Below, one piece after another: positions 1 through 48,403 of a stretch of DNA of 48,403 nucleotides. How positions within the stretch are numbered: position 1 is the stretch's first letter; every line of letters starts with the position of its first letter. The stretch is from positions 1-48,403 of the forward strand of contig JACMPA010000020.1 of the NCBI GenBank assembly GCA_014377695.1. The letters run 5' to 3'. The notes below the pieces were generated by a model. That model was not told the DNA's origin and searched no databases. It saw nothing but the letters and a program-made list of their open reading frames with translations. This DNA is from Candidatus Saccharimonadota bacterium. GTDB taxonomy: Bacteria; Patescibacteriota; Saccharimonadia; Saccharimonadales; UBA4665. Both the position numbers and the translations under genes were made by a program.

Positions 1-125
1 ATGTCATTTATGATCAGTTGCTTCTGTAGCCACGGCAACCAATGGTTATTACTAGCACTTGGAAAATCCTGCGAAAAGTATTCATGGCTGTCGCAGGTTC
101 CATGCACGATGATAGCGTTTCTCAT
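1..125 (-). CDS. YdeN/RBBP9-like alpha/beta hydrolase, 5' part only
   Basis: The complement of bases 1-125 opens with ATG and stays open to the window edge for 41 codons. The product starts MRNAIIVHGT and continues with NNHWLPWLQKQL, the first beta strand, oxyanion-loop H-G and the W-x-P-W-L helix typical of the RBBP9/YdeN family of small serine hydrolases. The nucleophile motif GxSxG would lie outside the window, so activity cannot be judged. An extended -10 element ends 6 nt before the ATG. It is transcribed away from the LURP-one-like gene. The family assignment rests on a short N-terminus only. Confidence 0.7.
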   Translation of the reverse strand, partial: MRNAIIVHGTCDSHEYFSQDFPSASNNHWLPWLQKQLIIND

Positions 126-131
126 CAGACT

Positions 132-140
132 ATTTTATCA
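132..140 (-). promoter_or_regulatory. Extended -10 box, leaderless-type promoter of the edge hydrolase
   Basis: On the minus strand TGA-TAAAAT occupies these bases, with 6 nt (126-131) between it and the ATG at 125. Transcription would begin at or within a base or two of the start codon. Confidence 0.5.
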
Positions 141-202
141 CCTCTAGCGGAGTGCCTATGAGTACCGTACAATAACGACTAACGTAAATAACAAGAAATT
201 TT

Positions 203-826
203 ATGGATTATTCACAGTACAAACAGCTCGAGTTTCGTCGTAAGTTTCTGAAAATATTTGGAGCGGAAATTCGAATGGTGAGTCCAGCGAACGAAACGCA
301 GACTTTGGGCATCATCAAAATGAAAGCTTGGAAGCTACGCGAAGACGTACGTTTGTTTGCAGACGAGTCACTGCAGCACGAAATTTTGAGGATCGGCGCC
401 CGGCAGATCATCGACATTGGCGCGACGTACGACGTATTTGATAGCGTAACCAATCAAACGCTGTTTTCACTTAAGCGCCAAGGTTTGAAGTCAATATTTG
501 TACGTGACCACTGGTACATCATGGACGCTGGTGGCAACCAGATCGGTGACGTTGTTGAGACGAGCGGCGTTTTAGCCCTAGTGCGGCGATGGTTGAGTTT
601 ATTTAGTGACATCGCCGGGCTAGTGTTTGCCTTTGTACCGGAAACATACGATATCACCTTTGGGACTGATGGTCAGCAAACTATCGGTGGTAAAATTGTC
701 CACCGCAAGAATCCATTCATCGTAAAAATGGGGCTCGATACTAGCATGGCTCAAGTCCAGGTTGATCCGCGCCTACCGATATCAATCGTGAGCCTGCTTA
801 GTGTTATCGATGCCGCTAAGGGCTAA
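203..826 (+). CDS. LURP-one-related (Tubby C-terminal-like / scramblase-like) protein
   Basis: 207 residues, soluble, no signal peptide. The central stretch with YDVFDSVTNQTLFSLKR followed by GLKSIFVRDHWYIMD shows the repeating 'property of the molecule, then W-x-I-x-D' beta-strand pattern of LURP-one/phospholipid-scramblase-like beta-barrel domains, followed by a hydrophobic helix around residues 130-145 as seen in the barrel core. Molecular function in bacteria is not established; membrane-lipid binding is only a family-level guess. A TACAAT box at 168-173 gives a leader of roughly 20 nt without a clear Shine-Dalgarno. It is convergent with the Pif1 gene. Confidence 0.65.
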   Translation: MDYSQYKQLEFRRKFLKIFGAEIRMVSPANETQTLGIIKMKAWKLREDVRLFADESLQHEILRIGARQIIDIGATYDVFDSVTNQTLFSLKRQGLKSIFVRDHWYIMDAGGNQIGDVVETSGVLALVRRWLSLFSDIAGLVFAFVPETYDITFGTDGQQTIGGKIVHRKNPFIVKMGLDTSMAQVQVDPRLPISIVSLLSVIDAAKG

Positions 827-991
827 GATAGGGGTAGATAAGTAGCTCGAGAGGCATTCAAGGTCAGCCATGGTGGCAGCACGATAAGCAGCGAAGATAT
901 GTTGCTGTCCCGGACTAAAAATCTTTTTGCCACCTGCCCGCGGTTCGCCAACACAATAGAACTGTCATTTTCAGCATAGACCTGTATCGTA

Positions 992-2815
992 TCAGTCTCT
1001 AATGATTTCCGCTAAGTGAGCCCAGATTTCTTGGTGTGTGGCGTGGAACAGAGTCGCAACCTTTGGGAGCGGCGTGCCATCGCGGAAGTGCTTAAGCAGT
1101 TCCGCATTTTCGGCTAGCGTCCAGCCAGCCGACGAATCGTTGTGGCCGGACTGGGCTGTAGGAATGTTCGTAGCACTCACCACGGACCGTTTAGCTTTCG
1201 TTATGTCAACTTCACCGCCCGTTTCCAGGCCCGGCTCAGTAGTTCCATGCTTGAGCTGATCTTCATTGTGAATCGCAATCAGGTCTAAGATATCATCACC
1301 GTAATTCTCGGCTTTTTTAGGGCCAAAGCCTTTCATGGCCAGGAGTTTTTGGGGGGTCAGCGGTTTGCGACGAGCTAATTCTTGCAGCGTGCTGTCATGC
1401 GCGATCATAAAGGGGGCGACTTTCTCTACCCGGGCTCGATCTAATCGCCAGTGGCGGAGGGTGTCAAATAATACTTCGTCATATGATACTGGCACATCTT
1501 CGCTGGCTTCACCTTCTTCATTTTGCTCTGGTCTGTCTGGGACTACTTCCTCCGGGGCATCGTCGGTCGTTTCGGCCAAATGATGTGATGCAGATTGTAA
1601 CTTGCGGTCAAATTCGTAAATATCCGGGTGCAGTTGCAGGGCCATGGCGTTCACGCCAGTCAGGTACACGCCCTTAAGGGAGCGCACTCGGCTCAAGGCC
1701 ACATACCCCATGCCTGGGGTAAACGATTTACTCAGATCAATTTCGGCTGCGTCCAGACTCATTCCTTGGCTTTTGTGAATAGTGATTGCCCAAGCTAAAC
1801 GTAGTGGCAGTTGGGAAACTTCGGCCCGTTTACGATCGTCCTCTACTAAGGCCCAACTATGCGTCTCGACCTTTATACTTTTACCGTTCGATAGCAGTTC
1901 GACCATCGGCAGACCATCATAGAAACCAGTCACCCTGCCCCGGCTACCGTTTACAAAGCCAGTCGCAAAGTTATTGGCCACGAACATAACTTCAGCACCG
2001 ATCTTGAGTTCCAGACGCTCTGGGGCCAATACACTTTTAACCAATTGTTCTACTTTGGCAGCGGTACCTTTGGTTTGCATCGTAAACGACTTTGTATCAC
2101 TGGCTATAGCTGCCAAGTGTTTAGTGTTGATGGTTTCGACATCGATGTTGTGCGCGTATAAACGGGTTACCGGCTCGCCTATGTTCGGCTTGCGGCCCAA
2201 ACGGTCCTGCAGCGATTCGACGTGGTTGTCTTCGAGCTGCCCGGCCCGCATTGCCTCAAGTAGGTCTAACAGTTCATCACCAGCCTGACGATGTTGCTCG
2301 GTTATGTAGCAAACTTTAGGACTCAATTCGTGCCAGGCGGCCGATGTGTGCGCAAAATCCAGCATCTCGGAACCGCGAGTTACTGGTGGCAGCTGAAATA
2401 GATCGCCAACAAGTACTACTTGCAGCCCACCAAATGGCTCGTCGTTTTCGCGCAGGATCTTGCAGGCTTCGCTTACCATATCTAGTCGAGCGCCGTGCAG
2501 CATTGATATTTCGTCAATCACCAATGTATCGGTAGCGTTGTAGCGTTTTTTGAGCCGCGCGTTGCTCTTGAGCCAATCTTTGTCCCAATCGCTCAATGAA
2601 TCACGTATGCCAAGTCCTGACCATGAATGAATTGTGGTTCCACCGATGTGCGTGGCGGCGATACCGGTACTAGCCGTCACCGCCACAGTTTTACCGAGCC
2701 TGGTTGCCCGTCTAATGAATTGGTTCAACACATACGTCTTGCCGGCACCGGGTGCACCGGTCAAAAATGCCGATTCACCGGATAGTAAAACTTGTAACGC
2801 CTGGGCTTGCCTCAT
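992..2815 (-). CDS. Pif1-family SF1B DNA helicase with HRDC and C-terminal helical domain
   Basis: 607 residues. Walker A GAPGAGKT lies at residues 20-27, the Pif1 motif Ia TASTGIAA follows near 47, Walker B VIDEISML near 98, GDLFQLPPV near 138, and the C-terminal helicase motif ITIHKSQGMSL with YVALSRV follows. These identify a 5'-3' Pif1/RecD2-like helicase. An HRDC-type domain follows at about residues 455-520 (helix ending in LLAMKGFGPKKAENYG), which in RecQ helps nucleic-acid binding. The last 45 residues form a small helical domain starting GWTLAENAELL, resembling helix-turn-helix tails of RecQ-like proteins. It likely acts in replication restart, G-quadruplex or R-loop removal. First gene of its transcript, leaderless-type promoter. 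Confidence 0.9.
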   Translation of the reverse strand: MRQAQALQVLLSGESAFLTGAPGAGKTYVLNQFIRRATRLGKTVAVTASTGIAATHIGGTTIHSWSGLGIRDSLSDWDKDWLKSNARLKKRYNATDTLVIDEISMLHGARLDMVSEACKILRENDEPFGGLQVVLVGDLFQLPPVTRGSEMLDFAHTSAAWHELSPKVCYITEQHRQAGDELLDLLEAMRAGQLEDNHVESLQDRLGRKPNIGEPVTRLYAHNIDVETINTKHLAAIASDTKSFTMQTKGTAAKVEQLVKSVLAPERLELKIGAEVMFVANNFATGFVNGSRGRVTGFYDGLPMVELLSNGKSIKVETHSWALVEDDRKRAEVSQLPLRLAWAITIHKSQGMSLDAAEIDLSKSFTPGMGYVALSRVRSLKGVYLTGVNAMALQLHPDIYEFDRKLQSASHHLAETTDDAPEEVVPDRPEQNEEGEASEDVPVSYDEVLFDTLRHWRLDRARVEKVAPFMIAHDSTLQELARRKPLTPQKLLAMKGFGPKKAENYGDDILDLIAIHNEDQLKHGTTEPGLETGGEVDITKAKRSVVSATNIPTAQSGHNDSSAGWTLAENAELLKHFRDGTPLPKVATLFHATHQEIWAHLAEIIRD

Positions 2816-2824
2816 AGGTTACTG

Positions 2825-2830
2825 ATTATA
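2825..2830 (-). promoter_or_regulatory. -10 TATAAT of the Pif1 helicase gene
   Basis: A perfect TATAAT on the minus strand ends 9 nt before the ATG at 2815. A partial -35 (TAGTCA, 4 of 6 matches) precedes it at 16-bp spacing. The predicted leader is at most a few nucleotides. Confidence 0.6.
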
Positions 2831-2877
2831 ACAGGGTCTAACTGGTTGACTAGCGCTAGGTTACTACCGAGAGCGAC

Positions 2878-3522
2878 TTATTTGTCCTTTGGATTTTTGG
2901 GTCGCGATTTATGATCGCGGTACTGCAGTGTGCGCTTGTGATGGTCGAGCTGCACGATGTATTCTTCGTAGGCTCGGTACAACTGTGAATAGTGGCCACT
3001 TGGGGTCATGACGTGCAGTAGGCGCTTCTTGGAGTGCAAATATTCCACTAATGAAAAGAAATCACCGTCACCAGAGACGATAATCGCTTTTTGATAATTA
3101 CCAAGCTCCTTCATTGCCCAGAGCACCAAGTCAGTGTCGACGTTGCCTTTAACCGGTGGTTTTTCTTCGGGGACACCGTTAGCGTCGAATTTCTCTTCTG
3201 GTGGCAGCCGAGTCATATCAAACGTTTGCTTGAGAACAACGAGGAATCCAGCATCATGCATTTGCTCGTACAATGCCTCATTTTCTGGAATGTAGCCAAT
3301 GAACATATATGCGTTCTCGACGTTATATTCATCAGCAAGCCATTTACGGAACCGCACCCAGTTCATCTTCCAGCCGAACTTTTGAGTTCCAACGTTTAAG
3401 TTTTGACTATCAATGAAAGCATAGACTTTTTCGGGCCGCGACTTGGGATCTGACAGGCGATCTACCTTAGGTTCTGCGACCTTACGATCTGTCGGATTAG
3501 TGAGTACTTTGGAATCTACCAT
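2878..3522 (-). CDS. NYN-domain (LabA/DUF88-like) protein, probable ribonuclease
   Basis: 214 residues. The PIN-like NYN fold is visible: YAFIDSQNLN (first acidic residue, near residue 34), an internal GNVDTDLVLWAMKEL and IIVSGDGDFFSLVEYLH, which together supply the conserved aspartates of the metal site. The C-terminus after about residue 190 is basic (HHKRTLQYRDHKSRPKN) and could bind RNA. LabA-like NYN proteins are generally thought to be metal-dependent nucleases; the substrate here is unknown. It has its own leaderless-type promoter. Confidence 0.85.
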   Translation of the reverse strand: MVDSKVLTNPTDRKVAEPKVDRLSDPKSRPEKVYAFIDSQNLNVGTQKFGWKMNWVRFRKWLADEYNVENAYMFIGYIPENEALYEQMHDAGFLVVLKQTFDMTRLPPEEKFDANGVPEEKPPVKGNVDTDLVLWAMKELGNYQKAIIVSGDGDFFSLVEYLHSKKRLLHVMTPSGHYSQLYRAYEEYIVQLDHHKRTLQYRDHKSRPKNPKDK

Positions 3523-3528
3523 ATGAGT

Positions 3529-3534
3529 ATGATA
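3529..3534 (-). promoter_or_regulatory. -10 TATCAT of the NYN gene
   Basis: TATCAT preceded by TGG (extended -10) on the minus strand, 6 nt before the ATG at 3522. No Shine-Dalgarno lies between. Confidence 0.5.
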
Positions 3535-3537
3535 CCA

Positions 3538-3930
3538 CTACCCAAAGATGGCGAAACCAATGGCGCAAATACTCGTAGTGAGCACTGTGCCCCAAATCAT
3601 ATCGACGACCGTCAGTTTAAGCGGCCACTTTTTGAGCGTCGCTGCATTCGTTAAATCGTACGTGGCATACATCGTAAACCCAAGAACGGCCGCATGACTG
3701 AGCAGCCAAGTCCAATCGCGGTTGTCGTTCAGTGCCGGCTCAATGACCAAGAACATAAGCGCGGCAATGTAGATGGCATAGAACAATGCGCCCAGTCCGA
3801 GCCGTGGTTTAGCGGCCAGGAGGCTGCCCATTTGCTGTTTATAAAAGCTGTTGGCCACGACGGCAATCCACAGTGAATCAATTACAATAAATACAAATGC
3901 TAGTACGAAATAGTGCGCAACAAGAGTCAT
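3538..3930 (-). CDS. DUF2177 family membrane protein
   Basis: 130 residues with about four membrane helices (starting near residues 1, 43, 76 and 104). The pattern FIVIDSLWIAVVANSFYKQQMG, an early D-x-x-W followed by 'Y', and the late YDLTNAATLKKW and D-x-x-W-G segments are those of the DUF2177 family, of unknown function. An upstream ATG at 3942 is possible, but the ATG at 3930 overlaps the TGA of the Nudix gene by 4 bp and has GGGGGA 5-6 nt upstream, so it was chosen. Translationally coupled to the Nudix gene. Confidence 0.85.
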   Translation of the reverse strand: MTLVAHYFVLAFVFIVIDSLWIAVVANSFYKQQMGSLLAAKPRLGLGALFYAIYIAALMFLVIEPALNDNRDWTWLLSHAAVLGFTMYATYDLTNAATLKKWPLKLTVVDMIWGTVLTTSICAIGFAIFG

Positions 3931-4469
3931 GCTTTCCCCCAATTAAAATTTGAACCGGCTAATAAATCGAATCCGCGCAAAATTGCTAAATATTCTGGAT
4001 CAGGTTCGCCCTCGTCATACATCGTAGACATGTTATCGGCATCCGGGAGAATTTCGCGACGACGGTTTAGGACGTCTTGTTTGGAAAACCAATCGTAGCC
4101 GGAATGGTCGGCTGGATTAAGCTTGATTCCAGCTATAGCATCAACGAATGTTGCAAAGTACACCACCTCAATGGAATGCGAACCTTTGATATCATTCATA
4201 TACGTAAAGGCCGCAAATGAGTCACCAATGCTGATTGTCATGTCTAGCTCCTCGCGTAGCTCGCGCTGTAGTCCAAACAGAAGGTTTTCGCCAAATTCGA
4301 TATGCCCACCTGGTAATTCATAAATGTTCGGCAAAAATTCTTTTGTCGCTGCACGCTTAGGCATAAATACCTTGGTGACGCCATCAAAGTCATGATGAAT
4401 GAAGGCCGTAGCCGTCATGACCTGTTGACCCATTGCGGGCGTAGCACTGTCGTGCGTAGTTTTGTCCAT
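3927..4469 (-). CDS. Nudix hydrolase
   Basis: 180 residues. The Nudix box spans residues 55-77: G, five residues, E61, seven residues, then RELREE at 69-74, with the usual late glycine replaced by D76. The box coordinates Mg2+ for hydrolysis of nucleoside diphosphates linked to another moiety. The substrate is not evident; the N-terminal FMPKRAATK and the ELPGGHIE context fit an NTP-pyrophosphatase-like enzyme. It is first in a two-gene operon with the DUF2177 protein. Confidence 0.9.
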   Translation of the reverse strand: MDKTTHDSATPAMGQQVMTATAFIHHDFDGVTKVFMPKRAATKEFLPNIYELPGGHIEFGENLLFGLQRELREELDMTISIGDSFAAFTYMNDIKGSHSIEVVYFATFVDAIAGIKLNPADHSGYDWFSKQDVLNRRREILPDADNMSTMYDEGEPDPEYLAILRGFDLLAGSNFNWGKA

Positions 4470-4475
4470 ATACTA

Positions 4476-4484
4476 ACTATAGCA
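4476..4484 (-). promoter_or_regulatory. Extended -10 box of the Nudix operon
   Basis: TGC-TATAGT on the minus strand, 6 nt upstream of the ATG at 4469; leaderless architecture. Confidence 0.6.
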
Positions 4485-4512
4485 GAGAATATTTTGTGAC
4501 ACCGCTGAGATG

Positions 4513-5250
4513 CTAGCGGTACTCTGGATTTTCGAAATCGAAACGGCTCCCGTCATCCCAGGCGGTTCGAACGTTACCGTACGCCGGGATTCCACCACTG
4601 TCTTTTAGCATTTTAGCCATATGCATAAGATTCCACGTCATAAATGTAGTATTGCGGTTGGTGAAGTCACTATCAAAACCAGCTCGGCTGCCGTCGGGGA
4701 GCTCGTCACCGTAGCTTGGCCCTGGCCCAATTTCGCCAAGCCAGCCAGCATCGGCCGTTGGCGGAATTGTAAAACTTAAATGTTGCAAACTATACAAGAC
4801 ACTCATGGCACAGTGTTTCGCACCGTCCTCGTTGCCCGTAATTAAGCAGCCGCCAACTTTGTTTATAAATACGTACTGTCCATCGTCGTTCAGTTCATGA
4901 CCGACCGAATATAAACGTTCGATCAATTTGCGTGTCTCACTACTATTGTCACCGAGCCAAATCGGCCCGACGACAACTATAATGTCAGCGGTTTTAATTC
5001 GCTCATAAATGGCTGGCCAAGCATCGCTAGCCCAGCCATAGTCAGTCATATCTGGGTACAGACCTGTCGCAATACCTGCATCAATCACCCGAACCACTTC
5101 CGTGTCGACATTATGCTTTCGCATTATGTTGGCGCTGACTTCAATCAGAATGTCCGAATGGCTTTTACCTGGTGACCTAGTTAGCGTGCCATTAAAGAAC
5201 ATTGCTTTTAAGCCGGTGAAGTCGTATTCCTGATCTGATGCATCTGTCAT
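4513..5250 (-). CDS. Flavodoxin-fold NAD(P)H/FMN oxidoreductase
   Basis: 245 residues. The N-terminal phosphate-loop region is LKAMFFNGTLTRSPGKSHSD (about residues 14-33), then IIVVVGPIWLGDNSSET near residue 100, the second FMN-binding loop, and GGCLITGNEDGAKH near 143. This is the order seen in the NADPH-dependent FMN reductase/multimeric flavodoxin family. The C-terminal 60 residues (TFMTWNLMHMAKML) match the extension found in such single-domain reductases. An AGGAGG Shine-Dalgarno sits 5 nt before the ATG at 5250, unlike the leaderless neighbours, so it is probably cotranscribed with the upstream PPOX gene at 5714. Confidence 0.85.
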   Translation of the reverse strand: MTDASDQEYDFTGLKAMFFNGTLTRSPGKSHSDILIEVSANIMRKHNVDTEVVRVIDAGIATGLYPDMTDYGWASDAWPAIYERIKTADIIVVVGPIWLGDNSSETRKLIERLYSVGHELNDDGQYVFINKVGGCLITGNEDGAKHCAMSVLYSLQHLSFTIPPTADAGWLGEIGPGPSYGDELPDGSRAGFDSDFTNRNTTFMTWNLMHMAKMLKDSGGIPAYGNVRTAWDDGSRFDFENPEYR

Positions 5251-5297
5251 CGCTGCCTCCTAGTTAATATTCCCAGTTTGCGCCATTTAAACTTTGA

Positions 5298-5714
5298 TTA
5301 CAGCGAAAATTCCTCAATAAACCAAGGATCAGAACCATAGTCACCGTAACGCAACCAGGTCGGCGTAATTTTAAATAACCTGGTGTCGGGTTGATCGATT
5401 AAGTTTCTAGCCTTAGGATTTTTATCAAGGTATACGGTTTTGAAGGCTGCAACGTCTGATTCCGCTACTTGCTGAGCAGTACCTTCTAATTGAACCGAAA
5501 TACGTTGATCCCACCCGATAATGCAAGCTACGCGGTCGTCTGCCAGTAAATTTGGATATTTTCGCGCTCGATTAGAGGTCTCCATTAGTATCGAGCCGTC
5601 AGGCATGACGGCGAACTGGACGACCGCCGCTTGCGGTCGTCCATCGGCGTGGATAGTCGACACCGTCATCAAGCGTTGGTCTTTCATAAAATCAATTATC
5701 TCGGGCAGTTTCAT
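5298..5714 (-). CDS. Pyridoxamine 5'-phosphate oxidase-fold (PPOX-class) flavin protein
   Basis: 138 residues, the usual length of a single split-barrel domain. RLMTVSTIHADGRPQAAVVQF is the first hairpin; SNRARKYPNLLADDRVACII is the conserved segment in which R/K residues contact the FMN phosphate. The end motif WLRYGDYG fits the dimer interface strand. It could be a PNPOx-like or F420-type reductase; the substrate is not predictable. It has a strong extended -10 six bases before ATG and is likely cotranscribed with the flavodoxin-like gene. Confidence 0.85.
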   Translation of the reverse strand: MKLPEIIDFMKDQRLMTVSTIHADGRPQAAVVQFAVMPDGSILMETSNRARKYPNLLADDRVACIIGWDQRISVQLEGTAQQVAESDVAAFKTVYLDKNPKARNLIDQPDTRLFKITPTWLRYGDYGSDPWFIEEFSL

Positions 5715-5720
5715 TTGTTC

Positions 5721-5729
5721 ATGATAGCA
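5721..5729 (-). promoter_or_regulatory. Extended -10 box of the PPOX gene
   Basis: TGC-TATCAT on the minus strand, 6 nt from the ATG at 5714; same architecture as the other leaderless-type promoters. Confidence 0.6.
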
Positions 5730-6278
5730 TTATTGACTAACGACACGCTTCATGTACTCAGCATACGTCGTGTATGATCGAGTATCAGTAACATGGTCGA
5801 CGAACAAAATTCCATTCAAATGATCCACTTCGTGCTGGACGATCTGAGCCTGGAGCCCCTTAAACTTTTCGTGGCGCTTTTTGCCACGCTCATCGAGGTA
5901 CGTTACTTCGATGCTATTGTTGCGCGGAGTTTTGGCAAAAAGATCAGCCGTACCGCTACTGCCGCCACTAATGCAGCCTTCCCACATATCGCTCTGCTGG
6001 CCACTATATTTAGTAATTATAGGGTTGATGAGTACGGCCTCGAAAGGCAGTACATCTGGTCGACTTTCAGTCGGTTGCACATGTATTACGGTCAAAGCCA
6101 AGCTCTTCCCTACTTGTGGCGCCGCTAGTCCAACACCCAATTTCTTTTGCGCCAAAGTATGGCGCATGTCAATAATTAATTCCTGTATGGATTCCGACGT
6201 AATCTCAGCCGCTGTCAATTGTCGAGCAGTCTCACGTAATATTGGGTTTCCGAATTGGGTTCGACGTAGTATTTTCAC
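5730..6278 (-). CDS. def: Peptide deformylase
   Basis: 182 residues. All three deformylase motifs are present: GVGLAAPQVG at residues 48-57 (motif I), EGCISGG at 100-106 with the metal ligand C102 (motif II), and QHEVDHLNG at 148-156 with H149, E150 and H153 (motif III). It removes the formyl group from nascent chains. Motif II is EGCIS rather than EGCLS, and 10 or so residues following it are unusual (GSSGTADLF). The start codon is GTG, overlapping the TGA of the upstream membrane protein in a GTGA junction, so the two are translationally coupled. Confidence 0.96.
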   Translation of the reverse strand: MKILRRTQFGNPILRETARQLTAAEITSESIQELIIDMRHTLAQKKLGVGLAAPQVGKSLALTVIHVQPTESRPDVLPFEAVLINPIITKYSGQQSDMWEGCISGGSSGTADLFAKTPRNNSIEVTYLDERGKKRHEKFKGLQAQIVQHEVDHLNGILFVDHVTDTRSYTTYAEYMKRVVSQ

Positions 6279-6901
6279 ATCGTAGCGTTCGCTTCAGCAG
6301 ATTGAGGTGGCTTGACCACCCGCGCTAAGCTGACGCCCGTCCGTAACCGGCGCCAAATTACTATCGCAACAATTAAGAGATTGGCTGCAAACAGGTACAG
6401 CGGATACAGCAGACTGTTCACATTGAAGCGAGATAGCGAAAGCAACGTCAGTAACGATGCTACGACTGCTATCACAAAGGCCTGCCATGTTTCTTCGCCA
6501 GGCCGCAACCAAGCATGGCGTACTGTCGGTAATAAGGCCACGAAATCAATGCAGACCGGAATTACGATACCGACTGTTGGTGAGTCTAGCAACAACCATA
6601 GCCCAAGCCCTAGCACTGCACCAGCCTGGCATAACCCGTCAAACCACGAAAATTTTGCCACACCATGCCATAAACCGGCGACAACAACGGCTGCCGTTGA
6701 TATGGTGCTGGCGCCAATTAATGCTGCGGTCCGGGGCTCCCCGGCCGCAAAAGCCGCTGCAGCGGCGACCAACGTCAATATTGACCATGTTGACCATGTC
6801 ACGATGTTTGGCTTCGTCTGCTTGCGCACGGTATCGATCACATACGGGATGGTACTACCTGCGGCCAGAAGAGCAGCCATGATCGCTAGTAGATCTTTCA
6901 T
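6275..6901 (-). CDS. Polytopic membrane protein with two PQ-loop-like repeats
   Basis: 208 residues with about seven membrane helices. The first repeat holds IPYVIDTVRKQTKPNIVTW (around residues 16-34) and the second ALLPTVRHAWLRPGEETW (around 132-149): a helix ending in proline, a short basic loop, then a helix starting with W. This recalls PQ-loop/SemiSWEET transporters in tandem, though glutamine after the proline is missing, so transport is only an inference. The reading frame extends upstream to 7099, but ATG at 6901 was chosen: -10 TATGCT lies 6 nt before it, and the upstream part overlaps the PspC gene. Ends in GTGA overlap with def. Confidence 0.7.
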   Translation of the reverse strand: MKDLLAIMAALLAAGSTIPYVIDTVRKQTKPNIVTWSTWSILTLVAAAAAFAAGEPRTAALIGASTISTAAVVVAGLWHGVAKFSWFDGLCQAGAVLGLGLWLLLDSPTVGIVIPVCIDFVALLPTVRHAWLRPGEETWQAFVIAVVASLLTLLSLSRFNVNSLLYPLYLFAANLLIVAIVIWRRLRTGVSLARVVKPPQSAEANATM

Positions 6902-6907
6902 ATATAA

Positions 6908-6913
6908 AGCATA
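6908..6913 (-). promoter_or_regulatory. -10 TATGCT of the PQ-loop-like/def operon
   Basis: TATGCT on the minus strand, 6 nt before the ATG at 6901. It lies between the PspC gene and this operon and supports the shorter start. Confidence 0.45.
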
Positions 6914-6950
6914 CCTGACTCGCCATCCAAAATACTGCGGAAGCGCTAAA

Positions 6951-7145
6951 CTACTCGGCCGGATTTTCGGGTATAACAGCCCACATGATGATGTAAGGCA
7001 AAAATCCTGGCAGCCATCCTGGCAGTAACAATATAACTGCAATGATGCGAATAATCGATACATCGATTCCAGTGCGCTCCGCAATGCCACCACAAACACC
7101 GGCGATCATACGGTTATTTTTTGAGCGATACAAACGTTTTTCCAT
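6951..7145 (-). CDS. PspC-domain membrane protein
   Basis: 64 residues, the whole of one PspC domain. It begins with the diagnostic KRLYRSKNNRMIAGVCGG and continues with IAERTGIDVSIIRI, followed by a hydrophobic segment and the closing YIIMWAVIPE. In proteobacteria PspC is a membrane partner of the phage-shock response; stand-alone domains in other bacteria have less certain roles in envelope stress. It is monocistronic or leads the downstream membrane protein/def operon. The promoter is leaderless. Confidence 0.93.
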   Translation of the reverse strand: MEKRLYRSKNNRMIAGVCGGIAERTGIDVSIIRIIAVILLLPGWLPGFLPYIIMWAVIPENPAE

Positions 7146-7152
7146 ACACTAA

Positions 7153-7161
7153 AGTATAGCA
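7153..7161 (-). promoter_or_regulatory. Extended -10 box of the PspC gene
   Basis: TGC-TATACT on the minus strand, 7 nt before the ATG at 7145. Confidence 0.6.
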
Positions 7162-7223
7162 CTGTAGTTCTCCAGATAATATCTCATCGATATATCAGGC
7201 AATTGCCATACAATAAGAGACTA

Positions 7224-7238
7224 ATGGATCAATACTGA
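7224..7238 (+). CDS. Possible four-codon leader ORF upstream of psiE-like gene
   Basis: A TACAAT box at 7209-7214 is 9 nt before ATG-GAT-CAA-TAC-TGA (MDQY, stop). Its TGA shares one base with the ATG of the PsiE-like gene (TGATG), a layout suited to termination-reinitiation. No Shine-Dalgarno serves the PsiE-like start directly. Seen in sequence; expression is inferred. Confidence 0.35.
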   Translation: MDQY

Positions 7239-7678
7239 TGAAATTAACCGTCCATAACGAAAAAGTATTCGATCACTTAGCGCTGTCGTTCGCCGGTGTT
7301 GTTCGAGTAATGTTAAGTGTGTTGCTGGTTATAACCATCACTGCATTAGGCATCGGCATCGTCAAATCAGGTATTGACCTGTTCAACTCAGTTAATCGGC
7401 CACTTGAAACAATTCTGCAGGCCATGTTATTGGACGTCGTATTTATAGTCGCCCTACTCGAAATTACCATGACCATCATTGGTTACCTGGACGATGGTCG
7501 AGTGCATGTGCGCTACATTATCGATACCATACTCATCATCATGCTGAATGAAATTGTTACCATGTGGTTCAAACATCCCAAACTTGAATATGCTATCAGT
7601 TTGTCTGTTATCGTGGTTAGCTTGTCCCTGGCCCGAATCGCTGTCATCAAGTTCCCGCCGCGCAAAAACGACGACTGA
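7238..7678 (+). CDS. PsiE-family membrane protein
   Basis: 146 residues with four hydrophobic helices (about residues 18-42, 60-83, 94-108 and 116-134). The segment DDGRVHVRYIIDTILIIML, with a charged loop, H-V-x-V-R-Y-I-I-D and a following helix, is the core of the phosphate-starvation-inducible PsiE family, whose biochemical role is unknown. The C-terminus is short and charged. No Pho-box-like repeat was noticed upstream. Convergent with rnhA. Confidence 0.8.
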   Translation: MKLTVHNEKVFDHLALSFAGVVRVMLSVLLVITITALGIGIVKSGIDLFNSVNRPLETILQAMLLDVVFIVALLEITMTIIGYLDDGRVHVRYIIDTILIIMLNEIVTMWFKHPKLEYAISLSVIVVSLSLARIAVIKFPPRKNDD

Positions 7679-7703
7679 CGACCGACGACTAAGCCAGCCC
7701 GCT

Positions 7704-8126
7704 CTAGCCGAGGTGCTGCTCACGGGCTTTGTTCGCCCAATGATCGGCTAGCTCGTTGCCGGGGTCATTGTTGTGGCCCCGCACCCATACTAGCTTAGCC
7801 TGGCTTTTGCGGTGTAGCATGCAGACCTCTCGCACGATATCGAGGTTTTTGATGCCACCTTTTTTGTTCCAGCCGTTGGCTTCCCATGTTATGGACCACT
7901 TGGTTATAACGTTAATCCAGAACTCACTGTCGCTGCGAATCTCGCAAATGGCGCCCTCTGCATGGGTAAGTGCAGCCATGATAGCAAACCCTTCCATTCG
8001 AATATTGGTAGTCTCGGCACCGCTCGGTTCGCTGCCAAGAACCACTGGTTGGCCGTCCAGGACAACTGAGAAGCCACCTGGTCCAGGATTTGGGCTGGCA
8101 CTCCCATCGGTATAGTAAGTATTCAT
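7704..8126 (-). CDS. rnhA: Ribonuclease HI
   Basis: 140 residues. YYTDGSASPNPGPGGFS gives D7 and the conserved glycines; E45 (RMEGFAIM), D66 (IRSDSEFW) and D128 (GNELADHWA) complete the D-E-D-D metal site, and H118 in VRGHNN is the usual auxiliary histidine. It cleaves RNA in RNA-DNA hybrids. The K/W-rich KWSITWEANGWNKKGG is the basic-protrusion region. A TATGAT box lies about 12 nt upstream of the ATG. Confidence 0.95.
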   Translation of the reverse strand: MNTYYTDGSASPNPGPGGFSVVLDGQPVVLGSEPSGAETTNIRMEGFAIMAALTHAEGAICEIRSDSEFWINVITKWSITWEANGWNKKGGIKNLDIVREVCMLHRKSQAKLVWVRGHNNDPGNELADHWANKAREQHLG

Positions 8127-8157
8127 ACGGTTGTTCTAATCATAAACGACTTAGCTC

Positions 8158-9231
8158 CTAGATGCCACGGGCCAATAAATCATCATCGCTGGGTGGTTTC
8201 AGAATTCGTTTAGCTTTGATCTCGTAGCGTAAACCAGTCATTGGCGATTCCATGTAGTCATCATTAAGCAAATTAACGAACGTGACCATGTCTTTTTCAT
8301 CCATGATGATAATTGCCCCACTGTCGTCAGTCATTAAATTGACATCGAGCTCTTCAGCCTGATCGACGATCTGAGTTTGGGTGACAGATAGCGGCTCAAC
8401 TTGCTGCAGTTTTTTGATCAAACCTCGATTACCTTTGACTATATTCTGCATGGTAAGCCCTTCGGCGTAGCTCAAGCGGAAGTTTTCTTCGATTTCGCGG
8501 ACCTTAGCTTCGGCGATACTGGTTTCTTTGGCATCGTAGCCAAAGAGCGATTTTAATTTTGGCTGACTGAAGACATACATATCGCCTTCTAGTACTAATA
8601 ACTGGTTATCGGGCGTGATTCGTAAGGCTGCATCGGCGTCAAACGGCACCAGCTTGCCTTCCCGAATCATCCAGCCAGCCTTACCGCGAATTATTTGCGA
8701 TTGCTGCATGGCTTTGATGATATATGCCGGCTGCTTGAGGCCGTCATGACTAATCCGGGCGACGACGCCCTTCATGCGCTTGATGTCATGTTCTTCATCG
8801 TCAAATGTCTCTATTTCGTGGGCTTGGTGCTTGAGCCAGTTAATCACCTCAACCGCTTTTTCGACGTTTTTCAGCCGGGTGCGTTGCAGAACGTTCTTCT
8901 CGGCTTCGGCATCTTCAAAACCCCGGACTATTAGGCCGTTAGCAGAACCTTCCAGTACATATTCGAGTAGCTCATCGACAAAGATCGGCTCCATTTGCTT
9001 TTCAAGCTCTTTGCTACGAGTTGTCTTGTATACGACAAAGTTCTTGTTAAAGAAGAATATATCGACTTTTAACTCGTCTTTGTATTGGACCAAATTATTG
9101 GCCCAGGCGAACACGTCTGTCTCGACGTAATTGGCATCTTCTAGTGCCTGTGGTGCCAGCACGTCCCCCACGGAGTCTTGCTTGGTTAACGCTGCTGTTG
9201 GTTGCGGTGTATCATTTTCATCGGCCATCAT
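8158..9231 (-). CDS. KwaB-like (DUF4868) protein, orphan
   Basis: 357 residues, soluble. The C-terminal half carries the series I associate with DUF4868 of the Kiwa anti-phage protein KwaB: MYVFSQPKLKSLFGYD (218-233), ANFRLS-type helix, a repeat of L-x-K-K-L (NRGLIKKLQQV, 268-278), a hydrophobic strand AIIIMDEKDMVTFVNLL and finally NDDYMESPMTGLRYE (323-337). In Kiwa, KwaB binds DNA and works with the membrane protein KwaA; no KwaA-like gene adjoins this one. It may be a housekeeping relative. Assignment is from remembered family features, not a search. Confidence 0.6.
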   Translation of the reverse strand: MMADENDTPQPTAALTKQDSVGDVLAPQALEDANYVETDVFAWANNLVQYKDELKVDIFFFNKNFVVYKTTRSKELEKQMEPIFVDELLEYVLEGSANGLIVRGFEDAEAEKNVLQRTRLKNVEKAVEVINWLKHQAHEIETFDDEEHDIKRMKGVVARISHDGLKQPAYIIKAMQQSQIIRGKAGWMIREGKLVPFDADAALRITPDNQLLVLEGDMYVFSQPKLKSLFGYDAKETSIAEAKVREIEENFRLSYAEGLTMQNIVKGNRGLIKKLQQVEPLSVTQTQIVDQAEELDVNLMTDDSGAIIIMDEKDMVTFVNLLNDDYMESPMTGLRYEIKAKRILKPPSDDDLLARGI

Positions 9232-9321
9232 AGTACCCTTTACCTAAATTTATCAAAAGATTTGTCGTATCAACTCGGATCATTTTAACGAACCATCGTT
9301 CATAATACTGCTGTAAAATCC

Positions 9322-9347
9322 TCTTAAGTGTCACACATCTTAAGTGT
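9322..9347. repeat. Tandem 10-bp direct repeat, operator-like
   Basis: TCTTAAGTGT occurs at 9322-9331 and again exactly at 9338-9347, 16 bp start to start (about 1.5 helical turns). Possible paired regulator sites between the KwaB-like and Rpf-like genes. Confidence 0.5.
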
Positions 9348-9421
9348 TCCTTGTGTAATCATAAGCATCCTAAACTTATTAGCTGCATTCGTGAGTGAAA
9401 TTTTGCTAAAAAAACTCCAAC

Positions 9422-9436
9422 TTGTAAATTTTACAA
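9422..9436. repeat. 7-bp inverted repeat, operator-like
   Basis: TTGTAAA and TTTACAA flank a single T, a symmetric site suited to a dimeric repressor or a weak hairpin, 40 nt ahead of the small upstream ORF. Confidence 0.45.
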
Positions 9437-9476
9437 ACTTCCTCAGCTACTACTTTTTCTAAGGATTCAAGGAGTT

Positions 9477-9551
9477 ATGAAACTATCTACACCATCCGCT
9501 ATATGTAGCGTCAATGATTTGCGGTTTGACACTATTCCGCTTATCCCGTAG
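9477..9551 (+). CDS. Putative 24-residue leader peptide upstream of rpf-like gene
   Basis: ATG at 9477 is preceded by AAGGAG (9469-9474) at ideal-looking short spacing and opens a 24-codon frame (starts MKLSTPSAIC, ends TIPLIP) closed by TAG at 9549. There is no obvious run of one amino acid as in attenuator leaders. Translation is inferred from the ribosome-binding site only. Confidence 0.35.
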   Translation: MKLSTPSAICSVNDLRFDTIPLIP

Positions 9552-9672
9552 CCTAGAATTTGTGTTTCAATTTCCAGTAGGTGGAGAGACGCATAGTCAA
9601 CGAGCATAAGGACTACGCCAAAACTTTTGTCATTAAGGTAGCTCAGCTCGCTTGCAAGGAGGAATTAGTTAT

Positions 9673-10335
9673 ATGAAAATAGCAGCAACGGCAGTGGCTG
9701 TTGCTAGTGCTCTATTGGTGAGCACTGCAATTGGCCCGGTAGCATCTGCCGCTACCAACAAAAACGTAAAATCAACTGCCCCGACAGCAAAAGTCGTCGC
9801 CGCAGCCGTACAGGTTGCACCTGTAGCCAGAATGATTGTCGTTAATCCTGGGGACTATCTGACGATGTTGGCTGAGGGCAACAATTCGAGCGTCCAGCGT
9901 TTATACGACGCAAACACTGGCATCGAGAACCCCGACTTGATTTTCCCAGGTCAAGAACTAAAGGTTCCAGATGAGAAGGAAGCTATTGCTCACCGTGACA
10001 TGCCCGTTGCCTCGGCCGTAGCTCAACAAGTCCAAGTCGAGGCCCAAGGAGCCACTTCTGCCCGCACAAGCGTCAGCAGTGATGCCCCAACAGTTGCCTC
10101 AGGCAGCGTTTGGGACCAGTTGGCCGCCTGTGAAGCCGGTGGTAATTGGTCTATAAACACTGGCAACGGCTACTATGGCGGATTACAGTTTACCTTGTCT
10201 AGCTGGCAAGGCGTTGGTGGCGCTGGCTACCCAAACCAAGCTAGCCGCGAAGAGCAGATCCTGCGCGGTCAAATGCTTCAAGCGCGTTCAGGTTGGGGTG
10301 CATGGCCTGCTTGTAGCTCCCGCCTTGGACTCTAG
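9673..10335 (+). CDS. Secreted LysM and Rpf-like transglycosylase-domain protein
   Basis: 220 residues. Residues 1-27 form a signal peptide (K-I-A then a long alanine/valine core ending VASAA). A LysM motif lies at about 65-105 (IVVNPGDYLTMLAEG to GQELKVP), which binds peptidoglycan. A linker rich in A, V and T leads to an Rpf-like lysozyme-fold domain at about 147-220: VWDQLAACEAGGNW with the catalytic glutamate, YYGGLQFTLSSW, and the cysteine pair closing the domain (ACEAGG, ACSS). Such enzymes cut peptidoglycan and can resuscitate dormant actinobacteria. ATG at 9673 was chosen because AGGAGG at 9658-9663 precedes it. Confidence 0.9.
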   Translation: MKIAATAVAVASALLVSTAIGPVASAATNKNVKSTAPTAKVVAAAVQVAPVARMIVVNPGDYLTMLAEGNNSSVQRLYDANTGIENPDLIFPGQELKVPDEKEAIAHRDMPVASAVAQQVQVEAQGATSARTSVSSDAPTVASGSVWDQLAACEAGGNWSINTGNGYYGGLQFTLSSWQGVGGAGYPNQASREEQILRGQMLQARSGWGAWPACSSRLGL

Positions 10336-10368
10336 TCCTTAAAAATTGCCCATAAATCGTCTCGGCAC

Positions 10369-10402
10369 AGACTACGCACCGCTCCCCTGCGGTGCGTAGT
10401 CT
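10369..10402 (+). terminator. 14-bp perfect hairpin behind the rpf-like gene
   Basis: AGACTACGCACCGC and its exact complement flank a 6-nt loop, followed by TATTTG, a poor U-tract. It may be a terminator or an mRNA-end stabilising stem. Confidence 0.6.
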
Positions 10403-10454
10403 TATTTGCGGACATATTAGCAATCTACTTTGAGCTGATGTCATGAATGGACAC

Positions 10455-10488
10455 AAAAAAATACCAACTGATCAAGTTGGTATTTTTT
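10455..10488. terminator. Bidirectional intrinsic terminator
   Basis: A-run, stem ATACCAACT, 5-nt loop GATCA, stem AGTTGGTAT, then T-run. The A and T tracts on both sides make it work for the rpf-like transcript and for glyQS from the other strand. Confidence 0.85.
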
Positions 10489-10626
10489 ATCTTCTTGCAA
10501 GATAGATTGTTTGTGGTGCTTTCAGCCCTTTCCTCAATTGTTTATCGGAATGTGCCGTCAAGCTTGGTGTAAGTGTTTGTTTAACTTACCTACCTTGAAA
10601 ATACTAAACCATGAGCACTTTGTCAA

Positions 10627-11940
10627 TTATTTTACAAAAATATTTGTGAGATCTGAAATGCCCACTCTTTTCTGTTCGGTTGTGTCGCGGTGACGGACGG
10701 TGACCGTATCCACCGTTTCACCTTCCAGAGTGTCGAAGTCTACGGTGACGCAATATGGCACACCGATTTCGTCCATTTTGCGATAGTTCTTACCGATGTT
10801 TCCCGTATCAACCCACATGACATTGCTGATCTCAGCTTTCAGCATGGCGTAGACTTCGCGGGCTTTGGCGACGAGTTCCGGCTTGTTTTTAGCCAGTGGA
10901 AGCACGGCAACTTTGATCGGTGCCAGGTGCGTCGGTAGTGCCAGGTAGATACGTTTCTCGCCGTTCTGTTCGTCTTCGTGGTAGGCGCTGGTGAGCACCG
11001 CCATGAGGGCGCGTTCGACACCAAAGCTTGGTTCAATCACGTGCGGCACGAATGGTGCGCTACCATCTTTAGGGCGGTATTCCATGTTTTTGCCGCTGAC
11101 ACGCTGAATGTTTTGTAAATCAAAATCTGTGCGATAGGCTAAGCCAAGAAGTTCCTCGCGGCCAATTGGGAAGTCGAATTCGAAGTCCACAGTTCGCTTA
11201 CTGTAGTGAGCCCGGTCGGTCTCTGCAACCTCCAATTCGTGTACCGAATCAGATGGCAGTCCAAGCGCATCGCACCATGAATGTATTCGTTCTATCCACA
11301 GTTCGAAAGAAGTTGCCCACTGGTCTGGGTGCACAAAGTACTCGATTTCCATCTGTTCAAATTCGCGGGAGCGGAATATAAAATCACGCGGGCTAATCTC
11401 GTTCCGGAATGCTTTACCCTGCTGAGCAATACCAAACGGTACGTCGGGGTATGAGCTGTCGACGATGTTCTTATAATTCGTAAATATACCCTGCGCGGTT
11501 TCCGGTCGTAAATAGCTGATGGAAGCTTCGTCATCTACCGGGCCGACGTTTGTTTTGAACATCATGTTAAAGTGGCGGGCTTCTCCGAATGTATCAGTCT
11601 TATTGCATGACGGGCACTTATTCGGATCGTCCAACTTGTCGGCGCGATGGCGAGCGTGACAATTACTGCATTCGACAAGAGGATCAGTAAACGTGTCGAC
11701 GTGCCCACTAGCGTGCCAAACTTTTTGATTCATCAGGATGGCAGCATCCACACAGAGCATATCTTCAGCATCATCGACGAACATCTTCCACCACAAATTC
11801 ATGATGTTTTTTTTCAACTGGACGCCCAGCGGGCCGTAGTCCCAAGTACCACTCAGGCCACCGTAAATATCACTACCCGGGAATATAAAACCACGGCGCT
11901 TACACAGACTAACGATGTCTTCGAGTTTGGTATCGCTCAT
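10627..11940 (-). CDS. glyQS: Glycyl-tRNA synthetase, single-chain (alpha2) class II type
   Basis: 437 residues. The N-terminus GFIFPGSDIYGGLSG and YGPLGVQLKKN are typical of the eukaryotic/Gram-positive alpha2 GlyRS. Motif 2 is visible as FRNEISPRDFIFRSREF, motif 3 as PSFGVERALMA. A Cys cluster (CSNCHARH and CPSCNK, about residues 88-115) marks the zinc-binding insertion. The C-terminal anticodon-binding domain (PIKVAVLPLAKN to FDTLEGETVDTVTVR) is complete. It charges tRNA-Gly. AGAGGAG lies 6 nt before the ATG. It sits behind the bidirectional terminator. Confidence 0.97.
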   Translation of the reverse strand: MSDTKLEDIVSLCKRRGFIFPGSDIYGGLSGTWDYGPLGVQLKKNIMNLWWKMFVDDAEDMLCVDAAILMNQKVWHASGHVDTFTDPLVECSNCHARHRADKLDDPNKCPSCNKTDTFGEARHFNMMFKTNVGPVDDEASISYLRPETAQGIFTNYKNIVDSSYPDVPFGIAQQGKAFRNEISPRDFIFRSREFEQMEIEYFVHPDQWATSFELWIERIHSWCDALGLPSDSVHELEVAETDRAHYSKRTVDFEFDFPIGREELLGLAYRTDFDLQNIQRVSGKNMEYRPKDGSAPFVPHVIEPSFGVERALMAVLTSAYHEDEQNGEKRIYLALPTHLAPIKVAVLPLAKNKPELVAKAREVYAMLKAEISNVMWVDTGNIGKNYRKMDEIGVPYCVTVDFDTLEGETVDTVTVRHRDTTEQKRVGISDLTNIFVK

Positions 11941-12087
11941 CTGAAGCTCCTCTTACAATTATTGGATGTTGGTCAACGAAATTTAAGCATTGCGAGCCAT
12001 TGTCCTTGGCACTCCCACAGTAAATATCAACTGTCGGGTTAGGAAGGATGGTCTTGCGGTTGATTATACCAGGTTTAAAGCGTTAGC

Positions 12088-12663
12088 TCAGGTCTCAGTG
12101 TCGTCTTTAAGTCGCTCATACCTATTTGTAATTTCTTTATCATTATCCGTGCTATCGAGTGGTAGACCATTAAAATGTCCCGGTTGGTCAGGATGTATGC
12201 TTTTGTGTTTCTTCCGTTTGATAAGGATATTGCCGGCGAAACGTGATACATGGGACCCGTTAGAGCTGCCACGCAACTTCTCATCGGCATTAATAGTTAC
12301 ATAAGCCGCAGCGGTTATCAGTACGCCAGCCACGCTGACGAATATCGATTCTCGGGCATATTCATTCACTTGTTCGAGGTTGTAGTCACCGTCTGGCATA
12401 TTGGCCTGTGAAAACTCAAATGAGCTAGGTAGGTCATAGCTGTATGTCTCATAGTTAAAGAAAGGGTCATCAAAGAGCCGGCAGGCTTCAGGCGCCTTAA
12501 TGACATTCGTGGCTTTGTCTGATAGCAGTGAAGCGCATGCCAATACTTGCTCCTGACGCAAATTCGCCGGCGAAAAATCATGGATGGCCTCCATGCTAAT
12601 AAACCAGCTGACGCCGGCAGTAGCCCCCACTCCAATGCTCATCATTACTTCTTTACTCGCCAT
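12088..12663 (-). CDS. Hypothetical protein with two membrane helices
   Basis: 191 residues, not recognised. A hydrophobic helix at about residues 6-24 (VMMSIGVGATAGVSWF) and a second at about 110-130 (IFVSVAGVLITAAAYV) would place a loop of some 85 residues, with two cysteines and many acidic residues, on the opposite side from the basic, glycine- and asparagine-rich C-terminus (KRKKHKS). A TTTAAT box about 8 nt before the ATG fits the leaderless pattern. Codon use and length suggest a real gene; no function can be named. Confidence 0.65.
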   Translation of the reverse strand: MASKEVMMSIGVGATAGVSWFISMEAIHDFSPANLRQEQVLACASLLSDKATNVIKAPEACRLFDDPFFNYETYSYDLPSSFEFSQANMPDGDYNLEQVNEYARESIFVSVAGVLITAAAYVTINADEKLRGSSNGSHVSRFAGNILIKRKKHKSIHPDQPGHFNGLPLDSTDNDKEITNRYERLKDDTET

Positions 12664-12745
12664 AGAGTTTTATTAAACACTGTTTGGGACTGAAAGTACA
12701 TTGCCTCTCTGCTTATGTTGCTATGAGCTGAGCTGCTCACAGCGA

Positions 12746-13435
12746 CTACGATGGCAACGCACTGCGCGGAATGATCTGTTCGGTGTAAATTGGCGCTTCG
12801 GCGATAGCCTGCTCGCCGACCTCGTTGGGCATTGTAAGCTGATGCAACGCTACGAACGGGTCGCGAGCTTTGCCGGCCGCTGGGAATGCTGCAACTGCTG
12901 CTGATACTCTTTGCGCCATATATTTTTCGTCAGGTGCTAGGGGTAAATGAATAAGTGGGTTTATGTCGGTGGCGCCGGCCAGTTCCGAGCGTTTTGCGGA
13001 GCCAATACCACTACTCGAAAGGCTTCTTTGTTCGGTGACTTGGTGTAGTTTGATAGCAACAATATCGATTGGGTCGGCGGCGAATGCAAACGATCCAACG
13101 CGCTCAGTGCGTGGAGCATCGGGTAGCCCAGGCCTAAGTCGTGCGCCGTGGCCATCACGCGTACAAACTCGAATGATGCTTAATCCAATAAAGCTGTCGA
13201 TATACACATTGCGCTCTGCTAAAAATCCATATTCATGCGGTAGCCGATCGCGTAACTCATTTACAATATTCGCAAGACCTTCCGTCAATGGATTGATCTG
13301 GCCCATTTTGAAAGTAGTCCGTTTGATACCAGCACCCATCATATGATGAAGATTACACACATATGCACCGTCTCGCCGGCGGGTAGAATTCTCGCAGGCG
13401 ATTGCACTGTCGACGTTATACGGTTGGATCGCCAT
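12746..13435 (-). CDS. Hypothetical soluble protein downstream of recO
   Basis: 229 residues, no recognised domain, no membrane helix or signal. The N-terminal half has GAYVCNLHHMMGAGIKR and a mixed alpha/beta pattern (NVYIDSFIGLSIIRVC); residues 118-135 (DPIDIVAIKLHQV) could be a strand-helix unit. AGGAG lies about 10 nt before the ATG at 13435, 18 nt after the recO stop, so it appears to be the last gene of the kinase-receiver-recO operon. Confidence 0.6.
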   Translation of the reverse strand: MAIQPYNVDSAIACENSTRRRDGAYVCNLHHMMGAGIKRTTFKMGQINPLTEGLANIVNELRDRLPHEYGFLAERNVYIDSFIGLSIIRVCTRDGHGARLRPGLPDAPRTERVGSFAFAADPIDIVAIKLHQVTEQRSLSSSGIGSAKRSELAGATDINPLIHLPLAPDEKYMAQRVSAAVAAFPAAGKARDPFVALHQLTMPNEVGEQAIAEAPIYTEQIIPRSALPS

Positions 13436-13453
13436 ACAAGGTAAGCTCCTAAA

Positions 13454-14149
13454 TTACATGTTCTGAATATACTGCTGACTCATGGCCGTGACAAGTGGAT
13501 TTGCCCGTGCACTAAGTTCCGTCAGGCCAGCGATCTTAGATAATACTGTCGGTTGAGTTTTGCTAAACAGTAAGCGCAGGAACTTTATATCAGCCGCCGC
13601 GAAGCGGCCGCTCGGGTGCGGTGCAAAGGTCATGGCTTCGATATCAAAGTTATAAGTCTGAGTCGCCTCCAATCTCTTGCCCCCCGTGTCGCTCTGAAGA
13701 TTTGGTTCGTGACCATCCAGCTGTAGCAACTGCGCTAAAAACCATTGCCGTATGAGGTCAACCGATACACTCGCTTCATCAAGGGCTTCAAACCCCTGCT
13801 GCAGTAAGCTGAAATACTCTGCATCAGCTTGGTCTTCGGTTACTTTATCAAGCCGCTTTATAAGCTCGTAACCGAGTTGGACTCGTTCCAGATCTTTGAT
13901 AATAGTTCCGTAGTGGCTATCCAAGCGGGTACTGATGAGCGTGCCGATTTCTCCTCGGCCTTGAATATAGGTAATGTGGCTAACGCTAAATAGCTCGATG
14001 CCACCAGCGAGCTTTGATTTTACTCGCCGAACACCGCGGGCCATTAACCGCAGCTTTCCCTGATCTGGCGTCAGGACGCTAATAATGCGATCAGCCTCAC
14101 CATAATCGGTCCGCCGGAGTATAATTGCGGTTGTATTACGCTGGTTCAT
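13454..14149 (-). CDS. recO: DNA repair protein RecO
   Basis: 231 residues. The N-terminal OB-fold is evident: TTAIILRRTDYGEADRIISVLT followed by GKLRLMARGVRRVKSKLAGGIELF, the conserved RecO opening. The central helical part (RVQLGYELIKRLDKVTED) and C-terminal FDIEAMTFAPHP follow; the zinc-ribbon cysteines present in some RecO proteins are absent. RecO loads RecA with RecR at gaps. A longer frame runs to 14269, but the ATG at 14149 overlaps the TGA of the receiver gene by 4 bp and gives the normal RecO N-terminus. Confidence 0.93.
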   Translation of the reverse strand: MNQRNTTAIILRRTDYGEADRIISVLTPDQGKLRLMARGVRRVKSKLAGGIELFSVSHITYIQGRGEIGTLISTRLDSHYGTIIKDLERVQLGYELIKRLDKVTEDQADAEYFSLLQQGFEALDEASVSVDLIRQWFLAQLLQLDGHEPNLQSDTGGKRLEATQTYNFDIEAMTFAPHPSGRFAAADIKFLRLLFSKTQPTVLSKIAGLTELSARANPLVTAMSQQYIQNM

Positions 14150-14541
14150 GGGCTGAGCTGTACTGCGGTAGTACGCACATTGTCTACAGTTTTGAGTAGT
14201 TTTGCCAGTGTTGTGTGCGGCTTGTATAAATAATCTACTACACCCAGTTGGCGCTGCAATAGCTTCCAATTGTCGATGAACTCAACTGGCGGCACATTGC
14301 TCAAAACGATCACTGGTATGGCCTGCCATTCGGGATAACTGCGGAATTCATACAAAAATTCAATCCCGCTATGTTTTACCAACTGGAGTTCCAGCACAAC
14401 AGCATCCGGCTGACGCTCGTCGGCTGAAAACACTGCACTTTGGGCGTTCACGCAGCACACAACCTCATCACCAGCTCGCTGTAGGGCCTTGGTGTACAGC
14501 TTGGCCAGAACTGTATCCGGTTCAATGATCAAAATATTCAT
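14146..14541 (-). CDS. Receiver-like protein with Glu at the phosphoacceptor position
   Basis: 131 residues, one CheY-like domain without an output domain. The acidic pocket is E7 and D9 (IIEPDT), the switch serine is S81 (IVLSN) and the conserved lysine K107 (YLYKPH). The phosphoacceptor Asp is replaced by E51 (AVVLELQL where families have VLLDL). Receivers of this kind usually cannot be phosphorylated and may sit in an active-like state. Its start overlaps the kinase-like gene and its stop overlaps recO (ATGA in both cases), so all three are translationally coupled. Confidence 0.85.
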   Translation of the reverse strand: MNILIIEPDTVLAKLYTKALQRAGDEVVCCVNAQSAVFSADERQPDAVVLELQLVKHSGIEFLYEFRSYPEWQAIPVIVLSNVPPVEFIDNWKLLQRQLGVVDYLYKPHTTLAKLLKTVDNVRTTAVQLSP

Positions 14542-15257
14542 ACCAGCTGTAGTTGAGGCGTTGGCCGCAGGACAGCACCCAGACCATGCAGATTGTGATG
14601 ACGAGTTGGCCGTAACTCGGTGCTCATGGCCTGCAAAATCGCGTCGGCCACGAAAATACCAGCTCCGCTGCTTGGCGATATGCTGGCAAGAGGTTGCCGG
14701 ATATGGCCTTGTAATTTTCGGCCTTGGCGGAGGGCTTCGACAGATAACTGTTCGGCATCGCTATACACACCAGCAACAACGCCGTATCGACTATTGTGCA
14801 CCGCTAGGTGCAGCGTTAACGTCTGAGCATTTAGACTAGGCAGTGCTTCTATAAGCGCATATCCCAAACTCGTCATGGCTGATTGTAGACCTTGGCGATT
14901 AGCCAGTACTGGCGCAAATCTTCCGGCAATATCCAGCTGCAACTCTACCCCGTATAGCTTGGCCATAGCGGTAAGCTGTTGACCCGTATCGTAAAGCACC
15001 GCCGCCACAGAAACTGGCTCGATGTTGAGCCTGTAGTCCGATTCAAGGGCAAGACGAGCTCCAAACAAATAACTGTCGAGTAATTTAATCGCCATGTCGG
15101 CTGTTGTTTGAATAGAATCCAGGTCCGCGGTAGTGTCACGGACTTGACTAAGCTCGGCAGTCCGGGCAATCTGCAGCAGTGGCAGCTTGATCTGTTCAGC
15201 GACTGCAAGCAGTAGCTGAACGCTCAGTGCAGATACTGACTGATCAGTTCTTACCAT
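14538..15257 (-). CDS. Degenerate histidine-kinase-like protein
   Basis: 239 residues. The layout is that of a soluble HisKA plus HATPase_c unit: an H-box-like helix AEQIKLPLLQIART where E21 stands in place of the phosphorylated His, a dimerisation hairpin, an N-box-like ANRQGLQSAMTSLGYALIEA lacking the Mg-binding Asn, and a G2-like SGAGIFVADAILQAM. It is therefore probably a pseudokinase. The frame extends to a TTG at 15287, but that codon overlaps the -10 TATACT (15287-15292), so ATG at 15257 with GAGGG upstream was chosen. First gene of the recO operon. Confidence 0.7.
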   Translation of the reverse strand: MVRTDQSVSALSVQLLLAVAEQIKLPLLQIARTAELSQVRDTTADLDSIQTTADMAIKLLDSYLFGARLALESDYRLNIEPVSVAAVLYDTGQQLTAMAKLYGVELQLDIAGRFAPVLANRQGLQSAMTSLGYALIEALPSLNAQTLTLHLAVHNSRYGVVAGVYSDAEQLSVEALRQGRKLQGHIRQPLASISPSSGAGIFVADAILQAMSTELRPTRHHNLHGLGAVLRPTPQLQLV

Positions 15258-15347
15258 TTGCCAAAACCCTCGCTTTATATGCTCCAAGTATACACCGCCA
15301 GGCTCTGCATGCGGGTAGGTAGAATCAGCAACAGCTCGGGATATGCT

Positions 15348-16019
15348 CTACGGTGAAAAGCTAACGTTCGGTAGGATTGAGTTTTCGAAGTCAGCCGTTG
15401 CAGAAGTACCTTCGGTCCAGATTTCTAATGTGTTGTCGCGTAGTGGCACAACTATCATTGTGCCCTGCTTGCCGGATAATATCTGGCCACTCAATCGAGT
15501 ACCGATAGTATTGGGAACTTTAGGAAAGGCGTATGGTGCCGCAGTTAGTTTTTGATTCTTGATGAGTCCCTGGAATGTCTGGAGCACGGTAGCGTATGAT
15601 TGACCAATCACCTTCGTCCTAAGTGCGAAACTACTAGTCTGTGATGTGACAGATGGAACGTAGTTAGGGTTAAAGTACCCGTCGATGTTACTACCCTCGT
15701 TAGACTGCTCGACAACATAGGCACTCCATGTTTTAGGGTACTGTACCAGCAAGCTTCCATAGGCAGCCGGACCGTTATACGTCTTGAGCGGGTTTTTTGC
15801 TTGCTCTGCGAACTCCGCTGCTTTCTTTGCGCCGTCTTTTTGAACCGCGGCCTCGACAGCCACTGCTGATTTATCATCACTGTTGTTTTTATAGTCTTGC
15901 ATGTTAGTAAACGCATACACGCCAAACACAAGCGCAACTACAAACAGCAAACTTACCCCCACAAGCGGCAGTACTAACACATTCAATGCACCGCGTTCGT
16001 TTGGCTGTAACCTAATCAT
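15348..16019 (-). CDS. Hypothetical membrane-anchored protein
   Basis: 223 residues, not recognised. A single N-terminal membrane helix (about residues 12-35, VLVLPLVGVSLLFVVALVFGVYAF) follows a short basic cytoplasmic start. A charged coiled-coil-like stretch (40-80) leads to an exported domain with YGSLLVQYPKTWSAYVVE and a late DNTLEIWTEG, the 'bacterial lipoprotein/PsbP-like' pattern of a beta domain built around 'v-y-P-k-g-W'. Possible PsbP/Mog1-like fold, low certainty. TACTAT lies 7 nt upstream of the ATG. Confidence 0.65.
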   Translation of the reverse strand: MIRLQPNERGALNVLVLPLVGVSLLFVVALVFGVYAFTNMQDYKNNSDDKSAVAVEAAVQKDGAKKAAEFAEQAKNPLKTYNGPAAYGSLLVQYPKTWSAYVVEQSNEGSNIDGYFNPNYVPSVTSQTSSFALRTKVIGQSYATVLQTFQGLIKNQKLTAAPYAFPKVPNTIGTRLSGQILSGKQGTMIVVPLRDNTLEIWTEGTSATADFENSILPNVSFSP

Positions 16020-16052
16020 TACCGTAATAGTACTCTACTGACGGCTTTTAAT

Positions 16053-16559
16053 TCAAGTTTTGTTTACCCTACCGTACTCATACATAAAAACTCCACCTTT
16101 AGTACACACCGGTTTCTTAGACGGTACTGCAAACGCAAAGCTCACAAGCTTGACTGGCTTACGAGCATATTGCACAATTTTTGTATCCAACCGATTCATA
16201 ATTCTGGGTAGTCCAAAAATGAATATAACATCGGCGGTGGGCCACGGCCGAGTCCAAAAATTGGCCAAGTGCACCGAAACTAATGTACGGTAGCGCCAGC
16301 AGCGTATTTTACAGAACATCACCAGCAATGGGTTAAGTTCAAATCCGACTGCATAGACTCCGCGCTGTGCCGCCGCCACGAGCACCTTACCATCACCACA
16401 ACCGAGCTCTAATAACGTCTGGCCCGGATGTAAATCTGCTAGCTCCAAGGCAATCTTCATTTGCTTCGTCAACGTCGGTAGATATGGTGGACCAAATGCC
16501 AGCACAAACCCAAAACAGGCTATGAACAGTAGTAGTATGGGGCCAACTACACTTAGCAT
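16053..16559 (-). CDS. Membrane-anchored class I SAM methyltransferase, FAM173/ATPSCKMT-like
   Basis: 168 residues. An N-terminal membrane helix (1-22) is followed by FGPPYLPTLTKQM and then motif I LLELGCGDGKVLVAAAQRG (about 50-68), VGFELNPLLV (motif II) and DVIFIFGLPRIM. The proline-rich entry before the helix, the D-G-K-x-x-x-A-A and the 'G-F-E-L-N-P' resemble the FAM173/ATPSCKMT family that trimethylates a lysine of the ATP synthase c subunit in mitochondria. The bacterial substrate is unknown. It lies 3 nt after the xseB stop and is probably cotranscribed. Confidence 0.75.
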   Translation of the reverse strand: MLSVVGPILLLFIACFGFVLAFGPPYLPTLTKQMKIALELADLHPGQTLLELGCGDGKVLVAAAQRGVYAVGFELNPLLVMFCKIRCWRYRTLVSVHLANFWTRPWPTADVIFIFGLPRIMNRLDTKIVQYARKPVKLVSFAFAVPSKKPVCTKGGVFMYEYGRVNKT

Positions 16560-16561
16560 AC

Positions 16562-16756
16562 CTAACCCCTGACGCTGTTCAACTTCTCGATTTTGTTCTC
16601 AGCGGTTTTTAGATACTTCTCAAGTTTTGAAATGAGCTCTAAGCCTCGTTCATATTTCTGAACCGCAATATCGACATCGATAGTATCTTGCTGCAAATCA
16701 AGCACGATTGTTTCGAGCTCATCGCTCAACGCTCCGTAGTCAACTTCTTTTGTCAT
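16562..16756 (-). CDS. xseB: Exodeoxyribonuclease VII small subunit
   Basis: 64 residues, helical. ALSDELETIVLDLQQDTID followed by DVDIAVQKYERGLELI matches the canonical XseB helix-turn-helix hairpin, with the conserved E-L-E-x-I-V and Y-x-x-G-x-x-L. Several copies bind XseA. Its ATG overlaps the xseA TGA by 4 bp. Confidence 0.95.
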   Translation of the reverse strand: MTKEVDYGALSDELETIVLDLQQDTIDVDIAVQKYERGLELISKLEKYLKTAENKIEKLNSVRG

Positions 16757-17877
16757 ATTGTTTCTCCTACTTGAGCTATTACTTTTCCATCACTAAATGT
16801 TATGTCTATGCTAGCACCTTTGGTAAGTTGTTTGCTGCTCCGAACTGTTGCCCCATCGCTCCGGACAATCGCATACCCGCGCCGCAGTACTGCCTGCGGA
16901 CTTAAGGCGTGGAGTAGTTGTTGTTGACTAGTCAAAGTTTGCTGGGCATCGTGGAAGATAGTGCTCATTGCCTGCGCCAAACTTTGGCGCAGTTCCCGCT
17001 GTTGGCGCAGATTGTAGCGCAGACTCGCTTGCATCAGTAACTCTAAATCAGCTCGCTCGTCTGCCAAACCGCGTAGCACGGTCTGCTTGTCTGGAACTAA
17101 CAGCTCAGCGGCATTACTTGGCGTACTGGCCCGCTGGTCGGCCGCTAGCTCAGCTAAGCTTATATCAATTTCGTGGCCAATGGCCACGAGCGTCGGTACC
17201 CGTGAGCCGGCAACGGCGCGAGTCACCTGTTCGTGGCTAAATGCCGCGAGATCTTCGGCGCTACCGCCACCTCGGATCAACACAATCACCTCCGGCGGTG
17301 CAGCCAAACTGTTCAACTGACTAATCGCTTCAACGATTTGCCCTGGTGCTGGCTCACCTTGAACCTGCACGTCGACGTGTAAAACATGCACGCCCTGCCA
17401 GCGAGCATTCAGAATTTTGGTAAAGTCGGCGTAAGCCGCCGACTCACCAGACGTTACCAAGCCTATACGGCTTGGTGGATACGGTAATTCTCGCTTGCGT
17501 TCATCATTAAACAATCCCTCGCCACTCAGCTTGGCTTGCAGCAAATCTGCGGCCTTACGGATTGAACCTGCGCCCGCTGGCATGATGCTCGTGAGGTTTA
17601 GGCTAAACCCAAACTGGGGGTGCATACGTGGTACTGCGCGGACGTTGAGCAGCATCCCGTCCTCAAGTGGTCCAGGCAATTGATATACGGTTCCAAAGCA
17701 ACGGACGCTAGCCTCATCATCCTTCAAATCAAAATAAACCCAACGATTCTTGCTTACCCTGAAGTTAGCTAGTTCACCAGTAATAAATATCGACGGGAAC
17801 GAAAATTCCATGGTCTGGTTCAAGACCGCAACAAATTCACTTACGCCGAATGCTACTTCCCCGGTACGTGGATCCAC
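16753..17877 (-). CDS. xseA: Exodeoxyribonuclease VII large subunit
   Basis: 374 residues, shorter than the usual 400-450. An N-terminal OB-fold (VSEFVAVLNQTMEFSFPSIFITGELANF) binds DNA. The catalytic half has RIGLVTSGESAAYADF, VIVLIRGGGSAEDLAAF and VAIGHEIDISLAELAADQRASTPSNAAEL, all diagnostic. The coiled-coil region before the C-terminus looks shortened. The start is GTG at 17877, 5 nt after the stop of the flippase-like gene; no ATG fits the N-terminus. The enzyme degrades single-stranded DNA in repair. Confidence 0.95.
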   Translation of the reverse strand: MDPRTGEVAFGVSEFVAVLNQTMEFSFPSIFITGELANFRVSKNRWVYFDLKDDEASVRCFGTVYQLPGPLEDGMLLNVRAVPRMHPQFGFSLNLTSIMPAGAGSIRKAADLLQAKLSGEGLFNDERKRELPYPPSRIGLVTSGESAAYADFTKILNARWQGVHVLHVDVQVQGEPAPGQIVEAISQLNSLAAPPEVIVLIRGGGSAEDLAAFSHEQVTRAVAGSRVPTLVAIGHEIDISLAELAADQRASTPSNAAELLVPDKQTVLRGLADERADLELLMQASLRYNLRQQRELRQSLAQAMSTIFHDAQQTLTSQQQLLHALSPQAVLRRGYAIVRSDGATVRSSKQLTKGASIDITFSDGKVIAQVGETI

Positions 17878-17882
17878 GTCTT

Positions 17883-18932
17883 TTATACCTCGGTCTTTAG
17901 TTTTGCTTTGCGAATAAATCGGTTGTAGAAGTAATAGCCCGGGGGAATCTGCAATGCGGTGTTCAGGATGCGGTACATAACCGTCACTGGCAAACTAACT
18001 CCTGGTGATATGCCAGCTGTGGCCAGCACGGTAGTCATTAATCCCTCGTACACACCTACGCCGCCCGGCAGTACGCTAACTAATCCGGCAACGTTCGCAA
18101 TACCGTAGGCTAGCACGATCGCGCCGATATCCACCCAATCACCAAAGGCAATGTACACTACGTAAATCACTAGTACCTCGACGAGATTACCAACAACGGC
18201 CCACCAAAACGGCGCAATTAGCTCGCGCCACCTAGACCGTAATTCCACATATGTTTCATGGAATTCCGTAAAGGCATCCTTGGCTTTATTGATATTTATG
18301 GTTTCTGGGTGGCGTGGTCGAACGATCTGGATGACTCGGTTCACAGCTTTGGTAACAACCGTAAAAAAGGCATTAATACGTGATTTACTGCCGATGATGT
18401 AGGCAAACAGCGCCGTACCTGCCAACACCACCATAGCAATTGACGTACCAATGAACGTTGTTAGGTTACTGGCGCTACCATGAATCGACAAAATGAACAT
18501 CGCCGGTAGCAGTAGGACCTCGAACGACAAAAATAGTAGCACTAACTTCATAGTTTGAACCGACGTTGACTGTGCCGGCCGCGCCCCAAACGACTTCATC
18601 CGTAATCCAAAATACGATATACCCGACACCCCGCCGCTTGGAAACACGTGGTTCACGAAGTTTAGTTCCAACGACGCTTTTATTAAATTCTTATAGCTAA
18701 TCTTTGTACCGACGATACCGAACATCCGCTGATACATCCGAGCTTGCGAATGATAGCTCAACGCTTCCAGCGGGATTATTAGCAGTAGCACCCAAACATT
18801 CACCTTCCGTAAATTTGTCACCGTCTCCATTAACTGGTCGCGGGTGGCGTACACTAAACCGGCCAACGCCAGCAAGGTAACGATGTTGAGGATTAATTTC
18901 CAGCGACGTGCAAAAAATGATTTTTGGGCCAT
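17883..18932 (-). CDS. Lysylphosphatidylglycerol synthase TM-region (YbhN/flippase-like) membrane protein
   Basis: 349 residues with about eight membrane helices. The family signature NHVFPSGGVSGISYFGLRM (residues about 92-110) and the second hallmark SVLPGGVGVYEGLMTTVLA (about 287-305) are both present, with the long charged cytoplasmic loop after the fifth helix. The domain is found alone in many bacteria and in the MprF N-terminus, where it flips lipids; here it has no synthase domain. It is first in the operon with xseA, xseB and the methyltransferase. Confidence 0.9.
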   Translation of the reverse strand: MAQKSFFARRWKLILNIVTLLALAGLVYATRDQLMETVTNLRKVNVWVLLLIIPLEALSYHSQARMYQRMFGIVGTKISYKNLIKASLELNFVNHVFPSGGVSGISYFGLRMKSFGARPAQSTSVQTMKLVLLFLSFEVLLLPAMFILSIHGSASNLTTFIGTSIAMVVLAGTALFAYIIGSKSRINAFFTVVTKAVNRVIQIVRPRHPETININKAKDAFTEFHETYVELRSRWRELIAPFWWAVVGNLVEVLVIYVVYIAFGDWVDIGAIVLAYGIANVAGLVSVLPGGVGVYEGLMTTVLATAGISPGVSLPVTVMYRILNTALQIPPGYYFYNRFIRKAKLKTEV

Positions 18933-18940
18933 ATCTGTGT

Positions 18941-18946
18941 ATTATA
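18941..18946 (-). promoter_or_regulatory. -10 TATAAT of the flippase-like/xseAB operon
   Basis: Perfect TATAAT on the minus strand, 8 nt before the ATG at 18932; leaderless-type. Confidence 0.6.
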
Positions 18947-19002
18947 TCCGATGCGACGCAACTTGCATCATGCTAAACAACCCTAAATGACCACCGTTAC
19001 GC

Positions 19003-19008
19003 TATACT
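19003..19008 (+). promoter_or_regulatory. -10 TATACT of the Trm11-like/rpmA operon
   Basis: TATACT lies 7 nt before the ATG at 19016, with no Shine-Dalgarno between. Confidence 0.55.
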
Positions 19009-19015
19009 ACTAGTA

Positions 19016-20203
19016 ATGGATGAACTCAAAAGCCTAGTATTACTTGGTCGCCAGCCGGCATTGGGCCTGGCAGAACTCGAGAGTTTGTATGGCAATGACA
19101 CGGTGGTTGCCCTCGGCGCACAAGCAGCCGCTCTGACGATCGAGACTGAAAAGATTGCGTTCGAACGCCTCGGTGGATCTGTTAAACTTGGCAATATTTT
19201 AGGCCGCCTCGACACTGTTAACTGGGGTGACATCGAGCGCTATATCGTCAAGCACGTCGCGCCAGAAGCTGCTTCGTTGCCCGAAGGCAAAATTCAAATT
19301 GGTATTAGCGTTTACGGCTTCAGCGAATCCGCCCTGCGTATCCAAGCCACCGGCTTGAGCCTCAAAAAAGCTATCAAAAAAGCTGGCCGTAGCGTCCGCC
19401 TAACGCCAAACCAGGAACCGGCCCTGTCGAGCGCTCAGGTCCAGCATAACCACCTTACTGGCCCAACTGGTTGGGAATTAATGATTGTTCGCGACAACGA
19501 ACAAACTTTCATCGCCCGCACCACGGTCATCCAGGACATCGCCAGCTACACCATTCGTGACCGTGACCGCCCAAAGCGCGATGCTCGCGTCGGCATGCTG
19601 CCCCCTAAATTAGCCCAGATCCTAATCAACCTGGCCGCCGGCCAACTCGATCCAGCCGGCAAAACTGTCCTTGATCCATTTTGTGGTACGGGTGTCGTTC
19701 TGCAGGAAGCCGAACTCATGGGCTTTGGCGTCTACGGTACCGATCTCGAACCGCGCATGATTGACTACACCGCTCACAACCTCGAATGGTTTGGCGAGCG
19801 TTACGAACACCCTAGCCCGGCCGTACTCGAAATCGGCGATGCTACCCGCCACCAATGGCAGTCACCAATCGATATCGTGGCCTGCGAAACCTTCCTTGGT
19901 AAACCGTTTGCTAGCACGCCGTCACCAGCCATGGTCGCCACCACAGCTAGTGATTGCAACGTCATCATCAAAAAGTTTCTGCGTAACATTCACGGCCAAT
20001 TACAGCCCGGCACCCGCCTCTGCGTAGCTGTCCCAGCCTGGCAAATCCGCAAAAACGAATTTAAGCACCTGCCTTTGGTTGACTCTCTCGAGGAATTGGG
20101 CTATAATCAAGTTCGATTTGAGCATGTAGAAAGCAACGCGCTTCTCTACTACCGGGAAGACCAAGTGGTTGCCCGCGAACTGCTCGTAATAAAGAGGAAT
20201 TAA
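19016..20203 (+). CDS. Trm11/TrmG10-like RNA methyltransferase
   Basis: 395 residues. An N-terminal THUMP-like region (about 70-170) is followed by the linker RDRDRPKRDARVGMLPPKLA (181-200), which parallels 'RP-hPg-m-PklA' of COG1041 G10 methyltransferases, and SAM motif I DPFCGTG (220-226). Motif IV, normally D/N-P-P-Y, reads ACETFLGKP (289-297), so the base-flipping tetrapeptide is replaced. The target may be tRNA guanosine, but the altered motif makes this uncertain. The L27 gene follows 5 nt after the stop, suggesting a translation-linked role. Confidence 0.8.
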   Translation: MDELKSLVLLGRQPALGLAELESLYGNDTVVALGAQAAALTIETEKIAFERLGGSVKLGNILGRLDTVNWGDIERYIVKHVAPEAASLPEGKIQIGISVYGFSESALRIQATGLSLKKAIKKAGRSVRLTPNQEPALSSAQVQHNHLTGPTGWELMIVRDNEQTFIARTTVIQDIASYTIRDRDRPKRDARVGMLPPKLAQILINLAAGQLDPAGKTVLDPFCGTGVVLQEAELMGFGVYGTDLEPRMIDYTAHNLEWFGERYEHPSPAVLEIGDATRHQWQSPIDIVACETFLGKPFASTPSPAMVATTASDCNVIIKKFLRNIHGQLQPGTRLCVAVPAWQIRKNEFKHLPLVDSLEELGYNQVRFEHVESNALLYYREDQVVARELLVIKRN

Positions 20204-20208
20204 ACTAT

Positions 20209-20481
20209 ATGTCACACGTTAAAGCAGGCGGCACATCGAAAAATACCCGCGATAGTCCCGGCCAGCGCCTCGGGGTAAAACTATTTGGCGGCCAATCAGT
20301 TAAGAACGGTCAAGTTATCGTTCGTCAGACCGGTTCTAACAAGCGTGGCGGCAAAGGCACCATGGTTAGCCGTAATTACACGATTCATGCAACAATGGAC
20401 GGCATCGTTCAATACACAACCCGTCGGGTTCGCCTCTTCTCAGGCAAGAGCGTCAGCCGTGTCGAAGTCACTGTAGTCTAG
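20209..20481 (+). CDS. rpmA: 50S ribosomal protein L27
   Basis: 90 residues. The N-terminus SHVKAGGTSKNTRDSPGQRLGVKLFGG is the L27 hallmark, followed by GQVIVRQTGSNKRGGKG. The N-terminal tail reaches the peptidyl-transferase centre. The N-terminal cleaved extension known in Firmicutes is absent. The usual partner L21 (rplU) is not adjacent; instead L27 is coupled to a methyltransferase. AGAGGA precedes the ATG by about 10 nt, and a strong terminator follows. Confidence 0.97.
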   Translation: MSHVKAGGTSKNTRDSPGQRLGVKLFGGQSVKNGQVIVRQTGSNKRGGKGTMVSRNYTIHATMDGIVQYTTRRVRLFSGKSVSRVEVTVV

Positions 20482-20503
20482 TCTCTACGAGATTATACAT
20501 ACT

Positions 20504-20531
20504 AAAAAGAGCCGTATTTGCGGCTCTTTTT
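20504..20531. terminator. Intrinsic terminator between rpmA and the Fic-like gene
   Basis: An 11-bp arm AAAAAGAGCCG, a 6-nt loop TATTTG and the exact complement ending in T5, with more T following. The A-run on the left makes it usable from both sides. Confidence 0.9.
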
Positions 20532-20547
20532 CTTTTTAATGAACTCA

Positions 20548-21909
20548 CTAGTTAGTAGTCGCCTTGGGACTACCGAGCCGGTGCCGGGCGATTGCAAGCC
20601 CCGCTTGGCTACTCGATTGCTTCACAGCGATAAAAGGTCCTGGTTTGTAGCTACCTGGTGCCCGATACGGCATAGGTTTGGGTATGACGGTAGCATGTAG
20701 CCCATCTCGTACATCACCTGTTGCATAGTCGTAGAGTATCGGTAATTTGTCTTCGTCAGATGATGATTTTATCAAACGCTTTAAGAACTCCTTGCGCTGG
20801 ACACGATTCTCTTCGATCAGTGCCCGTGCGCCCGCATCATCGATGCCACTCAGTACCGCGTCCACAAGACCTGGCCACTTGGCTTCATCATGTGATCCAT
20901 GCTCATTACGCAGAGCCGACAGCTGCTGCGGATCGGCATGTCGCATGATGTATGCCGGTCCGGCATCGATTGTCTGAAGCACATTGATTGCCATTTGGCG
21001 CAATGCCTCATCCTTGATACCAATGAGCTTTCTAGTCAGAGCCGGCCGATCGTTGTGATTGGGCCAATACGCGCTAGCCCAGTCAAGCGTCCGACGCTGC
21101 TCTGCCGGCAATCGTTCCTGCTGAAACGCCACCCGCTCACGCGAACTAATCGAGACAAACGAGAAGCTACGGCGGGCCTCCTGGGTAAAACCTAAACGCT
21201 TACGCATCGCTTCTTGATCGTACTGGGAGCCGTCATAGCCATAGGCTATTAGCTCGTAGAGTGCTCTAGCGGTGCGTTTGTTGCCATCCTTCATCATCTG
21301 CATGGCGACGAAGCCTTCGGCGGCCACTAAGCCGGCTTCGATCATCTTGCCATCAGCTGCAAATTTCTTGACCGTATCCAGTACCGTACCTAATACCTCG
21401 TCAACGTCTTCAGGATGAACGCCGATGGTGCCAACTTTTCTCTCATCGCCAGTACCGATTCCTAACGTTGTCTCTTTCGTAGAAAGGTTTGATTCACCTG
21501 CTGGAAGCGGGTACAGTGCCTTGTTGATTTCAACCACTAAGGATTTCGCATCCTCGACAGTTGCACGTTTAATAACTTCGGCTCTGACATCGGAGTCAGC
21601 TAACTTTCTATCTTTATCGTAGGCACCAATAAGCTGCAACAGCGCTGCAGCATCTTTAAATTCACCTTCTCCGCCCACGTATGCGTCCCCTTGCTCAAGC
21701 TCGGTTTGGCTCGGTATCCGGTCTATGATCTGACGGTTCAGCCTCAGCGGTGGTACCGACGGTTCAAAATTCGGTATGTCCGTAATCATTACTGAAGGCC
21801 CGGAAAGTGTTGTTTCTGGCACTTGAAGGATCGCAAAATCAGGGACCGAGTCAATGAATCCCGGTGTACTAGGAGGCAATGGCTGAGATGTTGACGTAGT
21901 TTCTGACAT
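20548..21909 (-). CDS. Fic/Doc-fold protein lacking the catalytic histidine
   Basis: 453 residues. The N-terminal 60 residues are rich in proline, serine and threonine. A helical domain contains QMMKDGNKRTARALYEL from residue 204; aligned to the Fic motif HPFx(D/E)GN(G/K)R(T/S)xR it keeps D208, G209, N210, R212 and R215 but has Q204 for the histidine. Upstream KMIEAGLVAAEGFVAM is the helix expected before the motif. A glutamate-containing inhibitory helix was not found. The C-terminal 200 residues are unrecognised. If folded like Fic it may bind a nucleotide without AMPylating. It shares its promoter design with the next gene. Confidence 0.65.
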   Translation of the reverse strand: MSETTSTSQPLPPSTPGFIDSVPDFAILQVPETTLSGPSVMITDIPNFEPSVPPLRLNRQIIDRIPSQTELEQGDAYVGGEGEFKDAAALLQLIGAYDKDRKLADSDVRAEVIKRATVEDAKSLVVEINKALYPLPAGESNLSTKETTLGIGTGDERKVGTIGVHPEDVDEVLGTVLDTVKKFAADGKMIEAGLVAAEGFVAMQMMKDGNKRTARALYELIAYGYDGSQYDQEAMRKRLGFTQEARRSFSFVSISSRERVAFQQERLPAEQRRTLDWASAYWPNHNDRPALTRKLIGIKDEALRQMAINVLQTIDAGPAYIMRHADPQQLSALRNEHGSHDEAKWPGLVDAVLSGIDDAGARALIEENRVQRKEFLKRLIKSSSDEDKLPILYDYATGDVRDGLHATVIPKPMPYRAPGSYKPGPFIAVKQSSSQAGLAIARHRLGSPKATTN

Positions 21910-21932
21910 GTTTGTTTTGATTTAACAATTTT

Positions 21933-21961
21933 ACTGTAGCAAATAATTGCTTATTTGTCAA
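21933..21961 (-). promoter_or_regulatory. Promoter with internal inverted-repeat operator, Fic-like gene
   Basis: On the minus strand -35 TTGACA (21956-21961), 17-bp spacer, -10 TACAGT (21933-21938). An inverted repeat AGCAA-N4-TTGCT (21938-21951) lies between the boxes and touches the -10. The ATG at 21909 follows an A-rich leader of about 20 nt without Shine-Dalgarno. Confidence 0.8.
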
Positions 21962-22069
21962 TTTTCATGCACTGCCCTAGCTTATTTAACGTCATGACGC
22001 CAACCTAATGTGCGAGGCTAGGCCTAACTCACGGAGTGCTATTATAATTTCACACTCTTTTAATTACAT

Positions 22070-23035
22070 TCAAGACAGTTTTTTAATACTAGCTATCTGT
22101 GGCAGTAGTGTGTCTGCCTTATAGTCTCGATCGTCAAGGTAACGCTGCATTTCTAAAATTCGCGAATCAAATCCATAGTCAACCGTAGAATGGGCACCCG
22201 TTGGTGTTGGCCCCTCATAGGGGCTTGTTAAAGCTGGCGTTGAAAAGTATCCAACAACTGGGGCCGGCCTATCAATAGCGTTGTCTTCCTCGTAGACTGT
22301 TACCTGAGAAAAGCCGTCTTGGACCTGATCAGCACGTGCAATGAGTAAATTCACCTCCGTTGTATCAAGCAAATCCAATCGATCATATCTTGATACGAGT
22401 CCGCGCATTGCAGCGAGACTCTCTTTGAGCTGACCACCTGACACTGACCAGTCATCCAAAAGCACAACTTTTGTGTTGGCAGCATCAAGGGCCTGAATTA
22501 TGCCTCTATCTGCATCGGGGTTAACGCCTAAAACTTGAATCCGATCTGCTAAATCTGGGCGGTTTTGGTGCAGATACGACAGAGTCTCGCCTGTTAGTAG
22601 ACCTTGGCTCTTGTCAGCCGAATGTTGGCGAACAAAATAAGCGACCCGACTGCCCGGCCGAGCATCCAGATATTCGACCTGACGATCAGCAAGACCCTTC
22701 ACAGCTTGTTCCCTGTCCGCAACCGACAAGTAGACCGTTTCGTTGGCAAACCGTTTAGTCAGCTCCTGAATAGTTTGACCTTTTGGCGTATGGTCGTCAC
22801 TAGCCGCAGCAGAGACGGTACTAAGGTAATCGAAATAGTTAGTAATGAGCTCTCGTTCAGCAACGGAGCGCTCTGATCCATATGCAAACATATCATAGCG
22901 ATCATACACCGTTATATCTGCCGAAAAGTCGTCATGGCCTAACCGGTCAACTAATGGCAGCAGCTCTGTGCCAAGAACTAATACCTGACGCTCTGGTGAT
23001 GGTGGTTGTGTGTGTTGATCGGGAAATTCTGACAT
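22070..23035 (-). CDS. Phosphoribosyltransferase-like protein of unknown substrate
   Basis: 321 residues, soluble. Residues around 190-205 read VVLLDDWSVSGGQLKESL, matching the PRPP-binding loop of type I phosphoribosyltransferases (hydrophobic strand, two acidic residues, S/T-G-G) but with Q where a threonine is normal. The preceding strand and IQVLGVNPDADRGIIQAL resemble an upstream Rossmann-like unit. The N-terminus (MSEFPDQHTQPPSPERQV) is proline-rich like that of the Fic-like protein. Not recognised as a purine, pyrimidine or competence protein. Has a near-identical promoter to the Fic-like gene. Confidence 0.55.
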   Translation of the reverse strand: MSEFPDQHTQPPSPERQVLVLGTELLPLVDRLGHDDFSADITVYDRYDMFAYGSERSVAERELITNYFDYLSTVSAAASDDHTPKGQTIQELTKRFANETVYLSVADREQAVKGLADRQVEYLDARPGSRVAYFVRQHSADKSQGLLTGETLSYLHQNRPDLADRIQVLGVNPDADRGIIQALDAANTKVVLLDDWSVSGGQLKESLAAMRGLVSRYDRLDLLDTTEVNLLIARADQVQDGFSQVTVYEEDNAIDRPAPVVGYFSTPALTSPYEGPTPTGAHSTVDYGFDSRILEMQRYLDDRDYKADTLLPQIASIKKLS

Positions 23036-23059
23036 GTTTATTTTTAGATTTATAACTGA

Positions 23060-23088
23060 ATTATAGCAAATTGTTGCTGTTTTGTCAA
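23060..23088 (-). promoter_or_regulatory. Promoter with the same internal operator, PRTase-like gene
   Basis: Minus strand -35 TTGACA (23083-23088), 17-bp spacer, -10 TATAAT (23060-23065), and the inverted repeat AGCAA-N4-TTGCT (23065-23078) at exactly the same place as in the Fic-like promoter. Confidence 0.85.
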
Positions 23089-23090
23089 TG

Positions 23091-23624
23091 TTACGTGTGA
23101 GGAGTAGTACGAACTATCGATCTGGTTTCGCTTAAGGCCACCCGTAAGTCAGGTAACAGCCCTCTATATTGGACGGCATCCATGACTTCAGGGTTATGAC
23201 TAATGGAACTGATTGTATCTACAAGCGCACGGGTTAGCCCGGTTACTTCGAGGGTGCTGACCCAGCCCGTCCCAAGCTATCTATTAAGCGTGTTAGCGTA
23301 CCTGTCGACTGCTGGCATACGTTGACTAGCAACAAATCGGTGTAAGTCTAGCTCGACTACGAAAGAGTCTTGCTCAGCGATATCGCCCAGAATAGTCAGT
23401 GGCAATGTTATCGGAACAACCTGGGCAACTAAACTTTTCGTTGAGCTACCAGAACTATCTAGTGCATTCATGAATGAATATGCGTTCCTGAATGAAAGGT
23501 CTGCTACTTGAGTAGCCGCGATTATTTGCTTTTTGGATGATGAGAATTTATGCACATCAGACCTGGGTGATGATATATCTAAAAAGGGTAAAACAGTTGC
23601 TTGAGTAGCATGGATAACAGACAT
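23091..23624 (-). pseudogene. Unknown ORF interrupted by a single in-frame TAG
   Basis: From ATG at 23624 a 115-residue frame stops at TAG (23277-23279), yet the same frame then stays open for 61 further codons (starts LGTGWVSTLEV, includes VTGLTRALVDTISSISHNPEV) to TAA at 23091. The downstream part has good protein-like composition, which suggests one ancestral gene of 177 codons with a nonsense change, a sequencing variant, or read-through. The first half contains VAQVVPITLPLTILGD; no family is recognised. No Shine-Dalgarno precedes the ATG. It ends just ahead of the promoter of the PRTase-like gene. Confidence 0.5.
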
Positions 23625-23668
23625 GAAGTCTATCGTGGCATATAATTGTTTATAAGTAGCTGTCTTTA

Positions 23669-24094
23669 TTAAACGCCGAGGTGGTGCTTAACGCGGTCGA
23701 TGACGTCAGCAATGACTACCTGTGATTTAACAAGGTAATCGTCCACGCCGAGCGATTTGGCACGCTCTTTGTCACTTTCCTGGCTAAGAGCCGTCAGCAT
23801 CACTATCTTGAGGTTGGCTGTCTCTGGGGTGTTACGCAGAATGTCGAGTACGTCGAAGCCACTCACCTTCGGCATCATCACGTCGAGAATAATCAGGTCT
23901 GGTTTGTAGCTAAGGGCGGCGGCCAACGCTTCTTCACCGTTCGCAACGCGACGAACGTCGAAGCCTTCGGACTGGAGTCGGGTTACATAAACGTTCGCGA
24001 GGGCATTGTCGTCTTCAACTAATAGTAAGCGCTTGGCATGGTCGGGAGCGGTATAACTGGTAGCTGGGGTTTGGTTATTTGTTGGTTCACTCAT
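23669..24094 (-). CDS. Stand-alone response-regulator receiver domain
   Basis: 141 residues. After a 20-residue polar N-tail, the CheY fold is complete: E27-D28-D29, phosphoacceptor D71 (LIILDVMMPK), T101 (VMLTA) and K123 (YLVKS). There is no output domain, so signalling would be by protein-protein contact; such receivers are common near type IV pilus genes in this lineage. In contrast to the receiver at 14146, this one keeps every catalytic residue. No kinase is adjacent. Confidence 0.95.
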   Translation of the reverse strand: MSEPTNNQTPATSYTAPDHAKRLLLVEDDNALANVYVTRLQSEGFDVRRVANGEEALAAALSYKPDLIILDVMMPKVSGFDVLDILRNTPETANLKIVMLTALSQESDKERAKSLGVDDYLVKSQVVIADVIDRVKHHLGV

Positions 24095-24142
24095 GCTGCT
24101 TATGGTACCGCAGTTCCCTATACTTTGGCAACCGCAGAGGTC

Positions 24143-25738
24143 TTAGAGTAAGGCTTTGATAAATCCATCAAACATTGGGTGGGCATGGTTGGGTCGGCTT
24201 TTGAACTCTGGATGGAATTGGCTGGCCATAAAGAATGGATGGTTGATGCCTTCGATGACCTCTACGAGGTCATTATCGGGGTTGATGCCGCTAGCGCTGA
24301 TGCCCCATCGCTCAAACTGGTCACGATAGTTATTATTACACTCATACCGGTGACGGTGACGCTCGACGATGTTAGTGGTGCCGTAGGCTGCTGCTGCTTG
24401 GCTGCCCTCAGCTAGGTGGCAGTTCTGGTTGCCGAGGCGCATAGTACCACCGGTGTTCTCTTTGCCTTTTTGACCGGCCATGGTGCTGATTACGAGGTTT
24501 TGGCCATCAGGATCGAGCTCTTCTGACGTCGCATCGGCTAATCCGCCGTTACGAGCGGCGGCGACTACCGCCATTTGGAGACCCAGGCAGATGCCGAGGT
24601 ATGGAAATTTTTGGTCTAAGCAATATTGCGCGGCACTGATTTTGCCCTCCAGCGCACGCTTACCAAATCCACCCGGTACGACGACACCATCAACGGCACT
24701 CAGTATTTTTGGTATATCTTGCTTGGATTCTAACTTCTCGGCATCGATCCATTGGATGTCGACGTCGACATCGTTTGCCCAAGCTGCGGCTTTGATTGCC
24801 TCAAACACAGACATGTACGTATCGGTGTTGTCCATGTATTTGGCGACTACGCCGACTTTAACTGTTTTGGCATGCTGTTTGGTTGCACCCTCGACCATCT
24901 GTCGCCATTCGGTCAAATCTGATTTATCAGCTTCTAACCCTAGACGTTTACAAATGACGTCAGCCAAGCCGCTATCTTCGAGCGTCAGTGGTACTTCGTA
25001 GATGCTTGCGGCATTCGGTAATAAAGCGATTGCTTCTGTAGCAACACCCGAGAACATACTGAGTTTTTGGATGACGCTATCCGGTGCCGGTGCTTCACTA
25101 CGACCAACCAGTACATCAGGTGAAATACCAAAGCCGCGCAGATCACGCACAGCGTTCTGGGCTGGTTTAGTTTTGATTTCTTGGCTCGCACCAAGGTATG
25201 GCAGGTACACGACGTGCACAAATAATGAGTTGTCGCGGCCAACTTTGTACCCAAATTCACGAATAGATTCGATGATGGCTAAGCTCTCGTAATCACCCAC
25301 TGTGCCACCAACCTCTACAATGTGGACATCGAAGCCTTCAGCAGCTGTCGAGATGTATTTGTGAAATGCCTGCGTAACGTGCGGTATGTATTGCACCGTC
25401 TTACCAACGTATTTACCAGCCCGCTCATCATCAATAACGTTTCGGATGACGCGCCCGGCCATGACTGAGCTACTTTGTGTCAGCTCTTGGTCAAGAAACC
25501 GCTCATAGTGACCGAGGTCGAGATCGGTCTCGGCACCATCGCAGGTTACGAAGCACTCACCGTGTTCCGCCGGGTTCAGTAATCCAGCATCAACATTCAA
25601 ATAAGGATCGAGTTTTTGGATGTTAACGCTGAGGCCGCGGGCTTTGAGGAGGTTGCCGAGAGAAGCGGCTGTAATACCCTTTCCTAATCCGGAAAGTACA
25701 CCACCTGTTACAAACACATACTTAGTGGATTTTGCCAC
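24143..25738 (-). CDS. pyrG: CTP synthase
   Basis: 531 residues. The synthase domain opens with KYVFVTGGVLSGLGKGITAA (P-loop-like ATP site) and DPYLNVDAG; UTP and CTP contacts are in YIPHVTQ. The class I glutaminase domain has the nucleophile in LGICLGLQMAVV and the catalytic HPE in QFHPEFKSRP. It converts UTP to CTP with glutamine or ammonia. The frame extends to 25765 but GTG at 25738 with GAGAGGAG 5 nt upstream yields the standard N-terminus. A CATACT-GT-AGTATG palindrome precedes the gene. Confidence 0.98.
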   Translation of the reverse strand: MAKSTKYVFVTGGVLSGLGKGITAASLGNLLKARGLSVNIQKLDPYLNVDAGLLNPAEHGECFVTCDGAETDLDLGHYERFLDQELTQSSSVMAGRVIRNVIDDERAGKYVGKTVQYIPHVTQAFHKYISTAAEGFDVHIVEVGGTVGDYESLAIIESIREFGYKVGRDNSLFVHVVYLPYLGASQEIKTKPAQNAVRDLRGFGISPDVLVGRSEAPAPDSVIQKLSMFSGVATEAIALLPNAASIYEVPLTLEDSGLADVICKRLGLEADKSDLTEWRQMVEGATKQHAKTVKVGVVAKYMDNTDTYMSVFEAIKAAAWANDVDVDIQWIDAEKLESKQDIPKILSAVDGVVVPGGFGKRALEGKISAAQYCLDQKFPYLGICLGLQMAVVAAARNGGLADATSEELDPDGQNLVISTMAGQKGKENTGGTMRLGNQNCHLAEGSQAAAAYGTTNIVERHRHRYECNNNYRDQFERWGISASGINPDNDLVEVIEGINHPFFMASQFHPEFKSRPNHAHPMFDGFIKALL

Positions 25739-25806
25739 TGTAACTCCTCTCGTATCTCTGAACATACTACAGTATGCGCTGGACTTTGGGAACGATAAAA
25801 ATCACA

Positions 25807-25834
25807 GCACCCTACTTACTTTTGTGGTGGGTGC
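25807..25834 (-). terminator. Possible weak terminator behind ctpA
   Basis: GCACCC and GGGTGC can pair across a 16-nt loop; on the minus strand TGTGATTTTTAT follows. The T-run is a few bases away from the stem and the stem is short, so the call is tentative. Confidence 0.35.
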
Positions 25835-25849
25835 AGCCGCAGAAACCAT

Positions 25850-27082
25850 CTATTTGCTCAGGAAGCTCTGGGCAGCATTGAGTTGAGTATCGGTGCCGGC
25901 TTTAGAATCTTCATCACTTATCTTCACAATTTGGTCGGGGGTAATGCCCTTGTGGTCGATGTTTTGACCATTGGGACGATACCAGCTGGCTACAGTGACT
26001 TTAAGTTCGGAGCCGTCTGGGAAGCTAATTAGCTGCTGAACGACGCCTTTACCGTAACTCTTCTCACCAATGATGGTAGCTTCTTTGTTGTCGTGGAGGG
26101 CACCAGCGGTAATCTCGCTGGAGCTGGCAGAGCCAGCGTTCACTAGGACGACGGTTGGGATATCACTGAGTACGTTGCCACCCTTAGCGTACTGCTTATC
26201 ATTACCGCCCGTGCCACGCTCATCAACGATTAGCTTGCCTTTAGGTACCCACAGGCTCGATACATCGATAGCCGAATCCAAATAGCCACCTGGGTCGTTA
26301 CGTAAGTCGAGTACTATCCCTTTTACGCCATCAGCTTTGAATTTGTCAGCGGCCTCGCGGGCTAGCTTACTTGTATCATCAGCAAAGGTGCTAATTTGAA
26401 TATAGCCAATGTTGCCGTCCAGAGTTTTTGTTGTCACACTTGGAATTTGGATTGTATCACGAACGATACTGATGGTGAGCGGACTAGTTTTGTCGCGAAC
26501 AACCTCTAGCTTTACAGTTGTCCCCTCTTTGCCACGGACCAATGTTACGGCCTTGTCCACTGTCATGCCTTGAGTTGATTTACCATCAATGCTGACAATA
26601 ATATCCTTGGCTTTGAGTCCAGCCTTTTCGGCCGGGAAGCCCGCAATTGGTGATATGATCGTAATGTTTTTATCGGTATCTAGTCCAAGCTCAGCGCCAA
26701 TGCCACTAAACGAATTATTCAAATCGTTTTTGAACGTGTTGGCCTCTTTGGCAGTGAAAAACTCAGTGTAGGGGTCATTGGTGGCCTCAGCAATGCCGTG
26801 CTTCAATCCGTCGAGTATCTGGGACTCGTTTAGTTTGCCATTATAATTCTTCTTGAGTGCATCGTATACATCGTTGACACTAGAATAATTGAGTTGGGCT
26901 GGTAGCCCTGTGGTATCAGACTTTTGCCCCACAGCAATCCGGCCGTTACCCGTATTCACGCCCAGCGTGAATACGGTAAGTAGTACAATTGCACCTATTC
27001 CTGTCTTCACTAGCGCAGCAGATACGCGTTTGGGTTTGACCGTTAGTCGAATACCCGCTGATTTATTTGTTTTAGAATCCAT
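25850..27082 (-). CDS. ctpA: S41 carboxy-terminal processing protease, membrane-anchored
   Basis: 410 residues. One N-terminal membrane helix (about residues 27-43) anchors the enzyme outside. A PDZ domain follows (FSGIGAELGLD to GKEGTTVKLEVVRD, about 120-210), then the protease core with YIQISTFADD, LDLRNDPGGYLDSA, the nucleophile serine in VNAGSASSSEIT and the general-base lysine in GEKSYGKGVVQ. C-terminal repeats may bind peptidoglycan. GTG at 27088 is possible, but the ATG at 27082 is 8 nt behind an extended -10, so it was chosen. Confidence 0.95.
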   Translation of the reverse strand: MDSKTNKSAGIRLTVKPKRVSAALVKTGIGAIVLLTVFTLGVNTGNGRIAVGQKSDTTGLPAQLNYSSVNDVYDALKKNYNGKLNESQILDGLKHGIAEATNDPYTEFFTAKEANTFKNDLNNSFSGIGAELGLDTDKNITIISPIAGFPAEKAGLKAKDIIVSIDGKSTQGMTVDKAVTLVRGKEGTTVKLEVVRDKTSPLTISIVRDTIQIPSVTTKTLDGNIGYIQISTFADDTSKLAREAADKFKADGVKGIVLDLRNDPGGYLDSAIDVSSLWVPKGKLIVDERGTGGNDKQYAKGGNVLSDIPTVVLVNAGSASSSEITAGALHDNKEATIIGEKSYGKGVVQQLISFPDGSELKVTVASWYRPNGQNIDHKGITPDQIVKISDEDSKAGTDTQLNAAQSFLSK

Positions 27083-27090
27083 CAGCACTC

Positions 27091-27099
27091 AGTATACCA
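27091..27099 (-). promoter_or_regulatory. Extended -10 box of ctpA
   Basis: TGG-TATACT on the minus strand, 8 nt before the ATG at 27082. Confidence 0.55.
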
Positions 27100-27134
27100 G
27101 GCTATCCGCTTACAGTGGCGCAATCCCGGTTCTT

Positions 27135-28025
27135 CTACAGGCTGTACTCAGTCTGACGCAAATTCAAAGTGTGGAGCGCAGTTTGTAGCCATTGCAGTCT
27201 ACTTCGCATCATAGCTACTGTTTCAGTGTGGAGTACCTTATTTGTAGCTATAGGTTGTCTGAGTATTTCGTTCGTTATAGAATAACCTCGCTCTGAGGGT
27301 GGTGCCGCAAACATCGATAACCGCACCATGCCAATTTTGCCAATTGTTTGAACTGGCACAATCGTGATCTCGGTGGAACCTAGTCCTGGCACTTGGTATT
27401 TTGAATACTCGCCCTGAACAAGGTTGTCGGCCGCATCAATCCTGGCAATCGAACCCGCTGGGTACAGATGTCCGTTGACTGTAATAGGCTGTAACGATAG
27501 TGCTGAATTTTCACCTATAGACTTACGCAAAAATATTGGCCGGTCGCCCTCTCCTATAAATAGTTGAAAGCCCCGGCGTGAATCGGCAATTTCGTCCTTA
27601 AGTTTAAAAAGATAGGTTGGCTCGATCTGCGCCAATGTGTCAGCAAATAGAACATCAGCACTGGCGCAGGCATCTATTGGCTGTGCACCCCGGCACGTGA
27701 ATGAGGTGTCCCAGCTGCCAGTACTCACACTTTTGTGCGTTGAATTCAATAGAGTAATGAGCTGATGCGTAGCACTATCACCAGCTATGGCTGGGTCTAT
27801 CGGCTCACTAGTTACCCTAGCGCTTGGATCGCCGCCAATTAAAATTTTGGCGGCCGCAGCGAAAGCAGCATGCGATGAGGTGTATGTCGCGCATTCACCA
27901 TTAACATGCCCAGTGCGAGCAGCGTTTGCTATCGAACCCTCTAAGGCAACACCGTATTCCGCACAATAATTGGCAACCGGTAAAAAACTACCGAGGTAAT
28001 TAGCATGATTTGTCATTACCCTCAT
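27135..28025 (-). CDS. Hypothetical soluble protein between ctpA and the CHAP hydrolase
   Basis: 296 residues, no membrane helix, no signal peptide and no recognised domain. Regions of note are an N-terminal NHANYLGSFLPVANYCAEYG, a GECATYTSS with cysteine, a serine/threonine-rich middle and a C-terminal RLQWLQTALHTLNLRQ helix. AATAAT lies 6 nt before the ATG at 28025, matching the leaderless pattern. The position between two envelope genes hints at, but does not show, a role in the envelope. An alternative start is the ATG three codons in. Confidence 0.6.
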   Translation of the reverse strand: MRVMTNHANYLGSFLPVANYCAEYGVALEGSIANAARTGHVNGECATYTSSHAAFAAAAKILIGGDPSARVTSEPIDPAIAGDSATHQLITLLNSTHKSVSTGSWDTSFTCRGAQPIDACASADVLFADTLAQIEPTYLFKLKDEIADSRRGFQLFIGEGDRPIFLRKSIGENSALSLQPITVNGHLYPAGSIARIDAADNLVQGEYSKYQVPGLGSTEITIVPVQTIGKIGMVRLSMFAAPPSERGYSITNEILRQPIATNKVLHTETVAMMRSRLQWLQTALHTLNLRQTEYSL

Positions 28026-28049
28026 TTAACCATTATTTTGAAATTTTGG

Positions 28050-29195
28050 CTAAAAGTGGATGAAGATCAAGCCAGCTGGGTTGATGGTGTTGGTAGAAAA
28101 GCGACCATCGAGGTTTACGTTGTACTGACTAATATTAATGGTGCCGTTGCTGTTAACGCTTTCGACGTACATGGCGTGCCCGAAGGTGCCGCGCATACTG
28201 ATAGCAACGTCACCGGATCGAGGCGAGCTGTCGCGCGGAATACCAGAGTCGTCAGCGGCCGCTGGCCATTGGTTGGCATTGCCACGAGAAGCCCAGCCCC
28301 AAGTAGGCATACGGCGTCCTGATTCAGCAACGCGGAAGGCTGTATAACTAACACATTCGCGGTTGTACATCCCCCAGCTATCAAACGTCGCGTCTTGACC
28401 AATTTGACACCATTTAGCGGGGTAACCACCGCCGCAGGTTGGACCGGTACCTGGTGCACCGGCACTAAATCGAGCGTTAGCGATAATCTGTTGGCGACGA
28501 AGTTCACCGATCTTGCTGCTATTGGCCGCAATCTGACTGCTGTAGGCATCTTGTTGGCCTTGATTGTAGGTCAGCAATTCGCTTTGCTTAGATTGGGCCG
28601 CACCGAGCTCGTCATTCTGTGACTTTTGACTTTCCAGCAACTGATCAACCTCAGCTTTTTTTGACTGCAAACTACGTTGGAGTGCTTGAACTTGGACAAC
28701 GGTCTTCTGAATTGAGTCCTGTATCACGGAATAAGCTTCTTGTTTATCAATATAGTCACTCAGAGACTGGCTTGTAGCCAACGACTCAACAGGAGTTAAT
28801 TGCCCACTTACATAATTAGTCTTGATGTCATTTTTGAGTATAGCTTTTTGCTTATCGATTTCGGCCTGTTGGGCGGTAATTTGAGTTTGCAAATCGGCCT
28901 GTTGGGCCTCATTGGCTGCAATAGCCGAGCGAACAGCATTAATCTGCGTTTGCAGTTCAGAGATGGCCTGTTGATACGAGCTGGCTTGGCCCAATAATGT
29001 GCTAAGTGTAGATTGAGCACCAGCGTTCTGTTCGCTCAAAGAGTTAATCTGGTCATCGTACTGATCGGCTCGAACATATGGCACGACCAATCCGGACCCG
29101 AGGAATACGGCCGCGGCCAGCACGAACAGCGCTGGCTTGGCGCGCAACGCGGATAATTTTGTATGACTAGTTTTGAGTTGTTTTTTGTTTTGCAT
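28050..29195 (-). CDS. Secreted coiled-coil CHAP peptidoglycan hydrolase, PcsB-like
   Basis: 381 residues. A signal peptide (about 17-45, ALFVLAAAVFLGSGLVVPYVRA) is followed by a long coiled coil (about 45-240, heptads rich in Q, L, I, S) and a C-terminal CHAP domain (about 275-381). The catalytic Cys is in RECVSYTAFR, the His in GHAMYVES and a third polar residue in ISQYN. This is the domain order of PcsB/CwlO-type hydrolases that FtsEX activates. The ORF reaches 29270, but a -10 TACAAT with a partial -35 TGTACA at 17-bp spacing makes ATG at 29195 the more likely start. Confidence 0.88.
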   Translation of the reverse strand: MQNKKQLKTSHTKLSALRAKPALFVLAAAVFLGSGLVVPYVRADQYDDQINSLSEQNAGAQSTLSTLLGQASSYQQAISELQTQINAVRSAIAANEAQQADLQTQITAQQAEIDKQKAILKNDIKTNYVSGQLTPVESLATSQSLSDYIDKQEAYSVIQDSIQKTVVQVQALQRSLQSKKAEVDQLLESQKSQNDELGAAQSKQSELLTYNQGQQDAYSSQIAANSSKIGELRRQQIIANARFSAGAPGTGPTCGGGYPAKWCQIGQDATFDSWGMYNRECVSYTAFRVAESGRRMPTWGWASRGNANQWPAAADDSGIPRDSSPRSGDVAISMRGTFGHAMYVESVNSNGTINISQYNVNLDGRFSTNTINPAGLIFIHF

Positions 29196-29356
29196 AGTTT
29201 TTATTTGCTTTATGCTATTGCTTATTGTACTACGTCTTTTCAAATTTGTACAGTACCCTTCTGCCAACATCAGTTGAGCTGCTTATATACCCTTGCGAGA
29301 CGGGTTATCATCGAATCTTACCTATAATTATCAGATGATTTTGGGTGTTTACTAAA

Positions 29357-30307
29357 TTATTTCGTTTTGAATTTGAGGTACCGTCGGGTCGCAATTAATG
29401 AAGAGGCGGTACCTATAAGTATACCAATACAAATCTGTAGACCCAAAAACTTCCAGAAGTGATTGTCAAAATAGGTGGTAGCATAATTTATGTCTAGTAA
29501 ACCAAGCGAACTAGCCTTTAGCGTTGAGCTGGCTGCGACAAACACGGAATTGATTATGAGAATAGAGAAAATTGCTGATAAGAACCCGTAAATTGCGCTC
29601 TCTACGATGAATGGACCCCTGATGAACCAAGTGCTCGCACCCAACAAACGCATAATCTGGATCTCGTCACGTCGGTTAAAAATAGCCATTTGAATGGTAT
29701 TGAAGATGATCAGAGCCGACACAATAGCAAATATTACGACCGTGATTATGCCAATTTCACGGAGTATGTTTGTTGCATGGGTGATGTTATCGATAGCTTC
29801 TTTGAGGTTGCCTGAATATGACGGCGAATCAGAGGTTTGCAGTTTTTTGTTGTCCGTTTGGAGCAAAAAGCCCTCAACGTCCTTGATCTGGTTCAAATCA
29901 TTTAGGTACACGTGAATAGTAGCCGGCAGCGGGTTTGAAGTTTCGTTAATCGCTTGTTGCAGCGCGACGTTATTAGCGTTTTGATTGATGTATTGCTTAA
30001 GCACGGCGGCTTTGTCGAGATATTCAACTGATTTTACGTTTGGCAACTGCTTGAGTTTGTTCTGCAACGCAGTCGTTTGAGCCGGTGTTGTAGTGTCTTC
30101 CAGGTATACCGAAATGTTTATTTTGTTGGTAATTTGTTGGATGGTATTGCCAAAAGTTGCATTGGCAATTAATGAAAACAGCACGATAGTTAGAGTGACG
30201 ATCATAACCGCCATGGCAGCGAGCGCCAAAGTGGCATTTCGAATAAAGTTAACTGTCCCGGCGTGCAGGATACGCAAAAAAGTCGTGTATTTACGGCGCA
30301 TACTCAT
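29357..30307 (-). CDS. ftsX: Cell division ABC transporter permease FtsX
   Basis: 316 residues with four membrane helices (about 27-50, 188-212, 240-262 and 280-305). A large extracellular domain between helices 1 and 2 contains QITNKINISVYLEDTTTP and the V-E-Y-L-D-K stretch characteristic of FtsX. It passes the ATP-dependent FtsE signal to a cell-wall hydrolase. Its start is directly adjacent to the ftsE stop (TAG-ATG), which couples translation. The neighbouring CHAP gene is the probable partner. Confidence 0.96.
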   Translation of the reverse strand: MSMRRKYTTFLRILHAGTVNFIRNATLALAAMAVMIVTLTIVLFSLIANATFGNTIQQITNKINISVYLEDTTTPAQTTALQNKLKQLPNVKSVEYLDKAAVLKQYINQNANNVALQQAINETSNPLPATIHVYLNDLNQIKDVEGFLLQTDNKKLQTSDSPSYSGNLKEAIDNITHATNILREIGIITVVIFAIVSALIIFNTIQMAIFNRRDEIQIMRLLGASTWFIRGPFIVESAIYGFLSAIFSILIINSVFVAASSTLKASSLGLLDINYATTYFDNHFWKFLGLQICIGILIGTASSLIATRRYLKFKTK

Positions 30308-30994
30308 CTATAAAACCTCGTAGTCCGCGTTTGCCCGGTCGCTGGCAACCTTACCGTCTTGAATTGTGACCACCCGACGCTTTAGCTTGTTCACGATGTC
30401 GGCATTGTGTGTCGTCAGTAGTACGGTGGTACCATAGCGATTGATTTTCTCGAGTACTTTAATCACATCCCAGGCGTGCTTTGGGTCAAGGTTACCGGTT
30501 GGCTCATCAGCAATCAGGATTTTAGGTTGGCGCACGATCGCCCGCGCAATCGCGACGCGCTGCCGCTCACCACCGGACAGCTCACGCGGCATACGTTTTT
30601 CTTTGCCTTTGAGGTTCACGATGTCGAGTACCTTCGGTACCGTGTTATTAATTTCTTTTTTGCCTACCCCGACGATCTCGAGGGCAAAAGCAACGTTTTC
30701 AAATACCGTTTTATTCGGTAGCAGCTTGAAATCCTGAAACACAACACCAATTTTACGGCGCAGTAGTGGGATATCTTTATCGCGCAGTTTATCGTAGTCG
30801 ATGCCACCAATGATGATTTTGCCACTTGTGGGGCGTTCTTCGCGGGTCAAGAGTTTGAGGAGCGTAGTCTTGCCAGCACCACTCTGCCCCACCACTATCA
30901 CAAACTCTTTTGGTTCGACGTGCAACGTGATCCGATCCAACGATGGTCCCAGTTCACGATTGTAGGTTTTGGTCACTCGGTCAAGCAGAATCAT
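30308..30994 (-). CDS. ftsE: Cell division ATP-binding protein FtsE
   Basis: 228 residues. Walker A GQSGAGKT (36-43), Q-loop [13 protein letters not shown] signature [12 protein letters not shown], Walker [11 protein letters not shown] and the H-loop TTHNADIV are all present. The family-specific [14 protein letters not shown] follows the Q-loop. First gene of the ftsEX pair with a leaderless promoter (TGC-TATAAT 7 nt upstream). Confidence 0.98.
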
Positions 30995-31001
30995 TAGCGC
31001 T

Positions 31002-31010
31002 ATTATAGCA
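31002..31010 (-). promoter_or_regulatory. Consensus extended -10 box of ftsE
   Basis: TGC-TATAAT on the minus strand, 7 nt before the ATG at 30994: the best match to the leaderless architecture in this window. Confidence 0.65.
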
Positions 31011-31067
31011 TGTGTGCTCGATCTTAGACTGCACTTACCCGTACCATTTAAATTAAAATAGTGGGAG

Positions 31068-31390
31068 TTAATCGCAGTATTTGTCGCAAAATACTTGATC
31101 GATGGCGATTATTATCGCCAACTTTTCAGCGGCAATTTGTCGAAGATCTGCCCTTTCAGTAGTGGTTACGCCTGGGTATAGCTTCTCTAAGAAGTCATCT
31201 GCAGTGCCCTTACTATCACAACCTAAACAGATAAAATTGCCATCGGGATACATGAATAGTGGGGCTGTTTTTCACCACGGAAAACGCATAGTGCAATAAC
31301 TGCCTGACTGATAGGATGCACGCTGTAGCGGGTATCGATCTTACCGCAGATGTCTATCCAGCGCGCTTGACCGTCTTCACCGCTAGTCAT
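31068..31390 (-). pseudogene. CHC2 zinc-finger (DnaG-like) gene split by a frameshift
   Basis: Frame one from ATG at 31390 reads to ALCVFRGEKQPHYS and then turns into nonsense; the next frame continues as MYPDGNFICLGCDSKGTADDFL. Joined, the product matches the CHC2 zinc finger of primases: C-x-x-H, G-E-K-x-P, hydrophobic, C-x-x-C. The missing base lies around 31255. The expected His is already R in CVFR, so the site was probably degenerate. It overlaps the prfB stop by 8 bp, so was once cotranscribed. Could also be a sequencing error or programmed frameshift. Confidence 0.65.
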
Positions 31391-32462
31391 TGCCCAGGGT
31401 GTGTTCGAGGTAGGCGTCAACGAAGGGATTTAGGTCGCCGTCGAAGACGGCTTCGGGATCCGTACTGGTGTGACCAGTGCGGACGTCTTTAACTTGTTTG
31501 TAAGGATGGATGACGTAATTACGGATCTGATTACCCCAGGCGGCGTCTTCGTTAGGACCTTTGAGCTCACTTACCTGCTCGGCATGCTGCTCAGTCTGCA
31601 ATTGCGCTAGTTTGGAGCGCAAGATTGTCATGGCTGTTTCTTTATTCTGCAGTTGCGAACGCTCGTTCTGAATCGCGATGACAATATTAGTTGGCAAATG
31701 AGTAATACGAACCGCGCTGTCAGTTGTATTGACCGATTGACCGCCGTGCCCACCGCTGCGGTAGACATCGATGCGCAGGTCTTTTTCGTCGATGACTAGG
31801 TCATCCGGGGCATCGATTTTAGGTGTTACCTCGACTTTCGCGAAACTTGTTTCGCGCGATTCAGCATTGAATGGGCTTAGTCGGACCAGACGATGGACGC
31901 CATGCTCGGCTTTGAGTTTGCCATACGCAAATGGCCCACTTACTTCAAAGGTTGCAGATTTGAGGCCGGCTTCCTCGCCGGCCGACTCTTCGATTAACAT
32001 CGCCTTCCAGTCGGACTTCTCGGTGTATCGCAGGTACATGCGGAGTAGCATCGACGCCCAATCCTGAGCGTCGGTACCACCAGCGCCGGCATGGATGCTG
32101 ACGATTGCGTCATGATCATCATAAGGACCGTTGAACTTGAGTTGCTGTTTTAGATCGTCATAGGTTGAGCGGGCTTCATTTAGCTGCGTATCGAGCTCGG
32201 CGGCCATGCTCGAATCCTGCAGGTCGGCTAGTTCAACAATATCGGAGACTGCTGCGAGTAACTCTGACCATGGTGTGGTGCGGGCTTCAAGTCTAGCTAT
32301 CTGCTTCATGACATCCTGGGCATGTAGGTTGTCTTGCCAGAAAGCAGCAGCTTCGCTTTGGGTACGCAGTGCACCTAACTCTAATGATAATGTCGCTAAT
32401 TTAAGACGTTCGACAGCATCGGTAACTTCAGTTTGTAGCTGTTTAGCTTGATCTAGGTTCAT
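31383..32462 (-). CDS. prfB: Peptide chain release factor 2
   Basis: 359 residues. The stop-codon recognition tripeptide SPF is in RLVRLSPFNAES and the GGQ motif in RSGGHGGQSVNTT. RF2 reads UAA and UGA, consistent with UGA as a stop in this genome. The frame is continuous from the first ATG: the CUU-UGA-C programmed frameshift common in prfB is absent, so that autoregulatory switch is missing. Upstream lies the M16 peptidase gene. Confidence 0.97.
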   Translation of the reverse strand: MNLDQAKQLQTEVTDAVERLKLATLSLELGALRTQSEAAAFWQDNLHAQDVMKQIARLEARTTPWSELLAAVSDIVELADLQDSSMAAELDTQLNEARSTYDDLKQQLKFNGPYDDHDAIVSIHAGAGGTDAQDWASMLLRMYLRYTEKSDWKAMLIEESAGEEAGLKSATFEVSGPFAYGKLKAEHGVHRLVRLSPFNAESRETSFAKVEVTPKIDAPDDLVIDEKDLRIDVYRSGGHGGQSVNTTDSAVRITHLPTNIVIAIQNERSQLQNKETAMTILRSKLAQLQTEQHAEQVSELKGPNEDAAWGNQIRNYVIHPYKQVKDVRTGHTSTDPEAVFDGDLNPFVDAYLEHTLGND

Positions 32463-32537
32463 ATGTGCTTAGTTTACAGTATTATCCAGTCTGTGGTCAG
32501 GTGTGGTGCGCATCCAGCCCTGCTTCCTGCTGTTCAA

Positions 32538-33836
32538 TTACTTTTGTTCGTAGGCCCACAGTGGAGCTAGTTGGCTGCGTAGTTCAGCTGCAAAGGTGTC
32601 GCCGCAATCGCCGAGGACGCCAAAACCCCAGATTTTTTCATCGAACAACTCGCGAGTTATTTTAATGATCTCTTGCTTCTCGATGGCGTTAATGCGCTCG
32701 GGAATTCGATCATAATCTTCAATTACCCCATCGAAGAAGTAGCGGCCAGTATACCCATTGGCAGTGCCGCCTACAGTTTGAGCACTGCGCTGGAAACGGC
32801 CGAGAGCATATTGTTTAGCCGCTTCGATTTCAGATTCAGCGATTTCGCTGCGCATGACTTTAGTTAGTTCATCGACGACGATTTTGAAGAGCGCCGGCGC
32901 GTTTTTGTCTGATACCTGTGCGCCAAACCACCAGTTGCTTGCGTCTCGGGTGTAACTGAGGCCAGAACTCATGCCGTACACTAAGCCTCGTTCGCGGGCT
33001 GTACCAAGGATTTTAGAGTACAGCGTCTCAGTTAAAATCGTATTTAATAGATTGAGCGCGTCGGTTTCTTGGTCTGTCATGCGGCGCATCATGAAAGTGT
33101 CGATGTAAAAATATAAGTTTTCAACCGCATCGTTATGAGCATACACTGGTTTCTTTAGAGCCTTTGGCTGTTCTTGTGGCAGTGCAAAGCGCTCACCTGC
33201 CTGCGGGAGCTCGATATTCTCGAAGATTGTTTCAATAGTGGCACTACGTTCTGCGTTCAAATCGCCAGCGATAACAAATCTTAAATTCTGCGTGTGGTGC
33301 GTCGAGCTGTAGTGTTCCCGGACATCTTCCACACTCACGTTACTCATGAGTTCGAGCCGTTCGGTGTCGGTTCGGACAATTAAGCCTAAATCCCGGCGCA
33401 TCTCTAGTGATAAACGGCGGAAATGATTGTTAGCCCGGGCAACCATTTCTTCTTGAACATTTCCGAATTCAGCTTTGAATTCTTCCTCGAGAAATAACGG
33501 TTTTGTAATGGCAACCAACATCAGGCCCAGGACCCGATCCCATTCAAAGTCGGCACATTCCGCTTCATAGGTAATGTCGTAAACACCGGTCGTAGCGTTG
33601 CTATACGCGCCATTCTTCTCGAGTTCAGCTTGGAAATCACGGGCCCTTGGGATCAATTCGTTCGCACCAAGCAGGACGTGTTCCATTAAATGGGCAACTT
33701 CCCATTTCTTTGGGTCAACCAGGTATTCGCCAGCACGAAAATTGATGTCAAAGGTCATAACGCTAGCGTCGGGCACGTGGACGAGTAGTCCACGGGCACC
33801 ATTTTTTAAGACTACCTCGGTAACAGTGTGCTTCAT
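32538..33836 (-). CDS. M16-family zinc metallopeptidase
   Basis: 432 residues. Inverted zinc-binding motif HLMEH at 49-53 with a third ligand glutamate in NVQEEM near 129-130. The second M16 half-domain (RERGLVYGMSSGLSYTRD) contains the conserved R/Y used in peptide binding. No signal peptide, so it is cytosolic or exported by another route. Its ATG is 5 nt behind the secA stop, in the secA-prfB operon. Confidence 0.92.
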   Translation of the reverse strand: MKHTVTEVVLKNGARGLLVHVPDASVMTFDINFRAGEYLVDPKKWEVAHLMEHVLLGANELIPRARDFQAELEKNGAYSNATTGVYDITYEAECADFEWDRVLGLMLVAITKPLFLEEEFKAEFGNVQEEMVARANNHFRRLSLEMRRDLGLIVRTDTERLELMSNVSVEDVREHYSSTHHTQNLRFVIAGDLNAERSATIETIFENIELPQAGERFALPQEQPKALKKPVYAHNDAVENLYFYIDTFMMRRMTDQETDALNLLNTILTETLYSKILGTARERGLVYGMSSGLSYTRDASNWWFGAQVSDKNAPALFKIVVDELTKVMRSEIAESEIEAAKQYALGRFQRSAQTVGGTANGYTGRYFFDGVIEDYDRIPERINAIEKQEIIKITRELFDEKIWGFGVLGDCGDTFAAELRSQLAPLWAYEQK

Positions 33837-33841
33837 ACGTC

Positions 33842-36448
33842 TTATTTGCGCTTTCGGGCCTGGGTTTTGCGTTTACGCTCAGTTTTACGTGTTTTCTTAA
33901 GCTTAGCTGCCGCCTTTTGCTTTTCTTCGACTTCGGTCTTCTTTGGCTTGAAGCTACCCTCGTCGAATTCTTCTTCAGCCTGCGTAATCTGGCTCGCGTT
34001 ACTAATACTGCCGCGGGCAGCACGGGTTAGTTCGGTCTCAACAGGTGTGTTCAGGGATTCCATATCAACTGGCTGGGCATGGAATAGCGTGCGCAGTACA
34101 CCGTGGCGCAAATCCTGCTGCATGCTTTCGAACAGCTGTTGACCGCGACGACGATATTCAACGAGTGGATCCTGTTGACCGACACTCATCCAGTGGATAC
34201 CTTCACGGAGGTGGTCCATATTCTCGAGGTGCTGCATCCATAGTTCGTCGAGCACCTGCAGATAGATGTCTCGCTCAATCTTGCGCATGATTTCTGGGGT
34301 AAAAGCGGCTTCTCGCCCCTGGTACAATTCTTTGCTAGCCGTCAGTAACACCGGCGCGAACTTATCGGCCTCGGTGTCGAAGATGCGATCAAGCGTTTGC
34401 TCACCGAATGGGAAAGTTTCACGTACGATGCCTTCAAACTCATCGCTCGTAATGAGCGGTGACTCCGCCAAGGCTTTGCTCTCTTCTTCGATAAACAAAT
34501 TAATGCGCTTGTCGATGTTGGGCTGGTTAAGGATTTCGTGCCGCATAGAGTACGTTGCTTTACGGTGCCGGTTCATAACGTCGTCATATTGAACGACGTT
34601 TTTACGCTGGTCAAAGTGGAATCCTTCAACTTTTTTCTGGGCACCTTCAAGCGATTTACTGATCAATCGGTTTTCGATTGGTACCGCATCGTCAACTTTC
34701 AAGCGCTCCATGATGCTAGAAATACGATCCCCGCCAAAGATCCGCATTAGATCATCCTCGGTACTAACAAAGAATTGTGTCAGACCAGGATCGCCTTGAC
34801 GACCGGCGCGACCACGGAGCTGGTTATCGATGCGACGCGACTCGTGGCGTTCGGAGCCAATAACCACTAATCCGCCCAGCTCTTTGACGCCATCACCAAG
34901 GATAATATCAGTACCACGACCGGCGATGTTAGTAGCTAATGTAACAGCCCCTTGATGACCGGCTTTAGCGACAATACCAGCCTCACGCTCATTGTTTTTG
35001 GCATTCAGAACTTGGTGCGGGATGTTAGCTTTAGCTAGCAACTTACTAAGCTTTTCGTTTTTCTCGATTGACGCACTACCAATCAGGACTGGCTGGCCTT
35101 TTTGATTCAAAACTTTAACTTCGCGGATAATTGCTTTGAATTTGCCATCTTCGCTTTTGTAGATACGATCCGGTTTGTCGGTACGAGAGTTTTTACGGTT
35201 TGGTGGTATTTCTACGACGTCGAGTTTGTAGATCTGGTGGAATTCTTCAGCCTCGGTAGTAGCCGTACCCGTCATGCCAGCTAACTTGTCGTACAAACGG
35301 AACAAGTTCTGAAACGAAATAGTTGCCAATGTCATGGATTCTTCTTGGACTTCGACACCTTCTTTGGCTTCGATTGCCTGGTGTAAGCCTTCGTTGTAGC
35401 GTCGGCCAGCCAACAAACGGCCGGTAAACTCGTCAACAATAACGACTTCCCCGTCCTTGGTTACAACATAATCTTTATCGCGCTTGAATAGCGCCTGCGC
35501 TTTGAGGGCTTGTTGCAAGTGATAGATAGTGCGAATGTTCTCGGCAGCATAGAGGTTAGAAATGCCGAGTGATTTTTCGAGTTTCTCAACGCCGTCATCC
35601 GTTAGGATGACGGTTTTACGCTTTTCGTCAGTTTCGTAATGCGTTTCTTTTTTGAGCTGACGAACGACTTTGGAGAACTGGGCGTACGCATTACCACTTG
35701 TAACCGACGGCGCTGAGATAATCAGCGGCGTCCGGGCTTCATCGATCAAAATCGAGTCGGCTTCGTCAACAATCGCATAGTGCAGTGGGCGCTGACGCAG
35801 TTGTTCAACTTCACGGACCATGTTGTCGCGCAAATAATCGAATCCGAGTTCGTTGTTGGTGCTGTAGGTCACGTCAGCAGCGTAAGCTTCCTGACGGGTG
35901 CACGGGCGTAAACGTTGAAAACGGGTGTCTTCGTGACTTTCGTCAAGGTATTCAGGGTCAAATATAAAAGATTGCTCAGGAATAATCACACCGGTAGTCA
36001 TGCCAACGGCATGGTACACAGGACCCATCCAACCAGCACCAATACGGGCCAAATAGTCGTTAACGGTAACGAAATGAACACCTTTGCCGGTAAGCGCATT
36101 GAGGTACAGTGGCAGCGTCGCCACCAAGGTCTTGCCTTCGCCAGTTTTCATTTCGGCAACGTTACCCTCGTGCAACACCATGCCGCCCATTAGCTGGACG
36201 TCAAAGTGACGCTGTCCAAGCGAGCGGGTTGCTGCTTCGCGGACGACCGAGAAGGCGTCCGGTAGGATTTTATCGAGCGATTCCTTCAGGAGTCGCTTCT
36301 TCAGCACGTTTGTTTGTTCTTTGAGTAGTGAGTCAGACATTTTAGTGTATTTGTCTGATAGCTCATTCACATCTTTGACGCGCTTACGAAGACGTTTAAC
36401 CGTCTTCGCTTGGGGGTCACCTAAAATCTTTTTGAGCACTGTATTCAT
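33842..36448 (-). CDS. secA: Preprotein translocase ATPase SecA
   Basis: 868 residues. Walker A KTGEGKT in EMKTGEGKTLVATLPL, the preprotein cross-linking domain, DEADSILIDEARTPL (DEAD-like box), motif V NIAGRGTDI and RAGRQGDPG are complete. The C-terminus is a basic K/R-rich tail and lacks the CxCx(8)C(H/C) zinc site, as in many Gram-positives. It drives Sec export. GAGGAGAGG lies about 11 nt before the ATG. Downstream are the M16 and prfB genes. Confidence 0.98.
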   Translation of the reverse strand: MNTVLKKILGDPQAKTVKRLRKRVKDVNELSDKYTKMSDSLLKEQTNVLKKRLLKESLDKILPDAFSVVREAATRSLGQRHFDVQLMGGMVLHEGNVAEMKTGEGKTLVATLPLYLNALTGKGVHFVTVNDYLARIGAGWMGPVYHAVGMTTGVIIPEQSFIFDPEYLDESHEDTRFQRLRPCTRQEAYAADVTYSTNNELGFDYLRDNMVREVEQLRQRPLHYAIVDEADSILIDEARTPLIISAPSVTSGNAYAQFSKVVRQLKKETHYETDEKRKTVILTDDGVEKLEKSLGISNLYAAENIRTIYHLQQALKAQALFKRDKDYVVTKDGEVVIVDEFTGRLLAGRRYNEGLHQAIEAKEGVEVQEESMTLATISFQNLFRLYDKLAGMTGTATTEAEEFHQIYKLDVVEIPPNRKNSRTDKPDRIYKSEDGKFKAIIREVKVLNQKGQPVLIGSASIEKNEKLSKLLAKANIPHQVLNAKNNEREAGIVAKAGHQGAVTLATNIAGRGTDIILGDGVKELGGLVVIGSERHESRRIDNQLRGRAGRQGDPGLTQFFVSTEDDLMRIFGGDRISSIMERLKVDDAVPIENRLISKSLEGAQKKVEGFHFDQRKNVVQYDDVMNRHRKATYSMRHEILNQPNIDKRINLFIEEESKALAESPLITSDEFEGIVRETFPFGEQTLDRIFDTEADKFAPVLLTASKELYQGREAAFTPEIMRKIERDIYLQVLDELWMQHLENMDHLREGIHWMSVGQQDPLVEYRRRGQQLFESMQQDLRHGVLRTLFHAQPVDMESLNTPVETELTRAARGSISNASQITQAEEEFDEGSFKPKKTEVEEKQKAAAKLKKTRKTERKRKTQARKRK

Positions 36449-36603
36449 AAACCGTCGCCTCTCCTCATCGAATGCTGGTCATCGCCTAGCTCTAGTAAGT
36501 CAATAAAGTATCTTGGGTAGTATAGCGATTTCTAGAGATAAAAAGAAGCCCTGCGCCTGATGAAATTAGGTATTTTATGCTACAGGTTCGCTGGCGTCCG
36601 GTT

Positions 36604-37002
36604 CTAGGTTGTTTCCGGCTCTTCTGCCAGCTGCTCGAGGCCCCCGTTACGACGGAATCGGGCGGTTAGATGTCGTGATAGCTTGCCGCCGCCATGCGAG
36701 TCTTTATATTTTTTGATCTGGATTTTAAGCTTAGTCTCGACGATATCAACGGCCGCATACATATTGAGTGTGCTCTCAGCGACGTGAATCGTTTCATGTG
36801 GCAAATGAAGTGTTACATCACATGTATATTTCTTCTGTTCTTTAGCTTTGGTAGCTTGCTTCAACTCGACAACCGCGTGCGCCGCATCGCGATGCGCCCG
36901 AGGCAAATATTTGTCCAATCCCCCTAGTTTGTGGGTGGCGTATTTTTGCAGATTGGCATCGATGGTTGTGTGGACTCCTTTAAGTTCGAATTTTGCAATC
37001 AT
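36604..37002 (-). CDS. hpf: Ribosome hibernation promotion factor, short form
   Basis: 132 residues, one S30AE domain: IAKFELKGVHTTIDANLQKYATHKLGGLDKYL, then TCDVTLHLPHETIHVAE and AVDIVETKLKIQIKKYKD. The long-form C-terminal dimerisation domain is absent, so 100S formation would need another factor. The strong Shine-Dalgarno AGGAGG is 5 nt before the ATG. Placement before secA recalls Bacillus. Confidence 0.95.
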   Translation of the reverse strand: MIAKFELKGVHTTIDANLQKYATHKLGGLDKYLPRAHRDAAHAVVELKQATKAKEQKKYTCDVTLHLPHETIHVAESTLNMYAAVDIVETKLKIQIKKYKDSHGGGKLSRHLTARFRRNGGLEQLAEEPETT

Positions 37003-37081
37003 GCAGACCTCCTAATTCATGGCTGTTCTTTGAATGTACTCTTCTATTGTACGCCTTGAGTGCAATCCTTGAACGTAGTAC

Positions 37082-37090
37082 TGCTATGCT
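37082..37090 (+). promoter_or_regulatory. Extended -10 box of the LMW phosphatase gene
   Basis: TGC-TATGCT, 6 nt before the ATG at 37097. Confidence 0.5.
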
Positions 37091-37096
37091 AATACT

Positions 37097-37564
37097 ATGA
37101 TCGTTCACTTTATTTGTCGCGGTAATGTTCTCCGCAGCGTGATTGCCGAGGCTTATCTAAAATCATTGCAGCTCCCTGGAGTCACAGTGCTTTCTAGTGG
37201 TACAGTCGCTGACAAATACCGGGCTGTTAACATCGAAGCTGGCTATCCAGAAAATACTCGTGCGCTCCTGGATAGCCATGGGCTCACCACCGACCTCAAA
37301 ACTCACGCCGACCAGTTATCTCAAGATTTACTAGGTGATGACCAATTAGTAATCTGCGTTAACGCGCTGGCCTACGAATCCGCCGTTGCAATAACTCAGC
37401 TACCCAAATCAACTGTCGTATGGGACATCGTAGATATCGGTGAAGGTTCGCGCCTGGCCGCTACTCCGGCCCAGCGTCAGTTCTATGCTGAGCAAATCTT
37501 TGACGAGATTACTGCCAAAGTTGACCAACTTGTAGTGGATAAAAAGCTAGCGCAAACTCTGTAA
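37097..37564 (+). CDS. Low-molecular-weight protein tyrosine phosphatase-like protein
   Basis: 155 residues. The P-loop C-x5-R is C7 to R13 with S14 in the sequence CRGNVLRS near the N-terminus, in the place used by LMW-PTPs and ArsC-type arsenate reductases. The general acid candidate is D110 or D113 in VVWDIVDIGEG, replacing the usual D-P. A further Cys is at 87. Substrate unknown. Only 3 nt separate its stop from that of convergent serS. Confidence 0.85.
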   Translation: MIVHFICRGNVLRSVIAEAYLKSLQLPGVTVLSSGTVADKYRAVNIEAGYPENTRALLDSHGLTTDLKTHADQLSQDLLGDDQLVICVNALAYESAVAITQLPKSTVVWDIVDIGEGSRLAATPAQRQFYAEQIFDEITAKVDQLVVDKKLAQTL

Positions 37565-37567
37565 AGT

Positions 37568-38872
37568 TTACATTTCGGTTCGGCCACCCAAGGATGGTTG
37601 AAGTACGGTCGGAATTCTGACGTGGCCATCGGCTGTTTGAAAGTTCTCGATTATAGCAATCATGGTTCGACCCATAGCGAACGCTGTGGCATCGTTGGTA
37701 TGTACGAGGTCAATCTGACCATCAGCTCGTTTGACGCGTGTCTTGAGGCGTCGCGATTGGTAATCGGTCATGTAATCAGCTGTGTGAGTTTCGCGATACT
37801 TGTCTTGGCCAGGTAGCCAAGCCTCTACGTCTACACCACGAGTGTTAGGTTTGCCAATGTCGGCCGTGCATTTTTGGAGTACGTGGTACGGAATACCGAG
37901 CTGCTGGACCAAATATTCCTGGATAGCGACTAACAATTTGTGCTCATCCATTCCAGATTCTGGCGTACTAAAGACCTCCATTTCGAGTTTGTCGAATTGG
38001 TGCATACGGAATATGCCTTCGTTGTCCTTACCATAGGTACCAGCTTCCTGTCGAAAGCTGGTCGAATAACCAATATAGCGAATCGGTAATTGAGTCTCTG
38101 CTAAGACTTCACTAGCATACATACTCCCTAATGTGTGTTCAGCGCTACCTATCAACCACAAGTCATCGTCCTCACCTTCTAAGTGATAACGATCTTCTCG
38201 TGGCTCCAAACGGTCCATCTGGTCATACATATCTTCACGGATCATAACTGGCGGTAGCACCGGCGTAAATGCTGTAGCTTCTAGATGAAGATTGTTCTCG
38301 TCGATCAGTTTTTGAACTACTTCTTTGTCGGTAAGCGTGCTCAATACGAACTGAATAAGTGCGAACTGTAATCGGACTAAGTCACCTTTGATGTAAGCGA
38401 ACCGTGAGCCCGTAACCTTGGCGGCACGCTCTTTATCGATCCAGTCTTTTGCTTCGGCGATTTCCCAGTGATTTTTTGGATCAAAATCGAAGTGCGGCTT
38501 GTCGCCCCAAACTCTGATTTCAACATTTTCGTCCTCTGTTGCGCCAATCGGAACATCGTCCGCTGGCATGTTAGGGACTTTTTTTAATAAGTTCCGGTAG
38601 CTTACTTCGGCTTCGGCCAAATACCCCTCGCGTTCGGCCAGCTGGATTTTGAGCTGTTTGCCTTCTTCAATTACAGCCTGGTCAGGCTTGCCACCTTTCA
38701 TCTTTGACGCATTATCGTTACGACTGGCTCGGAGCACATCAACCTGACCCAACAGTTCGCGCCGCTCAGTATCAGCTGCAAGTAGAGCTGGGATATCGAC
38801 CTTATAGCCTTTTTGCTGGGACTTCTCGTTGACTAGATCTGGATTGTCGCGGATGAATTGGATGTCTAACAT
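37568..38872 (-). CDS. serS: Seryl-tRNA synthetase
   Basis: 434 residues. N-terminal coiled coil (LDIQFIRDNPDLV, long helical arm to residue 105) and class II core: TFRQEAG motif 2 and a late EAWLPGQDKYRETHTADYMTDYQSRR with motif 3. It charges tRNA-Ser (and tRNA-Sec in organisms having it). An ATG at 38881 lies inside the -10 box; the ATG at 38872 is 7 nt behind TATAAT and gives the standard MLDIQFIR start. Confidence 0.97.
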   Translation of the reverse strand: MLDIQFIRDNPDLVNEKSQQKGYKVDIPALLAADTERRELLGQVDVLRASRNDNASKMKGGKPDQAVIEEGKQLKIQLAEREGYLAEAEVSYRNLLKKVPNMPADDVPIGATEDENVEIRVWGDKPHFDFDPKNHWEIAEAKDWIDKERAAKVTGSRFAYIKGDLVRLQFALIQFVLSTLTDKEVVQKLIDENNLHLEATAFTPVLPPVMIREDMYDQMDRLEPREDRYHLEGEDDDLWLIGSAEHTLGSMYASEVLAETQLPIRYIGYSTSFRQEAGTYGKDNEGIFRMHQFDKLEMEVFSTPESGMDEHKLLVAIQEYLVQQLGIPYHVLQKCTADIGKPNTRGVDVEAWLPGQDKYRETHTADYMTDYQSRRLKTRVKRADGQIDLVHTNDATAFAMGRTMIAIIENFQTADGHVRIPTVLQPSLGGRTEM

Positions 38873-38879
38873 GCGCCCC

Positions 38880-38885
38880 ATTATA
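38880..38885 (-). promoter_or_regulatory. -10 TATAAT of serS
   Basis: Perfect TATAAT on the minus strand, 7 nt before ATG 38872; it overlaps the alternative upstream ATG and so excludes it. Confidence 0.6.
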
Positions 38886-39067
38886 TAGCGTCGCGCCGTA
38901 TCGCTCTAATTTATTATGAGTCTAGCTTGACTCGGATTAGTTATGCAGCTCTTCGATCTAACCAAATGAGCTGTAGAAGTGTTCAACCTTACCCGACTTA
39001 ACGCACAGCAAGGACATTGAACACACTTTTGTGTCATAAAGTTGTATATCTATCCTGATTGTGTAGT

Positions 39068-39574
39068 ATGAAGGTAACCATGGAAGAAAACATGCCATTG
39101 GCAACCAAACTTACTAAATCTAAGCAACGCAAGTTTCTTGATATATTAATAGGTGCCCTGATTGTACTCATTTGTATAGTCCTAGCTAAGAGTCTGTATG
39201 CTCAGATTAGCCTTAAAAACGAGGTAAAAGACGCCACGTCACTCACCAATCAAGTCTTAAACGACATTCGTAAACAGAATGGTACGGCTGTGCAAAAATT
39301 GGGTAACAAAACATTTCAGACGCAAAACACTGCTGCCAACCTATCCTCTCAATTCAAAGAGGCCGCAACCTATACCTCTGGTACACCGACCATCGATCGT
39401 CAGACGGTAACTAATGCTAACGGTGTTCAAGCTGTTAGCATCATTTACAAGTTTCCTAAACCGGTTTTTTACCTGCGGGTCATAGTCGTCAAGGATAAAG
39501 GTGCCGACGCGTTTCGGTTAGCTAATCTGAAAGCCAACAGCGGCAATAAACCGCTACTCGACAATAAATATTAA
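39068..39574 (+). CDS. Hypothetical single-pass membrane protein
   Basis: 168 residues, not recognised. A basic start, one membrane helix (ILIGALIVLICIVLAK at about residues 28-45), then a polar exported domain (coiled-coil-like at 52-105, beta-rich to the end with SIIYKFPKPVFYLRVIVV). ATG at 39068 chosen over TTG 39059; the ATG at 39080 with AAGG in front is an alternative. Confidence 0.6.
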   Translation: MKVTMEENMPLATKLTKSKQRKFLDILIGALIVLICIVLAKSLYAQISLKNEVKDATSLTNQVLNDIRKQNGTAVQKLGNKTFQTQNTAANLSSQFKEAATYTSGTPTIDRQTVTNANGVQAVSIIYKFPKPVFYLRVIVVKDKGADAFRLANLKANSGNKPLLDNKY

Positions 39575-39680
39575 TGATACTTTCAAGCAGCACGCTGGCG
39601 TTCCAAAACCCTATTTCTGTCTGACTAAGATCGAATAATTTGGGGCCGTGGCCGCTGTTTTAAATAGTAGCCTTTAGTAT

Positions 39681-39720
39681 GGAAGACAGTCCTCCTGCGA
39701 TAGCTAGAGGACTGTCTTCC
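39681..39720. terminator. Perfect 14-bp hairpin between convergent genes
   Basis: GGAAGACAGTCCTC pairs exactly with GAGGACTGTCTTCC around a 12-nt loop. No T-run follows on either strand, so it is a terminator-like or RNA-stabilising stem rather than a classical intrinsic terminator. Confidence 0.5.
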
Positions 39721-39726
39721 CCCGCA

Positions 39727-40509
39727 TTAAGACTTGCGAGCTTGCAGTGCTTTGAGCGTCAGCTCGGTGCGGGCGCGAGCGTAGGTACAATGCTCACATG
39801 GGCCACCCATGATGCTTTCGCCGACCTCCGGCATGTCACCGTCCATACAAGCCTTCATTTTTTCAAGCGTTGGCTCGACCCAGAAGTCTTTGCCCGTATA
39901 TGGAATAAGTTTAGTTCTAAATTCTAAGTGATCCCCGAAACCGTCCATGTCCATGCGGGCGTTGGTATATACAAAGTACCCCGTGTCACTCACCGTAAAA
40001 TCATTTTGGCGCAGTAACCATTGGTAGGTTTCCATTTGCCGTTTGTAACTCACCTGCCAGTCACTGTCCAGGCTTACTTCTTTAGCCTTACTCGTAGCTT
40101 TATAATCAACGACGATCAGCTCGCCGGCCTCATTCACCCACACGTCGTCGACAGCGCCAAACACATGCAAGTTAGTCGGTGCATGAATCGTCACGATACC
40201 CGTAAAGTTATAGCGCCACGTGTCTAAATCGGCGTGGGGGTATGGCACCACACCTGTTAAGTTGTTGTCGGTCATAATCGGATGCGGCGTTTTGGCTTTG
40301 CGGTGCACGTCGAACTCTTTTTTGTATAATTCATCAATTGTCTTGTTGATGTTGAACGGTGGTGAGGATGGTCGAGTAATTTTGAGGCGTACATCGAGCC
40401 AGAAGCAGCGTGGACACTGCATGTACAATTCAATCTTGCTGCGTGACACCTTGAACGGTGCTGTTTGGCCAGGCTGATACGGCTGGCTTCGTTCTCTCAT
40501 ATAACTCAT
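39727..40509 (-). CDS. PD-(D/E)XK nuclease, Cas4/RecB-like with putative Fe-S cysteines
   Basis: 260 residues. VSRSKIELYMQCPRCFW gives a proximal cysteine pair; GAVDDVWVNEAGELIVVDYKATS holds the D, D-Y-K catalytic set; a C-terminal GPCEHCTYAR gives the second cysteine pair. Together these resemble the iron-sulfur-bound Cas4/AddB nuclease design. No CRISPR array, cas genes or RecB helicase are nearby. It may act in DNA repair or end processing. Two ATGs lie close to the start, with TACAAT 11 nt before the first. Confidence 0.85.
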   Translation of the reverse strand: MSYMRERSQPYQPGQTAPFKVSRSKIELYMQCPRCFWLDVRLKITRPSSPPFNINKTIDELYKKEFDVHRKAKTPHPIMTDNNLTGVVPYPHADLDTWRYNFTGIVTIHAPTNLHVFGAVDDVWVNEAGELIVVDYKATSKAKEVSLDSDWQVSYKRQMETYQWLLRQNDFTVSDTGYFVYTNARMDMDGFGDHLEFRTKLIPYTGKDFWVEPTLEKMKACMDGDMPEVGESIMGGPCEHCTYARARTELTLKALQARKS

Positions 40510-40536
40510 ACGTAGGATCTATTGTAACAACTAATG

Positions 40537-41382
40537 CTAATTGGTAACTGTGTAGAATTTACCATCATTCGAGGTTGCACTAAGACTGTAACTGCCACAT
40601 TTAGAGACTACATTATCGCAACCATCTGGCAGCGGTACATAATCAAGTAAACTGGTATTTACGTCGTTTGATAACCGAGCCAGAAATGTCGCTTTTTGAC
40701 TCATAAACGTTTCCACTGTGGGATACGTACCTACGTTATTAGCTGCGTACTCACTTAAATTCGATTGGATTTGAGCCATATCTACCTTAAATTGAGTCTC
40801 GCGGGTGTTCTTTTGCAGTTCAGGAACGGCGGCAAAAACTAGTAGGAGAACAAACGCCGGAATAATTAGCAGTTGTAGACCCAGTAGTATGCCAAAGATG
40901 ATCTTCATAACTTTGCCGTACTGCGCGTAGCCGTCCAGCGGCCGTGGATCACCACGTTGATGCGTTTTCCCAAAGACTACTAAAACTACATCGACGAATG
41001 ACCAAATCCCTAAACCGCCTAGAGTCAAAAGTTTACCAATACCCAAAGCGGTATACCCCAAATAAAAACGATCGACGCCAAACGACCCTAGAAAGTGTGA
41101 GATAAGTACTGCGCCTACATAGCTCTTACTTTTGTTCTCTCCCGCGTCTTGAATCCCTGCTGCTTCCGGTCTCGGCGGTTGACCAGCCATCGGTTGTGTA
41201 CCGTCGTACATAGGTTGCTGATTTGGTTGCGGCCCTTGTGGACCAGATCCTACTGTTTGTTGCAGCCAGGCTGGCTGCGGTTGTGATTGGTTTGTTGGCT
41301 GTGAGTTTTGATTCAGACCCGGATTTGGTTCCTGCGCCGGTTCGGTTGATGGTGCTTGCGGTTGATAAGGGTTTGGCTCCAC
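40537..41382 (-). CDS. TM2-domain protein with C-terminal pilin-like extension
   Basis: 281 residues. The first 80 residues are N, P and Q-rich and probably disordered. The TM2 domain follows with [41 protein letters not shown]-type features (glycine-rich helix, V-D-R-F-Y-L-G, W-S-F-V-D). After a further helix, [26 protein letters not shown] and the YPTVETF segment parallel the type IV pilin N-terminal/alpha1-C region and its beta sheet, including a cysteine pair ([10 protein letters not shown]). Start GTG at 41382 with TGGAG. Confidence 0.75.
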
Positions 41383-41433
41383 GATTGGCTCCAGTGATTA
41401 ATACTAATTTTTACAGTATAGCAGTCGACTAAA

Positions 41434-42051
41434 TTATTTGAGCGCCGTTCTAATGTCGGTTGGCTTTATTGCTAAGAAATCTGGTTTATGGTCTCGCAGT
41501 ATCGATTCGTTGTTATAGCCCCACGCTACTGAAATGATCTTTATACCTGCTAATTTAGCTGCTTCAATATCACGCGTTTCATCACCGACGTAGTAGGTGT
41601 CACCGGGTACTAACTTTTGTTTTTTTAGTACGCGCCGCAGCATATTTGCCTTACCCAGCAACCCGGCACCACCGTACATCCTTATAAATTCGGTACGCAA
41701 TTCGTGTTTTTTGAGCAATGGCCGAATGTTTTGGACACTATTACTACTCACGATATACAGCTTGTGTCCGTCTACCTGGAGCGAACGGATTAATTCTGGC
41801 ATGCCCTCAAACACCTTGACGGAATCAATGCGCTGGCGCATCATTTTGCGGCCTCGGCTGAGCAAAAATGGTACTTTCCACGGTCGAATGCGTAGCTCAA
41901 TAGCTACATGAATTAGCGACATACCTCGTAGGCGCTCAATTTCTTCTGTCGGTAATGGTTTGCCGGCACGCACTACTTGCTCAAAGATCTGTATCGCCAG
42001 CTCAAAGCTGTCAGCGATGGTCCCATCAAAATCGAAAATAACGTTTGCCAC
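41434..42051 (-). CDS. HAD-family phosphatase (Gph/phosphoglycolate phosphatase-like)
   Basis: 205 residues. HAD motif I is VIFDFDGTIADS with the nucleophile D; motif II is IVSSNS; motif III is the lysine near KANMLRRVLKK; motif IV is YVGDETRDIEAA. The cap is the four-helix C1 type. The ORF starts at 42120, but GTG at 42051 (MANVIFDF) lies 6 nt behind an extended -10 box and gives the standard N-terminus. Substrate not predicted. Confidence 0.9.
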   Translation of the reverse strand: MANVIFDFDGTIADSFELAIQIFEQVVRAGKPLPTEEIERLRGMSLIHVAIELRIRPWKVPFLLSRGRKMMRQRIDSVKVFEGMPELIRSLQVDGHKLYIVSSNSVQNIRPLLKKHELRTEFIRMYGGAGLLGKANMLRRVLKKQKLVPGDTYYVGDETRDIEAAKLAGIKIISVAWGYNNESILRDHKPDFLAIKPTDIRTALK

Positions 42052-42057
42052 CCCTAG

Positions 42058-42066
42058 AGTGTAGCA
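42058..42066 (-). promoter_or_regulatory. Extended -10 box of the HAD gene
   Basis: TGC-TACACT on the minus strand, 6 nt before the GTG start at 42051; it excludes translation from the upstream end of the frame in the same transcript. Confidence 0.55.
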
Positions 42067-42077
42067 CGGAGCAGGAC

Positions 42078-42638
42078 TTACCTGCCTGAACGAATGGCTG
42101 TTGCCCCCACGCCTTGACAAGTAGCCTTAGTAGCCGTCAGTAAAGCTGTAAGTTCCTCTGTCATAATGACACAACGGTTCGCCGTTAGTGGAGCTTTCAT
42201 TTCTGTAGATTGCCATTCTTTTGGTTTGCCAGCTGCATCGACAACATAGCGTTCGATGATTCTATTTCGGCCAGGAATTGTCGAGTCCAAACATACATTA
42301 ACCATGGCATTGTATGGTGCAGTGTGAACGGCAATATGTTCTGATGAGTAGGTAGCGTAAGAGCTAAAATTATGCCTCCCTTCATCTTCGCTACGTGAGA
42401 TGTTCAATACACTAACCTGGTAGTCTGAGTACCGCTTGAGGGTTACAGCATTAGGGGTGCATGCGGTTACTACTATTTTTGAGGTCAACATTCGTCTTCT
42501 TTGAGACTGCATGAGAACCGCTTCAGCGAGTTCGTCTAATCGCTGCAGTCCCTCTAGGGTAGCTGGCAAGAGCTCAAGACCGGACTGGTCCGGTTGGTTA
42601 ATTTCTGACTTTGTATGTTTGCGGCGGAGCAATGGCAT
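42078..42638 (-). CDS. Hypothetical protein
   Basis: 186 residues, soluble, unrecognised. It has a basic, polar start (LLRRKHTKSE), a helix rich in leucine and glutamate (residues 24-47) and a beta-rich core (SKIVVTACTPNAVTLKRY, YATYSSEHIAVHTA, VNVCLDSTIPGRNRIIERYVV). Three widely spaced cysteines. AGAAGGAT is upstream of the ATG. Lies between DUF427 and HAD genes; no role can be inferred. Confidence 0.6.
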   Translation of the reverse strand: MPLLRRKHTKSEINQPDQSGLELLPATLEGLQRLDELAEAVLMQSQRRRMLTSKIVVTACTPNAVTLKRYSDYQVSVLNISRSEDEGRHNFSSYATYSSEHIAVHTAPYNAMVNVCLDSTIPGRNRIIERYVVDAAGKPKEWQSTEMKAPLTANRCVIMTEELTALLTATKATCQGVGATAIRSGR

Positions 42639-42725
42639 GCTTATCCTTCTAAAGGATGTTATACCACACTTAGTCGTATGTATTCAACCGCTGCAGTGCT
42701 TGAGGAAGTTTTGGTAGGTAGTAAA

Positions 42726-43019
42726 TTACTCGGAAAGCTCGATGTGGCTTTTATCAAACGCCAAATAGCCGGTAAAGTCCTTGCCGACACGGTCGATACC
42801 ACTTTGAATTGGCGAATCGTAGCTCCAGGCGGCATCTTTTATGTCGTCCACGTTCCAATACTGGCAGGCACCCTTCCAGGGGCACGTGTATGCTGTTGGG
42901 CTTTTTTCAAGTAGGTCTAGCATGGCACTAGCGGGCGGGAAGTACCAGTTGCCTTCAATGTAAATTAACTCATCCTTGGCTGCTTCGGCGATAACCTGGT
43001 CTTTCAATAGTGCTTTCAT
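42726..43019 (-). CDS. DUF427 domain protein
   Basis: 97 residues. The family landmarks IYIEGNWYFP, YTCPWKGACQYWNV and AAWSYDSP are in order. DUF427 proteins are small and of unknown function; the C-P-W-K-G-x-A motif is its hallmark. AAGAAGGAG lies about 8 nt before the ATG. It follows the alpha/beta hydrolase gene, likely on one transcript. Confidence 0.9.
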   Translation of the reverse strand: MKALLKDQVIAEAAKDELIYIEGNWYFPPASAMLDLLEKSPTAYTCPWKGACQYWNVDDIKDAAWSYDSPIQSGIDRVGKDFTGYLAFDKSHIELSE

Positions 43020-43051
43020 GTGATGTGCTCCTTCTTAATTCTTATTGGCTT

Positions 43052-43867
43052 CTACTGCTTACGATTTTGACGCAATGTGGCTTCCGGTGCAATCAATCCA
43101 GCTAAATACCGCGCGCTCCGCGGTGAGATACCGTGGTTATCAGTTGTTTTATAGAACTTGATGTTTTGGTTATGCTTCAGGCTTTTACGCAGACCGCTCC
43201 TCGGTACTACCGCGTCTAGCCTACCGTGCACGATGTCGGTCTGGATGGCGATGTCCTTTAGTTCCTCGATACTGGTCTGATTGATAATCGTATTGCGCAG
43301 GCTCCGCTCGATCGGCAACCAAGCCTGCTCGCTGACTAAAAACTTTGTCCAGTTCCGCGAAATGGTGGCAACCACTCTGGTCACCGTCAATAGTCCGGCC
43401 GGATTCTTGGCAATTCGCTCATACATATCAACGTAAAACTTTTGGCGTCGGGAGCGCGTCTTGAACTCTGGGATAGCCGCGAATAGCGGGGGCTCATACA
43501 GCAACAACCGCGCTACTCGTTGCGGCAAAGTGGTGGCGACGCGCGTCGCAACTAGACTGCCCATTGAGTGCCCGACCAGTATGCACTCGTGAATACCTTG
43601 TTTGCGCAGCATTTGGACCACTGCCTTAGCCTGGTCGGTCGTCGTGTATTCAATGTAGTCCGGTTTTGGTGAATCGCCGTGCCCGAGGAGGTCAGGCACG
43701 AATATAGTGAATTCATCTTCCGACAGTACTTTTACCAGCGGCTGCCAGAAAGTACAGTCGCTGGCGATGCCGTGCAGCAACACCAGCGCTTTGGAGCCAT
43801 GCCCGAAGCGCTGGAAACTTAATCTAAATGGCCGCCGTAGGCGGCCATGCCAAAATTCATCAAACAT
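43052..43867 (-). CDS. Alpha/beta hydrolase
   Basis: 271 residues. Oxyanion region LVLLHGIASD (about 30-39), nucleophile elbow VGHSMGSLVA with the catalytic serine, aspartate in IVHGRLDAVVP, and histidine in DNHGISP. The cap region (residues about 130-185) is helical. It has no signal peptide; substrate unknown. Leaderless-type promoter. Confidence 0.92.
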   Translation of the reverse strand: MFDEFWHGRLRRPFRLSFQRFGHGSKALVLLHGIASDCTFWQPLVKVLSEDEFTIFVPDLLGHGDSPKPDYIEYTTTDQAKAVVQMLRKQGIHECILVGHSMGSLVATRVATTLPQRVARLLLYEPPLFAAIPEFKTRSRRQKFYVDMYERIAKNPAGLLTVTRVVATISRNWTKFLVSEQAWLPIERSLRNTIINQTSIEELKDIAIQTDIVHGRLDAVVPRSGLRKSLKHNQNIKFYKTTDNHGISPRSARYLAGLIAPEATLRQNRKQ

Positions 43868-43874
43868 AGCTACC

Positions 43875-43880
43875 AGTATA
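43875..43880 (-). promoter_or_regulatory. -10 TATACT of the alpha/beta hydrolase gene
   Basis: TATACT on the minus strand, 7 nt before the ATG at 43867. Confidence 0.55.
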
Positions 43881-43903
43881 CAGTGCTACATCTGGTAACT
43901 AAC

Positions 43904-44911
43904 TTAGGTTCCTGTGACTTGATCGGGATTGTCATCGTCGGCGTCGACGCGCAACCCTTCGAACTCTTCGGTAATTGTTTCCGTAAAGCTTACCTGGGGA
44001 TTTTGACTAGATAATGGCACCATTATAATTTCACCGCTGCGTAACTGACTCGAACTACTTACGTCATGCACGTCTATCGTCATGCACAGTCCGGCACTCA
44101 ATTGCACTAAGTCCGCATTCCTACGTATCGCTTTTCGATCCAAATGAGCTCGCTCGAGCGTACTAAATCCTAAAAATGTGCCCTGGACGATGTCACCCTG
44201 GATTGGTACAAATTCGTGTTCCACGGTATCGCCAAGGATTTGCGGTCGACAACAGTAATCCGCCTCAAGCATAACCTCAGCTTCAAATAATCCAACCTGG
44301 GCATCAGTATTCCTCAGTAATCCATCAACTTTCTGCTGTTGTCTATGTAGAGAAAGTCGCCTAAAAGCAGTTGAGCGTAATAGCGTAATCAGTTGTTTAG
44401 AGGCATTGTTAATCATTTCGCCACGCCGCTCGTAATTAATCACACTATTTTCATGCGGGCCATAATCGATAACTGCGCCCTCGACCTCCACGGCCGGAAC
44501 TATCGATGAGTCAGTATCAAAAAACGCATACAAATCAGTAACCCGTTCCATCACAGGGTGTGGATCAGATTTTACCGAACTAATGTGGAATTTATAGTAC
44601 AGGCGGTAGTATCCGGAGCCTACGAAATCATAGGCCGCAAAACCTCGGCTGTATCCAGTTGTGTCAAACTGCCCTGAGGCTATTTCGACCGCGCCATCCT
44701 CATCGGGACGTGGAAACACTGCTTTGCCAGAAACATCACATATATCATCCTCGAAGGGCCACATGCAGTCGAGTTCATAGACCGCTTCTTGGGCTAACTG
44801 CGTTGCTTCCTCGCCGCTTGTAATTGCCAGGCGGAGTTCCCAATCTCTGAGCAGTTCATTAAAGGCAGCGAAACCTTCTTGCTCAGCGATTGGTAACTGC
44901 TCGTAGCTCAT
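43904..44911 (-). CDS. Hypothetical acidic protein
   Basis: 335 residues, soluble, not recognised. Long helices at the start (LPIAEQEGFAAFNELLRDWELRLAI), then an aromatic-rich beta segment (GYYRLYYKFHISSV), a basic helix (LRSTAFRRLSLHRQQQKV) and a very acidic C-terminus (DADDDNPD). No transmembrane segment. TATGCT lies 9 nt before the ATG, fitting the leaderless pattern. No function can be inferred from its neighbours. Confidence 0.6.
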   Translation of the reverse strand: MSYEQLPIAEQEGFAAFNELLRDWELRLAITSGEEATQLAQEAVYELDCMWPFEDDICDVSGKAVFPRPDEDGAVEIASGQFDTTGYSRGFAAYDFVGSGYYRLYYKFHISSVKSDPHPVMERVTDLYAFFDTDSSIVPAVEVEGAVIDYGPHENSVINYERRGEMINNASKQLITLLRSTAFRRLSLHRQQQKVDGLLRNTDAQVGLFEAEVMLEADYCCRPQILGDTVEHEFVPIQGDIVQGTFLGFSTLERAHLDRKAIRRNADLVQLSAGLCMTIDVHDVSSSSQLRSGEIIMVPLSSQNPQVSFTETITEEFEGLRVDADDDNPDQVTGT

Positions 44912-44969
44912 ATTGGGTTAAGCATACGACCCATGACCCTTCGATGCAAGCTATAGTCCAAAATGGTAC

Positions 44970-45539
44970 TTAGCGAGCAGATTTTAAAAGGCGGGCGAAC
45001 CATAGGAGTTCGTCAAATAGTTTGCCGAGCGATGTCTCGTAGCGTTCCCGGAACTCTTCCTTGATTGCACCTTGGTCGTCAAATATATCTTGGACATGCG
45101 GGAAGTAGACATCCCAGCTCATTACTACCAACCCGGTCTCGCGGATGGCCGGTACTAGTGATTCTACTGCTCGGACACCACCCCAAGCCCCAGAACTAGC
45201 TCCGGCGAGTCCGATTGGCTTGTGATTATACAGTGACAGCTCGCTGTCGAGCATCCGCTTGAGGCTGCCGGGAAAGCTGTGATTGTATTCCGGTACAACG
45301 ACAAAGAACGCATCGGCTTGTTCGACTATTGCGCTATAGCGTGGATCCTTGCCTTCTGGGTCGTTGCCATCACCCGGGAAGTTAAAATCGATTGGATCGA
45401 CAAAAATCACTTCAACGTCCGGCAATTTACCGGCAAAGTCTGCAATGTACTGCGCTGCCTTGATTGATTCGCGTTGGACGCGGGTTGTGCCACCCAATAC
45501 AGCGATCGTTATTTTAGAGTCAGTGGTACCGTTATTCAT
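44970..45539 (-). CDS. NADPH-dependent FMN reductase
   Basis: 189 residues. The flavodoxin-like fold shows VLGGTTRVQRESIKAA as the phosphate-binding loop, a middle FFVVVPEYNHSFPGSLKRMLD as the conserved P-E-Y-N-x-S-x-P-x-x-L-K and GLAGASSGAWGGVRA as the third loop. It reduces FMN or quinones. AAGGGG is 10 or so nt before the ATG. Gene context gives no partner. Confidence 0.93.
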   Translation of the reverse strand: MNNGTTDSKITIAVLGGTTRVQRESIKAAQYIADFAGKLPDVEVIFVDPIDFNFPGDGNDPEGKDPRYSAIVEQADAFFVVVPEYNHSFPGSLKRMLDSELSLYNHKPIGLAGASSGAWGGVRAVESLVPAIRETGLVVMSWDVYFPHVQDIFDDQGAIKEEFRERYETSLGKLFDELLWFARLLKSAR

Positions 45540-45640
45540 ATAGTCATATCCCCTTAATGGTTACAGCATACAGTGCGAGCTATCTAGTGTATAGCGATAA
45601 TTAGCTTGAATAAACCGCACACCACAGTTACGCTTTAGTG

Positions 45641-46201
45641 ATGTTGCATCAAACAGAAAGCAGTATGCGCACGGTACGGCGCATCGAAGCCAAACTAGCT
45701 CCTATATTTATCGATAAAGCGCCCAAGCTGCCGATCAAGGCCAAGAAGCTGTTGATAGTCTGCCTGCCTGGATTGGCGCTACTAAGCAGTGTTTTCGCTT
45801 TTTACTCAGTCTACAGTCTATGGCAATGGGCACATCAGCCTAGTGGTGCTGGTATGTATGTCCAACAGCTCTGCAAGGCTTATACTGATCAAACAGCCGG
45901 AGCTTGTACAACAGCTGTTAGTTCGAGGTTAACTTTTTGGGTGTGGTTGGGTTTGAGTATCTCATTCATTCAGGGTATTTTGTACGGTATGGCCTTCCCG
46001 AAACTTCGCCGCAGGCTAGAATTTGGCTGGTACATACTTTTGGCGTGCGTGTTTGGTGATATTTTATATGTTATTTGCGATGTATTTACAGAGTACGGAA
46101 GCAATACCGATGTACTAGGTAGCATTGTAGGCATAATTATAAGTTTGTGGATCCTTTTCCAGATCCGCGGCGCATATACCCGTGAACCGGTAGCAAAGTA
46201 A
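45641..46201 (+). CDS. Hypothetical four-helix membrane protein
   Basis: 186 residues with hydrophobic segments at about 38-63, 97-118, 128-147 and 158-176. The first extracellular loop has a cysteine pair (QLCKAY, GACTTA) that could form a disulfide. Not recognised. ATG at 45641 is favoured over GTG 45638; TACGCT lies 6 nt before it. Its stop is 1 nt from that of the convergent metallopeptidase. Confidence 0.65.
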   Translation: MLHQTESSMRTVRRIEAKLAPIFIDKAPKLPIKAKKLLIVCLPGLALLSSVFAFYSVYSLWQWAHQPSGAGMYVQQLCKAYTDQTAGACTTAVSSRLTFWVWLGLSISFIQGILYGMAFPKLRRRLEFGWYILLACVFGDILYVICDVFTEYGSNTDVLGSIVGIIISLWILFQIRGAYTREPVAK

Positions 46202-46202
46202 T

Positions 46203-46571
46203 CTATTCTAATTCGTGGATGCGGTCGTGATTTAAGCCGTAATAATGGGCGACTTCGTGCCACAACGTGTGCTTAATCTGCTCTTTTAGAGCAGCTTCGT
46301 CGTCGCTAGACCCTAGAATAGGTAGTTTAAACAGTGTTATACGGTCTGGCAGTGTCGGTGACTGCCCTTGTCGGAACGGCAGTGGTACGCCCTCGTAGAG
46401 GCCGTAGAGCGATTGATCGGGCGACAGATCGAGTTTTACCCGTTGATCGGGTGTCGGTTCATCTTCGAATAGAATAGCTACATTTTTGAGGTGGTCTAAT
46501 GACTTCTGGGGTAATTCACCTAAAGCATTATCTATCAGTTGCTGGAATCGTTCATCTGTTAATTCTTGCAT
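46203..46571 (-). CDS. Minimal zincin metallopeptidase (DUF1025-like)
   Basis: 122 residues. LWHEVAHYYG puts the HExxH zinc motif at 105-109 close to the C-terminus, and the PDQSLYGLYEG with VPL and PDRITLFKLPI precedes it, the order of the COG3824 minimal gluzincin family. A third ligand may be the terminal D or E (HDRIHELE). Cytosolic. A long inverted repeat spans its promoter. Confidence 0.9.
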   Translation of the reverse strand: MQELTDERFQQLIDNALGELPQKSLDHLKNVAILFEDEPTPDQRVKLDLSPDQSLYGLYEGVPLPFRQGQSPTLPDRITLFKLPILGSSDDEAALKEQIKHTLWHEVAHYYGLNHDRIHELE

Positions 46572-46574
46572 AAT

Positions 46575-46601
46575 CCAATACTATACTAAATATAGTATTG
46601 G
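46575..46601. promoter_or_regulatory. Perfect 11-bp inverted repeat over the metallopeptidase promoter
   Basis: CCAATACTATA and its exact complement flank CTAAA. The -10 TATAGT (46580-46585) lies inside the left arm, 8 nt before the ATG, so a bound dimer would block transcription. The same DNA could fold as a weak hairpin. Confidence 0.7.
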
Positions 46602-46658
46602 CGCAATGCGCTTCAGTCGCTGCTGTTAATGAGTTCGAACATCGGTTTTGTATGTGCG

Positions 46659-47090
46659 TCAATTTGCTGGGGCTTCATCATCGGGTCGGCGCACCCATGA
46701 CAAACGTGTACCATAGGGTGGTGGTGGCGGAGCGTTGGCAATGCAAGCGCCATGATCATGCCTATCATAAATATGTCGAGCTTGGTCATACACATAGCCG
46801 GAAAAAGAATCATGGTCTAGGTCAAACTCTGCGTCGCGCGTAATGTTGAGTCGTGTATCGCCATTATCCACTATAAGCTCGAACTGGCTGACGATAAAGT
46901 TCTCCGGACGATTTGCAAAGAATGTCAGCATTATAGGGTTGAGTTCTAATGGTCCGGAGAATATGTCCTGTCTGGCAAACCACTTTGTAAATCTGCTTTG
47001 CTGTAAAGAAACGCCAGCTTCGATTTCACAGATATCATGTACAAAATTGAACATCTCACCTTTTAGACCGGTGCCATAATCAACACGCAT
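46659..47090 (-). CDS. Hypothetical protein downstream of lysK
   Basis: 143 residues, unrecognised. It has an N-terminal helix (VHDICEIEAGVSLQQSRF), a beta-rich middle (FIVSQFELIVDNGDTRLNI) and a histidine- and proline-rich tail (DRHDHG, PPPPPYG). Strong AAGGAG 7 nt before the ATG at 47090, and the gene lies 11 nt behind the lysyl-tRNA synthetase stop, so both share a transcript. Confidence 0.6.
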   Translation of the reverse strand: MRVDYGTGLKGEMFNFVHDICEIEAGVSLQQSRFTKWFARQDIFSGPLELNPIMLTFFANRPENFIVSQFELIVDNGDTRLNITRDAEFDLDHDSFSGYVYDQARHIYDRHDHGACIANAPPPPPYGTRLSWVRRPDDEAPAN

Positions 47091-47101
47091 GCGCTTGCTC
47101 C

Positions 47102-48403
47102 TTAGCTCACAAGTTTTAATCTGTTAATGAGCCATTCGCGAGGTAGGATGCTTAGGAACCAACCAGCACGGGGGCCTTGAGTTTTGCCGATGATAAGACT
47201 GTAGAGGGCCGCGAACATGGCTTTTGGCTCAAGGCCACTAGAGTTCTTGCACTCGTATATTGCATTGTGGAACCAGGCACCGTCAGCATCTCTTGGAGCG
47301 ACAAGCACCTTCTCTGCTAAGAGATTAAAAAAGATACTTTCTTGCTCTGTAAAGCCAGCATCACTTAGCTCGCGGCGCAGTTCAAATTTTACGTCTTCTG
47401 GAGCCCGTAACTTTAACCATTGGTCGATAAACTTTAACTCTTCACGGATGATATCGGCGTCTTCACGAGCCGCATCAGCGTGCTCGGTGCGACTAATAAC
47501 GTCGATGGTTTTATCGACGTCCTTTAGTGCCGATTGGTAGCTAGCTACCAGGTGACTAAATGGCACACGGCTGACTGTTTGCTGCTCAATGCCGCGCATA
47601 CTTAGGTACAAAAGCTGCTCTTCACTCGCCGACTTTTCCGGTTTGGCGGTTAGCGCAGCAAAATCATCCATCAACTGCACCACCCCTTCGACAGGGTCAA
47701 AGTAAATTGGACGGTTCAAAGGTGAGCGGAAGATAAAGTAGCGGATGACTTCGGCTGGCATAATCTGAGCACCCTCTAGGGCGCTGATAGCCGTGCCCTT
47801 GCTGGCCGACATCTTTTTGGTATCTCCGACCATGTGGATCGAGTCGTATGCCACTGGCAATGGCGGGTCAGTCTTAAAGACATCCTTCATAATTTGGACA
47901 CCAGTGTCATATGAACCGCCGGCACTGGCGTGTTCCCGACCAAACGGTTCGGCGTGAATTTGTAATTGCCACCAGCGGGCGGGCCAATCGAGGCGCCAGT
48001 CGAGTTTTACCTCACCCTTTTCATAATTAGCAGCTTGCTCAGCGCCGTCCTTGTCGATGTATTGTACCGTCTTGGCAGTAGTATCGATGCTCACAAACTG
48101 GCGGTTCTTTAGCCGGCCGCCCTCTAATATCTGGACTGGCGTCCAATGCTCATCCAGCTTGCGGTTGGAAATTGATTCTAAGGCCTGCTTAATCTCTGGG
48201 ATGTGCCCCAAGCAAAGTTCAATTGCCGGAACGTACCAGCCGCTGCGATATTTGGGGTGCGAAAGCACAAATTCGACATCAATGTGGAGCGCGGTGCAAC
48301 TATCCTTTAATCCTTGGAGGAAGTGGTCAGCGTATGACTCACCGGCTGCACCGGACGGTGATGGCACATCACACAGTGGCATACCAAGGTACTGGCTCCA
48401 CTC
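47102..48403 (-). CDS. lysK: Class I lysyl-tRNA synthetase, 3' part
   Basis: 434 codons to the window edge; the N-terminus and HIGH motif lie beyond it. The fragment begins EWSQYLGMPLCDVPSPSG and has KKMSASKGTAIS, the class I KMSKS loop, then the helical bundle (RYFIFRSPLNRPI). This is the archaeal-type enzyme (COG1384) rather than the usual class II LysS. The strongest distinguishing points are SYADHFLQGLK and FGREHASAGGSYDTG. The frame is open through 48403, so an apparent ATG at 48382 is internal. Confidence 0.95.
   Translation of the reverse strand, partial: EWSQYLGMPLCDVPSPSGAAGESYADHFLQGLKDSCTALHIDVEFVLSHPKYRSGWYVPAIELCLGHIPEIKQALESISNRKLDEHWTPVQILEGGRLKNRQFVSIDTTAKTVQYIDKDGAEQAANYEKGEVKLDWRLDWPARWWQLQIHAEPFGREHASAGGSYDTGVQIMKDVFKTDPPLPVAYDSIHMVGDTKKMSASKGTAISALEGAQIMPAEVIRYFIFRSPLNRPIYFDPVEGVVQLMDDFAALTAKPEKSASEEQLLYLSMRGIEQQTVSRVPFSHLVASYQSALKDVDKTIDVISRTEHADAAREDADIIREELKFIDQWLKLRAPEDVKFELRRELSDAGFTEQESIFFNLLAEKVLVAPRDADGAWFHNAIYECKNSSGLEPKAMFAALYSLIIGKTQGPRAGWFLSILPREWLINRLKLVS

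Follow-up and report, generated by a model that had tools for sequence, protein, structure and literature searches.

The operator of XRE repressors (lambda/434 Cro-C1-type) offers the best mechanistic analogy for the promoters described here. In those systems the bound repressor excludes RNA polymerase from the region between the -35 and -10 elements, and it is there that both of our promoters carry a 14-bp palindrome. Three clostridial XRE genes (L092, L096, L114) share the spacer sequence, i.e., TAGCAA-N4-TTGCTA, in their own promoters, at the same position and 23-26 nt upstream. Unlike the XRE systems, however, the present locus has no adjacent repressor gene, the targets are scattered accessory genes, and the palindrome is a candidate operator. 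With regard to gene arrangement, the closest counterparts are chromosomal accessory hot spots for integration or defence, which likewise combine conserved borders with variable content; the variable genes here differ in keeping one promoter class and one orientation. In Saccharibacteria, the type IV secretion system is essential, and its use for host interaction or effectors is speculative (PMC10633639). The accessory proteins described below look effector-like, which recalls the type IV secretion effectors proposed for Saccharibacteria, but they showed no secretion signal. Literature searches linking Saccharibacteria with the Fic domain, the FHA domain, or with promoter, operator, repressor or effector found no reports among the papers covered.

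Two promoters and their genes in the window

The DNA analyzed was a stretch of 48,403 nucleotides (hereafter, the window) from Candidatus Saccharimonadota bacterium (Saccharimonadales, UBA4665; assembly GCA_014377695.1, contig JACMPA010000020.1, positions 1-48,403), with the following features of interest:

20209..20481, plus strand: rpmA (ribosomal protein bL27; Pfam E=2e-22), the right-hand border of the hot spot viewed from the response regulator
20482..23668: accessory hot spot, from rpmA to the response regulator (locus comparison)
20548..21909, minus strand: Fic-like protein P0001, 453 aa (Pfam Fic, alignment with four relatives, profile, model)
21933..21961, minus strand: promoter of the Fic-like gene, TTGACAAATAAGCAATTATTTGCTACAGT, with -35 at 21956-21961, -10 TACAGT at 21933-21938 and an extended -10 TG (sequence, promoter scan, genome scan)
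21938..21951: palindrome AGCAA-N4-TTGCT, candidate operator in the spacer of the Fic-like gene promoter (left arm enriched against a control across the order)
22070..23035, minus strand: PRTase-like protein P0002, 321 aa, with the motif LLDDWSxSGxQ (alignment, AlphaFold model, fold search)
23060..23088, minus strand: promoter of the PRTase-like gene, TTGACAAAACAGCAACAATTTGCTATAAT, with -35 at 23083-23088 and -10 TATAAT at 23060-23065 (sequence, promoter scan, genome scan)
23065..23078: palindrome AGCAA-N4-TTGCT, candidate operator in the spacer of the PRTase-like gene promoter (left arm enriched against a control across the order)
23669..24094, minus strand: single-domain response regulator P0004, the other border of the hot spot (Pfam E=5e-24)

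An earlier note on this DNA had claimed that the two genes have near-identical promoters (TTGACA, a 17-bp spacer and a -10) holding AGCAA-N4-TTGCT at an identical position, and the sequence agrees on both counts. On the minus strand, the first site (21961..21933) reads TTGACA AATA AGCAA TTAT TTGCT ACAGT and the second (23088..23060) reads TTGACA AAAC AGCAA CAAT TTGCT ATAAT, i.e., both have a perfect -35 and a 17-bp spacer, and 23 of their 29 bases are identical. An operator-type palindrome overlaps the core promoter at both sites, sharing a single base with the -10, the first of that element on the reading strand. The 5.5 kb around the two promoters contain ten promoter-like sites, of which one alone, that of the PRTase-like gene, matched at 12/12 positions. 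The leaders, measured from the end of the -10 to the ATG, are 23 and 24 nt long for the Fic-like and PRTase-like genes, respectively, and are A-rich and devoid of a Shine-Dalgarno sequence, as had also been noted. The latter property was rejected as a special trait, with a Shine-Dalgarno sequence present in just eight of the 23 window genes checked. The interval from the PRTase-like gene to the response regulator contains a 115-aa open reading frame (23277-23624, minus strand), which has no Pfam match and no promoter of this kind and may not be a gene.

Against the Pfam Fic model (PF02661), P0001 scored 21.3 bits (E=5e-4) as a single protein, below the cut-off of 24, and 24.1 bits in a six-frame search, just above it. 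A profile of the Fic family, built with five relatives, matched FICD structures (3e-8) and also SoFic, and P0001 is, by profile, a Fic-fold protein. In this it resembles Fic/Doc (Fido) proteins, as do five other members of the accessory set that have a Fic domain. It differs from them in its degenerate motif, QMMKDGNKR, which has Gln at the position of the catalytic His and fails the pattern HxFx(D/E)GNxR; P0001 is probably not an AMP transferase of the standard kind. The four aligned relatives retain the motif His. P0001 also has long disordered ends, the N-terminal one bearing three copies of the sequence [FLIVM]I[TD]x[VI]P, and was modelled with low confidence (mean pLDDT 55). No full homolog was found in 99 relatives. 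The proposition that all Fic genes carry the promoter was rejected, since ordinary Fic loci of the relatives lack it.

In P0002, the sequence DDW..SG.Q was invariant in an alignment of nine relatives and resembles a PRPP loop. Its AlphaFold model (mean pLDDT 71) was used in a fold search with Foldseek, which returned PDB matches that included HGPRT-type phosphoribosyltransferases at E values of 5e-4 to 2e-3, with low TM-scores. These features recall PRTase-CE (PF24390) and type I phosphoribosyltransferases, from which P0002 is set apart by a Pfam match far under the cut-off (12 vs 27 bits) and by those low TM-scores; a sequence search of the PDB with the P0002 family gave no match. Distant relatives of P0002 occur in seven other genomes, with one more in its own genome, and Fic queries found no match at any locus holding a P0002 relative.

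Occurrence of the composite element across the order

Within the 0.82-Mb genome, the bare palindrome occurs at six places, four of them within open reading frames, and full matches to the composite of promoter and palindrome are confined to the two window sites. When up to three mismatches were allowed in the 20-base composite, four matches were obtained genome-wide, i.e., the two window sites and the weaker C20:14768 and C26:7269, as compared with none for a reversed-pattern control. Shuffled versions of the window gave 0.09 composites against the two observed. In a scan of 393 genomes from the order, of the kind that the earlier note had proposed, exact matches to the composite were found at 23 sites in 20 genomes and 16 genera, whereas a dinucleotide-matched control with a scrambled left arm (AAGCA, a single control arm) was found at one site in the same genomes. 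The palindrome type is sporadic, being present in 5% of genomes. One of the 23 sites (G197) is apparently coding sequence upstream of a GreA-like gene. Composite matches upstream of GreA-like genes in L074, L116 and L129 were discarded as false positives, being conserved coding sequence that ends in LTREQLLAKLS or similar.

The two arms of the palindrome differ in what they convey. TTGACA-N13-TTGCTA was present in 84 of the 99 relatives, with TTTGCTA commonly serving as an extended -10; one would therefore expect the right arm, TTGCT(A), as part of this very common element, and only the left arm carries information. When the spacers of the listed TTGACA-N13-TTGCTA promoters were shuffled, a mean of 0.19 sites was obtained (maximum of three in 5000 shuffles) against four observed outside the window; a column-wise expectation for the same promoters was higher, at about one to two sites. 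The base preceding AGCAA, which was free in the search, was T in 16 of 24 Saccharibacteria sites of GTDB contigs, which extends the element to TAGCAA-N4-TTGCTA. A survey of 84,980 species yielded 75 stretches with the composite and, by eye, these were enriched in Saccharibacteria and other Patescibacteria. Scans of viral contigs gave 32 and five matches, with no clear tie to the accessory set; six viral contigs (L133, L135, L138, L144, L149, L150) have in common TTGACACAATAGCAAATCCTTGCTATAAT before a gene that is, by eye, metallophosphatase-like.

Could the two neighbouring promoters simply resemble one another by chance? The extended -10 already supplies the right arm, which makes such a coincidence easier. 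Yet the composite is scarce genome-wide, exceeds its shuffled expectation in the window and outnumbers its control across the order, and it is this order-wide enrichment that excludes chance resemblance, which we regard as extremely improbable. The left arm AGCAA is a real, evolutionarily recurrent element, and the same cis-element stands at the promoters of several separate genes above chance, as in a regulon. Random occurrence of the motif at many unrelated promoters had been named as an argument against this interpretation, and it applies by half. The downstream genes are indeed unrelated in sequence, but they belong to one category, i.e., lineage-specific accessory genes at a few fixed loci, rather than to random promoters.

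A variable gap between the response regulator gene and rpmA

The region beyond rpmA was surveyed in 81 genomes, comprising 80 relatives and the window. The response regulator and rpmA were kept together in 75 of these, separated by a gap of up to 600 bp in 29 genomes and of more than 600 bp in 46. Most of the larger gaps are filled by between one and three genes, which with few exceptions share the strand of the response regulator; their contents diverge (Fic, FHA, PP2C, or no known domain), and a match to the promoter class was found in 35 of the 46. Genes preceded by the palindrome motif occupy this gap in the window as well as in L059, L069, L073, L082, L101, L104, L122 and L130. A second fixed address lies downstream of a MutM-like gene (L063, L127), and a third beside rpsT and a trehalose-phosphate-synthase-like gene (L060 and, in the window's own genome, C20:14768). 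At C20:14768 the left arm is degenerate (GACAA), and the gene behind this promoter encodes a protein of 292 aa whose transglutaminase-like match is weak and falls short of the cut-off (E=0.03).

A TTGA(C)-TGnTA promoter was present near the start of 43 of 83 hot-spot genes, and all 43 had an identical 29-bp geometry, although 27-30 bp had been allowed. Roughly half of the hot-spot genes lack a promoter of this kind directly upstream, and some of these are probably the second genes of operons. Most hot-spot promoters have a second spacer type, AAGCTTATGCTA, instead of the palindrome, with the consensus TTGAC(A/T)NNNNANNAAGCTTATGCTANTAT; AAGCTTATGCTA has no clear inverted repeat. Single promoters carry AGCAT-N4-ATGCT or GCAC-N4-GTGC. 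Near the Fic genes of L207 and L215 we observed GTATCAGATTATCAATATTATGATACAAT and a close variant, with a palindrome, TATCA-N6-TGATA, of similar design and a different half-site.

A matrix built from the hot-spot sites gave 48 matches within the gaps at scores over 20, each of them oriented with the genes, compared with one match outside the gaps in four times as many positions; the matrix was trained on gap sites, so the in-gap count is partly circular, which does not apply to the outside count. In 400 kb of genome G001 that had been held out from the matrix, five matches exceeded 20 bits, including two at hot-spot genes and two at a divergent accessory pair (L341, 6189 on the minus strand and 6365 on the plus strand), the genes of which share one intergenic region with two promoters of the class. 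A reversed-sequence control gave one match at a laxer cut-off of 12. One promoter of the divergent pair is of the TAGCAA-N4-TTGCTA type, such that G001 carries both the AGCAA-N4-TTGCT and AAGCTTATGCTA types, and one protein of the pair resembles, by eye, a hot-spot protein of the same genome. Given the conserved gene order, the accessory genes in the gap and the exact promoter spacing at 43 of 83 genes, we probably have here a regulon of accessory genes that sits at a conserved hot spot.

The accessory proteins and their control

In Saccharibacteria, the genes downstream of the composite mostly encode proteins with no known function, of 70-720 aa. Pfam searches on the products of motif genes identified Fic in L060 and L063 and a transglutaminase-like core in L127, with most giving no match; in L082, the gene following the motif gene encodes a Fic relative of P0001 (2.7e-9). 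A set of 107 accessory proteins fell into 72 clusters, 59 of them singletons, with an FHA-like cluster the largest. Thirteen of the proteins matched an FHA-like profile of our own construction and six matched Fic, while one (L269) also had PP2C. The proteins are acidic and poor in cysteine (0.2% vs 0.7% in flanking open reading frames), with proline at 8.2% of their first 50 residues as compared with 3.3% in flanking frames. The sequence [FLIVM]I[TD]x[VI]P, of which 16 copies were present in 11 of the 107 proteins against one in 272 flanking frames, had been spotted by eye in the same set, and its enrichment is therefore partly post hoc. Positive charge at the C-terminus, a signal for type IV secretion, was not above that of flanking frames, and the accessory proteins gave no signal peptide or other evidence of secretion. 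In searches with anti-phage defence models (PADLOC), P0001 and P0002 had no match, and other Fic members matched SoFic or candidate Fic models weakly to moderately.

When open reading frames of the window and of the screened loci were searched with an XRE profile, the only match was one core HTH-HAD fusion; a linked or autoregulated XRE gene was seen only at the clostridial loci named above, which are unrelated. HTH_3 proteins were present in all but one of the 99 relatives, and none could be linked to the sites. Two observations were made in passing on proteins of this type. In the window's own genome, L185 1851-3380 (C1) encodes an N-terminal XRE-type HTH fused to a part that is, by eye, MurA-like (UDP-GlcNAc enolpyruvyl transferase); most of the 99 relatives have an HTH_3 match in the range of about 507-558 aa, and such a protein appears to be conserved across the order. 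L090 866-1720 (plus strand) encodes a 284-aa protein in which an XRE-type HTH is fused to a part that is, by eye, HAD hydrolase-like, and many relatives have HTH_3 proteins of about this size (280-300 aa).

The earlier note had placed both genes under one repressor and concluded that their products act together. Common control is plausible, because both promoters share a real, recurrent composite element, and a repressor is likely to lie behind the sites. The notion of one repressor fared less well: no regulator was found beside the sites, and a single operator and repressor would not cover all of the promoters, because the palindrome is sporadic and coexists with the AAGCTTATGCTA type in G001. 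The step from common control to joint action was not borne out, given that full homologs of P0001 are absent from the 99 relatives, those of P0002 are distant and confined to seven other genomes, and the pair is not conserved. Shared control is in any case uninformative on a two-protein system, because in relatives dozens of unrelated proteins are encoded behind promoters of this type, typically one to three in a genome, and the element there drives about 70 unrelated protein clusters.

We propose that a dedicated promoter class of Saccharimonadales (Patescibacteria) would drive accessory genes that are specific to individual lineages and confined to a few fixed places on the chromosome, chief among them the gap between the response regulator gene and rpmA. 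What was observed is a fixed-geometry promoter of the sigma-70 type with an extended -10 and a conserved extra element in its 17-bp spacer, namely (T)AGCAA-N4-TTGCT(A) in the window and about 20 other genomes, and AAGCTTATGCTA in most other hot-spot genes. The spacer would be bound by a protein acting in trans, for which a dimeric XRE-type repressor is the likeliest candidate, and RNA polymerase would be blocked; the scattered accessory genes would thereby be switched together. Less certainly, their products (Fic, FHA, PP2C, PRTase-like and transglutaminase-like proteins, and mostly proteins of no known family) may serve an epibiotic lifestyle as effectors or interaction proteins particular to each lineage, and would be replaced or rewritten fast while the promoter persists. 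Taken as a whole, i.e., promoter class, spacer-bound regulator and accessory genes at fixed sites, we hold this explanation to be reasonably probable.

Besides chance resemblance, it has to be weighed against three others. The element might involve no regulator at all and represent a strong core-promoter variant, combining an extended -10 with a favoured spacer, that suits accessory genes and generates the palindrome as a by-product. Promoter strength depends on spacer sequence, TTGACA-N13-TTGCTA promoters are common in the relatives, and AAGCTTATGCTA, not being clearly palindromic, could reflect a preference of sigma factor or polymerase rather than an operator. On the other hand, no known sigma-70 contact covers the AGCAA arm, which is some 20-fold more frequent than a control of equal dinucleotide content, and the sites serve accessory rather than highly expressed core genes; we consider this account unlikely.

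Alternatively, promoter and gene might move as a unit, with the shared promoter a mark of recent common transfer and not of regulation. Such mobile cassettes would fit the sporadic presence of the element, the occurrence of unrelated genes behind similar promoters at the same site, and the paralogy of L117 and its adjacent gene. We nevertheless find them distinctly unlikely: the sites were not seen to be accompanied by repeats, an integrase or a relaxase, the 29-mer keeps its geometry where leaders and flanks diverge, and the genes remain at a few fixed loci with conserved borders. The least probable of these three is a specific two-gene system (toxin-antitoxin or defence) formed by the Fic-like and PRTase-like proteins under one autorepressor. 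The genes are adjacent and have the same promoter, and some Fic domains of the regulon match defence models, as described above. Nevertheless, neither P0001 nor P0002 has such a match or, by Pfam, a DNA-binding domain, P0001 is without the catalytic His, and the pair is not conserved, and we judge such a system very unlikely.

The earlier observation of two matching promoters is confirmed and has a wider reach than was supposed. The presence of this kind of promoter beside rpmA in dozens of genomes points to a set of accessory genes that would be switchable and had not been described before, and for the products of which an effector role is plausible. In its most specific form, which we offer tentatively and consider rather doubtful, the set would be a dedicated effector regulon of Saccharimonadales, in which one promoter-embedded switch governs fast-evolving proteins at fixed sites, with [FLIVM]I[TD]x[VI]P as a common tag in disordered tails for delivery or for binding of a common partner, and with the host bacterium as the target. 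Saccharibacteria depend on other bacteria, and the proteins that they would direct at their hosts mostly lack a known domain, which makes them difficult to recognise. With a promoter signature and a chromosomal address, candidate genes could be listed by regulation and position rather than by homology, and the way would open to a regulator testable in cultivated, genetically tractable strains.
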